Shown here: positions 1 to 50,079 of the stretch, in pieces | How positions within the stretch are numbered: the first letter of the stretch is position 1 | How the letters are laid out: the number at the start of each line of letters is the position of its first letter | Assembly (NCBI GenBank): GCA_016934825.1 | Contig: JAFGSB010000130.1 | Coordinates: forward strand, 1 to 50,079 | Reading direction: 5' to 3' | Length of the DNA stretch: 50,079 bases | From: Candidatus Zhuqueibacterota bacterium | Lineage (GTDB): Bacteria; Zhuqueibacterota; Zhuqueibacteria; Residuimicrobiales; Krinioviventaceae | Translations under genes and position numbers: made by a program | The notes under the pieces: generated by a model | The model's input: the letters and a program-made list of their open reading frames with translations, nothing else | What the model was told of the DNA's origin: nothing | Databases searched by the model: none

Positions 1-10
1 ATATAGAATT

Positions 11-265
11 CATAAAGACCTATCGATGGATTGTTACAATCGTCCCAATCATACTAATCACATAAATCAAGGGTCAAGTGTAAAAGACATAAAGACCTAT
101 TAAGGGATTGAGACCTTATATCATCAGCGTAGGCAGAACTGGAGGCTTTAAATTTTTTCGTGTAAATGACATGAAGACCTATTGATGGATTGTGACAATC
201 ATCCCAATCCTATTAATCTTATAAATCAAGGGTCAAGTGTAAAAGGCATAAAGACCTAATAAGGA
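11..265. repeat. Degenerate tandem repeat array, about 80-bp period
   Basis: A motif reading CATAAAGACCTAT recurs at about 11, 88, 170 and 247 (spacings 77, 82, 77). The larger unit 11-106 matches 170-265 at a constant offset of 159 with no gaps and scattered substitutions. Alternate units are the more alike, so the array probably grew by duplication of a two-unit block. No coding potential is seen. It may continue left of the window. Function unknown. Confidence 0.8.
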
Positions 266-436
266 AGGAATTGATCTTTATTAGAAGTGTTATTTGGAAG
301 GATGTGCTAAAATTTATCAGGGATCATCAATATAATAATTACGGTTGTTTTTTATATTTAATAATTAAGGGGATAGTACATAATGAAGTCTTTCATCTTT
401 ATTAATGCTTTTATCATCAAACCTATAAATACGACA

Positions 437-443
437 TTATCAA
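437..443. repeat. Left copy of IS21 target-site duplication
   Basis: TTATCAA immediately precedes the element's TGT end and is repeated at 3023-3029 just after the ACA end. Seven bp lies in the 4-8 bp range known for IS21-family insertions. Confidence 0.85.
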
Positions 444-500
444 TGTCATCGGGTACTTTAAAACCGGCCAGAGGTGGGCACTTTAAAAGCGGCCACCAGG
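444..500. repeat. IS21 left terminal inverted repeat region
   Basis: Two tandem related blocks (CTTTAAAACCGGCC and CTTTAAAAGCGGCC) lie here. The stretch aligns with the reverse complement of 2966-3022 over its whole length with about one third mismatches. Confidence 0.8.
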
Positions 501-524
501 ATGAACTGAATTTTAACTTTTTTT

Positions 525-1286
525 CTATTCTTTTACAACCTTTTTTTTGTTTGACTGAGAATTTGAAACTGATTTCAATCTGTAACTTCTCCCTGTTATA
601 GTAATCAAGTGAATGTTATGCATAAAGCGATCCAGAATAGCTGATGTTGCAGCATTATCACCGAGGATTTTTCCCCAATCTTCTATGGGCCTGTTAGTTG
701 CTATTATTGTACTACCGTTATTATATCGTCTATGAAAAATTTCCAATAAATCTTCGGCAGCGTTAGGAGGTAATTTCCTCATACCAAATTCATCGATAAT
801 TAAAAGATTTGGTTTGATAAATTGCTGGACAAGTTCCTTACGGGAACCAAGGGTCTGTGCTTCCGCAAATTCTTCTGCCAAATCGAATACAGAACGATAC
901 AATACCGTATAGCCATTATGAATGGCAGAGATACCAATGGCAACACCCAGGTGGGTTTTGCCGACGCCAGGAGGTCCTAATAACAACACACTTTCAGCTT
1001 TGTGAATAAATCGAGAGGAACATAACTCCAGAATGACTTTTTTGTTAATAGATGGATTGAAATTAAAATTAAAGGTATCCAAAGTTTTCAACATTGGAAA
1101 GCGAGCGGCTTTTAATCGTCGATTGAGTAAACGTTCCCGTCGTTTTTCCAGTTCGTCACTGATCAATAATGCCAGAAAATCAAGGTGCGGCAGTTCATTG
1201 GCTCTTGCTTCCTGTAATCGTATTGGCAAGGCCAAAGCCATGGCCGAAAGTCTGATCGATTTGAGTTGATATTGTAGTTGTTCCAT
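525..1286 (-). CDS. istB: IS21-family transposition helper ATPase IstB
   Basis: This 253-residue AAA+ protein is the target-selection and remodelling partner of the IstA transposase; it binds DNA as an ATP-dependent oligomer. Walker A is visible as GPPGVGKTH near residue 105 and Walker B as LLIIDEFG near residue 160. A sensor-type ATNRP follows, and the N-terminal region is the helical IstB-specific part. Length is normal for the family (about 245-260). It starts 14 bp after istA ends, so the two are translationally linked. Nothing looks broken. It lies entirely inside the inverted repeats. Confidence 0.95.
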   Translation of the reverse strand: MEQLQYQLKSIRLSAMALALPIRLQEARANELPHLDFLALLISDELEKRRERLLNRRLKAARFPMLKTLDTFNFNFNPSINKKVILELCSSRFIHKAESVLLLGPPGVGKTHLGVAIGISAIHNGYTVLYRSVFDLAEEFAEAQTLGSRKELVQQFIKPNLLIIDEFGMRKLPPNAAEDLLEIFHRRYNNGSTIIATNRPIEDWGKILGDNAATSAILDRFMHNIHLITITGRSYRLKSVSNSQSNKKKVVKE

Positions 1287-1300
1287 TTTTTGCTCCCATT

Positions 1301-2908
1301 TTAAAGACTGTTAAAATTTTGTAGTCGTTCAAAATAATTCTGATACTCTTTCGGATTTCGAATAAGATCGTGATTTTGTAATAGCTCTAATTGACTATCA
1401 ACTTGTTTTTCCGGATCATTTTGATTCTCGCATAACAGTTTAACGGTATGGAATCGGCACGAGCCCAGTACAACAGCTTGTGCGCAAGCCAAATTTATAG
1501 CCTCGGTAGTGTATTTATGATTTAACCTTAAAACGCCCTGGATGGCGCGAAACCCAAGTTGGTTACGTTCTTTGATAACTTTTAAAGCCCACAATTTACA
1601 GTGCCTGCCAATTTCACTGCACCAGTTTAACAGTCTGGTTTTGTATTCTTCTGTGGTTAAACAAAATTGCTCAGGTATATGTTTTTTGTTTGTTTGAAAG
1701 TAACCGGCCTGAATAGTGCGATGGAATGCAACAAGTTCATTTTTATCAAAGGCTTTAACCCATTTACAGTTAAAATGCACATCAAGTTGCTTGCCCACCA
1801 AACGATGGGGAACCGAATAATAGGCTCTGTTTACCTCAATATGACCATCGTTGTGTACTTTACGTGATCCGATCTTGAAAAATTGAAAATATTCTTTTGG
1901 TAAAGGCTTGAGTGCCTGCTTTTCTTCATTTATAAAAACAGCCCAGACTTGCCTTTTCATGGTACCATGGATTCTTGTGCGGGCCCAGCGTTTATTCCAG
2001 AATCTTAGATGATCATTTTGTTCTTTGATAGAATTAAACTTTAATCCTTTTAAAGCGTTGTCTTTGGTATACCCTACACCCGATTCTGTTTTTCCTTTAT
2101 GTTCAGGTTTTCGGGGCAAACAGGGTAGTATTGAAAAATTGTAATGTTTGGCAAAAGCTGTGAATAAAGGATTAAGTTCAGGCTCGAAAAGATTAACCTC
2201 CAATACCGCTGATTTGAGGTTATCGACTCGAACGATTGCCGGAACGCCGCCAAACGCTTCAAAGGCGTGTTCATGACATTGAATAAAGGTTTCAACATCC
2301 TGTGTCCAAACACATTCTTCGTAGGAATGCCTGGAATGAGAAAGGACCATTTTGAAAAACCAGGGCCTGACATATCGGCCATTTTTCAATGTCGGAGCTC
2401 CCTTTCCAAAGTCAACTTGAGCTTCCTCGCCAGGGTTGCAATGCATTCGGGCGAATACCTTTGGATTTTTCTTTTTTAGTTTGCGAACATACCTTTTGAT
2501 ACAGTCATAACCGTGCTCAAACTCGTGCTCACAAACAAGATCCTGGTAGATTCGTTGCGCGGAAAGACCTAATGCGAGTTTATCACGAATAATGTTGTCA
2601 TATGGTAACGCTTTACTGATACGGGTGGGTTTGACGGTATTGGAAGGCAGGGTTAAAGTAGTATTGGATTCATCTTTCGTATTTTCAGTCGGTGGGCACT
2701 TTGGCCGGTTTTCAGAACCAAATGTATTTAACTCGGTGGGCATATTGGCCGCTTTTGAATTGTCATGGTATCTGGGATGGTTGGGGTCGTATTTTGAAAC
2801 GGTTTCATGACGTATTCCCGTCTCTTTTTCAATTCTGCGATAGGACCATCCCAACTTTAATAACTGTTTTATAAGAGTTTGTCTTTCCATTTTCAGTGTG
2901 TTTGCCAT
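1301..2908 (-). CDS. istA: IS21-family transposase IstA (DDE)
   Basis: This 535-residue transposase catalyses strand transfer of the element. The N-terminus carries a helix-turn-helix (LLKLGWSYRRIEKETG) that should bind the terminal repeats. The rve-type catalytic core shows D in AQVDFGKG, D in VRVDNLK and E in KGKTESGVG, the expected DDE spacing. A C-terminal beta-barrel-like region follows. Between the HTH and the core lies a low-complexity stretch, roughly residues 50-85, whose DNA resembles the terminal repeats (see findings). Length fits the family (about 500-550). The start ATG at 2908 is 114 bp inside the right end. Confidence 0.95.
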   Translation of the reverse strand: MANTLKMERQTLIKQLLKLGWSYRRIEKETGIRHETVSKYDPNHPRYHDNSKAANMPTELNTFGSENRPKCPPTENTKDESNTTLTLPSNTVKPTRISKALPYDNIIRDKLALGLSAQRIYQDLVCEHEFEHGYDCIKRYVRKLKKKNPKVFARMHCNPGEEAQVDFGKGAPTLKNGRYVRPWFFKMVLSHSRHSYEECVWTQDVETFIQCHEHAFEAFGGVPAIVRVDNLKSAVLEVNLFEPELNPLFTAFAKHYNFSILPCLPRKPEHKGKTESGVGYTKDNALKGLKFNSIKEQNDHLRFWNKRWARTRIHGTMKRQVWAVFINEEKQALKPLPKEYFQFFKIGSRKVHNDGHIEVNRAYYSVPHRLVGKQLDVHFNCKWVKAFDKNELVAFHRTIQAGYFQTNKKHIPEQFCLTTEEYKTRLLNWCSEIGRHCKLWALKVIKERNQLGFRAIQGVLRLNHKYTTEAINLACAQAVVLGSCRFHTVKLLCENQNDPEKQVDSQLELLQNHDLIRNPKEYQNYFERLQNFNSL

Positions 2909-2965
2909 TTCTCTTCCTCCATTGTTCTGGAGGAAGTTTATTAAAATTTAACATTTTTATCACCC

Positions 2966-3022
2966 TGAAAATGGCCGCTTTTAATCTGCCCATTGGTGGC
3001 CGCTTTTGTGTGCCCGCTAACA
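2966..3022. repeat. IS21 right terminal inverted repeat region
   Basis: Two GGCCGCTTTT blocks about 30 bp apart mirror the two blocks of the left end. The terminal ACA at 3020-3022 is the complement of the TGT at 444-446. This end lies upstream of istA, so it probably also holds its promoter. Confidence 0.8.
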
Positions 3023-3029
3023 TTATCAA
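3023..3029. repeat. Right copy of IS21 target-site duplication
   Basis: TTATCAA directly follows the ACA end of the element and matches 437-443 exactly. Removing the element and one copy rejoins 443 to 3030 and restores the pre-insertion sequence. Confidence 0.85.
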
Positions 3030-3223
3030 TCGGGATAAATATATTTTAGAAGAGATTAAGTATTTGGTGTGAGATAATGATATTTTCCAGGTGGCAGTTA
3101 GGTGGCAGATACTGGTGTGAACAATTATGAAAAAATATGAAAAGTAATGAAAAAACAATGAGTTACGTTTTGGCTTCTCATTTTTGATATTGTCTATTGT
3201 TTTTATTGAGTTTGGGTTGATTT

Positions 3224-3270
3224 CCCGCGGGTTTGAAGCCCGCGGGCGCCACCAGGTCGCCATGCATTCC
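3224..3270 (-). pseudogene. Candidate 5' half of a selenocysteine tRNA (truncated)
   Basis: Read on the minus strand from 3270, the sequence begins GGAATGCA (an 8-nt acceptor strand, as in tRNA-Sec) and continues with a D-arm-like GGCGACC-TGGT-GGCGCC (6 pairs with one bulged A). It then shows a GC-rich anticodon stem closing the loop CTTCAAA at 3232-3238, giving anticodon UCA. The loop and stem are characteristic of bacterial tRNA-Sec. No variable arm, T arm or matching TGCATTCC 3' acceptor strand follows; the sequence becomes AT-rich at once. It could be an integration scar, a decayed gene, or a chance GC-rich hairpin. Confidence 0.35.
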
Positions 3271-3485
3271 CGTATACCAAATATAACAACAAAAAAAACA
3301 AATAAAAAGCAGAAATTCGTATTTAAAAAAATTTGAATTATTGATTTGAATTATTTTAAATGATAAAAAAAAAATAATTTTTTGTTTTGGTAATTTAGTT
3401 TTCAATGAAACAAAAAATCACGGAGATTATTTTTACGAAATCATGGTCAATATTACAAAACCTCAATTTTGATGAAAATATCAAC

Positions 3486-3590
3486 AATCAGTATTTAAAA
3501 ATTCAACAATTACACAGATCAAGTATTATTAATAATTTAACATAGTTTTTAAAAATATACTGTAATCAGTGTTTATGTTTTCAACATTTA
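3486..3590. promoter_or_regulatory. Pair of imperfect 27-bp direct repeats upstream of sigma-54 promoter
   Basis: 3486-3512 and 3564-3590 share AATCAGT-N-TTTA-N4-TTCAACA-N-TTA (21 of 27 positions). The region is very AT-rich, so part of the match is expected by chance. They lie roughly 140-245 bp upstream of the predicted start site, the usual distance for activator sites of sigma-54 promoters. Assignment as sites for the activator encoded at 10325 is inference. Confidence 0.3.
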
Positions 3591-3705
3591 TGATTATTTT
3601 TATGTATAAAAATTCAATTTACGGTTTCTGGTATTCGATTTTTATTTTACATAAAAACAATAACATAAGTCGTTTCAATATTTGAATATTTGAATGTTTG
3701 ATTTT

Positions 3706-3722
3706 TGGCTCAATGGTTGCAT
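3706..3722 (+). promoter_or_regulatory. Sigma-54 (-24/-12) promoter
   Basis: TGGCTCAATGGTTGCAT matches the consensus TGGCAC-N5-TTGCA, with GG at 3707-3708 and GC at 3719-3720, the obligatory 12-bp register. Transcription would start near 3732, about 35 bp before the first gene. The operon it serves itself encodes a sigma-54-dependent activator, which supports the call. Confidence 0.75.
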
Positions 3723-3766
3723 TAAGTTAAGCAGAAATTAGATTTTTATTAATTAGGAGAAAAAAA

Positions 3767-4393
3767 ATGGTTGTCTTAATAGTCGTATTAATGTTTGTTA
3801 TTTTCATAGGGATCGGCTTAATCAGAGAATACTCATTAAAAAAGAAATCCTCTGAAGCTGAGTCCACTATTGAGAATTTTGGAACTGAACTTGCTTCCGA
3901 AGTTTTTGTTCATCCAAGCCATACTTTTGCCAAAGTCGGATCTGACGGCGTGGTTATGGTCGGTATGGATGAGTTTGCTCGCCGGGTTTTTGGTTTTGTC
4001 AATCCGATTGATTTACCGGTTGAGGGCAAAAAAGTCAAACAGGGTGATAAAGCCTGGAGTATCGTTTTCCGGTCCAAGAAAATTGAACAAATCATTCCTG
4101 TCGACGGTGATGTCATTCAGGTCAATAAAGATCCGCTCAGCTTAAACGACTGGATATTAAAAATTAAACCGACTCATCTTAAAGAAAATATTAAAAATTT
4201 ATTGCCGACATCATTCATTGCCGACTGTTTTAAAGAGATCAAAGAAAAGTATGTAAAAAATCATTCCCAAAAATTTGCCTATACGCTGGCATACACCTTG
4301 CAAGACGGCGGTGATTTGATTGAAGGATTCAGCGAATACTTTTCCGATTCTCAATGGAACGAATTTTATAACAAATATTTTCAACACAAATAA
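3767..4393 (+). CDS. Membrane-anchored GcvH-like (lipoyl/biotinyl-fold) protein 1
   Basis: This 208-residue protein has one N-terminal membrane helix (residues 1-19), a linker, a GcvH-like barrel at about 50-140 and a C-terminal extension holding QDGG (179-182). The barrel is recognisable by GKKVKQGDK, PVDGDVIQVN and DWILKIKP, which mirror the H-protein pattern. At the position of the lipoylated lysine (eight residues before P111) there is S103; K104 and K105 are adjacent, so modification is doubtful. Known H-proteins carry aminomethyl groups; here the setting is a membrane redox operon and no glycine-cleavage genes are near. Its role is unknown; a carrier or scaffold of the neighbouring complex is a guess. 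It is the first gene behind a sigma-54 promoter. Confidence 0.8.
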   Translation: MVVLIVVLMFVIFIGIGLIREYSLKKKSSEAESTIENFGTELASEVFVHPSHTFAKVGSDGVVMVGMDEFARRVFGFVNPIDLPVEGKKVKQGDKAWSIVFRSKKIEQIIPVDGDVIQVNKDPLSLNDWILKIKPTHLKENIKNLLPTSFIADCFKEIKEKYVKNHSQKFAYTLAYTLQDGGDLIEGFSEYFSDSQWNEFYNKYFQHK

Positions 4394-4416
4394 GTAAATA
4401 TGGAAAGGGTAAAAAA

Positions 4417-5127
4417 ATGGTTGTCCTCTTTATAGTTAGTATGATTCTTGTGTGTATCATTGCAGATTATTTTGTACAGCGCAGACAGACGCGGTTAGCG
4501 GAAAATGTATCGACTGAAAAAATCACGGAAAAACCCCTTTCGGTACTTAACAATAATCCAGATTTTAATCTGCCTGAAGGTGTATTTGTCAGTTTGGGGC
4601 ATTTATGGAATCTGTTATTACCCAGCGGAAAATTTAAAATCGGGATCGATCAATTTGTTACCAAAACACTTGGTCCTGTTGACAAAATCACCCTGGCGCA
4701 ACAGGGACAAAAAGTTGAAAAAGGTGATACTCTTATCACTCTTTCACAGGGTGATAAAGTATTAACATTTAAATCACCTGTGAACGGAATCATCGAATAT
4801 GTTAATCAGGAATTGCTGGATAATCCAAAATACCTAAAATCCAGCTCATTGAATAAAGCCTGGGCGTTGGAAATCAAACCTCAAAATGTATTGCAATATA
4901 TAAAATCAATGTACATTGCGGATATAGCCCGGGAGTGGATGATGAGTGAAATGAAGCGGTTAAAAGAGTTTTTGAACCAGGTTGCCGCTCAGAATGAACT
5001 CGTACCTATGGCCCAGGACGGTGGTTTGCCGATTGAAGGCGTGATGCAAAAAATGGATAAAGATGCATGGAACATGTTTGAAAGTGAATTTCTTTCACAA
5101 TCTGGTCTGAAAGTAGAAGGGAGTTGA
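4417..5127 (+). CDS. Membrane-anchored GcvH-like protein 2
   Basis: This 236-residue paralogue of the preceding gene has the same layout: an N-terminal helix starting MVVL, linker, GcvH-like barrel (about 55-155) and a C-terminal tail with QDGG followed by a helical end. Barrel landmarks are GQKVEKGDTL, PVNGIIEYVN and WALEIKP. At the lipoyl-lysine position (eight before P121) there is D113, with K114 next to it. It lies 23 bp after paralogue 1 and ends just ahead of the ferredoxin gene, so it is translated from the same message. Conservation of the C-terminal tail, which ordinary GcvH lacks, suggests a dedicated interaction surface. Confidence 0.8.
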   Translation: MVVLFIVSMILVCIIADYFVQRRQTRLAENVSTEKITEKPLSVLNNNPDFNLPEGVFVSLGHLWNLLLPSGKFKIGIDQFVTKTLGPVDKITLAQQGQKVEKGDTLITLSQGDKVLTFKSPVNGIIEYVNQELLDNPKYLKSSSLNKAWALEIKPQNVLQYIKSMYIADIAREWMMSEMKRLKEFLNQVAAQNELVPMAQDGGLPIEGVMQKMDKDAWNMFESEFLSQSGLKVEGS

Positions 5128-5132
5128 ATTCT

Positions 5133-5894
5133 ATGAACGCTGCTATTCTTAACGATATGACAAAATGTATTGGCTGTAAAGCCTGTACTCTGGCCTGTAA
5201 AGAGATCAATGGTTTGCCGAAAGATGCTCCTTCTGATGTTCTTTCATCCAAATCATGGACGGCCATTGAACAGAAAAAGGGGATCAACATCAAACGGCAA
5301 TGTATGCATTGTAACGAACCGGCCTGTGTATCGGCCTGCCCGGTTGGCGCATTGACCAAAACAGAAACCGGCGCGGTAACCTATGATGCAAAAAAATGTA
5401 TGGGCTGCCGTTATTGTTTAATTTCATGTCCTTTCAGTTTACCGACTTATGAATGGGATAAACCATTGCCCAAAGTTACAAAATGTATATTATGTTATGA
5501 TAATGCCCTGAAAAAAGGGGAACAACCGGCCTGTACGAGAGTCTGCCCGACAGGTGCGACAAAATTCGGCGACCGGGACGAACTTATACAGGAAGCGAAA
5601 GACCGTATTGCTAAAAATCCCGATAGATATGTAAATCACATTTATGGTTTAACCGAAGCCGGCGGCACGTCTGTTATATATTTGTCGTCCGTACCTTTCG
5701 CCGAACTGGGTTTTCCGGTTGATCGTCAGGATGAAGCCTATCCAAAACTGACATGGAAAGTATTATCACAAATCCCGAATATTGTCAGTACCAGCGGGAT
5801 ATTATTATTGGGAACCTGGTGGATTATTAACCGCCGGATCAAACTCGAAAACAATGAAAATAATAGTGATGATGAAAGTGTCATAAATTCATAG
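5133..5894 (+). CDS. HybA/NrfC-like 4Fe-4S electron-transfer protein with C-terminal membrane anchor
   Basis: This 253-residue polyferredoxin should pass electrons to or from the HybB-like subunit encoded next. Four Cys clusters are visible: CIGCKACTLAC (C12-C22), CMHCNEPACVSACP, CMGCRYCLISCP and CILCYDN with CTRVCP, the four-cubane pattern of the DMSO-reductase/hydrogenase beta-subunit family. One helix near residues 210-230 (IVSTSGILLLGTWWII) anchors it. Unlike HybA it has no Tat signal. I chose ATG 5133, 9 nt after GAAGGGAG, over the upstream TTG at 5124, which overlaps the previous stop. No catalytic molybdopterin or hydrogenase subunit is encoded nearby. Confidence 0.9.
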   Translation: MNAAILNDMTKCIGCKACTLACKEINGLPKDAPSDVLSSKSWTAIEQKKGINIKRQCMHCNEPACVSACPVGALTKTETGAVTYDAKKCMGCRYCLISCPFSLPTYEWDKPLPKVTKCILCYDNALKKGEQPACTRVCPTGATKFGDRDELIQEAKDRIAKNPDRYVNHIYGLTEAGGTSVIYLSSVPFAELGFPVDRQDEAYPKLTWKVLSQIPNIVSTSGILLLGTWWIINRRIKLENNENNSDDESVINS

Positions 5895-5948
5895 ATTTAA
5901 TTAATTCTCACGAATAAAGAACAAGTAAAATGAAAAACAGGATATAAA

Positions 5949-7520
5949 ATGAAAGAGATCAAACTACCGAAAATTACATTCTGGCGAGCAGTGCTGGTCA
6001 TAATCTGGACTATGGGTTTATACGCTACCATAATTCGTTTTACTAAAGGACTGGGCGCGGCAACCAACCTTTCCGATCAATTTCCATGGGGTATCTGGAT
6101 CGGATTTGATATTTTAGTCGGTGTCGGTCTTGCCGCCGGAGGATTTGTCATTACTGCTATTGTTTATATATTTAATATTAAAGACTTTAAATCTATTTCA
6201 CGTCCGACCGTTCTGACTGCGTTTCTTGGTTATCTGCTGGTCATCGGCGCGTTACTATTCGATCTGGGCCTGCCGTATAATGTCTGGCATCCGATTATCA
6301 TGTGGAATCCTCATTCCGTTATGTTTGAGGTCGGCTGGTGTGTTATGTTGTATACTACCGTGCTGTTCCTGGAATTTTCACCACTGGTACTTGAAAGATT
6401 CGGATTTAAAAAACCGCTTGCATTTATGCGATCGATCATATTACCCCTGGTGATATTGGGCGTTTTATTTTCCACATTACATCAGTCTTCACTCGGAACA
6501 TTATATGTCATCGTGCCCGACAAATTACATCCGTTATGGTACACCGGTATGCTGCCGCTGTTGTTTTTTATCTCCGCGATAGGCGGCGGACTGGCTATGG
6601 TGATTTTCGAGTCGTACACAAGTTCCCGCGCTTTTGGCAAAGAACTGGAATTCTCCGTTCTGGCGCAGCTCGGCAGGATACTTGTTGTCGTATTGTTTCT
6701 GTTGCTTTTTATTCGTTATAAAACCCTGTCGGCTAATCATGCGCTGCAATATATTTTTGACGGATCAAAGGAGAGTATTTATTTTCTGGTTGAAATTTTA
6801 ATCGGGATCATCATTCCCATAATATTATTTTTAATTCCCAGAATTCGGAATAATAAAGCGGGATTGTTCCTTGGCTCGGTATTTGTTCTCATCGGTTTTA
6901 TAATGAACCGTTTAAATGTCAGTATTACCGGAATGGCCCGTTCGTCAGGAGTCAATTATTTCCCGACCTGGATGGAAATCGCAATAACAGCTTCAATAGT
7001 GTCCGCAGGTTTTGTAATTTTCAGATATGCCAGCAAGTATTTACCCGTATTCCCTGAACATAAACCCGCAGCCGGAAAGGTCGAGGCGCCGCTTATTGCC
7101 GCCGGCCGATCCGGATCAAGAGTTATTTGGGTGTTGGGTTCGTTATTATTAATCGTATCCGTCGGGCTGGCGCTTGAATTTTCCAGCATTCCCAAAACTG
7201 CGGATGTACCTGAAGAACAAATTGAATCAATTAACAAAGTCACTGCTACTGAACTTGAATTACCTGCTCCGATTGAATTCGAAAAAGGTGAAGATAGTCC
7301 AGGACTGGTTACTTTTACTCATGAAACGCATGTAGACCCGGATAATCCCAATTGTACGGGTTGTCATACAAGTATGTTTAAAATCAAACCTGAAAAAGCA
7401 GGCGCGGCCGGATCCGTAAATATGGAAAAACTTTACGAACAAGAACAATGTGGTAAATGTCATAATGGTAATGACAGTTTTAGTGTTGATGAATGTGAGT
7501 TTTGCCATTATGCGGAATAA
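5949..7520 (+). CDS. HybB/NrfD-like quinone-interacting membrane protein fused to triheme cytochrome c
   Basis: This 523-residue protein joins a ten-helix-type HybB/NrfD membrane domain (about 1-410) to a periplasmic tail with three CxxCH haem sites: CTGCH 469-473, CGKCH 501-505 and CEFCH 516-520. The start (KITFWRAVLVIIW and FPWGIWIGFD) is diagnostic for HybB. The tail, with FTHETH as candidate distal ligand, resembles c7-type triheme domains. NrfD-family proteins exchange electrons with (mena)quinone; the fused haems would connect the quinone site directly to periplasmic cytochromes. It sits 54 bp after the ferredoxin gene. Ordinary HybB is about 390 residues without haems, so the fusion is the notable feature. 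Confidence 0.9.
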   Translation: MKEIKLPKITFWRAVLVIIWTMGLYATIIRFTKGLGAATNLSDQFPWGIWIGFDILVGVGLAAGGFVITAIVYIFNIKDFKSISRPTVLTAFLGYLLVIGALLFDLGLPYNVWHPIIMWNPHSVMFEVGWCVMLYTTVLFLEFSPLVLERFGFKKPLAFMRSIILPLVILGVLFSTLHQSSLGTLYVIVPDKLHPLWYTGMLPLLFFISAIGGGLAMVIFESYTSSRAFGKELEFSVLAQLGRILVVVLFLLLFIRYKTLSANHALQYIFDGSKESIYFLVEILIGIIIPIILFLIPRIRNNKAGLFLGSVFVLIGFIMNRLNVSITGMARSSGVNYFPTWMEIAITASIVSAGFVIFRYASKYLPVFPEHKPAAGKVEAPLIAAGRSGSRVIWVLGSLLLIVSVGLALEFSSIPKTADVPEEQIESINKVTATELELPAPIEFEKGEDSPGLVTFTHETHVDPDNPNCTGCHTSMFKIKPEKAGAAGSVNMEKLYEQEQCGKCHNGNDSFSVDECEFCHYAE

Positions 7521-7564
7521 AAATCGTAAATTAAATTGAAATTAACGTTTTTATAGAGATAATT

Positions 7565-8383
7565 ATGCAAATTTGGCCAAATGGGGAGTCACCTTGTATT
7601 TGGATGGAAGCCGGGATCATTGATTTCAAGCTTTGTGATCGAAATCATACTTGTGATGACTGCCCGTTTAATAAAATCATGACAAATGGCGAGCATGCTT
7701 ACCATATCAATCATTTTATCAATCATGAAGAAGTTACTGCGATTCAGGAAGAGGCTTCAGATATCGGGTTCAAATATAAAAATGATCCGAAAAAATCATT
7801 CGATATCTTTGAAAGGTTTCGCCATTTTACATTTGATCCCGATATTTATTATGGTAATTATTATTGGTTTTCGGAATTGACCGAAAAAACGAAAATACGA
7901 ATCGGCTTGAATTTTAACGCCTTGAAAATGCTTCCCCCGCTTAAGGAGATAATTATCACACAGCCGGGTGTTACGCTGGAAAAGGGAAAACCGTTGTGCT
8001 GGTTGTTTACAAACCTCGGATCACTTTCTCTCAATGCACCCTTGAATGGTAAAGTGATAAAAATTAATCCCAAATTGCTATCTCAAATTAATACTTTTAA
8101 TGAAAATCATAAAGTATGGATTTTGGAGCTTTTGATACCGAACATGCAAAATCAGTTGAAAACTCTTTTAAAGGGGGATAAAGCGAAACAATTTCTTATG
8201 GAACAGCAAAATCTCATTATCAATACATTTGATACATATATTAAAAGAATTTCTCATGAAACGGAGCCTACTCTTCAGGATGGGGGCATGCTCTTATTTA
8301 GATTGGAAAATGTGATCGGTCCCCAGAAATATTTGGAGATAATTACACATTTATTCCATGACTCAAATTCTAAAAGCCGTTAA
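7565..8383 (+). CDS. Soluble GcvH-like protein 3 with N-terminal Cys motif
   Basis: This 272-residue third paralogue has no membrane helix. Residues 11-33 carry four cysteines (C11, C24, C30, C33) in a CIWM-AG-KLC-TCDDCPF arrangement that could bind a metal or an Fe-S cluster. The GcvH-like barrel follows at about 105-205 (GVTLEKGKPLCWL, APLNGKVIKINP, WILELLIP), and the C-terminal tail has LQDGG as in the other two. At the lipoyl-lysine position there is L151 with no lysine adjacent, so it cannot be a standard lipoyl carrier. Last of the structural genes before the regulators. Function unknown; a soluble adaptor to the membrane complex is inference. Confidence 0.8.
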   Translation: MQIWPNGESPCIWMEAGIIDFKLCDRNHTCDDCPFNKIMTNGEHAYHINHFINHEEVTAIQEEASDIGFKYKNDPKKSFDIFERFRHFTFDPDIYYGNYYWFSELTEKTKIRIGLNFNALKMLPPLKEIIITQPGVTLEKGKPLCWLFTNLGSLSLNAPLNGKVIKINPKLLSQINTFNENHKVWILELLIPNMQNQLKTLLKGDKAKQFLMEQQNLIINTFDTYIKRISHETEPTLQDGGMLLFRLENVIGPQKYLEIITHLFHDSNSKSR

Positions 8384-8677
8384 CCTGATCACTTTTCAAT
8401 TAGTGCTGTAACTGCTGTCCGATAGAGACTCGCCATATTGTTATTTCATTAATTCAACATAAATAATTATCATGAAATATAAACTTACCGGTTCGCAATC
8501 AGGGGGAATTGTATATTATTTAAAACATATTACAAGAATTTCCGGTCGAAATGCCGGATACCGTTGTTTTATTTTTAGTACAACATTGTTGTGAAGCTAA
8601 GATTCATGTTGATATTTAACGCTTTATTTTTTATACTGAGTAAAGTATTTTATGAATAATTTTGTCAATAAAGCAGA
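8384..8677. other. 294-bp gap between structural and regulatory genes; nothing firm
   Basis: No ORF with a ribosome site. Near 8580 there is a short palindrome ACAACATTGTTGT and just before it a weak CCGG hairpin; either might serve an internal promoter or attenuator. No sigma-54 consensus was found here. Confidence 0.4.
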
Positions 8678-10312
8678 ATGAAGATTCGTATTACTCAAAC
8701 CCTTAGTTTTCGGCTGTTTAGTCTGGTCTCGGCAGTTATGACTGTTGGATTCTGTTTTTATACCTATCATACCGTTACGACCCACACAAACCAGGTTCTT
8801 GAAAGAGTATATGAAAGCGCAGACAGCGCCAGCGATATCATCAAAAGATCCACTCGTTATGGTATGCTGTTAAACCGCAAAGATGATGTACATCATATTA
8901 TTAACACGATTGCCCAGGAAAAGAATGTTGAAGGTATTCGTATTTATAATAAAAAGGGGGATATTATATTTTCAACAATTCCTTCCGAACAAAACACATC
9001 CGTTGATATGAAAGCGGAAGCATGTAATATATGTCATAGTGAAGAACAGCCGTTGGAATCATTACCAACTAAAAATCGAAGAAGGATTTACAGAACCGTT
9101 GACGGTAAAAGGGTGTTGGGTGTGATCAACCCTATTGATAATGAATTTGAATGTTATAATGCCGCCTGTCATGCTCATAGCGGTGAGCAGACAATACTGG
9201 GCGTTCTGGATGTAAAAATGTCTCTTGACTCTGTCGATAAACAACTCAGGCACAGTCGAAATTCATTAATTATCAACGCCGTTTTTATTGTCTTAGGTGT
9301 GGCCGTTTTATCAGGTTTATTTATTTATTTTGTCGTGAGAAAACGAGTTAAAAAATTAATTGTCGGCACAAAAGAAATCGCCAGGGGACATTTGAAACAT
9401 AAAATCGAAATACAAAGTAAAGATGAAATCGGTCAACTCGCGTACGCATTTAATTATATGACAAGTGAACTGGATAAAGCAAGAGCCGAAATCACAAACT
9501 GGTCAAGTTCCCTGGAAGAAAAAGTTGTGCAAAAGACCAGACAACTGGAAAAAACCCAGGAACAAATGATAAGGATTGAAAAGCTCGCCTCGCTTGGTAA
9601 GCTTTCCTCAACCGTGGCACATGAAATCAATAACCCGCTGGCAGGTTGTTTAAATTTTACCATGTTAACTTTGCGTATAATGGACAATCATGAATTAACC
9701 ACAGAACGGAAAGCTTCGGTCATTAAATATCTTAATATAATAAAATCAGAGATTACCCGCTGCGGCGACATTGTAAAAAATATGCTTGTTTTTGCCAAAC
9801 AATCCGGTGGTGAATTTACAATGGAACATTTGCACAACCTGATTACTTCCAGCGTCATGCTGGTTAGTCATAAAATGAGCCTGAAAGAAATTAAAGTACA
9901 AAAAAATCTCGCGTGTAAAGATGATATGATTTTATGTGATTCGGGACAAATCCGGCAGGCGCTGATCGCATTATTTGTAAATGCCATTGAAGCAATGGGA
10001 AAAGGGGGTATGTTGACAGTTGAAACAAAAAGTTCTGAAAAGGATGATTCCATTATCCTGATCATAATGGATACGGGAAGCGGTATGTCGGAGGATATCA
10101 TCAGCCAGATTTTTGATCCCTTTTTCACGACCAAAAAGGAGGGGAAAGGCGTTGGTTTGGGTCTTTCGGTTGTATATGGGATCCTTGAAAGACATAAAGG
10201 GAAAATTAGCGTAACGTCCCGGAAAAATGAAGGTACGACCTTTACGATTGAACTTTTAAGAAAACCGGATATAAATGTCACTCAAATCGAAGAAAATAAT
10301 GTTTTGAACTGA
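8678..10312 (+). CDS. Membrane sensor histidine kinase with c-haem-type motifs in periplasmic domain
   Basis: This 544-residue kinase has two membrane helices (about 12-32 and 195-215) bracketing a periplasmic sensor. The sensor holds CNICH (116-120) and C159-x4-C164-H165 in ECYNAACHAH. The first is a canonical CxxCH haem site, the second a CX4CH variant. A HAMP domain follows, then a dimerisation domain with HEINNPLAG (phospho-acceptor H315) and a HATPase with NAIEAM, DTGSGMS and GVGLGLS. Kinases with this sensor type occur in Deltaproteobacteria; haem-based redox or gas sensing is the plausible input. The next gene, 12 bp on, encodes its likely partner. The ribosome site at the chosen ATG is weak. 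Confidence 0.9.
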   Translation: MKIRITQTLSFRLFSLVSAVMTVGFCFYTYHTVTTHTNQVLERVYESADSASDIIKRSTRYGMLLNRKDDVHHIINTIAQEKNVEGIRIYNKKGDIIFSTIPSEQNTSVDMKAEACNICHSEEQPLESLPTKNRRRIYRTVDGKRVLGVINPIDNEFECYNAACHAHSGEQTILGVLDVKMSLDSVDKQLRHSRNSLIINAVFIVLGVAVLSGLFIYFVVRKRVKKLIVGTKEIARGHLKHKIEIQSKDEIGQLAYAFNYMTSELDKARAEITNWSSSLEEKVVQKTRQLEKTQEQMIRIEKLASLGKLSSTVAHEINNPLAGCLNFTMLTLRIMDNHELTTERKASVIKYLNIIKSEITRCGDIVKNMLVFAKQSGGEFTMEHLHNLITSSVMLVSHKMSLKEIKVQKNLACKDDMILCDSGQIRQALIALFVNAIEAMGKGGMLTVETKSSEKDDSIILIIMDTGSGMSEDIISQIFDPFFTTKKEGKGVGLGLSVVYGILERHKGKISVTSRKNEGTTFTIELLRKPDINVTQIEENNVLN

Positions 10313-10324
10313 GGAATAAGATAA

Positions 10325-11674
10325 ATGGAAATTAAAAAAGATCAGTATCATTTACTTATTGTTGATGATGAGGAATCCGTCCGCCAATCGCTTCATAACT
10401 GGTTTCTTGAAGATGGTTATTATGTAAAAACCGCAAAGGATGCCTATGAAGCACTGGCCATCATGGAACAGGAATCCTGGCATTTGGTGCTTTTGGATAT
10501 AAAAATGCCCGGTATGGATGGTATTGAATTACAGCGTAAAATTAAAAGTTTTAACAAAGATATCATTATTATCATTATGACGGCATTTGCTTCGGTTGAA
10601 ACGGCTGTAAAAGCTTTAAAACAAGATGCTTACGATTATATCGTGAAACCCTTTAATCCTGATGATTTGAGCCGTCTTATTCGAAATGCGATCAAACAGA
10701 TTGAACTGCGCAGTGAAAATATCCAGTTACGGCAGAAAATTAACAAACTGGAGCAACGGGACGAATTGATCGGTAACAGTGAACAAATCAAACATGTAAT
10801 GAACCTGGTAAAAACTGTCGCGCCATCCAATTCGACCGTTGTGATAAGAGGGGAGAGCGGGACCGGCAAGGAGCTTGTGGCCCGCGCCATTCATTGTCAC
10901 AGTAACCGACGTTATCATCCAATCATACCCGTCAACTGCGGCGCGTTATCTGAGACATTACTGGAAAGTGAACTTTTCGGTCACGAAAAGGGTGCATTTA
11001 CCGGCGCCCAGAGTATGCGAAAGGGAAAATTTGAACTCGCGGATCAGGGCACACTATTTCTGGATGAGATCGGCAACATCAGCCAAAAAATGCAGATGGA
11101 ATTGCTTCGTGTGCTCGAGACCAAACAATTCACCCGGGTCGGAGGCAACCAGTTAATCAATGTCGATATCCGGCTCATTTGTGCCACAAACTATAATTTG
11201 GAAAAGGCTGTTGAGGAGGGAAATTTCCGAGAAGACCTCTATTATCGAATTAATGTTTTTACGATTGTTCTTCCGCCGCTCCGGGAAAGACGTTCCGATA
11301 TTCCACTACTGGCGCAGCATTTTATCAACAAGTACTCGCGGGCAATGAATAAAGCCATTACTGAAATTACACCGGAAGCTCTGAATATTTTAATACATCA
11401 TGAATGGCCCGGAAATGTCCGGGAACTTGAAAATGCAATAGAACGTGCCATGGTTGTTGGAAAACCACCAACTATTGTACCGGAAAATTTACCGTTTCAG
11501 TTAACAACCCGATCAAGCGAACCGACTTTGGATACGCTTGATTCGGTCGAAAAGAAACATATCTCTTATGTTCTGTCGAAATCTGCCTGGAATATTTCCC
11601 AGGCCGCAAAAATTCTCAATATTGATCGTGTAACACTGTATAACAAGATTAAAAAGTACGGAATACAAAAATAG
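10325..11674 (+). CDS. NtrC-family sigma-54-dependent response regulator
   Basis: This 449-residue protein has the receiver-AAA+-Fis layout. In the receiver, the acidic pocket LIVDDEE and D58 (LLDIKMPGMDG) are intact, with T in IMTAFAS and K in IVKPF. The central domain has GESGTGKE (Walker A), the sigma-54 contact loop GAFTGA and FLDEIG (Walker B). The C-terminus has a Fis-type HTH (NISQAAKILNIDRVTLY). It is encoded directly after its cognate kinase and inside an operon that begins with a sigma-54 promoter, so positive autoregulation of the respiratory genes is likely. Confidence 0.95.
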   Translation: MEIKKDQYHLLIVDDEESVRQSLHNWFLEDGYYVKTAKDAYEALAIMEQESWHLVLLDIKMPGMDGIELQRKIKSFNKDIIIIIMTAFASVETAVKALKQDAYDYIVKPFNPDDLSRLIRNAIKQIELRSENIQLRQKINKLEQRDELIGNSEQIKHVMNLVKTVAPSNSTVVIRGESGTGKELVARAIHCHSNRRYHPIIPVNCGALSETLLESELFGHEKGAFTGAQSMRKGKFELADQGTLFLDEIGNISQKMQMELLRVLETKQFTRVGGNQLINVDIRLICATNYNLEKAVEEGNFREDLYYRINVFTIVLPPLRERRSDIPLLAQHFINKYSRAMNKAITEITPEALNILIHHEWPGNVRELENAIERAMVVGKPPTIVPENLPFQLTTRSSEPTLDTLDSVEKKHISYVLSKSAWNISQAAKILNIDRVTLYNKIKKYGIQK

Positions 11675-11680
11675 TAATTA

Positions 11681-12217
11681 ATGGCTTCTATTCATATTAT
11701 TCCTGTTCATATTTTGGACAGAAAAATACTCACACCTTTGTCCAAAGAGATCAGTCATCAATTTGGCCTGCAAACCAGTATTTATAATATCGAGTTTGAC
11801 GTTTCTTTTGCTTACGATCCCTTTAGAAACCAATATCATTCTACAAAATTAATTTCGGGTATCAGAAATTTGATCGATTCCCCGAGTAACAAATACCTGG
11901 CCGTAACCGAATTAGATTTGTTTATACCGATCCTGACCTATGTTTTCGGCGAAGCCCAGTTGAACGGGCCCGTTTCCATTGTATCCACTAAACGGTTACA
12001 ACCGGAATTTTATGGTCTTCCGTGGGATGAGAATGTAGCGCTGGACAGGTTAAAAAAAGAGGCGGTTCATGAGCTCGGTCATACTTTTGGGCTTCATCAT
12101 TGTCCGGACTTTCAATGTGTGCTTCATTCCTCGACCTATGTTGAAGAAATCGATTTTAAACTGGTGACTTTATGTGAAAATTGTCTGCTTACGTTAAAAA
12201 AAAATATGTTATTATAA
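11681..12217 (+). CDS. amzA: Archaemetzincin-family zinc peptidase
   Basis: This 178-residue protein matches the small cytosolic archaemetzincins. The active-site motif HELGHTFGLHHC spans 130-141 (H130, E131, H134, H140, C141), followed by C146 and the C165-x2-C168 pair of the second zinc site. The residue that should be the Met-turn methionine (C-x-M) is L148 in C-V-L. No signal peptide. It lies 6 bp after the response-regulator gene, so it is probably co-transcribed with the respiratory module; a physiological link is not known. Archaemetzincin substrates remain poorly defined, so function beyond metallopeptidase is open. Confidence 0.88.
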   Translation: MASIHIIPVHILDRKILTPLSKEISHQFGLQTSIYNIEFDVSFAYDPFRNQYHSTKLISGIRNLIDSPSNKYLAVTELDLFIPILTYVFGEAQLNGPVSIVSTKRLQPEFYGLPWDENVALDRLKKEAVHELGHTFGLHHCPDFQCVLHSSTYVEEIDFKLVTLCENCLLTLKKNMLL

Positions 12218-12232
12218 ATTGTTATCTTTTGG

Positions 12233-12964
12233 TTACTCTTCATCCTCAAAATTCGATCCGCTTATCCCGAATATAAGATTAAAATATAGCCCTTCCAAAC
12301 CGATATCCGGCCCCTCTGGCAGATTTTCGGATGTGCCGTTAATCTTCCAATCGCCGGCACCGGTTGAATAATTATATCCTGCCCGGATCCCGAAAACGAT
12401 GTTCGCTTCGTCAATATCACTGCCTCTCAGGTTTATATTATAATCAATTCCAAGGGAGGCATTAAAAAAAAAGTTGTTGGTGCTCATATTGGTGCCGGTT
12501 AGTGGATTGTTGATGATGTCCTCGAAAACCAGATCCTTTGTATCTTTATTTATCTTATAATTAAATACACAACTACCAACCCCCAGCAGTGGATAAATAT
12601 GCAGAGATTTATTTTCAAACAGCAGCCTCCCTAATTCTAATTTTACAAAACCTCCGCCTAATTTGGTTTTATAGCCGTTGGTCGTTTCCTGTGCTGAGGA
12701 CAGCCCCGCGCCTTCCCCGGAAACCACCCATTTATTTATTAAAAACAATCCGCCTCCTCCGAATGCAAACAGGGATTCCACGGGGTCCGGATATTGGATC
12801 GTACTTGATTGCAGAATTGATTTAAAACCGGTTGTATTTATATATTGCTGTCCAATGGTAACATATCCCATACCGGTGAACCTATTTTTCAGAGTCCGAC
12901 CGCTAACGCTGCTAATTGTCGAAAAAATCATTACTATGATTAATAGAATACGTATTCTTTGCAT
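12233..12964 (-). CDS. Putative outer-membrane beta-barrel protein
   Basis: This 243-residue protein has an N-terminal signal peptide (hydrophobic residues 5-18, then SVSGR) and many short amphipathic strands rich in Gly and aromatics (FGGGGLFL, LYFNLIFGISG), typical of small porin-like barrels. The last strands do not end exactly in Phe; an acidic EDEE tail follows. No specific family recognised. Its stop lies 15 bp from the convergent archaemetzincin stop, with no obvious terminator between. Monocistronic. Confidence 0.65.
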   Translation of the reverse strand: MQRIRILLIIVMIFSTISSVSGRTLKNRFTGMGYVTIGQQYINTTGFKSILQSSTIQYPDPVESLFAFGGGGLFLINKWVVSGEGAGLSSAQETTNGYKTKLGGGFVKLELGRLLFENKSLHIYPLLGVGSCVFNYKINKDTKDLVFEDIINNPLTGTNMSTNNFFFNASLGIDYNINLRGSDIDEANIVFGIRAGYNYSTGAGDWKINGTSENLPEGPDIGLEGLYFNLIFGISGSNFEDEE

Positions 12965-13045
12965 GAATAACTCCCAAGTTCATTTTTCATTTATAATAAT
13001 ATAAAAATTTTTCGTGGTCCAAATTTAGAAATTATGTTAAATGTT

Positions 13046-13074
13046 ACTGGTGCCCGGTTAACGGACACGGGTGG
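13046..13074. repeat. REP-like intergenic palindrome, copy 1
   Basis: CTGGTGCCCGG-TTAA-CGGACACGGGTGG: arms of the GTGCCCG/CGGACAC type around TTAA. It lies upstream of the barrel gene and downstream of the FG-GAP gene. Related copies are at 14929, 17047, 30907 and 45083. Confidence 0.6.
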
Positions 13075-13240
13075 CTAAATATAGGAAATTTCTTATAATA
13101 CCCAAAAGGTTTATTTTTTGTGTGTGAATAATAACATGGGAAATTCCGGTTGAATAATTTTGTAATTAAAATAAAAATGTTCTTTTAAAAAAGTGGCACT
13201 TGTGGTTTAAATATTATATGTGATGTTATGGATACCTGAG

Positions 13241-14449
13241 TTATTTTTTTACAACGGCGTCATTCCGCCACACATGTAAATACTTGTAGTGATCCCATGC
13301 CGCGCTGATTATATCCGTATCTCCGTCGCCGTCCAGATCGGAAAGTTGTGTCCCCAAATGACTTTCCTTGCCCGTGTCAATTAAATGTTCCGTAAAATTA
13401 CCTTTTCCATCATTCTCCCAGATTTGTAATTTATAAGTCAAACCTTTGTGTTCGTTTGTTACAATGTCACTATCACCGTCCCGGTCCATGTCGTCGACAT
13501 CAAGATTATTCATAGAATATTGTTGTACGACAAGATGCCTGATCCAGTCGCCGGACTTTGGATTTCGCGGCGCTTCAAACCAGAACAGATGGCTGTCGGG
13601 TTCCTCGCCGGGCCAGCGTTCTTCCGTGATGATTATATCCGGTTTTGCGTCGCCGTTAATATCCGCTATTTCTACTCTGTCTACCGCGTGTTCCGTAATT
13701 CCGGCCAGGTGCGTTTCCCATAGCCCTGAAACATCTCCAGGATTTTCCCACCAGACAAGTTTGACCGGTTCCTCGCCGTTCTCCGGGAAATCGCCGGCTG
13801 CGATGTCAATATCATGGTCTCCGTCAATGTCTCCGGTACCTATACCTTCATCGGAAGCTGTTTCAGCAATGCACCCGATTTGCCATGCCTCATTTTCAGG
13901 ATTTTGCGGTATTGCCAGACAGTAAATCCCGTCTTTCGCCGCAAGAAGAATTTCCTCTTTGCCGCCGGCAATGACCTGCGCCGTTTTAAAACCCTGTCCG
14001 TTTATATGATCGGTTCTGGGTATCTCTCCGATTTTGACTGCCTTCCAGGTATTACCCTGTACATCCTGGGCCTCCAACCAGTATACGGCCGGCAGTGCTT
14101 CGGCGATGATATCACTGAATTCATCCCGGTCCACATCGACAAACAGCATGCCGTCCACATTCTTTCCGAGATCGATCCGAACCCAGTTCCTGAGCGTTTC
14201 ATCCGTTGAATTTCTGTAAATATACCGACCGGCCAAAATGTCCTGATAATTATCCCCGTTTATATCTTTCATGTCCAATCCGAAATATCGCAGCCAGTCC
14301 GGTTCCTCATAATCACCCCATTTGGTTCGGCTGCTGTCCACCTGAATATAGGTCCATTTATCAAGTGTGAATGTTTTCGGTTGATGGAAGCAATTTCTGA
14401 TGGAAAATAATATAACGGCTAAAAGCAGGACAATCATATATTTTTTCAT
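13241..14449 (-). CDS. Secreted FG-GAP/VCBS-repeat protein
   Basis: This 402-residue protein has a signal peptide (residues 1-18, with a Cys at 20 that might be lipidated but lacks a good lipobox). At least six calcium-loop repeats of the D-x-D/N-x-D-G-x-x-D-I type follow: DINGDNYQDI, DVDRDEFSDI, DIDGDHDIDI, DINGDAKPDI, DMDRDGDSDI, DLDGDGDTDI. This builds a seven-bladed integrin-alpha-like propeller. Blades contain WWENPG and FWFEAP strands seen in environmental VCBS proteins. There is no enzyme domain or sorting tail. A GGAGTAA ribosome site precedes the ATG. Likely a surface or periplasmic binding protein; ligand unknown. Confidence 0.85.
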   Translation of the reverse strand: MKKYMIVLLLAVILFSIRNCFHQPKTFTLDKWTYIQVDSSRTKWGDYEEPDWLRYFGLDMKDINGDNYQDILAGRYIYRNSTDETLRNWVRIDLGKNVDGMLFVDVDRDEFSDIIAEALPAVYWLEAQDVQGNTWKAVKIGEIPRTDHINGQGFKTAQVIAGGKEEILLAAKDGIYCLAIPQNPENEAWQIGCIAETASDEGIGTGDIDGDHDIDIAAGDFPENGEEPVKLVWWENPGDVSGLWETHLAGITEHAVDRVEIADINGDAKPDIIITEERWPGEEPDSHLFWFEAPRNPKSGDWIRHLVVQQYSMNNLDVDDMDRDGDSDIVTNEHKGLTYKLQIWENDGKGNFTEHLIDTGKESHLGTQLSDLDGDGDTDIISAAWDHYKYLHVWRNDAVVKK

Positions 14450-14726
14450 AATTTACTCCTTAATGTTTTATAACGGAGTTTATTAAATGAATATAATGTT
14501 AATTCCTATTAAAATAAATAATGATTTCAAACTAAAAAAATATATGACATGGACAAAGGAAAGAGAATTTATTTCCAACCTGATGGTTTTAAATTTTTCA
14601 ACATATAACGGGTAATTAGATTAATTGTACAGGAATAATTCACAAGGAGGTTCTGTTTAATTTTTTAATTATAATTAATGTTGCAACACTCTTTATTAAA
14701 AAAGTGATTAATTTTCGGAGGTTGCT

Positions 14727-14849
14727 ATGAAAAAATTTGCATTACTATTATTAGGAATTACATTCATACTCCAGATCACTAATTCTTACGCGAAATATAA
14801 TCCCTCAATACACCAATTTCTGGTTAATCCCAGACACCGCCGCACCTAA
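14727..14849 (+). CDS. 40-residue secreted peptide
   Basis: ATG 14727 is preceded by a strong site (CGGAGG, 14716-14721). The product starts MKKFALLLLG, has a hydrophobic core to about residue 16 and a signal-peptidase site after SYA (20-22), leaving a mature peptide of 18 residues that is basic at its end (PRHRRT). No homologue recognised. It could be a genuine small exported peptide or the signal-peptide stub of a deleted larger gene; the sequence after the stop shows no continuation in other frames. Confidence 0.5.
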   Translation: MKKFALLLLGITFILQITNSYAKYNPSIHQFLVNPRHRRT

Positions 14850-14928
14850 CATTTTGTTTGAAATATTGGTTGATATATTTATATTTATAATCATTTTTGA
14901 AAATTTTTTGTTATTCAACTGAAATGTC

Positions 14929-14960
14929 ACTGGTGCCCGGATTTAACCGGACACTGGTGC
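14929..14960. repeat. REP-like intergenic palindrome, copy 2
   Basis: ACTGGTGCCCGG-ATTTAA-CCGGACACTGGTG: near-perfect arms. It ends only 17 bp before the MarR start codon, so in the message it would form a hairpin just upstream of the ribosome site, or in DNA act as an operator. Confidence 0.6.
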
Positions 14961-14977
14961 GAAATGGAGGGATTATA

Positions 14978-15427
14978 ATGAAAATTGAGCAGGAGATCAA
15001 ACAGAAGGAATTTCACAGCGAATACCATAAATTATTGATCAATATTTTTTTTACCAATAACCGGCTTTTAGAAAAAACGGTTGAACAATTAAAACCTTAT
15101 CAGCTCACGCCGAAACAATACAATGTGCTGAGAATTTTACGCGGCCAGTATCCGAATCCTGCGACCGTTAAATTAATACGTGATAGAATGCTCGATAAAA
15201 TGTCGGATGCGTCCCGGATTGTCGAGCGTCTGAGGGTTAAGGGATTGATCCGGAGAGAGATTTGCGATGATAACCGCAGGGCTGTTGATGTGCAAATAAC
15301 TGAAAAAGGTTTGAATTTATTAAAAGAATTGGATGAACAGGCCATAAAATGGGAACAAGCTTTAAAAACGCTAACAGTTGAGGAAGCAACTCAGCTCAAT
15401 TTTTTATTAGATAAATTAAGGGGCTAA
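14978..15427 (+). CDS. MarR-family transcriptional regulator
   Basis: This 149-residue winged-helix repressor has helices around LTPKQYNVLRIL, recognition region MSDASRIVERLRVKGL and wing RREICDDNRRAVDVQIT, the MarR signature. I start at ATG 14978, 6 bp after GGAGGG; upstream in-frame codons would read through the REP palindrome. No obvious target operon is adjacent: the convergent lipoprotein shares its terminator, and the small peptide gene lies upstream. The closely placed palindrome could be its own operator, but that palindrome type also occurs elsewhere. Confidence 0.9.
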   Translation: MKIEQEIKQKEFHSEYHKLLINIFFTNNRLLEKTVEQLKPYQLTPKQYNVLRILRGQYPNPATVKLIRDRMLDKMSDASRIVERLRVKGLIRREICDDNRRAVDVQITEKGLNLLKELDEQAIKWEQALKTLTVEEATQLNFLLDKLRG

Positions 15428-15466
15428 ACCTTTTAATATCCCGTTAATATACACATATAAGAAAAC

Positions 15467-15490
15467 GGGCATATTTATCAAAATATGCCC
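15467..15490. terminator. Bidirectional terminator between convergent genes
   Basis: GGGCATATTT-ATCA-AAATATGCCC is a perfect 10-bp stem with a 4-nt loop, placed between the stops of the MarR gene and the convergent lipoprotein gene. Confidence 0.75.
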
Positions 15491-15500
15491 TGATTATTAT

Positions 15501-16340
15501 TTATACCGGGGGTGCAATATCGTCATGATTTTCATCCCAGTATGCCGGCTGGCCGTTATTGTAATTCGGCACCTGTAAATATCCCGCCGTTGTGACCGAA
15601 TCCCAGAATATGATCGAATTGAAATTTTCCGATTTGTCAAAGAATTCAATCTTGCAGTCCGTATTCAGTACTGTATATTTTAATATATCACCATTGCCGT
15701 TTTCGTTTCCGGATACATTTGTAAATATTAAATTCCTGTCATTTTCATTATTATACTGCCAGTCAAGCTGGATAACTTTTTCCGGTGCGGCAGGCTTTTG
15801 CGGATTATAGATCACCCATTGACCTTTATCATTTTCCAGATTGGACCAGCCCTCATACCATTTGAAATTTTCAAGCGCCGGTTTATACGCGTTGTTTGTG
15901 ATGAACATTTCCCACTTTATTTTATTGTCCGTTATGTCAACCCAACCCGTTAATTCCGCCTTGAATGTCATTGTACCGTATTGTACCACATAAACCCAGT
16001 GAAATTTACCATCCGGTTCCAAAGTTGGTTTTTCAGTAATTGCGGCCACAAATACGGCAGTCGGCACCGCCATTCCCGTTAAAACGGCTGTATTAATTAA
16101 AGCAACCCGGATGACAGCATTGTTAAAATTTGATTTGGATTCGGGAGATGCGGCTTTTGCCAGAGAACCCGTATTTGAATTGAACATGGAAACGTCCAAA
16201 GTCATAGAGCCGGCCGGAGGTAAAGTCGGGGCGGTGGTTTCCGGCATTGTGTCGGTTGGATTCTTTTCACATCCAAATACCAGAAACAGAACCGGTAAAA
16301 TAATGAGACAAAATTTAATCCCAATTTTATAAAAATGCAT
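15501..16340 (-). CDS. Uncharacterised lipoprotein
   Basis: This 279-residue protein has a lipobox VFGC (C24) after a hydrophobic signal, then a Pro/Thr-rich spacer (TMPETTAPTLPPAG). The body is beta-rich with many Trp/Tyr (WVYVVQYGTMTF, WYEGWSNL) and resembles a small lipocalin-like or beta-sandwich fold, though no family is recognised. The start is set by a strong AAGGAGGA site. It is convergent with the MarR gene and shares its terminator. Probably an outer-membrane or periplasmic lipoprotein of unknown role. Confidence 0.7.
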   Translation of the reverse strand: MHFYKIGIKFCLIILPVLFLVFGCEKNPTDTMPETTAPTLPPAGSMTLDVSMFNSNTGSLAKAASPESKSNFNNAVIRVALINTAVLTGMAVPTAVFVAAITEKPTLEPDGKFHWVYVVQYGTMTFKAELTGWVDITDNKIKWEMFITNNAYKPALENFKWYEGWSNLENDKGQWVIYNPQKPAAPEKVIQLDWQYNNENDRNLIFTNVSGNENGNGDILKYTVLNTDCKIEFFDKSENFNSIIFWDSVTTAGYLQVPNYNNGQPAYWDENHDDIAPPV

Positions 16341-16470
16341 GATATCCTCCTTGTATGGTTTGTTACAAGTTAAATATAATATTATACACTTATCAAATTG
16401 TGATTTAAAACAAATAATGATAAGTTAGACGATTTATAATTACTTGATTTATAGAATAATTTGATATATG

Positions 16471-16581
16471 ATGTTATATCGGATATTATTATGCAAAATA
16501 GAATTATTTGATGTACTTGGCAGGGAAATAGAACAATCGCCGGATACTGAAAAGCCTGTCGGCAAATATTCAATTCAATAA
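16471..16581 (+). pseudogene. Remnant of a C-terminal sorting (FlgD-like) domain
   Basis: The frame reading KIELFDVLGREIEQS, then EKPVGKYSIQ and stop is the strand pair of the type-A sorting domain found intact at 41807, 45507 and 49468. The preceding NYPNPFNPST block is absent and there is no parent gene or ribosome site upstream, so this is debris of a lost secreted-protein gene. The following 180 bp hold no recognisable gene. Confidence 0.6.
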
Positions 16582-16762
16582 AAAGAGACCGATTGAATAA
16601 GAGGGATATATTTGTGAAAATTCAAAATGGAAAAAGTATATTACCTGAAAAAAATATGTCAAAATAGAATATTATACCGCGGCCGGGCAGTAATCATCAG
16701 GTCAATGTTAATTCTACCAGTATACAAAATTAGAGTAAATTTATTGCAGGCAGAAAAAAAGA

Positions 16763-16978
16763 CTAATTGTTATTTCGTGATTTCGATTTTCTTTTTAATA
16801 TTTTTGCTAAAATAAATCCGGTCAGAAATCCCAATAAAAGCATCAATATCATCAGTACGATCAATGATGCGGACAGGCTCCAGAATAAAAGCTGGAATGT
16901 TACACTTTTTGTGTTTTGTATGAGCACCACAAGAAAAAGTGTTATGAGCACAGTTAATATTATAACTTTGACTTTCAT
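16763..16978 (-). CDS. LapA-domain small membrane protein
   Basis: This 71-residue protein has two membrane helices (about 4-20 and 36-60) separated by IQNTKSVTFQLLFWSL, the hallmark of LapA/DUF1049 proteins, and ends in a basic tail (KRKSKSRNNN). In enterobacteria LapA works with LapB in control of LPS synthesis; here no lapB is adjacent, so only family membership is claimed. The start has an AGGAG site 6 bp upstream. Confidence 0.85.
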   Translation of the reverse strand: MKVKVIILTVLITLFLVVLIQNTKSVTFQLLFWSLSASLIVLMILMLLLGFLTGFILAKILKRKSKSRNNN

Positions 16979-17046
16979 ACCTGACTCCTAAATTATAATT
17001 TTAGATTAATTTAATAATTTAATATTAAAAAGTGTATATATTTATT

Positions 17047-17080
17047 CACCGGTATCAGGTTAAACCCGGACACCGGGGGG
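17047..17080. repeat. REP-like intergenic palindrome, copy 3
   Basis: CACCGGTATCAGG-TTAAA-CCCGGACACCGGGG: the same arm sequence as the other copies, in the divergent space between the LapA-like and OmpA-like genes. Confidence 0.55.
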
Positions 17081-17234
17081 TAATTTATTAGAATTAGCTC
17101 TTTGAGTTTGAATTTATTTTTTTTAATTTTTTTTGACTTAAATATTGCTTATAATAAAGATTCATTTTATCTTGATAGAGTACCCAAATTTGTTTCTTAT
17201 TTAACAATCCACAAAACAATATAGGAGGTTTAAT

Positions 17235-17948
17235 ATGAAAGTAGCGATGATTATTGTCAGTATTGTGGCAATAGCTCTTGCTGCCGGCGGATTTTATTTT
17301 TTCGATGCAAATGGAAAAATATCTGCAAAACTTGATGAAACATTGGGACAAAATAAAGAATTAACTTTCAAAATTGAAAAACTGGAGGAAGAAAAGGCTG
17401 CCGTTGTCAGTGAACTGGAACAAAAAATTTCTGAAATATCCCGGGAAAAGGAAGAAGAAATCTCAAAATTAAAAGGCACTTATGATGAACTGGTTCAGGA
17501 TATGAAACAGGAAATTGAAGACGGAAAAATAAAAATTACCCGCATGGCCGACAGACTTTCGGTCAGTATGGTAGACAAAATCCTGTTTCCGTCCGGTGAA
17601 GCGTCAGTAACCCCGGAAGGCATTGAAGTGCTTGAACGGGTGGGAAACGTATTAAAAAATACAAAAAACAAAATAATTCGTGTTGAAGGACATACGGACA
17701 ATGTGCCGATCAGTTCAAAATTAATACAAAAATACCCGACCAACTGGGAATTGTCCAACGCAAGGGCCACCAATGTCGTCCGTTTCCTGCAGGATAAGGT
17801 AGAAATCGATCCGGTACGACTCGAAGCTGTCGGATTGGCAGAATTTCATCCCGTTGCCAGCAATGAAACGGCTGAAGGTAAAAGCCAGAACCGTCGCATT
17901 GAGATCATACTCCTGCCTCAGGTCCAGGAGACGGCGGAGGAAAAGTAA
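17235..17948 (+). CDS. OmpA/MotB-family peptidoglycan-binding protein
   Basis: This 237-residue protein has an uncleaved N-terminal helix (about 1-20), a charged coiled coil (about 25-105, heptads rich in Glu/Lys) and an OmpA-like C-terminal domain (about 110-228). The domain carries ILFPSGEASVTPEG, GHTDNVP and NRRIEI, which hold the Asp and Arg that bind diaminopimelate. Length and layout match MotB-like wall tethers rather than a barrel OmpA. A GGAGG site precedes the ATG by 8 bp. It stands alone upstream of the DUF502 gene. Confidence 0.9.
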   Translation: MKVAMIIVSIVAIALAAGGFYFFDANGKISAKLDETLGQNKELTFKIEKLEEEKAAVVSELEQKISEISREKEEEISKLKGTYDELVQDMKQEIEDGKIKITRMADRLSVSMVDKILFPSGEASVTPEGIEVLERVGNVLKNTKNKIIRVEGHTDNVPISSKLIQKYPTNWELSNARATNVVRFLQDKVEIDPVRLEAVGLAEFHPVASNETAEGKSQNRRIEIILLPQVQETAEEK

Positions 17949-18249
17949 AAGGATTTTCGTTTGTGGTTATTTTATTTCTTTATTTTATCCAAAGCTTGTA
18001 TTGATTGTCAAGCCGTTTAACACTGGATATTACGGCATTCCCGTAAAGAAACTCTGTCTGTACTGAATTTTCGTAATCAATTCGAAATATCGCCCAGGGT
18101 AAAATTGAAGTTTTTCACTTTATTATTATTTTTATTTACACAAAACTTTTTTACATTTAAAAATTCTAATACTTTTTGTAAAACTGGGTAGCGGGGGCTA
18201 TCCATTTTAACTTTTATTATTTCCGCGTTCTTTTTTACAGGAGGTTTTA
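17949..18249. other. 301-bp intergenic leader; two small hairpins only
   Basis: TTACGG-CATTC-CCGTAA at 18030-18046 and a GGGTAGC/GCTATCC hairpin near 18190 are the only structures seen. No ORF, no RNA family recognised. Confidence 0.4.
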
Positions 18250-18939
18250 ATGTCCTTGAGACAAAAAACCACATTTACAAGTGCGGTAAAGCGATATTTA
18301 TTAACCGGCGCACTGACGATTATACCCATCGGCATTACTTTTTTTATCGTAAAATTTTTACTGGATATTATTCTAAATGTGGGACAACCGATCGTAAAAG
18401 CGTCGGCGGTTATTATCCATCCGTATTTTCCCGGATTGTCACAATGGTTGTTACAACCCTGGTTCGGAACGACTATCGCCATTATTTTGGTTGTCTTTTT
18501 TCTTTTTGTCTTGGGTTTTATCGCAACGCGTGTTATTGGCAAACGACTTATTTCATGGTTTGACAGGTTAATGGATCAAATTCCCTTTGTGAAAACGATT
18601 TACGGCGCTTCCAAGAAACTGATTCTCTCCCTGGAAAGAAAACCGGACGGCATCCAGAGGGTTGTTTTAATTGAATTTCCCCATAAAGAAATGAAAGTTG
18701 TCGGTTTTGTAACCAGAACCTTTGAGGACGAAACCACCGGACGAAAACTGGCAGCCGTTTATGTGCCCACAACTCCCAATCCGACTTCAGGCTACCTTGA
18801 AATCGTTCCTATCGAAAAACTCGTATCGACCAACTGGTCTGTTGATGAAGCCATGACCTTCATCGTATCCGGTGGAGCCGTCGCGCCGGATAAGATATTT
18901 TATGAAAAAAGCGCCAAATTAAACATCAAAAAAATGTAA
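18250..18939 (+). CDS. DUF502-family membrane protein
   Basis: This 229-residue protein has two membrane helices (about 16-40 and 76-100) and a soluble C-terminal part with FDRLMDQIPFVKTIYGASK and YVPTTPNPTSGYL, the two most conserved blocks of DUF502. Family function is not established. Start at ATG 18250 behind CAGGAGG. Followed by 94 bp and then the alpha-2-macroglobulin gene on the same strand, without a clear terminator between, so partial co-transcription is possible. Confidence 0.9.
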   Translation: MSLRQKTTFTSAVKRYLLTGALTIIPIGITFFIVKFLLDIILNVGQPIVKASAVIIHPYFPGLSQWLLQPWFGTTIAIILVVFFLFVLGFIATRVIGKRLISWFDRLMDQIPFVKTIYGASKKLILSLERKPDGIQRVVLIEFPHKEMKVVGFVTRTFEDETTGRKLAAVYVPTTPNPTSGYLEIVPIEKLVSTNWSVDEAMTFIVSGGAVAPDKIFYEKSAKLNIKKM

Positions 18940-19033
18940 AAAATTTTGTTTTACTGTTATTTAATCTGATTAACGGATGGAATCGGTGTTCTTTAAAAAA
19001 ACATAAATATTAATTAATATTAAGGGATTATCA

Positions 19034-22000
19034 ATGAAAAAGATAATTTATCTGTTGATAGTTGTATCAATTTGTGCCTGCCAGCGGAAACCCGGCAGTG
19101 AACAGGTTTCGCCGGAAACACCCCAATTCCAGACCGAGAAACTGGATTTAAACAAAGCCCTGATCCATTATCCCGCATCCCTGTTGTCTTCCTCATCGAC
19201 CCTTGAATTTGAATTTAAAGAACCTGTTGTACCGGCGCATTTTATCGGTATAAAACTGGACAAAGATCCTTTATCTTTTGAACCGGCCATACGGGGAGAT
19301 GCGCAATGGACAAGTCAAAAAGTTTTAATCTTCAAACCCGTAGAGCTTTTACCGCCGGGAAAAACGATCAAGGTCACTTTGAACGGTAAAGCCGCTCTTG
19401 GTGAACAAAAAAATGTGAATGATTTTACCTTCACATTCAAAGTTGCCGAACAGGAAGTTATCGGACTTGCAGGTGATTTTGTCGCCATGCCGGATGAAAA
19501 AAATAAAGTCAGGTATGAAGGACAGATTAAATTTTCACAACCGGTAGATTTAAACAGCGTGAAAAATGATCTTGAAGCAAGAGGTCCCGACGGTAGGCTG
19601 AAACTTGAAATAAGTCAGAGTTCGAAAGCCAATATTCTTCTCGTTCAATCCAGTTCGGTTAAAAGAGAAAAGAACGGCAAGGGATTTACTTTCAATTTGC
19701 CCGGCAAATATACGGCCAATAACAAACCCTGGCAGCAAAAAGTTATCTTACCCGGAATCAATGTTTTCCGTGTTCTGGCCCACATGGATATGAGCGATCC
19801 CGCGGCAGATGTGTACACGTATGGAATTCGTTTCAGCGATCCGGTCAGGGAAAACATGGACCTGTCCGGCTTTGTTACCATTTCGCCTGATATTGAGTTT
19901 GTAACAAAAGTTAAGGGAAAATATTTAACCGTTGAAGGACAATTCCAGCCCGGAAAAGAGTATACCATCAATATCGCAAAGGGTTTTCCCTCTGTGTACG
20001 GCACCGAACTTGTCGATGATTATTCGGAAAAATTTTATCTGAATAATATCAAACCTGAATTAAACTGGCTTTCCGAAGGTGTGTATTTACCGACATCCAA
20101 TGATTTTAAACTGCAATTCAAATCGGTCAATATTGCCAGGGTACTTGTTAAGGTCTACGAGATTTATCCGCAAAATATCGGCTTTTTTATTCAGGATAAT
20201 GTAATTGAAGATAACAGCAACGATTTTTCATCCGATTATTATTACTACCGGGGATACCGGGATCTTGACCGGGTTGCGGAGATTATATATGAAAACAGGA
20301 TCGATATTAGCAGCATTAAAAATAAATGGATAAAAACAGAGTTGAATCTGGGACCGGTTTTTCAGAATAAGCGGAATTCCGTATTTGTGGTCAATCTGAC
20401 TTTCGACCAGAACGATCTCACAGGTAAACCCGTCAGTAATCGCAATCAGCTTGGCGAGAATGATCTGTATTTTGCGGGGGGTGATTATTATTCGGATCCC
20501 TGCAGGTCAGGATATTATTATTCCCGCGGGGATATGAACAAGCTGCTCATTTCCTCCGATATCGGTTTGACCGTGAAAAAAGCCGGCGACGGTATTCATG
20601 TGTTTGCGGCAAATATTCTCACTGCGAAACCCATGTCCGGCCTTAAACTGGAATTATACAATTATCAGAATAAATTGATGGAATCGAAAATCACCAACAG
20701 TAATGGTTATGCTTTTTTTACGGAAGATGGGTCCTATATATTCGGCAGGGACAATGCCGGTATTGCCCTCATAAAACTGAATCATCATCAATGGGAATTG
20801 AATAATTTCGATATAGCCGGTTATGCGGGTGAGGTTAAGGGTGTCAATGCATTTATATACACTGACAGGGGTGTTCATCGCCCGGGAGATACCATATACC
20901 TGTCGGCGATCATTCGAATGAACTCAAAATCCCCCTCTGAAGACCAGCCGGTTCTGTTGACTATTAAGAATGCCAGGGATCAAAACGTTCTTGAAGCGAA
21001 AACAAAATGCGGGTTTAACGGCCATGTATTTTTCTCCGTACCGACGGATTTAACGGACCCAACCGGCAACTGGATGGCTTTTCTGAAAATCGCGGATCAA
21101 ACCTTTACCAAAACCCTGAAAGTTGAAACGGTCAAACCGAACCGGTTGAAAATTGTTGCGGATGTTCCCGAACGTATATCCGCGCCTGATAATACGCTGC
21201 ATGGAACAATCACCTCAAATTATCTTTTCGGAGCCCCGGCCGCAAACCTTAAAACAAATGTACGGCTTGAACTTTCACATAAAGAGTTCATCGTCCCAAA
21301 ATTTAGTGAGTTCACTTTCAGTACGCCTTTAAAATACTTTTCACCGATGGATTTTCGGGTATATGAGGGAAACCTGAATGAAGACGGTCAGGCCGAGATA
21401 AATTATTCCATGGATAATTTAAAAAACGCCAACGGGCTTGTTAGAGGAATGCTGCACACCACCGTGTACGAAAAGGGAGGCAGTTTTACAGAGAATTATA
21501 AAAATATCACAATTTCACCGTTTACGGCTTTTGTCGGGGTTGGGAATATTTTTAGTAACGGTACCGCACGTTTTGGTGAGAAATATAATATACCGGTCAT
21601 AGTTGTCGACCAGGCCGGGGATCCCGTATCAGGTGAACATGTGCAAATAGAATGGTATGTTGAGAGGGACCACTGGTGGTGGCATTACGACAGGAGGGAC
21701 CAGCGTGATTTTAAAAGATCGAAATCTACATTTCTGATCGAAAAGTCCGATTTAACATCGAACACAAAACCGGTTAATTATAACATCACGATCGAGGATT
21801 ATGGAAGACATTATATAGAGATTACCGATTTGTCGTCCGGGCATACTTCGGGATTTTTCTTTTATGTGTCTCAATGGGGAAGAGTCGCAATTACCGAAGG
21901 GGTTAAAGAAAGAAATTACCTTGAGATTTATTCCGATAAAAATGTTTACCAAATTGGTGACAACGCACAACTTTCTTTTGACACCCCCGGAGAAGGGATG

Positions 22001-24535
22001 GTGGTTCTGTGTCTTGAAAAAGGGGATAAAATTTTACATCGGGAGTGGAAAAGGATCTCCGGCAATCATATCACTTTTGATATTCCCGTTACGGATAAGA
22101 TGATACCGAATTGTTACGCATCGGTATTCCTGGTCCAGCCCCATAATCAGAATACCAACGATCTTCCCATGCGCTTGTATGGTGTAAAAACTTTATATGT
22201 TGAAGACAGTTCAACACATTTGCCGCTCGCTTTATCGGTTCCGGCCGAATTACGCCCCGGACAGGATTTCAGCGTTAAAGTGACATCGGAAGCTTCCCAA
22301 AAAGCGAGTTATACTATTGCTGTTGTAGATGAAGGATTGTTGGATCTGACCGCGTTTGAAACGCCTTCTCCATGGAATTTCTTTTTTCAAAAGATCATGC
22401 TGGCAGTTAAAACGCTTGATAATTATGATGAGATCATCGGCATTCTGTATCCGGATATTGATAAATATTTTACAATCGGCGGTGATGAATTAGAAGAAGG
22501 CCGCCTGAAACGTCTTGACCAGACCGGTGTGAAACGTTTTATTCCTGTTGTTCTGTATCACGAACCCGTAACCATAAAACCCGGTGAGACGGTTGAGACC
22601 CGGTTCACGATGCCGAATTATATCGGCTCCGTACGTGTCATGGTCATAGGCGCCGCCGGTAACAGCTATGTTTCACTTGAAGAAACCATACCGGTCAAAC
22701 AGGAGTTGATGGTTTTGCCGACGATACCGCGGGTAACACGGCCCGGTGATACGTTTGCCGTGCCCGTTTCCGTATTTTCTATGGACGATGCGATTAAAAG
22801 TGTGAACCTGTCACTAAATTTATCCGCAAATTTAAAAGCTGTCGGCGCTAAAACAATTAAAGTTCCGTTCTCGAAACCCGGAGAAAAGGACACCTTATTT
22901 ATGGTACAGACAGGGAATGCCGTCGGCGCCGATACCATCAGGGTTGAAGCGACATCCGGGCCTTTCAAGGCGGATTACACGGTACATTTACCCGTATCGA
23001 GCCAAAATCCGTTTTATACAGATGTGACCGATACCATGGTTTTAAAAGGTCAGTCTGTCACCGTTGTGCCGAAAAAGTTTGGACTGGAAGGCACCAACTC
23101 CGCCCGGATTGTATTCTCCCGGCTTCCTGATTTACAGCTCGATGAACGACTGCGATACCTCATTCGTTATCCCTATGGCTGCATAGAACAGACTGTTTCA
23201 TCCGCGTTTCCACAGCTCTTTTTGAACAGCCTGATCGATCTTCGCGATTACCAGAAACAGGAAGTTACGGATCATATCAATGAAGCGATCAAAAAATTAA
23301 CCAATTTCCAATATCAAAGCGGATTTTCTTACTGGCCGGTTTCAAGATTTTCCCGTTCCGAATACAGCGACTGGGGAACCAGTTATACCGGGCATTTCCT
23401 GCTCGAGGCAAAGGATAAAGGTTATTATGTACCTGATGATCTGTATAAACACTGGCTGAACGACGCAAAAGATAATGCGAAACGAGTTAATACCGATAAC
23501 CATCGTTACCAGACATACCGGTTATTTTTATTGGCGCTGGCAGGTAGTCCCGATATGGGTGCCATGAATCTGGTAAGGGAGAATTATTTGAACAAGCTGG
23601 ATCCGTTGTCCCGAAAATTACTGGCAGCCGCCTATTATATTAGCGGTCAAAAAGACGCGGCAACCGCCATCGACCGGACCACTGCCGAAATACCAGGCTA
23701 CCGTGAATTAAGCGGTACTTATGGTTCGGCATTGCGGGACCGCGCCATGATGTTATACCTGTGTAAAAAGATGGAAGACAATAAAACGGCAACCCTGATC
23801 CTGAAGAATGTGATGGATTCTTTTTCCAAAAGGGGCTGGTATTCCACCCAGGAAACCGCGATGGCGTTACTGGGTATCAGTTCTTATTACAAAGACATGC
23901 CGGGAACGGGAGGGATGGTTAAGTTTAAAGTAAAAATTGCCGGCGAAAAAGATTTAACCATTGAATTGTCCGGTTACCAGAATACTATGGATGTTACCGG
24001 CATGTGGGACAAAGAGATAACCATATCCACGGAAAATAGCGAACCGTTATTCGTAACATTATATCGCGAGGGGATTCCCCTGGAAAGCAGGATAAAAACC
24101 GAAAACCAGGGTATTGAATTGACCCGGACATTTTATAATCAGCTCGGATATCCGGTTGAAATGGAAGTCCAGGATCAGGGTCAGTCTTTTTGGGTTGTTT
24201 ATACCGTGAAAAATATATATGGCGGACATCTTGAAGAACTGGCTCTGACCAGCGTTTTTCCGGCCGGATGGGAGATCATCAACACCCGGCTGACGGGCGC
24301 CGACCTGCCGGACTGGATCCGCAAAATGAACGTGACGAGCGGTGAATATATGGATATCCGGGATGACCGCGTGAACTGGTTTTTTGATCTTTATTCCGGC
24401 AGACAGGTGAGCTTTGCCGTTAATATCAACCCTACTTTTAAAGGGACATTCCATCTTCCGCCCGTTGCGGTTGAAGCGATGTATTCACCGGAATATTATG
24501 CGAGAATAGAAGGCGGACAGGTGTCGGTAAAATAG
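19034..24535 (+). CDS. yfhM: Bacterial alpha-2-macroglobulin, thioester-containing lipoprotein
   Basis: This 1,833-residue envelope protein traps attacking proteases through an internal thioester. It has a signal peptide with lipobox ICAC (C17), a long series of MG beta-sandwich domains, a bait-like segment, and the thioester domain with GCIEQ near residue 1383 inside YPYGCIEQ. An alpha-alpha toroid region and receptor-binding-like C-terminus follow. E. coli YfhM is about 1,650 residues; this is slightly longer, and the thioester Cys and Gln are both kept. Its stop codon directly abuts the ATG of the PBP1C gene, the conserved pairing that combines cell-wall repair with protease defence. Confidence 0.93.
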   Translation: MKKIIYLLIVVSICACQRKPGSEQVSPETPQFQTEKLDLNKALIHYPASLLSSSSTLEFEFKEPVVPAHFIGIKLDKDPLSFEPAIRGDAQWTSQKVLIFKPVELLPPGKTIKVTLNGKAALGEQKNVNDFTFTFKVAEQEVIGLAGDFVAMPDEKNKVRYEGQIKFSQPVDLNSVKNDLEARGPDGRLKLEISQSSKANILLVQSSSVKREKNGKGFTFNLPGKYTANNKPWQQKVILPGINVFRVLAHMDMSDPAADVYTYGIRFSDPVRENMDLSGFVTISPDIEFVTKVKGKYLTVEGQFQPGKEYTINIAKGFPSVYGTELVDDYSEKFYLNNIKPELNWLSEGVYLPTSNDFKLQFKSVNIARVLVKVYEIYPQNIGFFIQDNVIEDNSNDFSSDYYYYRGYRDLDRVAEIIYENRIDISSIKNKWIKTELNLGPVFQNKRNSVFVVNLTFDQNDLTGKPVSNRNQLGENDLYFAGGDYYSDPCRSGYYYSRGDMNKLLISSDIGLTVKKAGDGIHVFAANILTAKPMSGLKLELYNYQNKLMESKITNSNGYAFFTEDGSYIFGRDNAGIALIKLNHHQWELNNFDIAGYAGEVKGVNAFIYTDRGVHRPGDTIYLSAIIRMNSKSPSEDQPVLLTIKNARDQNVLEAKTKCGFNGHVFFSVPTDLTDPTGNWMAFLKIADQTFTKTLKVETVKPNRLKIVADVPERISAPDNTLHGTITSNYLFGAPAANLKTNVRLELSHKEFIVPKFSEFTFSTPLKYFSPMDFRVYEGNLNEDGQAEINYSMDNLKNANGLVRGMLHTTVYEKGGSFTENYKNITISPFTAFVGVGNIFSNGTARFGEKYNIPVIVVDQAGDPVSGEHVQIEWYVERDHWWWHYDRRDQRDFKRSKSTFLIEKSDLTSNTKPVNYNITIEDYGRHYIEITDLSSGHTSGFFFYVSQWGRVAITEGVKERNYLEIYSDKNVYQIGDNAQLSFDTPGEGMVVLCLEKGDKILHREWKRISGNHITFDIPVTDKMIPNCYASVFLVQPHNQNTNDLPMRLYGVKTLYVEDSSTHLPLALSVPAELRPGQDFSVKVTSEASQKASYTIAVVDEGLLDLTAFETPSPWNFFFQKIMLAVKTLDNYDEIIGILYPDIDKYFTIGGDELEEGRLKRLDQTGVKRFIPVVLYHEPVTIKPGETVETRFTMPNYIGSVRVMVIGAAGNSYVSLEETIPVKQELMVLPTIPRVTRPGDTFAVPVSVFSMDDAIKSVNLSLNLSANLKAVGAKTIKVPFSKPGEKDTLFMVQTGNAVGADTIRVEATSGPFKADYTVHLPVSSQNPFYTDVTDTMVLKGQSVTVVPKKFGLEGTNSARIVFSRLPDLQLDERLRYLIRYPYGCIEQTVSSAFPQLFLNSLIDLRDYQKQEVTDHINEAIKKLTNFQYQSGFSYWPVSRFSRSEYSDWGTSYTGHFLLEAKDKGYYVPDDLYKHWLNDAKDNAKRVNTDNHRYQTYRLFLLALAGSPDMGAMNLVRENYLNKLDPLSRKLLAAAYYISGQKDAATAIDRTTAEIPGYRELSGTYGSALRDRAMMLYLCKKMEDNKTATLILKNVMDSFSKRGWYSTQETAMALLGISSYYKDMPGTGGMVKFKVKIAGEKDLTIELSGYQNTMDVTGMWDKEITISTENSEPLFVTLYREGIPLESRIKTENQGIELTRTFYNQLGYPVEMEVQDQGQSFWVVYTVKNIYGGHLEELALTSVFPAGWEIINTRLTGADLPDWIRKMNVTSGEYMDIRDDRVNWFFDLYSGRQVSFAVNINPTFKGTFHLPPVAVEAMYSPEYYARIEGGQVSVK

Positions 24536-26875
24536 ATGAATATTTTAAAATTATCTTTAAAATATAAAATCATGATACCGGTTATTCTGGTTGCCGATAT
24601 ATATTTTTACTGGATGTTCAGTCCGGTTGGCCCGGTCTTTCAGGATGATTATTCCACACTTGTTTTTGATACTAACGGCAGATTATTACGGGCATTTCTG
24701 ACAACGGATGAACAGTACCGGTTTCCGTATAAAAATATTCAGCTTCCGGATAAATATATCACCGCGCTGATTACTTTTGAGGACAAACGGTTTTATAAAC
24801 ACCCAGGCTTTGATCCGCTTGCGCTGATGAACGCTTTTTTCACCAACCTGATTTCCGGTGAAAGAAAGAGAGGGGGGAGCACCATCACCATGCAGGTATG
24901 CCGTCTTGCGAATCCGAAGCCGCGTACGTATTTCAATAAACTGATTGAATGTTTTGTCGCTTTAAAGTATTCCGTTCATTTTTCCAAACAACACATTCTC
25001 AGGCTTTACGCGGCTCATGTACCGATGGGCGGAAATATTGTCGGGATTCAGGCCGCTTCTTATCATTATTTCGGCAAACCGGTTGAGGAAATTACATGGG
25101 CGGAAGCCGCTTTATTTGCGGTGCTGCCCAATTCTCCGTCACTGCTCAACATCGGCCGGGAAAGGGAAAAACTCATCCTCAAACGGAACCTGCTTTTGAA
25201 AAAACTCTACCAAAACGGATGTTTCGATAAAATCTCCCTGGACATTTCCTGTAATGAACCGTTACCCGAAATGAAAAAGTCGTTACCGTTTGAGGCGCCT
25301 CATTTTTCATATTTTGCGGCGAATCATCAGACTGCCGGTAAAAGAATTTTAACAACACTTGATTATTATATTCAGAAACAAGTGAAAAATGCGGCTTTTG
25401 CCGAGCATCGGTACCTGAAAAGTCTTGGAGTTACGAATCTGTCCGTGCTTGTCGTTGAAACGGAAACCGGTAAGATCAGGGCGTATATCGGTTCTCAGAA
25501 TTTTAACGATTTCGATAACGGCGGTCAGGTGGACGGTATTTTAGCGCCCAGGTCCACCGGCAGCCTGTTAAAACCGTTTCTCGCCGCAAAAGCGCTGGAC
25601 AGAGGCCCTTATACGATCCGCTCTTTGATAAAAGATGTTCCCACATATTACGGGACATTTTCGCCGCAAAATGCGACAAAGACCTTTAACGGACTTGTTT
25701 CTTTAGAGGATATGCTGATCAAATCTCTCAATGTTCCGGCGGTCAGGCTGTTGAATGAGTACGGAGTAAAAGATTTTTATGATTTTTTGGTTCAGGCCGG
25801 ATTTCAAAATTTATTTCGTAGTCCGGACGGCTATGGTTTATCACTGATTCTTGGCGGTGCCGAAGCAGACCTCCGGGAACTGACCATGCTTTACGCCAGT
25901 CTCGGGAATATGGGTGTAATACGGGAATTGCAATTTACGGAGCAAAATAAATCAGACCCGGGCTCTGGTAACAACAACCGGTTATTCAGCCGGGGAAGCG
26001 CGTGGCTTGTTCTTAATTCATTACGCCAACTGGCGAGACCCGGTTCGGAATATTACTGGTCATATTTTAATAACCAGGTTCCGGTTGCATGGAAAACAGG
26101 CACAAGTTACGGTCAAAAGGACGGCTGGGCTATTGGGGTAAACAAACAATGGACTATTGGCGTTTGGGTCGGTAATTTCACCGGCGAGGGTAATGCCTCA
26201 ATCGGCGGTGCCAAATCGGCCGCACCGTTATTATTTACTTTATTTAATACTCTGACCCGCAGAAACGAAAAAATGTGGTTTGACAAACCCGTTGACGACC
26301 TGGTGAGGGTTGATTGCTGCGCGGAAAGCGGTTTCCCCGCAGGACCAAATTGTCCGCAAAAAAATAAACAGGAACGTCCCCGCGATTCCTGGAAACCCGG
26401 TATCTGTCCGTTCCATCGGAAATTTATAGTGGACAAGAAAACCGGTCATTCTGTTTGTTCATTATGCTGGAAAAACGCGGATATAACCAATGTTAACCTG
26501 TTCATTGTTCCGCCCCTGGTAAAAGAGATCATGCAGTTAAGCGGGAAAAAAGTTGATGAAATCCCGCCGCATACCGAAAACTGCCCCAATGAAATGGCGG
26601 AAAACAGGCTGGAAATTGTATACCCTGTGAATGGAATAAAAATTTTAGTTCCCCGTGATCTGGACGGCGGTTATGAAAAAATTGTTTTATCCGCCAGGCA
26701 CCAGCACCCATCGTCTCAGTTATTCTGGTTCATCGACGGAAAATTTCTGGGCGAAACCATAAATATTCACCAGTACACAATAGATATTCTTCCGGGTAAA
26801 CATAAACTAACCATTCAGGACGATGAGGGATATATAAAAAGTGTTGTTTTTAGTGTGTTCAAAAGCGAGAGTTGA
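24536..26875 (+). CDS. pbpC: Penicillin-binding protein 1C
   Basis: This 779-residue bifunctional-type PBP is anchored by one N-terminal helix (about 12-30). The GT51 transglycosylase domain shows EDKRFYKHPGFD and GGSTITMQ. The transpeptidase domain shows STGSLLKP (SxxK), KSLNVP (SxN) and WKTGTSYG (KTG). The C-terminus is the BiPBP_C beta domain (PRDLDGG to end), diagnostic for PBP1C. A Cys-rich insertion (DCCAESG, GPNCP, CPFHR, CSLC) lies around residues 595-650. It starts at the nucleotide after the alpha-2-macroglobulin stop, so translation is coupled. A strong terminator follows. Confidence 0.95.
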   Translation: MNILKLSLKYKIMIPVILVADIYFYWMFSPVGPVFQDDYSTLVFDTNGRLLRAFLTTDEQYRFPYKNIQLPDKYITALITFEDKRFYKHPGFDPLALMNAFFTNLISGERKRGGSTITMQVCRLANPKPRTYFNKLIECFVALKYSVHFSKQHILRLYAAHVPMGGNIVGIQAASYHYFGKPVEEITWAEAALFAVLPNSPSLLNIGREREKLILKRNLLLKKLYQNGCFDKISLDISCNEPLPEMKKSLPFEAPHFSYFAANHQTAGKRILTTLDYYIQKQVKNAAFAEHRYLKSLGVTNLSVLVVETETGKIRAYIGSQNFNDFDNGGQVDGILAPRSTGSLLKPFLAAKALDRGPYTIRSLIKDVPTYYGTFSPQNATKTFNGLVSLEDMLIKSLNVPAVRLLNEYGVKDFYDFLVQAGFQNLFRSPDGYGLSLILGGAEADLRELTMLYASLGNMGVIRELQFTEQNKSDPGSGNNNRLFSRGSAWLVLNSLRQLARPGSEYYWSYFNNQVPVAWKTGTSYGQKDGWAIGVNKQWTIGVWVGNFTGEGNASIGGAKSAAPLLFTLFNTLTRRNEKMWFDKPVDDLVRVDCCAESGFPAGPNCPQKNKQERPRDSWKPGICPFHRKFIVDKKTGHSVCSLCWKNADITNVNLFIVPPLVKEIMQLSGKKVDEIPPHTENCPNEMAENRLEIVYPVNGIKILVPRDLDGGYEKIVLSARHQHPSSQLFWFIDGKFLGETINIHQYTIDILPGKHKLTIQDDEGYIKSVVFSVFKSES

Positions 26876-26906
26876 AGTCATGGCCGGTCCGCAACCGGTG
26901 ATAAAT

Positions 26907-26972
26907 AAAAAGCCGGACATTAAGTACCGGTTTAGGGGGGTCACCAGTACCGGGGAGTATGTCCGGCTTTTT
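26907..26972 (+). terminator. Strong intrinsic terminator after pbpC
   Basis: A perfect 14-bp stem (AAAAAGCCGGACAT at 26907-26920 with ATGTCCGGCTTTTT at 26959-26972) ends in a T run. The 38-nt loop contains a second GTACCGG-type repeat. Located 32 bp past the pbpC stop. Confidence 0.85.
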
Positions 26973-27132
26973 GTGTTTGTGTGTTGTATATGGGTCAAAT
27001 TTTATTTGTAATTGACAAATAGGTATACAATTTTGTCATGGTGATTTTTTTTATTGTCTATATTTACTTTGTTTTTATTGAATTTAATTAAATTGTATAT
27101 TTATTTATCAATTTTTTGATTATTATCTTGCA

Positions 27133-27163
27133 TTTTTCATGCCATAATTTAATGCATGAAAAA
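27133..27163. repeat. Perfect 10-bp inverted repeat
   Basis: TTTTTCATGC and GCATGAAAAA are separated by 11 nt, about 160 bp upstream of the Pmp3-like gene. Either a bidirectional terminator or an operator; nothing else is seen in 26973-27322, which is very AT-rich. Confidence 0.5.
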
Positions 27164-27322
27164 AATATATTTTTTTTTACTTGAAATTTGTGTTTATTTG
27201 ATATAATTTAAATCATTGTTAAGTTGGTTTTTTCATCTTTAAGTTATGTACCAGTAGAATGAAACATTAACCGGTAAAGTCCGTAAATCATTGAAAAAAC
27301 TATTCCACAATGGAGATGAAAA

Positions 27323-27496
27323 ATGGGATTTTTCCGAGTGTTATTATGCATTTTATTTCCACCTCTGGCCGTCCTGGATAAGGGCTGCGGAAGTATTCTG
27401 ATTACTACACTATTAACAGTGTGCGGCTGGGTACCTGGTGTCATTGCCGCTCTCATTATTAATAATAAAAATGAAACGGTAATTATAAAAAAGTAA
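27323..27496 (+). CDS. Pmp3/YqaE-family membrane peptide
   Basis: This 57-residue protein has two hydrophobic helices joined by a short loop: FRVLLCILFPPLAVL, GCGSILITTL and CGWVPGVIAALIII-type blocks match the Pmp3 (UPF0057) signature. Family members are stress-induced membrane peptides linked to membrane potential in yeast and plants; the bacterial role is unclear. The ribosome site GGAGA lies 6 bp before the ATG. Monocistronic, with 219 bp of AT-rich, featureless DNA before the next gene. Confidence 0.88.
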   Translation: MGFFRVLLCILFPPLAVLDKGCGSILITTLLTVCGWVPGVIAALIINNKNETVIIKK

Positions 27497-27715
27497 TAGT
27501 TTACCACGAACGATTTCTACAGATCGCAACTTACCGTCTTTTCTGTTCACTAAAAATAAAATATTGATTTCAATTTAAAGCGGAAGAATTAAATTATAGT
27601 ACCTGTTTATTATTTAAAGAAAATCATAACAATAGATATATTTTAGCACATGTGATATCTAAGCTTTAAGAACAAATAATCTAATTATTTTTAATTATTT
27701 AAGAGGAGAGAGTTT

Positions 27716-29143
27716 ATGCCAAGAAGATTTTATCCTTTCGTTATTTATATCTTTGTTTTCTTTCTTCTTATTTCCGGGTGTGCAACAACGGGTTATCAAA
27801 GAGATGAAAACGCCATGAATAATAAGAATTATGAAGAGGCGATCAAAAATCTGTCCCTTGCCCATGAAAAAAATCCTAAAGATGTTAAAATTTTGGAAAA
27901 TCTCGGACTGGCTTATTATCAAAACAGAGATTTTGAAAAATCAATCGAAATTTTACAACAGGTGCTGGATAAGGAACCGGAAAACGGTAAAGCATTGTTT
28001 TACATTGGCACGGCTTATGAGATTACAGGGGACACGGACAATGCTATTGAAATGTACCGCCGCTATAATCAGGTCAGTAAAACATCATCTTTACGGCGTG
28101 ATCTGGAAAGACGGTTGCGGAAATTACTGTATGCAAAGATGCAGCAGGAAGTGATAAAAGCCGTCAAAAATGAAGCGGCGATTGATGTATCGACTATACA
28201 GAATAATACAATTGCCGTGGTTTATTTCAAGTATATGGGCTCGGATTCCAATTTAATACCACTGCAGAAGGGTCTGGCCGATCTGTTAATTACCGATCTG
28301 TCAAAAGCTGAAAAACTCGCAGTTGTTGAACGTTTAAAACTGCAAAAATGTCTTGAAGAAATCGGGCTCGGTATGACCGGTCTCGTGGATGCCGGTACCG
28401 CCCCGCGCGTCGGTAAATTGCTGGGCACGGCAAAAATTGTTAACGGCGCGTATATCGATCTGGCCGATGAACAATTCCGCATTGATGCGGGCATTTCCGA
28501 AGTCAAAACCGAAAAATTTTCCGGCAGTATGGTTACCGGAGATTTGAATAATTTTTTTAAACTGGAAAAAGACCTGGTTTTTGAGATCATTAATAATATG
28601 GGTATCACTCTCACACAGGAGGAAATCGACAATATCCGTATCGTGCCAACGGAAAACCTGCTCGCGTTTATCGCCTATTGCAACGGGTTGGATTATTCCG
28701 ACCGCGGCATGATGGACGAGGCCGGCCGGGAATTCAACAAAGCCGTGGAACTGGACCCGGGTTTCGAAATGGCCAGACAAAAAAGCGAACAGTTCTCCGA
28801 TCTTGGTACGGAACTGCAGCCCATGTCCGAGCTGGTCCAGCTTGCCGATAATCAGTTGGGCCAGTTTACAACACCGGCCCCGGAGGCGGCTACGACTCCT
28901 CCGCCTGCCGCTGAACCGGAAATATCTGCCGGACAGTTAACGGATACCGGTTTTCCAAATGTTCCGGGCGCCGGCACTATCCCGGCCCCGACTCTGTTTG
29001 ACCGACTGCAAAATACGGGGCAGTTTATCGATGTCGGTTTTATACCCGGAGTGGAATCCAGGGAACCGGCACAGGAACAAACACAACCGACCTTCGGCAA
29101 TACGGCCAATATCGAAATTAAAGTGGATATACCGAATTATTAA
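27716..29143 (+). CDS. TPR lipoprotein with CsgG-like domain
   Basis: This 475-residue lipoprotein has lipobox ISGC (C21). Three TPR units follow (about 28-130: YEEAIKNLSLAHEKNP, ENLGLAYYQNRDFEKS, GKALFYIGTAYEITGD). Then comes a CsgG-type alpha/beta domain (about 165-310), recognisable by IAVVYFKYMGSDSNL, LADLLITDLSKAEKL and VVERLKLQKCLEEIGLGMTG, and a fourth TPR at 325-355. A Pro/Ala-rich C-terminal tail completes it. CsgG itself is the curli pore; domains like this also occur in lipoproteins of unknown function. First of three tightly spaced genes (18 and 34 bp gaps), followed by a beta-barrel and another lipoprotein. Confidence 0.82.
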   Translation: MPRRFYPFVIYIFVFFLLISGCATTGYQRDENAMNNKNYEEAIKNLSLAHEKNPKDVKILENLGLAYYQNRDFEKSIEILQQVLDKEPENGKALFYIGTAYEITGDTDNAIEMYRRYNQVSKTSSLRRDLERRLRKLLYAKMQQEVIKAVKNEAAIDVSTIQNNTIAVVYFKYMGSDSNLIPLQKGLADLLITDLSKAEKLAVVERLKLQKCLEEIGLGMTGLVDAGTAPRVGKLLGTAKIVNGAYIDLADEQFRIDAGISEVKTEKFSGSMVTGDLNNFFKLEKDLVFEIINNMGITLTQEEIDNIRIVPTENLLAFIAYCNGLDYSDRGMMDEAGREFNKAVELDPGFEMARQKSEQFSDLGTELQPMSELVQLADNQLGQFTTPAPEAATTPPPAAEPEISAGQLTDTGFPNVPGAGTIPAPTLFDRLQNTGQFIDVGFIPGVESREPAQEQTQPTFGNTANIEIKVDIPNY

Positions 29144-29161
29144 ATTCGGGAGGAAATGACT

Positions 29162-30283
29162 ATGAAAACAAAAATTAACATATTGTTTATTTCTTTGCTA
29201 ATTTGTTATGGTATTTTATTGGGTCAGGATTATACGCCACGTTTACAGGATCAAATGAATACTTTAACCGGTTTGAGTTTTGAAACATGGAAAGCCAAAG
29301 ATGACAGAATTACCCAGTTTGCGCTGCCGATTACTTTTATTTACCCGGTACAAGACCGCATGCGTATCGATGTAATTACCTCACCGGCCGTATCGACCCT
29401 GAGCTCAGGGGAAAGTTTTTCCCTGGGCGGACTTTCCGATACCCGGATAAGGGGACATTATTTAACCGAGAATGAAAAGTTTTTATATACTTTCGGAATT
29501 GTTTTACCGACCGGTAAGAACTCTCTCAACGCGGAAGAATTTAATGTTGCCAACGCATTGACGATTCATGCCTTTGATTTTAAAGTTCCGAACCTTGGGC
29601 AGGGAATGGACATCAATCTCGGTGTCGCGACCGCGTTCGAATACGGTGAATATATCGTCGGCGCCGGTTTGAGTTATTTGAAAAAGAATAATTACAAACC
29701 GTTTAATGATTTTGATTTTGATTATCTGCCCGGCGACGAATATACTTTTACAGCAGGCGCTGAGCGGAATATCACTCTTTTCGGCAAAGATTCACGGGTT
29801 ACCGGCGACGCCGTTTTTACCATTTATGAAAGCGATAAAGGCAACGATGAGAAAATCTTCAAGAGCGGTAGCCGGTTGTTGTTGCAAACTTCCGCTTTTA
29901 TAAAGTTTTCCAATTTTGATATGCTCGTATTCCTGCGTGAAAAAATCAAGGGTAAAAATAAAACGGGGATCGGCGATGCTTTTGAAAAAGAAAGGAAAAA
30001 CAGAAACGGAAACGAATTCGAAATATCCGGTCAGGCTTTATTACCCGCTCAAAACGGCCGGCAGATTATCGGATTACTTGATATAAAGTTGTATGGGAAT
30101 AATCAATATAATACCGGCGGTGCGACCCTGTTTGGTCTCGGCGGAGGGTACCGTATGAAAATAAATGAACAATTGTTTTTGGACGGCAGTTTGCGCTTTT
30201 ATTTCGGCAGTATAACAAACGCCAGTGAAAGTACCGGTATAACCGGAATTAAACTGAACGGCGGTATCCGGTATTATTTTTAA
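29162..30283 (+). CDS. Outer-membrane beta-barrel protein (transporter/phenol-degradation-like fold)
   Basis: This 373-residue protein has a signal peptide ending near LLGQ, many alternating strands, and a C-terminal strand finishing in RYYF, the BAM recognition end. Repeated GxGL-x-Y motifs (GAGLSYLKK, GLGGGYRMK) resemble MetA-pathway or phenol-degradation-like barrels. I start at ATG 29162, 8 bp after GGGAGGA; the ATG at 29156 lies too close to that site. The TPR-CsgG lipoprotein and another lipoprotein flank it in the same operon, suggesting an outer-membrane assembly. Cargo unknown. Confidence 0.75.
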   Translation: MKTKINILFISLLICYGILLGQDYTPRLQDQMNTLTGLSFETWKAKDDRITQFALPITFIYPVQDRMRIDVITSPAVSTLSSGESFSLGGLSDTRIRGHYLTENEKFLYTFGIVLPTGKNSLNAEEFNVANALTIHAFDFKVPNLGQGMDINLGVATAFEYGEYIVGAGLSYLKKNNYKPFNDFDFDYLPGDEYTFTAGAERNITLFGKDSRVTGDAVFTIYESDKGNDEKIFKSGSRLLLQTSAFIKFSNFDMLVFLREKIKGKNKTGIGDAFEKERKNRNGNEFEISGQALLPAQNGRQIIGLLDIKLYGNNQYNTGGATLFGLGGGYRMKINEQLFLDGSLRFYFGSITNASESTGITGIKLNGGIRYYF

Positions 30284-30317
30284 TAAGAATTGATGATCTA
30301 TTTCTTTGGAGGGAACT

Positions 30318-30875
30318 ATGTATTTAAATAAATTTTTTATATTGTTACTAATAATGGTGGTGTTTTTAGCGGGAGCCTGTAATAAACAGACATCCGAACC
30401 GGAACAACTTCCGTCAATATCAATTCAATTAAGCGATGAAACGGGAATCCATGACGGATCACGTTTATACATAGCGGAAAGTCTTCTCCCGGATGACAGC
30501 ACTTTGAAAAAGAACCTGAATACCGAATCCGTTGAGCAGGTTATGGTGATGATCCTGGATTTTTCAATGTATGATAGTTCAGAACAATATTTTGATTCCC
30601 CGGATTATAAGGAATTTACCAAAATTCGCGACGGATTGACTCAACAGGGCAAATTAACCCAATGGGCGGAATGGGAAAAACTGCTGGGCGATTACTTTCG
30701 GATCGTCGCCGATCAAAATCTGAACATTGACGGACATCATGCAACCGGTGTTGTTGCCGGTGCGGTCGGTTTAAATTACATTTGTGTTGGCATGCTGGGT
30801 CACGGTATAATTCAGTACTGGTATGAAGGCGAGGTCGTTGCCAAAACGGGAGAGACGGTGAGGGCTTATTTATAG
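30318..30875 (+). CDS. Uncharacterised lipoprotein
   Basis: This 185-residue protein has lipobox LAGAC (C20) and an otherwise acidic, globular body. The C-terminal portion (about 138-165, TGVVAGAVGLNYICVGMLGHG) is Gly-rich and hydrophobic. No family recognised. ATG 30318 follows GGAGGG by 6 bp; the upstream in-frame TTG at 30306 lies before that site. Last gene of the TPR-CsgG/barrel set, 34 bp after the barrel gene. Confidence 0.7.
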   Translation: MYLNKFFILLLIMVVFLAGACNKQTSEPEQLPSISIQLSDETGIHDGSRLYIAESLLPDDSTLKKNLNTESVEQVMVMILDFSMYDSSEQYFDSPDYKEFTKIRDGLTQQGKLTQWAEWEKLLGDYFRIVADQNLNIDGHHATGVVAGAVGLNYICVGMLGHGIIQYWYEGEVVAKTGETVRAYL

Positions 30876-30906
30876 AAAGTTGTCCGATTTAATTTAAATT
30901 TATCAT

Positions 30907-30939
30907 TCCCCGGTGTCCGGTCTATTCGGGCACCGGGGA
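30907..30939. terminator. REP-like palindrome (copy 4) acting as bidirectional terminator
   Basis: TCCCCGGTGTCCG-GTCTATT-CGGGCACCGGGGA is a 13-bp stem with one G-T pair, between the convergent lipoprotein and HMA-protein genes. Its arms belong to the same palindrome family found at 13046, 14929, 17047 and 45083. Confidence 0.7.
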
Positions 30940-30963
30940 TTCATTACAGAAAAGCTTAAATAT

Positions 30964-31365
30964 TTATCTTTTTGACTGGCAGCAAGCCAGTAACGCATCA
31001 TGCGCTTGTTCGTCGCGTTTTCTGTCGTTGGCGTCATAGCCGCTTGCCGTAATGGCGTTTTCAATATCCTCTGTTTTAACTTTATCGGCGTCATAATTGA
31101 TATGGGCCTTTTTTTTCTCCAGATCAACCTTAACGGATTCCACGCCTTGTACATTATTAACCGCATTTTCTATTGTGTTGACGCAATTATCGCATTGAAT
31201 CGTCGGTAACGAAATCATTACATGACTTATGGTTTGTTTGGATGAATCCTGCTCGTGTTGGAGCATTTTCATTTCCGGGTTATGATCTGAATGATTATGT
31301 TCTTTTTTATCCCCGGCAAATGCGGCGATAGTAAATAATAATAAAAACGATACGATATTTTTCAT
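30964..31365 (-). CDS. Periplasmic heavy-metal-associated (HMA) protein
   Basis: This 133-residue protein has a signal peptide (about 1-17), a His-rich segment (KEHNHSDHN), an HMA ferredoxin-like domain (about 46-112) with the metal site C58-D-N-C61, and a C-terminal Cys pair (C128, C129). Last gene of the efflux operon, 53 bp after the CusA-like gene. It occupies the place of CusF, so a periplasmic copper/silver chaperone for the pump is the likely role, although the fold differs from CusF. Confidence 0.88.
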   Translation of the reverse strand: MKNIVSFLLLFTIAAFAGDKKEHNHSDHNPEMKMLQHEQDSSKQTISHVMISLPTIQCDNCVNTIENAVNNVQGVESVKVDLEKKKAHINYDADKVKTEDIENAITASGYDANDRKRDEQAHDALLACCQSKR

Positions 31366-31418
31366 TTTGTTTCTCCTTGCTTGTTAAACAATTACTGTTC
31401 GTTACTTAAAGTTATGGA

Positions 31419-34400
31419 TTAATGATTTACCGGTTCCTGCAATCCTTTTCCTTTCCATAAATAATAAATGGCCGGTATAACAATCAAAGTTAATATTGTG
31501 GATGTAATTAAACCGCCGACCATGGGCGCGGCAATTCTTTTCATCACCTGGGAACCCGTACCATGACTCCACATGATGGGCAACAATCCCATAATGGTCG
31601 TCATAACGGTCATCAATTTGGGCCGTACCCGTTCAACAGCGCCGTGCACGACGGCCTCGTGCAAATCGGCAAGAGTGTTCATCCTGCCTGATTTTAATTT
31701 TTCTTTATATGCGTTGTCGATATACAATAACATTACAACGCCTGTTTCCGCGGCGATCCCCGCAAGCGCGATAAAGCCGACCGCAACGGCAACACTGGTA
31801 TTATAGCCGCTGAGCCACATTAACCATACCCCGCCGACCAGGGCAAACGGCAGGGAAAGCATGATAATCAGGCCTTCGGTGATGTTTTTGAAATTAAAAT
31901 AAAGCAAAAGAAAAATAATCATCAAAGTTATCGGCACAACCAGTTTTAATCGTGCCTGGGCCCGCTGCATATATTCATACTGTCCACTCCAGACAATGCT
32001 GTAACCCGCGGGGAAGCGGATGCGGTCATTCACAACTTTTTGGGCATTTTTCACATATGTGCCGACATCAATATCTCTCAGATCCACATAGAGCCATGCC
32101 GTTCGTCTGGCGTTTTCACTTTTGATTCCGGCCGCGCCTTTTTTGATTACAAGGTCCGCGACCTGTCCCAGCGGCACCTGCGCTCCGGTTGGTGTGGGTA
32201 TCAAAACACGCTTCAGGGCATCCAGGTTGTCGCGCAGTTCACGACTGTACCGGACGTTAACGGGGTATCTTTCAAGCCCTTCCATGGTTGTCGTGACATT
32301 CATGCCGCCAATTGCCGACATGATTACATCCTGCACATCGCCGACGGTAAGGCCGTACCGCGCGGCCGCTTCCCGGTTTATCGTAAAGTCCAGATAATTT
32401 CCGCCGGTTACGCGCTCGGATATTACACTGGCGGTCCCTGGAACGGTTCGAATGACCGCTTCGATCTCCTCGCCCAGGTCGCTCAGCGTCTGCAAATCAG
32501 GCCCCATCAGTTTGATGCCGACCGGCGTTTTTATGCCGGTGCTTAACATATCGATTCTTGTTTTGATCGGCATGGTCCAGGCATTGGTCAAGCCGGGAAA
32601 CTGGACGGCGTTATTGAGTTCCTCGATCAGTTTGTCAATTGTCATATCTTTACGCCAAAATTTTTTATCCTTCAGCGTGATCGTTGTTTCGATCATTGTC
32701 AGCGGCGCAGGGTCTGTTGCTGTTTCCGCCCGGCCGATTTTACCGAATACCGATTCCACTTCCGGAAAAGTCTTGATGATCTTGTCCGTTTGTTGTAACA
32801 GTTCTTTGGCTTTGGTAATGGATATGCCCGGCAATGTGGTCGGCATATATAGTAAATCGCCTTCATTTAAAGGAGGCATAAATTCAGAGCCCAGCCGTGT
32901 TAACGGGAAAAAGCTGGCAAGAACAATTAAAAAAGCAACCAGAATTGTTCCGATTTTGTGTTTTAACACGAAATGAATGACCGGCCGGTATAACCTGATC
33001 AATACCCGGCTTAACGGGTGCTTGTCTTCCGGTTTGATTTTACCCCGGATAAGGTATCCCATTAAAACCGGTACTATGGTAATCGCCAGCAGGGCGGAGG
33101 CGGCCATGGCGTAGGTCTTTGTGAAAGCCAGCGGCTTGAATAACCGCCCTTCCTGCTGCTGCAGTGTAAATACGGGTAAGAAGGACAGTGTAATAATCAA
33201 CAGGGAATAAAATAAAGAAGGACCGACTTCTTTGGACGCTTTCAAAATCAACTCCCAGTGATCTTTTTCGTTGCGGGGCGTCTCACGCTCCATATGTTTA
33301 TGCGCGTTTTCTATCATCACAATGACCGCGTCGACCATTGCCCCGATCGCGATTGCAATTCCTCCGAGCGACATGATATTGGCGTTCAGTCCTTGCGCCC
33401 GCATGACGATAAAGGCCAACAGAATTCCCAGGGGCAGGGTAAAGATCGCCACAAATGAACTGCGCAGGTGCAGAAGAAAAACCATAATGACCAGAGCCAC
33501 GACGATACTTTCTTCGACCAGTTTTTCCTTCAGGGTGCCGATGGCCCTTTTGATCAGGGATGACCGGTCATACGCCGTTTTTATGGTTACGCCTTCCGGC
33601 AAACCTTTTTTCAACTGCTCCAGCTTGACTTTGACATGATCTATGACTTTTAATGCATTTTCGCCGTAACGCATTACGACAACTCCGCCCACCGTTTCAC
33701 CCTCGCCGTTCCATTCGGCGATACCGCGGCGCAGTTCAGGCCCGATATGAACATTGGCGATGTCCTTTAATAATATGGGCGCATTGTTTGGCCCCATGCC
33801 TACCGGGACATTCTTCAGGTCATTGACAGACTTTATATATCCAAGTCCACGTACCATAAATTCGGTTTCACCCATTTCAATCAGCCGGCCGCCAACGTCG
33901 TTATTGCTGCGTTTGATTGCCATACGAACTTTTTGAATGGGTATGTTATAGGCCTGAAGTTTAAGCGGATCGACCTCCACCTGGTATTGCTTTACAAATC
34001 CGCCGATGCTGGCAACCTCGCTGACTCCCGGTACGCTTGCCAGTTCATAGCGTAAATACCAGTCCTGTATGGAGCGTAATTGCTGCAGGTCGTACCTGTC
34101 CCCGCCGTCCAGAATATATTCATAAACCCAGCCGACACCCGTGGCGTCGGGTCCGAGCTGCGGAGTAACGCCCTGTGGCAGCCGGCTTGCCGCAAAGTTG
34201 AGATATTCGAGCACTCGGCTTCTGGCCCAGTATAGATCGGTTCCGTCTTCAAAAATGATATATACCATTGAAAAACCGAAAAATGAATAACCCCGTACAA
34301 CCTTGGCGTACGGTACCGACAGCATGGCCGTTGTCAGGGGATAGGTTACCTGGTCCTCAACGACATTCGGTCCCTGTCCGGCAAATTCGGTGTATATGAT

Positions 34401-34541
34401 GACCTGTACGTCGCTCAAATCGGGGATCGCGTCCACCGGCGTATTTTTGATCGAATAGAAACCGGCAACTATAATAACGGTCATCCCGATGAGAACCAGT
34501 ATCCGGTTATTAACGGACCATTCAATTATTTTTTCCAACAT
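31419..34541 (-). CDS. cusA: CusA/CzcA-family heavy-metal RND efflux pump
   Basis: This 1,040-residue inner-membrane proton antiporter has the twelve-helix RND layout with two large periplasmic loops. The opening segment (DAIPDLSDVQVII, GYSFFGFSMVYIIF) and ARYGLTVGDVQ match the Cu/Ag branch. Methionines in RIDMLSTGIKTPVGIKLMG lie where CusA binds Cu(I). Helix 4 keeps the acidic relay (GAMVDAVIVMIENAHKH). It would export copper or silver through the CusB-like adaptor and TolC-like channel encoded just upstream in the operon (48-bp gap to cusB). Metal choice is inferred from sequence similarity. Confidence 0.93.
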   Translation of the reverse strand: MLEKIIEWSVNNRILVLIGMTVIIVAGFYSIKNTPVDAIPDLSDVQVIIYTEFAGQGPNVVEDQVTYPLTTAMLSVPYAKVVRGYSFFGFSMVYIIFEDGTDLYWARSRVLEYLNFAASRLPQGVTPQLGPDATGVGWVYEYILDGGDRYDLQQLRSIQDWYLRYELASVPGVSEVASIGGFVKQYQVEVDPLKLQAYNIPIQKVRMAIKRSNNDVGGRLIEMGETEFMVRGLGYIKSVNDLKNVPVGMGPNNAPILLKDIANVHIGPELRRGIAEWNGEGETVGGVVVMRYGENALKVIDHVKVKLEQLKKGLPEGVTIKTAYDRSSLIKRAIGTLKEKLVEESIVVALVIMVFLLHLRSSFVAIFTLPLGILLAFIVMRAQGLNANIMSLGGIAIAIGAMVDAVIVMIENAHKHMERETPRNEKDHWELILKASKEVGPSLFYSLLIITLSFLPVFTLQQQEGRLFKPLAFTKTYAMAASALLAITIVPVLMGYLIRGKIKPEDKHPLSRVLIRLYRPVIHFVLKHKIGTILVAFLIVLASFFPLTRLGSEFMPPLNEGDLLYMPTTLPGISITKAKELLQQTDKIIKTFPEVESVFGKIGRAETATDPAPLTMIETTITLKDKKFWRKDMTIDKLIEELNNAVQFPGLTNAWTMPIKTRIDMLSTGIKTPVGIKLMGPDLQTLSDLGEEIEAVIRTVPGTASVISERVTGGNYLDFTINREAAARYGLTVGDVQDVIMSAIGGMNVTTTMEGLERYPVNVRYSRELRDNLDALKRVLIPTPTGAQVPLGQVADLVIKKGAAGIKSENARRTAWLYVDLRDIDVGTYVKNAQKVVNDRIRFPAGYSIVWSGQYEYMQRAQARLKLVVPITLMIIFLLLYFNFKNITEGLIIMLSLPFALVGGVWLMWLSGYNTSVAVAVGFIALAGIAAETGVVMLLYIDNAYKEKLKSGRMNTLADLHEAVVHGAVERVRPKLMTVMTTIMGLLPIMWSHGTGSQVMKRIAAPMVGGLITSTILTLIVIPAIYYLWKGKGLQEPVNH

Positions 34542-34589
34542 GATTATATCCGTTCCCTGTTTATTTTATCATTTTTACGATATTCATAT

Positions 34590-36347
34590 TTAATTAACTT
34601 TTTCCAGTTTCATGCCGCAAACCGGGCATTTGCCGTTTTTATCGGTCGTTACAAAGTCAGTATGCATGGGACATGTATACATTTCCGCTTTCCCGAGATC
34701 GACCTTGTCGCCCAATTCACTTACGGCGGTTAATTTCATCCCGCATACCGGACACCGTCCCTCCGGATCGCTGGTGATAAAATCCGGGTGCATCGGGCAG
34801 GCGTAAAGTTCATGTACGTGTTCTTTATGTGAATCCGTCATGTGGGCATCTGTCATTTCTTCGAATTTTTGTGTTAAAGACGATTCGACTTTTTCATGCT
34901 CATAACCTTCATGTCCATTTTGCGAATGCCGCATTGTGGTATCCGGTTCGGCGGCCGGGCTATGTTCGGTTTGCCGGTTCGCCGTTCTCATTTTCGCGAT
35001 CGCTTCGCGCGTCCGGCTTTCCGAATCCAGCAGGAATTGTCCCGATGTTACGACAATTTCATTTTCAAAAAGACCGGAAACGACCTGTACATAACCTTCA
35101 TCACTCTCGGCGCCGATCTTGATTTCACGCGGTTCGAATTTCCCGTTTGCTTTGGCTATAAATACGATATTCCGGCTGCCGGAACGGATAATCGCTTCCG
35201 ACGGAACGGCAAGTACATTGGATAACGATTGATTGAAAATCCGCACCGTCGCAAACATATCCGGTTTTAATAATTCATTCTGATTTGGAAATACGAGACG
35301 AACATTAGCCGATCCGGATTTTTCGTCAAGATATGGATAAATAAAGTCCACCTGTCCCGTTAATATGTCGCTATTTACATAGTCCAGTTCGAGCAAAGCT
35401 TTTTGTCCTTCTTTTATTAAAAGCAATTCCGATTCGTAGACGGTCGCTTCGACCCAGATTTTACTCAAATCGGATATATGAAAAAGGTCCATACCGGGTG
35501 CGACTTTATCGCCTTCAACCACTGCTTTATGGGTAACAATTCCGTTAACGGGCGCGCGAAGCAGGATGGTCCTTTTTACCTGTTTTGTGTTCTCCAGCTT
35601 TGTTATTTCATCCGCAGGTATATCCCAGAATTCCAGCCTGTTCCGCGCGGAGGCAAGCATCGTTTCCGCGCCGGATTTTACATTTTCAAAACCGCTTTCG
35701 GATAATTTTTCAAAATTATTTAATGCCAGTAAATACTCTTCCTGCGTCGACACGAGCTCCGGTGAATATATTTCCAGTAACGGATCGCCTTTTTTTACCC
35801 TCTGCCCGGTGGTATTGACATAAAGTTTTTCAATCCAACCGTTAATTTTTGTATTAACGGAATACTGTTTATCCTGGGCATAGGTCACTTTTCCAAAAGC
35901 GCGAATGATCCTGTTAATATTCCTTTTTGTTACGGGCGCGGTCCGTAAATTCATGTTTTGCTGAATTGTGCCGTCAACAGTGATGCTGCCGGCGCCCCCG
36001 GCTTCCTCGCCTTCACGAACCGGGATCAAATCCATACCCATTTTACTTTTTCCGGGTTTATCATATATCTCCGTGGGGTCCATCGGCGCGCGCCAGTATA
36101 ATATTTCACCTGTTTCAGTTTTTGTATGCTCAGTTCCGCTTCCTTTTATCGGGGTCAGTTTCATACCGCAGATCGGACAATTTCCGGGTTTATCGGAAAT
36201 GACCTCAGGATGCATACCACAGGAATACAGTTGTTTGGCTGTCCCGGTTTCAGATGTCACATTTGTATTTTCCTGTAAAAGAAAATATGCGGCGGCTGCT
36301 CCGATCAGCAAACCAATAAATAATCCCGCGATTAATTTTGATTTCAT
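34590..36347 (-). CDS. cusB: CusB-like membrane fusion protein with four heavy-metal-binding modules
   Basis: This 585-residue adaptor has an N-terminal anchor (about 5-24), then two HMBD modules: YSCGMHP...CPICGMKLTPI, and a second without cysteines (YWRAPMDP...KMGMDLIPV). The barrel-sandwich, hairpin and beta-barrel parts of the adaptor core span about 125-450. A His/Glu-rich linker (about 465-510) leads to two more complete HMBDs (YACPMHPDF...CPVCGMKL and YTCPMHTDF...CPVCGMKL). CusB is normally about 400 residues; the C-terminal pair is extra and may collect metal near the pump. Start has GGAGT 7 bp upstream. Confidence 0.93.
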   Translation of the reverse strand: MKSKLIAGLFIGLLIGAAAAYFLLQENTNVTSETGTAKQLYSCGMHPEVISDKPGNCPICGMKLTPIKGSGTEHTKTETGEILYWRAPMDPTEIYDKPGKSKMGMDLIPVREGEEAGGAGSITVDGTIQQNMNLRTAPVTKRNINRIIRAFGKVTYAQDKQYSVNTKINGWIEKLYVNTTGQRVKKGDPLLEIYSPELVSTQEEYLLALNNFEKLSESGFENVKSGAETMLASARNRLEFWDIPADEITKLENTKQVKRTILLRAPVNGIVTHKAVVEGDKVAPGMDLFHISDLSKIWVEATVYESELLLIKEGQKALLELDYVNSDILTGQVDFIYPYLDEKSGSANVRLVFPNQNELLKPDMFATVRIFNQSLSNVLAVPSEAIIRSGSRNIVFIAKANGKFEPREIKIGAESDEGYVQVVSGLFENEIVVTSGQFLLDSESRTREAIAKMRTANRQTEHSPAAEPDTTMRHSQNGHEGYEHEKVESSLTQKFEEMTDAHMTDSHKEHVHELYACPMHPDFITSDPEGRCPVCGMKLTAVSELGDKVDLGKAEMYTCPMHTDFVTTDKNGKCPVCGMKLEKVN

Positions 36348-36378
36348 TGTTTACTCCGTCCTTTGTAGAATAAAAAAG

Positions 36379-37656
36379 TTATTGAATACCGACCCGGCCG
36401 ACTATTTGTTCAAATTCCGCCAGGGATTTCCGGTAATCCGCATATGCTTTATATAATTGTAATTGATAATTCTGTAACATTGTCCAGTTATTGATTAATG
36501 TTAAAAAATCAACTTTATTTACCTGGTAGCCGGTTACAGCCGCATCCAGCGATTGTTGTGCCTGTAATAAAATTCCACCCTCATAAAGTTGTATTCGTTT
36601 TTTAGTCATATCCAATTCCGCCAGAATTGAAGTTTTGTCCGCTTTGATCTGATTGATTATATTTTCATATTCCGAATAGACGGAATTCCGATTGATTTCC
36701 TTTTCCCGGACTTTGGTTTTTTGTTTTCTTCCCATATACAGGGGTACGTTTAATGAAACAGTTGCGGAAAAAAAGTCGTACATAACCATGCCGCTTTTCA
36801 GATTATCCCGCTGGCTGTAACTGGCACCCAGGGTGAAATTCGGCCAGTAGTCTTTTTTGGCCAATTTTATTGACGATTCCGCTTTATTTAACATTTCCTG
36901 CCATACTCTTGCCAGCGGCCTGGTTTGTTCAATATTGATATTGTTTAATTCCGTTACGTATTCGTTATAAAAAACAATTTCTTTTGCGGTCACCGGGACG
37001 GGTGTATCGGGATCCCGATTCAACAAAGAATTTAATAAGGCTTCTGCGGCTTTTCTTTTTTGCCCCCACAAAATCAAATCGTCTTCAAGTTTGGATAATT
37101 CCAGTTGCGAGCGCAATACATCCTGCTGTAATCCCGTTCCTGTCGTATATTTGGTTTCGGCAATAGTGACAAACTGCCGCATGAACTCCCGGTTTGTTTT
37201 AACCGTTTCGATGGCACGGTCAATCGTATATAGATTATAGTAAACTGTTTTAACACGGGTAATGATATAATTACGTGTTTCCAGACTTTTATATCTGGCG
37301 ATTTTTGCGTTGTACTCCGCAATATCGGTAGCCAGGCCCAATTTCCCGGGAAAAGGGAACATCTGCACGACAGATACCAGTTTTCCCGTCATGGGCTCCT
37401 GGTTGAATTCAAAACTGTTCACCGGCATATTCATCAAACCAAAAGTAAACTGGGGATCGGGCAGAGCCCCTGCGCCCGGAACCGCTTCTTCCGCGGCTTC
37501 GTATTTATAGTTTTCCGCTTTTAGCATTGGATTGTTATTTAATGCCTGTTCAATAAGTCCGCTCAGTTGTTCGGTATTTGTATCCTGTGCAAAAACAACA
37601 CCTGCCGGGACAATAATACAAAGAATACTAAAAATCAGATTCTTCCGGATTTTCAT
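36379..37656 (-). CDS. TolC/CusC-like outer-membrane efflux channel
   Basis: This 425-residue protein has a signal peptide (about 1-23, ending VFAQ) and two OEP repeats, each with long amphipathic helices and short barrel strands (ARYKSLETRNYIITRVKT, TLGASYSQRDNL). No lipobox, so unlike E. coli CusC it is not a lipoprotein. Encoded 31 bp ahead of the adaptor gene; together with the CusA-like pump it forms a complete tripartite system. Its start overlaps the end of the upstream small membrane protein gene by 29 bp. Confidence 0.9.
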   Translation of the reverse strand: MKIRKNLIFSILCIIVPAGVVFAQDTNTEQLSGLIEQALNNNPMLKAENYKYEAAEEAVPGAGALPDPQFTFGLMNMPVNSFEFNQEPMTGKLVSVVQMFPFPGKLGLATDIAEYNAKIARYKSLETRNYIITRVKTVYYNLYTIDRAIETVKTNREFMRQFVTIAETKYTTGTGLQQDVLRSQLELSKLEDDLILWGQKRKAAEALLNSLLNRDPDTPVPVTAKEIVFYNEYVTELNNINIEQTRPLARVWQEMLNKAESSIKLAKKDYWPNFTLGASYSQRDNLKSGMVMYDFFSATVSLNVPLYMGRKQKTKVREKEINRNSVYSEYENIINQIKADKTSILAELDMTKKRIQLYEGGILLQAQQSLDAAVTGYQVNKVDFLTLINNWTMLQNYQLQLYKAYADYRKSLAEFEQIVGRVGIQ

Positions 37657-37921
37657 TTTTTTTCACTTTCTTATTTTGAGTTAATAATTTTATATTCCAA
37701 AAGGTCACAACAATACTAAACCACCATAAAATTCCATAGGGGACAATATAATGTTGAGGTAATTGACAATGTGCTTCATTTAATGTGATTCTGTTGTTTG
37801 TGAAAAGGGACAGTTTTTCTCCGATACACGAATTGTTTGTTTGTATACGGACCGGGAAAAATAAAATAAATCCCGTCATTCCTGTTAACAACAATAAAAT
37901 TTTTATTTTTTTGTTTTTCAC
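37628..37921 (-). CDS. Small membrane protein at the head of the efflux operon
   Basis: About 97 residues with two membrane helices: one near the start (KIKILLLLTGMTGFILFF) and one near the C-terminus (YGILWWFSIVVTF). The loop between holds two Cys and two His (NSCIGEKL, EAHCQLPQH), suggesting periplasmic metal binding or a disulfide. Starts: ATG 37948 lies upstream of the predicted sigma-54 start site (37942), so GTG 37921, with GGAAAA before it, is preferred for that transcript. No family recognised. It overlaps the TolC-like gene by 29 bp, so translation is coupled. Confidence 0.6.
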   Translation of the reverse strand: MKNKKIKILLLLTGMTGFILFFPVRIQTNNSCIGEKLSLFTNNRITLNEAHCQLPQHYIVPYGILWWFSIVVTFWNIKLLTQNKKVKKNENPEESDF

Positions 37922-37953
37922 ATTTTTTCCATTTTGTTTTTTACTCATATTAG

Positions 37954-37968
37954 GCAAGGTTTATACCA
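37954..37968 (-). promoter_or_regulatory. Sigma-54 promoter of the metal-efflux operon
   Basis: On the minus strand TGGTATAAACCTTGC has GG and GC in the required 12-bp register and the invariant TTGC. Transcription would begin near 37942. Two dyad sites lie about 100-140 bp upstream, and a sigma-54 activator is encoded directly beyond them. Confidence 0.7.
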
Positions 37969-38043
37969 CAATAAATATTTTATATAAGTGAAATATAAAT
38001 AGATATTTATTCATGTCTTTAAGTTTTACGTTGGTCATAATAC

Positions 38044-38080
38044 TGTATAATATTCTACATTAATTGTATAATATTCTACA
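38044..38080. promoter_or_regulatory. Tandem 16-bp activator-binding dyads (UAS)
   Basis: TGTATAATATTCTACA occurs twice without mismatch, at 38044-38059 and 38065-38080, a 21-bp offset equal to two helical turns. Each copy is an imperfect palindrome (TGTA...TACA with one mismatched pair inside). They sit about -102 to -138 from the predicted start site, the textbook position for enhancer sites of a sigma-54 activator, most likely the one encoded at 38176-39516. Confidence 0.7.
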
Positions 38081-38175
38081 ATATTGTTGATGGTATTATG
38101 ATTATCGAACTTTTAAATGGTGAAATAAAATTGACATGTGAGGTTGAATGATCAAATTATCAGAATTTGAATGAT

Positions 38176-39516
38176 TCAGGAGATTCCCAGTTTTTTCATT
38201 CTGTAAATAAGTGTATGACGGGGGATTTCGAGTTGTTTGGCCGCTTTGGTCTGGTTCCCGTTATTGGCATTCAGGGCGTCAATGATTGCCTGTCTTTCAA
38301 TATTTTCCAGACTCATCGGTGAGGTCGTATTTGTAGATGATATATTTTTATCGGTTATTTGCAGGTCGAGGCAATCTTCCCGCAGTTCATTATCCTTGCA
38401 TAAAATAATTGTTCGTTGTAAAATATTTTCCAGTTCACGAATATTTCCGGGCCAGTGATAATCTTTCAGCTTTTGCAGGAATGGGGGATGTATTTTTAAT
38501 TCGTGGTCAGAATATTTATTAACAAAATGTTTGGTGAGTATTTCGATATCATCTTTTCGTTCGCGCAGGGGAGGGATATGTAACGGAATAACGTTGAGCC
38601 GGTAATAAAGGTCTTCACGGAATGTCCTCTCCCGGACAAGCGACGCCAGATTCTGATTTGTTGCCGCAATAATGCGTACATTTACTTTTATCGGTTTCAC
38701 CCCGCCGACCCGTTCAAATTCCTGTTCCTGGAGTACACGCAATAATTTGGCCTGCAGGTCCGGTTTCAGATCACCGATTTCGTCCAGGAATATCGTTCCG
38801 TTATCGGCGATTTCGAATTTACCGGGTTTGTCCCGAAACGCCCCCGTAAAAGCCCCTTTTTCATGTCCGAACAGCTCGCTTTCAATGAGAGTCTCAGGGA
38901 TGGACGGACAATTGACCGTCACGAAAGATTTATCTTTACGCGGAGAATTGTGATGTATGGCGCGCGCCAGTAATTCTTTACCCGTACCGCTTTCTCCGGT
39001 AATCAGAACACCGGCATCGCTTTGCGCCGCCCGCCCGGCGATTTCCAGCAGGGAAATCATTTTTTTATTTTTGGAAATTATCTTATCGAATTGATATTTT
39101 TCTTCCAGCTCAAAGTATAGCCGTAAATTTTCCTTTTCAAGCTGTCTGAATTTAAGCGCTTTTTCAATCGTGAAAAAAAGTTGTTCCCTGGCAAAGGGTT
39201 TGGTCAGATAATCATCGGCGCCTTTTTGACAGGCCTGAACCGCATTTTCAACCGTTCCGTATGCGGTAATTATGATGATAATGATCTTTTCATCAAAACT
39301 GCGGATAAAATTCAATACTTCCATCCCGTTCATATCCGGCATTTGCAAATCGATCAGGGCGAAATCAAAAAAATCCGCTTTAAATTTATCAATTCCTTCC
39401 GTTCCGCTGTTTGCCACAGTAACCATGTATCCCAGACCCTGCAATTGATGGGATATGACGGTACTCAGGTTAATATCATCATCAACCAGTAAACATTTAT
39501 AATTGTATTTTTTCAT
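38176..39516 (-). CDS. NtrC-family sigma-54-dependent response regulator (ZraR-like)
   Basis: This 446-residue regulator has a receiver with VDDD and phospho-acceptor D56 (ALIDLQMPDMNG) and K in LTKPF, an AAA+ domain with GESGTGKE, GAFTGA and FLDEIG, and a Fis-type HTH (NQTKAAKQLEIPRHTLIYRM). Its start overlaps the kinase gene by 20 bp. The efflux operon begins about 220 bp beyond its stop on the same strand, with a sigma-54 promoter and paired dyads between, so it very probably switches on metal efflux, as ZraR and related regulators do. Confidence 0.94.
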   Translation of the reverse strand: MKKYNYKCLLVDDDINLSTVISHQLQGLGYMVTVANSGTEGIDKFKADFFDFALIDLQMPDMNGMEVLNFIRSFDEKIIIIIITAYGTVENAVQACQKGADDYLTKPFAREQLFFTIEKALKFRQLEKENLRLYFELEEKYQFDKIISKNKKMISLLEIAGRAAQSDAGVLITGESGTGKELLARAIHHNSPRKDKSFVTVNCPSIPETLIESELFGHEKGAFTGAFRDKPGKFEIADNGTIFLDEIGDLKPDLQAKLLRVLQEQEFERVGGVKPIKVNVRIIAATNQNLASLVRERTFREDLYYRLNVIPLHIPPLRERKDDIEILTKHFVNKYSDHELKIHPPFLQKLKDYHWPGNIRELENILQRTIILCKDNELREDCLDLQITDKNISSTNTTSPMSLENIERQAIIDALNANNGNQTKAAKQLEIPRHTLIYRMKKLGIS

Positions 39517-40666
39517 TATCGATATTAAACTCTATAGTAATCGCCGCTCCGTTTTTTTCCGTATTTTTTGCATAAATTCTGCCGTTATGACTCTCAATAA
39601 TTCGTCTGGTTATGGCCAAACCCAGTCCTGAGCCGTTTTCTTTCGTTGAATAAAAAGGCTCGAAAAGATGTGAAAGCACATCCCATGTAAAACCGGGTCC
39701 CGAATCAATGATATTGATCTGAATATATTTATTATATATACCGGATTCAATAAGGATTTTGCCCTTTGCCGGTGTTGCCTGAATGGCGTTGAGTAATATA
39801 TTCAGTAACGCCTGTCTGATTTGATTTTCATCACAGTTAATGTGTATATTTTCCGGGTTTATATTTATTTCAACCGTTAAATTATTTTTTCTGATTTGAA
39901 CGCCAAGTAATGAGATAGTGGAATTTATCATATCTTTTAACGATACCAATTGTTTTCGGGTTTCTCTTGGTTTTGCAAAAGTTAGATAATTGGTAACGAC
40001 GCTGTCCAGACGTTTTGTCTCTTCAAGCAGTATGTTTACAAATTTTTTATTGGTCTCGGATTTTGTATCATCCTGCAATATTTCCGCGGCGCCTCTGATT
40101 GATCCCAACGGATTACGAATTTCGTGCGCCAGGCTTGCCGTTAACTCGCCCAGAGTGGATAAACGTTCCGCTGTTCGAAGCTGGCTTTCTATTATTTCTT
40201 TTTCTTCAGTCGACTGTTTTAATTCCCGCAACGAGTTTGCCAGCCTTTCCGACGTATCCTGGTGGCGTTTGCTCTCCTGTTTTTCTTTTTGCCATAAATA
40301 TCCGGTCAAACTTCCGATAACATGATATAATAAAATCATCAGGAACCGGCTGATATTCATGACAAAATTGCCTCCCCATTGGAACATGACGTGAGGCAAG
40401 TAAAGGAATGTGATCACAAGCGCCGAGAAAAAACCGCCCTTTATACCATACAAAAAGGCAAAAATCAATATCGGCAGGAAATATGACGCTTTTAACAGTT
40501 CATGAACCGGATGTAATGTTGTTGAAGTCACATAGTGCATTAATGTGATAACAAGAATCAGTAATCCGCCTGTTATCGTTAAAATCAGGGAAGAGTCTGT
40601 GAGTTTTCCGGGTAATTTCGATATTTTATTTAAACCGTTAATTTTACGCCGCCTAAAGATTAACAT
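39497..40666 (-). CDS. Multi-pass membrane sensor histidine kinase
   Basis: This 389-residue kinase has an N-terminal bundle of four or five membrane helices (about 25-135) with almost no periplasmic domain, then a coiled coil (about 135-165). A HisKA domain follows with ASLAHEIRNPLGSIRG (phospho-acceptor His) and a HATPase with NQIRQALLNILLNAIQATP, DSGPGFTWDV and GSGLGLAI. Unlike ZraS it has no large periplasmic sensor, so it must sense within or near the membrane. It precedes and overlaps its regulator gene and starts 7 bp after the SDR gene. Confidence 0.93.
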   Translation of the reverse strand: MLIFRRRKINGLNKISKLPGKLTDSSLILTITGGLLILVITLMHYVTSTTLHPVHELLKASYFLPILIFAFLYGIKGGFFSALVITFLYLPHVMFQWGGNFVMNISRFLMILLYHVIGSLTGYLWQKEKQESKRHQDTSERLANSLRELKQSTEEKEIIESQLRTAERLSTLGELTASLAHEIRNPLGSIRGAAEILQDDTKSETNKKFVNILLEETKRLDSVVTNYLTFAKPRETRKQLVSLKDMINSTISLLGVQIRKNNLTVEININPENIHINCDENQIRQALLNILLNAIQATPAKGKILIESGIYNKYIQINIIDSGPGFTWDVLSHLFEPFYSTKENGSGLGLAITRRIIESHNGRIYAKNTEKNGAAITIEFNIDNEKIQL

Positions 40667-40673
40667 ATTGTGA

Positions 40674-41660
40674 TCATTTTTTCTTTTTATTTTGTTCGAT
40701 TAAATATTCAAGCGTTTCCCGCAAGCCTTCTTTCAGGGGCCTAACTTTGTACCCCAATTCTTTCCTGGCTTTGCTGTTATCTCCGAGATAGGTGACGCCG
40801 GCAACAACACGCAATGCCTCGGCGGAATAGGTGGGAGGGAGGGGAATTACCGCGCCAATCCCTTTCATCAACGCCGACATAAATTTCAACATTCCCGGGG
40901 AGAGACGTAGTTTGGGCGCTTTAATGCCCGTCAATTTTTCGGCCAGTTCGTAAGCCTCTTCCATTGTAAAAGGCGGACCGGCAATGATGTAACTTTGTCC
41001 CGGTTCACCCTTCTCCATTGCCAGAATATGTCCGTCCGCAATGTCGTCCACATGCGCCCAGCAAAAGGCGGTTTGTTTCGGCAGCATGGGTAATTTCCCT
41101 TTTATGTACATTTCCATCGCTTCACCTGCGGAACTTGTGTCGCCCGGGCCGTAAACCACTCCCGGCTGGACTATAACGAGGGGCAGTCCCGCTTTCATCA
41201 TCGGTTCGGCAATCTCGTAATGCGCGGTCCATTTGGCGCGGTCATATACACTGAGATGTTGCCCGGTAAATCGGTAATTTTCATCGACCATCTCACCTTT
41301 GGTGTCCGAAAATACGGCCAGTGTGCTTGTATAAACACCCTTTTTGATGTTATATTCTCTCATTAGTTCAAGAACATTTTTAGTTCCGTCCACATTTATT
41401 TTAAAACCCTTATCTTTGTCCTTTGTACCGATTTTATACCATCCCGCTATGTGAAACACGCCGTCAGTGTTTTGTATACCGTCCCGCATACTTTGTTTAT
41501 CGGTAATATCCCCACGGAAAAGGTGAACACCCATTGAAACCAAATATTGTGCCTGTTGCGGGTCCCGTACTAATGCATTGACTTCATGTCCAGCTTTGAT
41601 CAATTTTTCAGTTATTCTGCCGCCGATAAAACCCGTTGCGCCCGTTATAAAGAATCTCAT
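40674..41660 (-). CDS. Extended SDR (NAD-dependent epimerase / dihydroflavonol reductase-like)
   Basis: This 328-residue Rossmann enzyme shows the cofactor motif GATGFIGG (7-14), the acidic DITD stretch after strand 3, and a catalytic YDRAK tetrad (Y and K). The substrate part is closest to dihydroflavonol-4-reductase/3-beta-HSD-like proteins (VVYGPGDTSS, WAHVDDIADGH). The substrate cannot be deduced. It is the first gene of the kinase/regulator operon, an unusual partner for a metal-responsive two-component pair; whether it is functionally linked or only co-transcribed is unknown. Confidence 0.88.
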   Translation of the reverse strand: MRFFITGATGFIGGRITEKLIKAGHEVNALVRDPQQAQYLVSMGVHLFRGDITDKQSMRDGIQNTDGVFHIAGWYKIGTKDKDKGFKINVDGTKNVLELMREYNIKKGVYTSTLAVFSDTKGEMVDENYRFTGQHLSVYDRAKWTAHYEIAEPMMKAGLPLVIVQPGVVYGPGDTSSAGEAMEMYIKGKLPMLPKQTAFCWAHVDDIADGHILAMEKGEPGQSYIIAGPPFTMEEAYELAEKLTGIKAPKLRLSPGMLKFMSALMKGIGAVIPLPPTYSAEALRVVAGVTYLGDNSKARKELGYKVRPLKEGLRETLEYLIEQNKKKK

Positions 41661-41734
41661 AATTTTTTCCCTTTTACTTGATGAACAATCAATACAAGTT
41701 AATAATTCATTTCATTTTTTCACAGCATAAAAAA

Positions 41735-41785
41735 GGGTCCTTCCGGGGAAAAATCGTCAATATAATTCACCACAAAAGAACCCTG
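41735..41785 (-). terminator. Weak terminator-like hairpin after the cohesin/dockerin gene
   Basis: AGGGTCCTT and AAGAACCCT pair with one mismatch across a 33-nt loop, in the 146-bp gap after the stop at 41807. No other candidate terminator is seen in the gap. Confidence 0.35.
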
Positions 41786-41806
41786 AAAATTATGATATTC
41801 CAAGTA

Positions 41807-44800
41807 CTATTTTGTTTTGATGATCTTAACCGCTTTGTTATATTTTTTCGACTCAAATTGAACAATATAAATCCCGCTGGGCGCTTGTTTGCCGTTTTCA
41901 TCCCGGCCGTCCCAGTTTATTTTGTAATTGCCCGCATTTTGTGTTGTGTTCAACAATTCACGGACTTTTTGTCCGAGCGTATTATAAATGACCAGTTTAA
42001 CCTCACACCCTTCGGCAACGGAATAACTCAGATTTGTCGACGGATTAAACGGGTTCGGATAATTCTGCTTCAGATCGAAATGTTCCGGAATTTCTTCAAC
42101 CGCGACATTCCATTCCTGCGGCGAATCAACCCGTTTGCCGTCTATTTCATAATTCATCAGCCGGAAATGTGTATTATTGATATTTATTTTGGCTAATTTT
42201 TTAAAGGTGATGTTCAGCAGATTGGTATCTTTAATCTCGTCAGCGCTCGCAACAGCAATGCGTAGCGTGCCGTTCTGCTCATGAAATGCAAGCATGATGT
42301 TTTCGTTCTCCCGCGTTAGAGATACGTTTTCCACCTGAAGCAAATCTTTACCAAATTCCAGTTCAAAACCAACCGAGCTGAATGAAGGAACGCTTTTTAT
42401 TCGTACCGGCAATTCCAGCATATTGTCGGTTAATGATTTTATTTCTCCCGGAACGACTGTGCCGTAACCCGCTTTGGCCAGCATCGAGCCGGGGTAATTA
42501 CCGCTGACATCGCCGATAAGAATGCCGTTAAAATTCTGGTTGGCCTGATCGCTGTTCAACGGCGTGTAACTGCGGGTCGTTACCGGACTGAGCCAGTCCG
42601 TTACAGGGGGCACGATAAATTTCCAATTACCGATATCGAATGCTGAAATATCCAGACCGACCACATACCTAAGAATAATCGAGGCGTCGAAGGGGCTGAT
42701 TTCTGCATTATTACTGGCGTCCGCCGCGATTTTTTGTCCCTCGGTTAATGTTATGCTGTGTACGTAATACCGAAGGATGAAAGATGCATCGAAAGGAGAG
42801 ATGGAAACCTCCGGGCTGTTGTTTTTTATTTTGGAAACTGAAACGGAACAAATACCTGCCGGCATATTGATAAATTCGTAATGACCGGAAGTATTTGTAT
42901 TGACGGTTAAAGTTGTATCGCCCATCAGGTCGACAGTAACACTATCGATTGGAATTGTATTGTCCATATAATATGTTATCGTTCCGCTGATATTGTATGT
43001 TTCGGAAGATGCGCATCCAAATGTCACCAGCGGGGAGGACCAATAGTAATTGTTATCATGTTCATAACCCTCCGCGACCTCGTCCTGATAATCAATAATA
43101 AAACCGGCATAGTATGTATCCGGCGGTATCGGATTGTTTGTTTCACAAAATTCGTCCAGGTCTTTGTAATTGGTTTTGGTAACAAAGGAACCGACAGCTA
43201 AACCGCTCACATAACCGGTGGTGATCAGATAATCAAAAGTCGTAATCGAGTCATTGGCCGATAAATACCATCCTATGCGGAATTCACCGGCTGTGTCATT
43301 ACCATTATTTTCCACACTTGTATGAAATGTAATGACATGGCTCGTGTCATCATAACTGAAAGTATTATTGGAACCGGCGTCCGTATATAATGTTAAATTG
43401 GCATAACAGCCGATATAATTTATAGTTGTAGTAAAATAAAACCGGTTGTCATTTTCATCAAATTCATTAATATTAAATTGATCATCGATAAATACACCAA
43501 CATAATATTCTCCGGGTGGAATCTGTTCGGAACCGCCGCAATAGCCGTCAAGGTCTTTGGATGCGGTTGCCGTAATAAATGCTCCTTTTGACAGATTGCC
43601 GACATAATAAGAGTCGACAAAATAATCTTCCGTGGTTATAATCGTATTCCCGGAAACATACCAGCCTACCCGAAAACCACCGGCGTTGGTGTCGCCGTTG
43701 TTCTGTATGCTGAACGATAAATTCAAACGGTGATGAGACGTTAGATAAGAAAAATTGTTTTTAGCGCCCGGACCGGTATATTCAGTTAGATTGGCTTTTC
43801 CGCATTGCCAGTTGACAGGTGTTGTAAAATACCAGTCATTATCAGTTTCATCGGACTCGCTTACAGTGTTTTGATAATCTATCAGGAAACCGACATAATA
43901 AGTGCCGCTCGGCAGCACGCTGCAGGAAAAATCATCCAGGTCTTTACCACGGCTGGTATTCACATAAGCTCCCGGTGCGAGACCGTTAACGGAATAGTCC
44001 GCCAGAAAAATGTCAGTGGAAGAGATTATCGTATTATCCGACAAATACCATCCTACGCCAAATGCCCCGGCAGAGTCCGGGCTGTCATTTTCAACACTGC
44101 AGTGAAGTATTAAAAGATGTGTGGATGTATCGTACGAATAGATGTTATCCGATCCCGTACCGGTATAAAGGGTTAAATTGGGATCTCCGGGTGACCAGTT
44201 TATCGGTAAATCCCAGTATCCGGTATTATCATTTTCATTAGACTCGCTCACCTGTCCCAAATAGTCAATTATAACACCGGGGTAATAGGTCCCGGGAGAA
44301 AGACTGCCGACTGTAACCAGGTCGATGAAGCCGTTTGTATTGGTATAATTGCCGACATTTAGCATACTGACTGAATTATAAAAAAGTAATGTATCGCCGG
44401 TGTCAACTGTACTATCGGTCGATAAATACCAGCCCACCCTGAAAACACCGGCATTACCGTCACCTGTGTTGCCGACAGCTATATTAAATGTGATTTGGTG
44501 TGTTGTTGAGTTGTAAGAGCAGCTACTGTCCGAAGCGGGGTAAATAATCAGGTTTGGCGCAGCGGCGGTATTTTCAATTCGACTCCCGCTGCCGATAACC
44601 TGTTTTTGCAACTGTAAATTTTGTCTGTCCGGTATTTTTATTCCATCATAAAAAGTGAAAGTATTGTTTCCCGGCATCGAATTCTGATTTTCTTTTACAG
44701 CGGTCTCCCGGCCTACTGACTTTTTTACATTTGATGAAGTGATTTTTGTATCGACCTTTCTCGATGTATTCTCGGATGAAATCTGTTCTTTGTTATCAAA

Positions 44801-45001
44801 AGCCGTATGTGTATGCCCGGAACCACCCGTCTCGGGTTTATCTTCGATCAAATTCCCCTGCATATCAAAAACCTTTACGGACCTGTCCTCCCCGATAACG
44901 ATCTTGTACTGCGGCCGCACACCTTGCTCTTCACCGGCGATGATGATTGAATAACTTATAAAAAACCAGATGAAAAGAGGTAATAGCCACTGCTTATACA
45001 T
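41807..45001 (-). CDS. Secreted CARDB-dockerin-cohesin protein with C-terminal sorting domain
   Basis: This 1,064-residue protein has a signal peptide (about 1-22), a Ser/Thr/Asn-rich linker and four CARDB-like repeats (about 148-665). Each repeat starts NLT-x-YTG-type and contains GWYLS...GTYY-x-G-x-x-IDY. A carboxypeptidase-regulatory-like domain (YNISGTITYY) follows, then a dockerin-like duplicated calcium motif (EISPFDASIILRY twice). Next is a cohesin-like domain (PGEIKSL to TFKKL), then the NYPNPFNPST sorting/FlgD-like tail ending KAVKIIKTK. The tail directs export and surface attachment in FCB bacteria. The last ~300 residues closely match the neighbour at 45507, so the two arose by duplication. 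No catalytic domain seen. Confidence 0.85.
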   Translation of the reverse strand: MYKQWLLPLFIWFFISYSIIIAGEEQGVRPQYKIVIGEDRSVKVFDMQGNLIEDKPETGGSGHTHTAFDNKEQISSENTSRKVDTKITSSNVKKSVGRETAVKENQNSMPGNNTFTFYDGIKIPDRQNLQLQKQVIGSGSRIENTAAAPNLIIYPASDSSCSYNSTTHQITFNIAVGNTGDGNAGVFRVGWYLSTDSTVDTGDTLLFYNSVSMLNVGNYTNTNGFIDLVTVGSLSPGTYYPGVIIDYLGQVSESNENDNTGYWDLPINWSPGDPNLTLYTGTGSDNIYSYDTSTHLLILHCSVENDSPDSAGAFGVGWYLSDNTIISSTDIFLADYSVNGLAPGAYVNTSRGKDLDDFSCSVLPSGTYYVGFLIDYQNTVSESDETDNDWYFTTPVNWQCGKANLTEYTGPGAKNNFSYLTSHHRLNLSFSIQNNGDTNAGGFRVGWYVSGNTIITTEDYFVDSYYVGNLSKGAFITATASKDLDGYCGGSEQIPPGEYYVGVFIDDQFNINEFDENDNRFYFTTTINYIGCYANLTLYTDAGSNNTFSYDDTSHVITFHTSVENNGNDTAGEFRIGWYLSANDSITTFDYLITTGYVSGLAVGSFVTKTNYKDLDEFCETNNPIPPDTYYAGFIIDYQDEVAEGYEHDNNYYWSSPLVTFGCASSETYNISGTITYYMDNTIPIDSVTVDLMGDTTLTVNTNTSGHYEFINMPAGICSVSVSKIKNNSPEVSISPFDASFILRYYVHSITLTEGQKIAADASNNAEISPFDASIILRYVVGLDISAFDIGNWKFIVPPVTDWLSPVTTRSYTPLNSDQANQNFNGILIGDVSGNYPGSMLAKAGYGTVVPGEIKSLTDNMLELPVRIKSVPSFSSVGFELEFGKDLLQVENVSLTRENENIMLAFHEQNGTLRIAVASADEIKDTNLLNITFKKLAKININNTHFRLMNYEIDGKRVDSPQEWNVAVEEIPEHFDLKQNYPNPFNPSTNLSYSVAEGCEVKLVIYNTLGQKVRELLNTTQNAGNYKINWDGRDENGKQAPSGIYIVQFESKKYNKAVKIIKTK

Positions 45002-45082
45002 TATACAGCTCTCCTGTAATTCTTATTGAAGAGTGGTTGTTTAATTTAATAATAAAATCATTCTCTTATTTAAAGATAAATT

Positions 45083-45118
45083 ACCCGGTTAAATATGAGT
45101 TTGTGTTAACCGGACACC
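45083..45118. repeat. REP-like intergenic palindrome, copy 5
   Basis: ACCCGGTTAA and TTAACCGGACACC frame a 13-nt loop, upstream of the 41807-45001 gene. The rest of the 505-bp gap 45002-45506 is AT-rich without an ORF, apart from the terminator at its right end. Confidence 0.5.
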
Positions 45119-45441
45119 GATAATTATATCTTTTAATATAAACCGAATTGCTGTTTTGTCGATCCTCAATTGGTTTGTGAATTATAATGTAAACTGATAG
45201 AAAAGGGGGCCCGTTATTACTGTTCCGAAATCATCACCGTTCCAGGAAGATTAAATAATTTGGAAAAGTGTACAAATGTTAATCACTTGTATGAGTTTAT
45301 TGTAATATATCTTTTTAAATTGAGTGAAAGATGTAAAAACGAACGTTTTGGGTACAAAATTTTTTTCACAAATAAATTATTAATATTCCAAAAGTCATTT
45401 AATATTTTTTCTCACCTCATTGCTCATACCGGAATATAAAA

Positions 45442-45487
45442 AATCCTCCTGCTCCGGGTCTTTAATCCGCCCGAAAGCAGAAGGATT
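45442..45487 (-). terminator. Terminator after the peptidase/cohesin gene
   Basis: AATCCTCCTGCTCCGGG pairs with CCCGAAAGCAGAAGGATT (two mismatches) around an 11-nt loop, starting 20 bp past the stop and followed on the minus strand by TTTTTTA. Confidence 0.75.
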
Positions 45488-45506
45488 GAATTACTGATAA
45501 TAATAT

Positions 45507-48500
45507 TTATTTTGTTTTAACGATTTTGACCGCTTTATTAAAAGTGTCCGTTTCGAATTGAACGATATAAATGCCGCTTGGCGCTTCTTTGCCGATTTCA
45601 TCCCGGCCGTCCCATAGAATTTCGTAATTGCCCGCAATCTGTGTTAAATTTACCAATTCGCGGACCTTTTGCCCGATAGTATTATAAATAACAAGTTTTA
45701 TCGAACTTTTTTCCGCAACGGAATAACAGATCTTTGTCGACGGGTTGAATGGATTCGGATAGTTCTGTTTCAGGTCGAACTGTTCCGGCAGCTTTTCAAC
45801 GGCAACTAACCATTCCTGCGGTGAATCGACACGTTTCGCGTCGATTTCATAATTCATCAGCGTAATTTTTATATCATTATTATTGGCGCCCGTTTTCTTT
45901 TTAAAGACAATATTCAGCAGGTCGGTATCTTTTAATTCAACAGCGCCGGCAACCGCGACACGTAACGTACCGTTCTGTTCATGAAAAGCCAACAGCACCT
46001 GTTCATTTTCCCTTGCGAGTGAAACGTTCTCGACCTTAAGGGCACTGTTATTTATTTTCAGTTCAAAACCGACCGCACTGTACGAAGATACGCCTTCTAT
46101 ACGGATCGGCAGTTCCAGCATATTACCTGTCAGTGATCTCATCTCTCCAGGAACAACAGTACCGTCTCCTGCTTTGGCCAGCATGGAGCCGGAATAATTT
46201 CCGGTGATGTCACCAATCAGGATGCCGTTAAAATTCTGGTTCGTTTGACTGCTGCTCAGTGATGTATAACTTCGTATTGTTGTCGGACTGAGCCAGTTTG
46301 TTACCGGAGGTACGACAAATTTCCATTTGGCGACCTCATACTGTGATACATCCTGACCAACATAATAACGAAGAATGATCGACGCGTCAAATGCTGTGAT
46401 CTCACCGTTACCGCTGACATCCGCAGCTATTTTTTGTTCTTCGTTCAATGTTATTAAACTTGCCCAAAAGCGCAGGGCATAAGAAGCGTCAAATGTGGAA
46501 ATGGCGCTTTCAGTTTGTGAATTTCTGGGTTTTGACGCGGTTAACTGGTAATTTGCGCCGCTCACCAGATTGGAAAATTCATAAAAGCCGGATGCGTTAG
46601 TCATAACTGAATTTGTTAAACCGCCTGATATATCAATTTTTACATCCTGTAGTTCGGGACTACCCGTGTAATATTTCGCAGATCCCGACAAAACAAGGGA
46701 GGAGGAGCATGAAAATGTGACTTTGCCGTTTGATGTACTGACAATCGGGGAACCTTCGTTAAACAGGAAATTCTGGAAATTAAGATTGACAAATTCACCA
46801 TCAGTATGGTTTTTAACAGCCCTGAAAGTGATTTTGACCAGGGTCCCGCTGCCTGATAAAACAGATGAGCCTGCGCTGGCAATAGTCACCATACCTGTCG
46901 ATGAATATTGGGTTGGAGCTCCCCACCCGGAAGTGATGGTTCCGTCTGAACTCACTCCGGTTACTTCCAGATCGCCGCTGTTGAATAAGAGATCAAAACC
47001 ATACGCATATATTTCTTCTCCTGTAACATCCTCAACTTTTACTGCCGCGACAAATGTATCGCCGTTATTACATCCACATGTCAAATCCTGATCGATCGAC
47101 ACCTGTATTGTTTGTCCCGGATCACAGCCGTTCCATGTTACGGTTGGCGATGTCCACACATGATCATTATCAAACTCATTGGATTCGGCAACTTGATCAT
47201 TATAATCTATAACCGCACCGGCGTAATATGTGCCGACAGGTATTTGATCACAGATTTCATCCAGATCTTTACTGCCGGTTATATTGATATTGGCATCTTT
47301 ATTTAATCCGGCAAGAAATTCAGAAGTTATCAATTTGTCACTTGTATTAATATTTTGATCAATTGATAAATACCAGCCGATTCGAAAGCTGCTGGAATTA
47401 TCCGATCCGTTATTTATAATTGACGAACTGAAATTAATTACACCTGTCGAGGAATTGAAACTAAAACTGTTATCTGAACCCGATCCGGTATATATGGTCA
47501 GATTTGGTTTCAGGGAACTTGGACCGGTCCAGTTAATTGTGCCGGTATCCACCCATGTGTTATCATCCTCGTCGGTTTCATCGACTTCACCGAGATAGTC
47601 AATATATACCCCGGCATAATATGTTCCGGCCGGCAACTCCGCCAGTGAAAAATTGTCAAGATCGATCGTACCTGTGAGATTTGTATACTGACCACCCGGC
47701 AAATTACTATAATCCGCTGATGTGACAAGATAATCACCAGGATCAACAATATTATCAGTCGATAAATAATAACCGACATAAAAATGATTCACTGTTTCGG
47801 AACCGCTGTTTTCCACGCTGGTATTAAAACTGCAAACATGGCTTGCAGTGTCGTATGTAAATGAATTATTCGCTCCCGTTCCGCTATAAATACGCAAGTT
47901 TTTATCCTCGGATGTTTGCGTCGTTACGGTATATGAATAACCGCCGCTGCTGTTGTGTGCCTGCGCAACCAAAACGATCTGAGAATATGTACTGCCAAAA
48001 TCCGGGACAGATTTTGTGCCGGTTATGCTTTCAACGGCATTTTGCGTTGAACCCAGTTTCAGCAGTAATCCCGATACAGGGCCGGTATAGTCAAAACTTG
48101 CGCTGGCACCATTTGTAAACTGGATATAATCCGATGCGTACTTGTTAACCGAACCTGATGATGAGGCCGGATATGAACCGTGTGAATTGTCAAACGATAT
48201 CGGGTATGACGATAAATCAATATTACTGTAGCCATATTGACCTGTACCAATCGAAGTATCGTCAAGAAAGTTTGCGGCAATCCAATCCGTAAAAATATTA
48301 TTAAAGGGTGTTGAATAACCCTGACCACTCAAAGCTATTTCGACTCCCGATATCCCGTTGGCAGATTCCTGAACAAGAGCTTTGATTGAGGGGGCGCCGC
48401 CATACTTTTCATATAAATATAATATGAACAAAAAAGTCTGTTCATAATCATCCAACGTTTGACTCCACAGGGTCAATTGATTATCGGGACTGGTAAAAAA

Positions 48501-49304
48501 GTGGCTTGGTTTTCTCCAGCCATACCCGCATATAAATTCGGCGTAGCCGGAACATCCTTCATTTATCCAGGTTTCTTCGTTCCCGTCTTCGTTAAAATGT
48601 ATCATGTGCTGAAATTCATGCGCCAGGGTTCCGTAAAATTGGTTACTGCCCGGAGTTGCCGGATTACAATCCATATAGAACATTTCTCTTTGATTGCTCT
48701 GGTAATTGGTTGTTTCATCATAAGGATCAAAATAGCCCGCAATATAAGACGATCCGCTTCCATAATAATAATTATCTTTAATATTATAGATCAGAATGGT
48801 CACTTTATCATCGCCGTCTATGCCGGGTTTCCATTCGCTACCAAAATGGGCTCTGTCGGTTGGATATATGTGTAAATCAAATTCATTTTTAATGGCATCT
48901 ATTGTAGTTTGATTTATTGATTCGATATCATGGACATAAATATAACAATTCGAACCAACTGCTTTGCATGTTGCCTGAATTTGTTCCACAGTGCTATATT
49001 TAAAGTTCCAGGTCCAAAAGTCAACCTGCTGTCCGACATAATCCTCGATGATATTACCTTCGGTATCCATTTTCCCCAAACTGATTAATTTTTCTTTTGA
49101 TAATGCAGATCTTGTTAATCCCTGTTGTAAGAAAATTTCATACTTTTTATGAAATCCGCAAAATCCAACAAGATCACTATCATTTTCCAGACTTTTGATT
49201 TCTTGTGACGGATTTTGATTGCTTTGCGCATTTGCCCCACTCAAATTAAAAACAAAAAATACACAGAGAATCAAAATTAATAAAGTACTGTTATTCACAC
49301 GCAC
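45507..49304 (-). CDS. Secreted zinc peptidase with CARDB, cohesin, dockerin-like and sorting domains
   Basis: This 1,265-residue protein has a signal peptide ending near GANAQ. An N-terminal peptidase region (about 50-400) contains HEFQH (H229, E230, H233) and WINEG about 18 residues on, the gluzincin pattern seen in hyicolysin (M30)-like enzymes. Two CARDB repeats follow, then a first cohesin-like domain (YGFDLLFNSG...FNEGSP), a carboxypeptidase-regulatory-like domain, a dockerin-like pair (ISTFDASYALRF and DVSGNGEITAFDAS), a second cohesin-like domain and the sorting tail. GTG 49304, 7 bp after AGGAG, is preferred over TTG 49322, which precedes that site. A surface-attached peptidase is likely; substrate unknown. 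Confidence 0.85.
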   Translation of the reverse strand: MRVNNSTLLILILCVFFVFNLSGANAQSNQNPSQEIKSLENDSDLVGFCGFHKKYEIFLQQGLTRSALSKEKLISLGKMDTEGNIIEDYVGQQVDFWTWNFKYSTVEQIQATCKAVGSNCYIYVHDIESINQTTIDAIKNEFDLHIYPTDRAHFGSEWKPGIDGDDKVTILIYNIKDNYYYGSGSSYIAGYFDPYDETTNYQSNQREMFYMDCNPATPGSNQFYGTLAHEFQHMIHFNEDGNEETWINEGCSGYAEFICGYGWRKPSHFFTSPDNQLTLWSQTLDDYEQTFLFILYLYEKYGGAPSIKALVQESANGISGVEIALSGQGYSTPFNNIFTDWIAANFLDDTSIGTGQYGYSNIDLSSYPISFDNSHGSYPASSSGSVNKYASDYIQFTNGASASFDYTGPVSGLLLKLGSTQNAVESITGTKSVPDFGSTYSQIVLVAQAHNSSGGYSYTVTTQTSEDKNLRIYSGTGANNSFTYDTASHVCSFNTSVENSGSETVNHFYVGYYLSTDNIVDPGDYLVTSADYSNLPGGQYTNLTGTIDLDNFSLAELPAGTYYAGVYIDYLGEVDETDEDDNTWVDTGTINWTGPSSLKPNLTIYTGSGSDNSFSFNSSTGVINFSSSIINNGSDNSSSFRIGWYLSIDQNINTSDKLITSEFLAGLNKDANINITGSKDLDEICDQIPVGTYYAGAVIDYNDQVAESNEFDNDHVWTSPTVTWNGCDPGQTIQVSIDQDLTCGCNNGDTFVAAVKVEDVTGEEIYAYGFDLLFNSGDLEVTGVSSDGTITSGWGAPTQYSSTGMVTIASAGSSVLSGSGTLVKITFRAVKNHTDGEFVNLNFQNFLFNEGSPIVSTSNGKVTFSCSSSLVLSGSAKYYTGSPELQDVKIDISGGLTNSVMTNASGFYEFSNLVSGANYQLTASKPRNSQTESAISTFDASYALRFWASLITLNEEQKIAADVSGNGEITAFDASIILRYYVGQDVSQYEVAKWKFVVPPVTNWLSPTTIRSYTSLSSSQTNQNFNGILIGDITGNYSGSMLAKAGDGTVVPGEMRSLTGNMLELPIRIEGVSSYSAVGFELKINNSALKVENVSLARENEQVLLAFHEQNGTLRVAVAGAVELKDTDLLNIVFKKKTGANNNDIKITLMNYEIDAKRVDSPQEWLVAVEKLPEQFDLKQNYPNPFNPSTKICYSVAEKSSIKLVIYNTIGQKVRELVNLTQIAGNYEILWDGRDEIGKEAPSGIYIVQFETDTFNKAVKIVKTK

Positions 49305-49467
49305 GGTATTACTCCTCAGCAAAAAATACTGTACATTTAATTTACTTTATAAAATTACAAATAACCAAAATAATATAATTATTTTAATATAATAAATATT
49401 CCTTACTTTGGATAAATGAATTTTTTTACTTTTAGGGTTACAAGATCATATTAAGATAATTATTATT

Positions 49468-50079
49468 CTACTTTACTAATGTCATTTTTCTTATCTCTAT
49501 AAAGTGTCCGGCTTCAATCCGGTAAAAATAAATTCCGCTTGGTACTTTATGGTTTTCATTATCGGTTCCCTGCCAGTTTATTTCATAAGTACCCTGCATT
49601 TGAAAATTATTTATAATCGTTTCGACAACTTTTCCGTTTATGTTATAAATAGTAATATTAACTTGAGAATTTTGCGGTAAACTGTATTTAATTTTTGTCG
49701 AAGGATTAAAGGGATTCGGATAATTTTGAGAAATAGAAAATTCTTTTGGAATTTCATTTTCTTTATTTATCGCATTACCCTCTGACACCGTAAACAGCCC
49801 GTCCACAGTAGTTGCGGCGGGTGATCCCTCGTTGAACATAAAGTTGTCGAAATGAATGGTCGTGCTTGTGCCGTTACCGCCCTTGACATGAAAGTTCACC
49901 CACAGGAGATCGCCGCTTCCGGCGAGTGCGGATGATCCTGCGGCGCCGATCTGAATTTCACCGCTGGCCGTACTGGCTGTCGGCGCGCCCCATGTTTCGG
50001 ACAGCGATCCTGCCGATGACGCGCCGGTCGCTTCCAGGACATTGGAGTCGAAGGTCAGTTTACAGCCGTAGGAATAGAT
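49468..50079 (-). CDS. C-terminal part of a third cohesin/sorting-domain secreted protein (cut by window edge)
   Basis: The frame is open from the last base of the window to the stop at 49468, at least 203 residues. It starts inside a cohesin-like domain (YSYGCKLTFDS...GSGDLLWVNFHVKG...FNEGSP) that matches the first cohesin of the 45507 gene. It ends in a sorting domain (ISQNYPNPFNPSTKI...PSGIYFYRIEAG) that is more divergent than the other two. The DNA beyond about 49780 is clearly GC-rich while the rest is AT-rich. The N-terminus lies outside the window. Confidence 0.88.
   Translation of the reverse strand: MYSYGCKLTFDSNVLEATGASSAGSLSETWGAPTASTASGEIQIGAAGSSALAGSGDLLWVNFHVKGGNGTSTTIHFDNFMFNEGSPAATTVDGLFTVSEGNAINKENEIPKEFSISQNYPNPFNPSTKIKYSLPQNSQVNITIYNINGKVVETIINNFQMQGTYEINWQGTDNENHKVPSGIYFYRIEAGHFIEIRKMTLVK

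Follow-up and report, generated by a model that had tools for sequence, protein, structure and literature searches.

Introduction

The described systems that come closest to the locus analyzed here are CorSR of Myxococcus xanthus and, in Escherichia coli, ZraSR and CusRS/CusCFBA. CorSR, which is associated with the curA copper operon, comprises a copper-induced NtrC-type regulator and a kinase, and putative sigma-54 promoters have been described for it. The regulator possesses the domains Response_reg, Sigma54_activat and HTH_8, the targets include a P1B ATPase and a multicopper oxidase, and the kinase CorS contains a periplasmic sensor domain, one membrane segment and a HAMP domain; the accessible text of the report names no Cus RND set for the operon and gives no operator (PMC3707914). 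ZraSR, which responds to zinc/lead and includes zraP and zraSR among its genes, likewise employs a sigma-54 activator as the response regulator for metal stress, and the structure of ZraR has been solved. E. coli CusR, on the other hand, is an OmpR-type regulator that works with sigma-70. To our knowledge, most NtrC-type response regulators in environmental genomes are without a known target.

The window, by which we mean the whole stretch of 50,079 nucleotides of Candidatus Zhuqueibacterota DNA that was analyzed, contains a locus that shares with CorSR and ZraSR the layout of a membrane kinase, an NtrC-type response regulator and sigma-54. Its regulator agrees with that of CorSR in all three domains, and P1B ATPases and multicopper oxidases recur among the targets in related genomes, although the phylum differs and the kinase lacks the sensor architecture of CorS. 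Since CorSR, according to the accessible part of its description, is an NtrC-type system that responds to copper, has putative sigma-54 promoters and shares some kinds of targets with this locus, the mechanism itself is of a kind already known. The window regulator also matches ZraR by sequence, and Spy/CnrX-like targets in the relatives resemble ZraP; however, the targets here are copper export genes, and membership in ZraSR was rejected because both proteins scored far under the equivalog cut-offs (ZraR, 401.6 of 760 bits; ZraS, 188.4 of 479 bits). The likeness to CusRS/CusCFBA lies in the output, a Cus-type CusCBA pump in which the Met triad of CusA is kept, whereas the regulator is of the sigma-54 NtrC type, with HTH_8 and a sigma-54 domain instead of an OmpR-type winged helix, and the kinase is unlike CusS; assignment to CusRS was rejected accordingly, and no CusF domain was found. 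A matching system was found neither in the accessible text on the Desulfovibrio sigma-54 regulome (PMC4641369) nor in that of a multi-phylum sigma-54 survey (PMC12316311). We found no published account of the operator and regulon described below, nor any report of the palindrome TGTAGAATATTCTACA in the literature searched, and consider the operator previously unreported.

Organization of the locus

The genes run leftward on the minus strand in the order kinase, regulator, control region, small protein, TolC-like, CusB-like, CusA-like and HMA protein. We consider it very likely that the control region serves a copper/silver efflux operon as its promoter and upstream activator sequence, with dyads bound by the regulator. 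The features are as follows:

39497-40666, minus: sensor histidine kinase; its N-terminal domain, in which H44, H55 and H92 are invariant, is embedded in the membrane, and a large periplasmic domain is absent
38176-39516, minus: NtrC-type response regulator with a receiver, a sigma-54 AAA+ domain with GAFTGA, and a Fis HTH with the recognition helix PRHTLIYRMKK
38065-38080, no strand: distal dyad TGTATAATATTCTACA, at about -123 to -138, kept in relatives
38044-38059, no strand: proximal dyad TGTATAATATTCTACA, at about -102 to -117, 21 bp from the distal dyad
37954-37968, minus: sigma-54 -24/-12 box TGGTATAAACCTTGC, separated by 75 bp (often 73-78 bp in relatives) from the nearer edge of the dyad pair
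37942, minus: putative start of transcription, set 12 nt after the C of GC by applying the standard sigma-54 convention to the sequence
37628-37921, minus: small protein with two predicted membrane segments, first operon gene here and in relatives, likely GTG start at 37921
36379-37656, minus: TolC/CusC-like outer membrane efflux protein (PF02321)
34590-36347, minus: CusB-like periplasmic adaptor with four heavy-metal-binding domain stretches (PF19335)
31419-34541, minus: CusA-like RND pump, in which M573/M623/M672 of CusA are kept as M566/M616/M665
30964-31365, minus: HMA-domain copper-binding protein with a likely signal peptide (TIGR00003 above cut-off), last gene of the cluster

The regulator showed the layout of an NtrC-type sigma-54-dependent response regulator, with PF00072, PF00158 and PF02954 in that order and, in the translation, a Walker A sequence (GESGTGKE) and the GAFTGA loop. 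In agreement with the original prediction that a sigma-54 activator is encoded directly upstream, its ORF ends 95 bp before the dyad pair in the order of transcription. At the other end of the control region, neither of the two earlier starts of the first ORF, TTG (37957) and ATG (37948), is located downstream of the predicted transcription start, so that the coding start is probably the GTG at 37921-37919; relatives of the small protein begin at about the matching place. This protein matched nothing in Pfam or NCBIfam; its ORF (37628-37957, minus) displays the pattern GFILFFP ... Cys ... P..LWW.S. The pump aligned with CusA over its whole length and scored above the cut-off of TIGR00914, as a CusA/HME-RND copper-silver pump should, and the Met triad argues for Cu(I)/Ag(I) as its substrate.

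The dyad pair and its probable sigma-54 promoter

Re-matching confirmed the two identical copies of TGTATAATATTCTACA within the region originally noted, with a start-to-start offset of 21 bp. At up to 3 mismatches, 10 matches were obtained in the window against 0.82 expected, a number reached by no shuffle. Each copy is an imperfect palindrome, symmetric at 14 of 16 positions and broken by T5 versus C12, and both differ from the family consensus TGTAGAATATTCTACA by one base, the change being the same in each. The genome scan for the dyad pair that had been suggested as a check was carried out with up to 3 mismatches summed over both dyads, and no further pair was found in the rest of the 5.39-Mb genome. 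Single near-matches elsewhere in this genome (C13, C72, C79, C81, C128, C144, C151 and C166), all without a convincing sigma-54 box, were set aside as chance occurrences.

The promoter placed on the minus strand at 37968-37954 held up as well: the GG-to-GC spacing of TGGTATAAACCTTGC is canonical, and the box has the top sigma-54 score within its 260-bp flank (mono-shuffle p = 0.003). By convention, the start of a sigma-54 transcript is placed 12 nt beyond the C of GC, which predicts a start at about 37942. The dyads, originally placed some 100-140 bp before the promoter, extend from about -102 to -138, an arrangement typical of a sigma-54 promoter with upstream activator sites (a canonical GG/GC box, with paired dyads 80-150 bp before the start).

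Taken together with what is known of the protein families, these elements would form the following switch. The membrane kinase (39497-40666) would respond to an excess of Cu(I)/Ag(I), or to the effect of that excess in the envelope, by phosphorylating the regulator (38176-39516), whose Fis-type HTH dimers would then bind both 16-bp dyads, a binding to which the sites and their conservation point. Because the dyads are two turns apart, they face the same side of the helix. Their occupation would nucleate an AAA+ oligomer, which may contact sigma-54 RNA polymerase at the -24/-12 box by looping over about 7 turns, and ATP hydrolysis by the AAA+ domain would open the promoter, as is known for the family. 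The transcript from near 37942 would encode the small membrane protein, CusC/TolC, CusB, CusA and the HMA protein, the products of which would export the metal. Such a switch is well supported, and it represents a mechanistically ordinary metal response.

The proposed operator across the phylum

The dyad-pair pattern was present in 6 of 60 genomes, namely the window's own and five relatives; the reversed control gave 0 matches in these six and 1 match in one other genome. A pair lies directly downstream of an activator orthologue in G002, G007, G035 and G055, and G006 and G047 hold pairs of slightly different spacing next to their orthologues; in all six, the pair is close downstream of the orthologue and ahead of a Cus operon. 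In three more (G024, G037 and G043) a site precedes a Cus operon elsewhere on the same contig, and no site was found beside the orthologue in L074, L075, L076, L080 and L086. The family consensus TGTAGAATATTCTACA is a perfect palindrome, which occurs in exact form in 14 of the 63 genomes of the class and in 17 of the 82 across the phylum, while its reversed control matched none.

A box of the type TGGCAY-N5-TTG (GG...TTG) was located 50-132 bp from the site in 40 of the 46 site entries listed. Seventeen of the gaps measured 73-78 bp, and the others fell mostly near 62-65, 83-88, 96-97, 117-121 and 131-132 bp; over 21 unique gaps, phasing near 11 bp exceeded a smooth null (p = 0.0008). Boxes had been picked by score and partly by gene direction, never by distance, and the direction of the promoter in relatives was likewise partly chosen by score.

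It was also observed that the -12 element beside the dyads often reads TTGA or TTGT in place of TTGC (A 16, T 15, C 7 and G 2 among 40 sites in L073-L148). In the window's own genome, TGGCAY-N5-TTG-N-WW occurred 51 times, as opposed to 14 for the reversed control; C, A and T were present at about equal frequency and G was rare. These A/T-rich counts and the enrichment suggest a relaxed -12 element in this lineage.

The proposed regulon and its probable inducing metal

The genes behind the sites in relatives included Cus-type RND operons and P1B ATPases, the latter either possessing YHS and HMA domains or exceeding the curated cut-off for the TIGR01511 copper type, as well as multicopper oxidases, PII-like proteins, DUF5676 proteins and Metal_resist/LTXXQ-like (Spy/CnrX-like) proteins that scored below the Pfam cut-offs. 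Genes for LGT, RseC and an S15 peptidase, which are not obviously copper genes, were located behind some sites. Since the Cus RND operons, copper P1B ATPases, multicopper oxidases and Spy/CnrX-like proteins point to Cu(I)/Ag(I), we infer that the sites are the operator of a phylum-wide copper regulon and not of a generic metal response. The role in efflux that was originally assigned to the control region was thereby supported, while "metal" could be narrowed to copper/silver by these targets and the Met triad of CusA. In two genomes, the dyad is followed first by the gene for a PII-like protein (L083:3586-3984 and L084:15704-16165) and then by that for a copper P1B ATPase.

The same circuit could be driven by a broader metal or envelope-stress signal, received through the membrane domain of the kinase, with copper/silver not itself the inducer. 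The kinase is without a CusS-like periplasmic domain, and the Spy/CnrX-like, RseC and LGT genes among the targets would fit such a signal; we nevertheless regard it as rather unlikely, because several of the targets are specific to copper (the multicopper oxidases, the TIGR01511 ATPases and the CusA with its Met triad). For the N-terminal membrane domain of the kinase, which is possibly an uncharacterized sensor domain, no Pfam family scored above cut-off. Residues H44, Y45, T47, H55, P65, H92 and W97 are invariant across 13 orthologues, and one may speculate that the three His residues bind copper. A wider proposal is tentative and somewhat less likely than not: the sigma-54 copper regulon would span the phylum and depend on a single activator clade and a single palindrome, the kinase would detect copper within the membrane through an unnamed domain with the three invariant His residues, and the -12 element would accept A or T in place of C.

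The regulator as probable reader of the dyads

Orthologues of the activator, called at a best match of about 51% identity or more, were present in 21 of the 82 phylum genomes. The exact palindrome was found in 14 of these 21 versus 3 of the 61 genomes without an orthologue (Fisher p = 2.6e-8, a value to be taken only as a guide since related genomes are not independent). The window's own genome, with its near-exact copies, is one of the 7 orthologue-bearing genomes that have no exact palindrome. In a tree with 21 paralogues, the orthologues formed one clade with 100/100 support, and each of them carries the recognition helix PRH[VTI]L[IL]YR (PRHxLxYR), which occurred in none of the paralogues examined. 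A search of the contig collection with the regulator returned mostly paralogues at 40-48%; when 12 paralogue-bearing genomes were searched whole, an orthologue was detected only in G084 (Ignavibacteriales), and it had no adjoining site. The constancy of both recognition helix and operator makes this regulator the best candidate for reading the dyads, and the comparison, through co-occurrence, pairs beside orthologues and a clade-specific helix, thus favors the earlier proposal that the dyads are the operator of the regulator at 38176, which very probably reads them.

Were the dyads bound by a different regulator, such as a copper repressor acting independently or an NtrC-type activator other than this one, their nearness to the activator gene would reflect operon layout. 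The genomes do hold many paralogous activators, and the palindrome without a detected orthologue in G012, G064 (97% complete) and G068 indicates that a different activator may read it there. As an account of the sites in general this is improbable, given that the palindrome co-occurs strongly with this activator clade, that the recognition helix is constant only inside it, and that the sites lie at the distance of upstream activators from the sigma-54 boxes and not over them. A chance coincidence of AT-rich repeats with a -24/-12 match can be dismissed, for although the region is AT-rich and 16-mers of such make-up arise by chance at 2-3 mismatches, the comparative data and reversed controls rule it out: conservation is phylum-wide with zero control matches, and 294 genomes of another class yielded two matches, neither with a sigma-54 box.

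With the regulator of 38176-39516 as the probable reader, what began as a guess at a single locus becomes an operator-regulator-regulon assignment for a little-studied phylum, comprising an exact operator sequence, a regulator clade whose recognition helix is diagnostic, and a list of copper genes. The dyads and the -24/-12 box also offer a ready architecture for a copper-responsive promoter.

Other features of the window

A high-scoring sigma-54-like site, TGGCATACACCTTGCA (4287-4302, plus), is situated inside the end of one ORF and directly precedes genes that were identified by eye, namely the second one for a lipoyl-like protein, one for a ferredoxin-type protein, and one for an NrfD-like membrane protein that ends in a multi-Cys stretch at its C-terminal side. 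Upstream of this lipoyl/ferredoxin/NrfD-like redox cluster, an ORF of 535 aa (1301-2908, minus) resembles an IS21-type transposase by eye. Two large secreted proteins are encoded on the minus strand at 41807-45001 and 45507-49322, in which repeated CARDB-like segments, dockerin-like stretches and C-terminal tails like those of type-9 secretion were recognized by eye.
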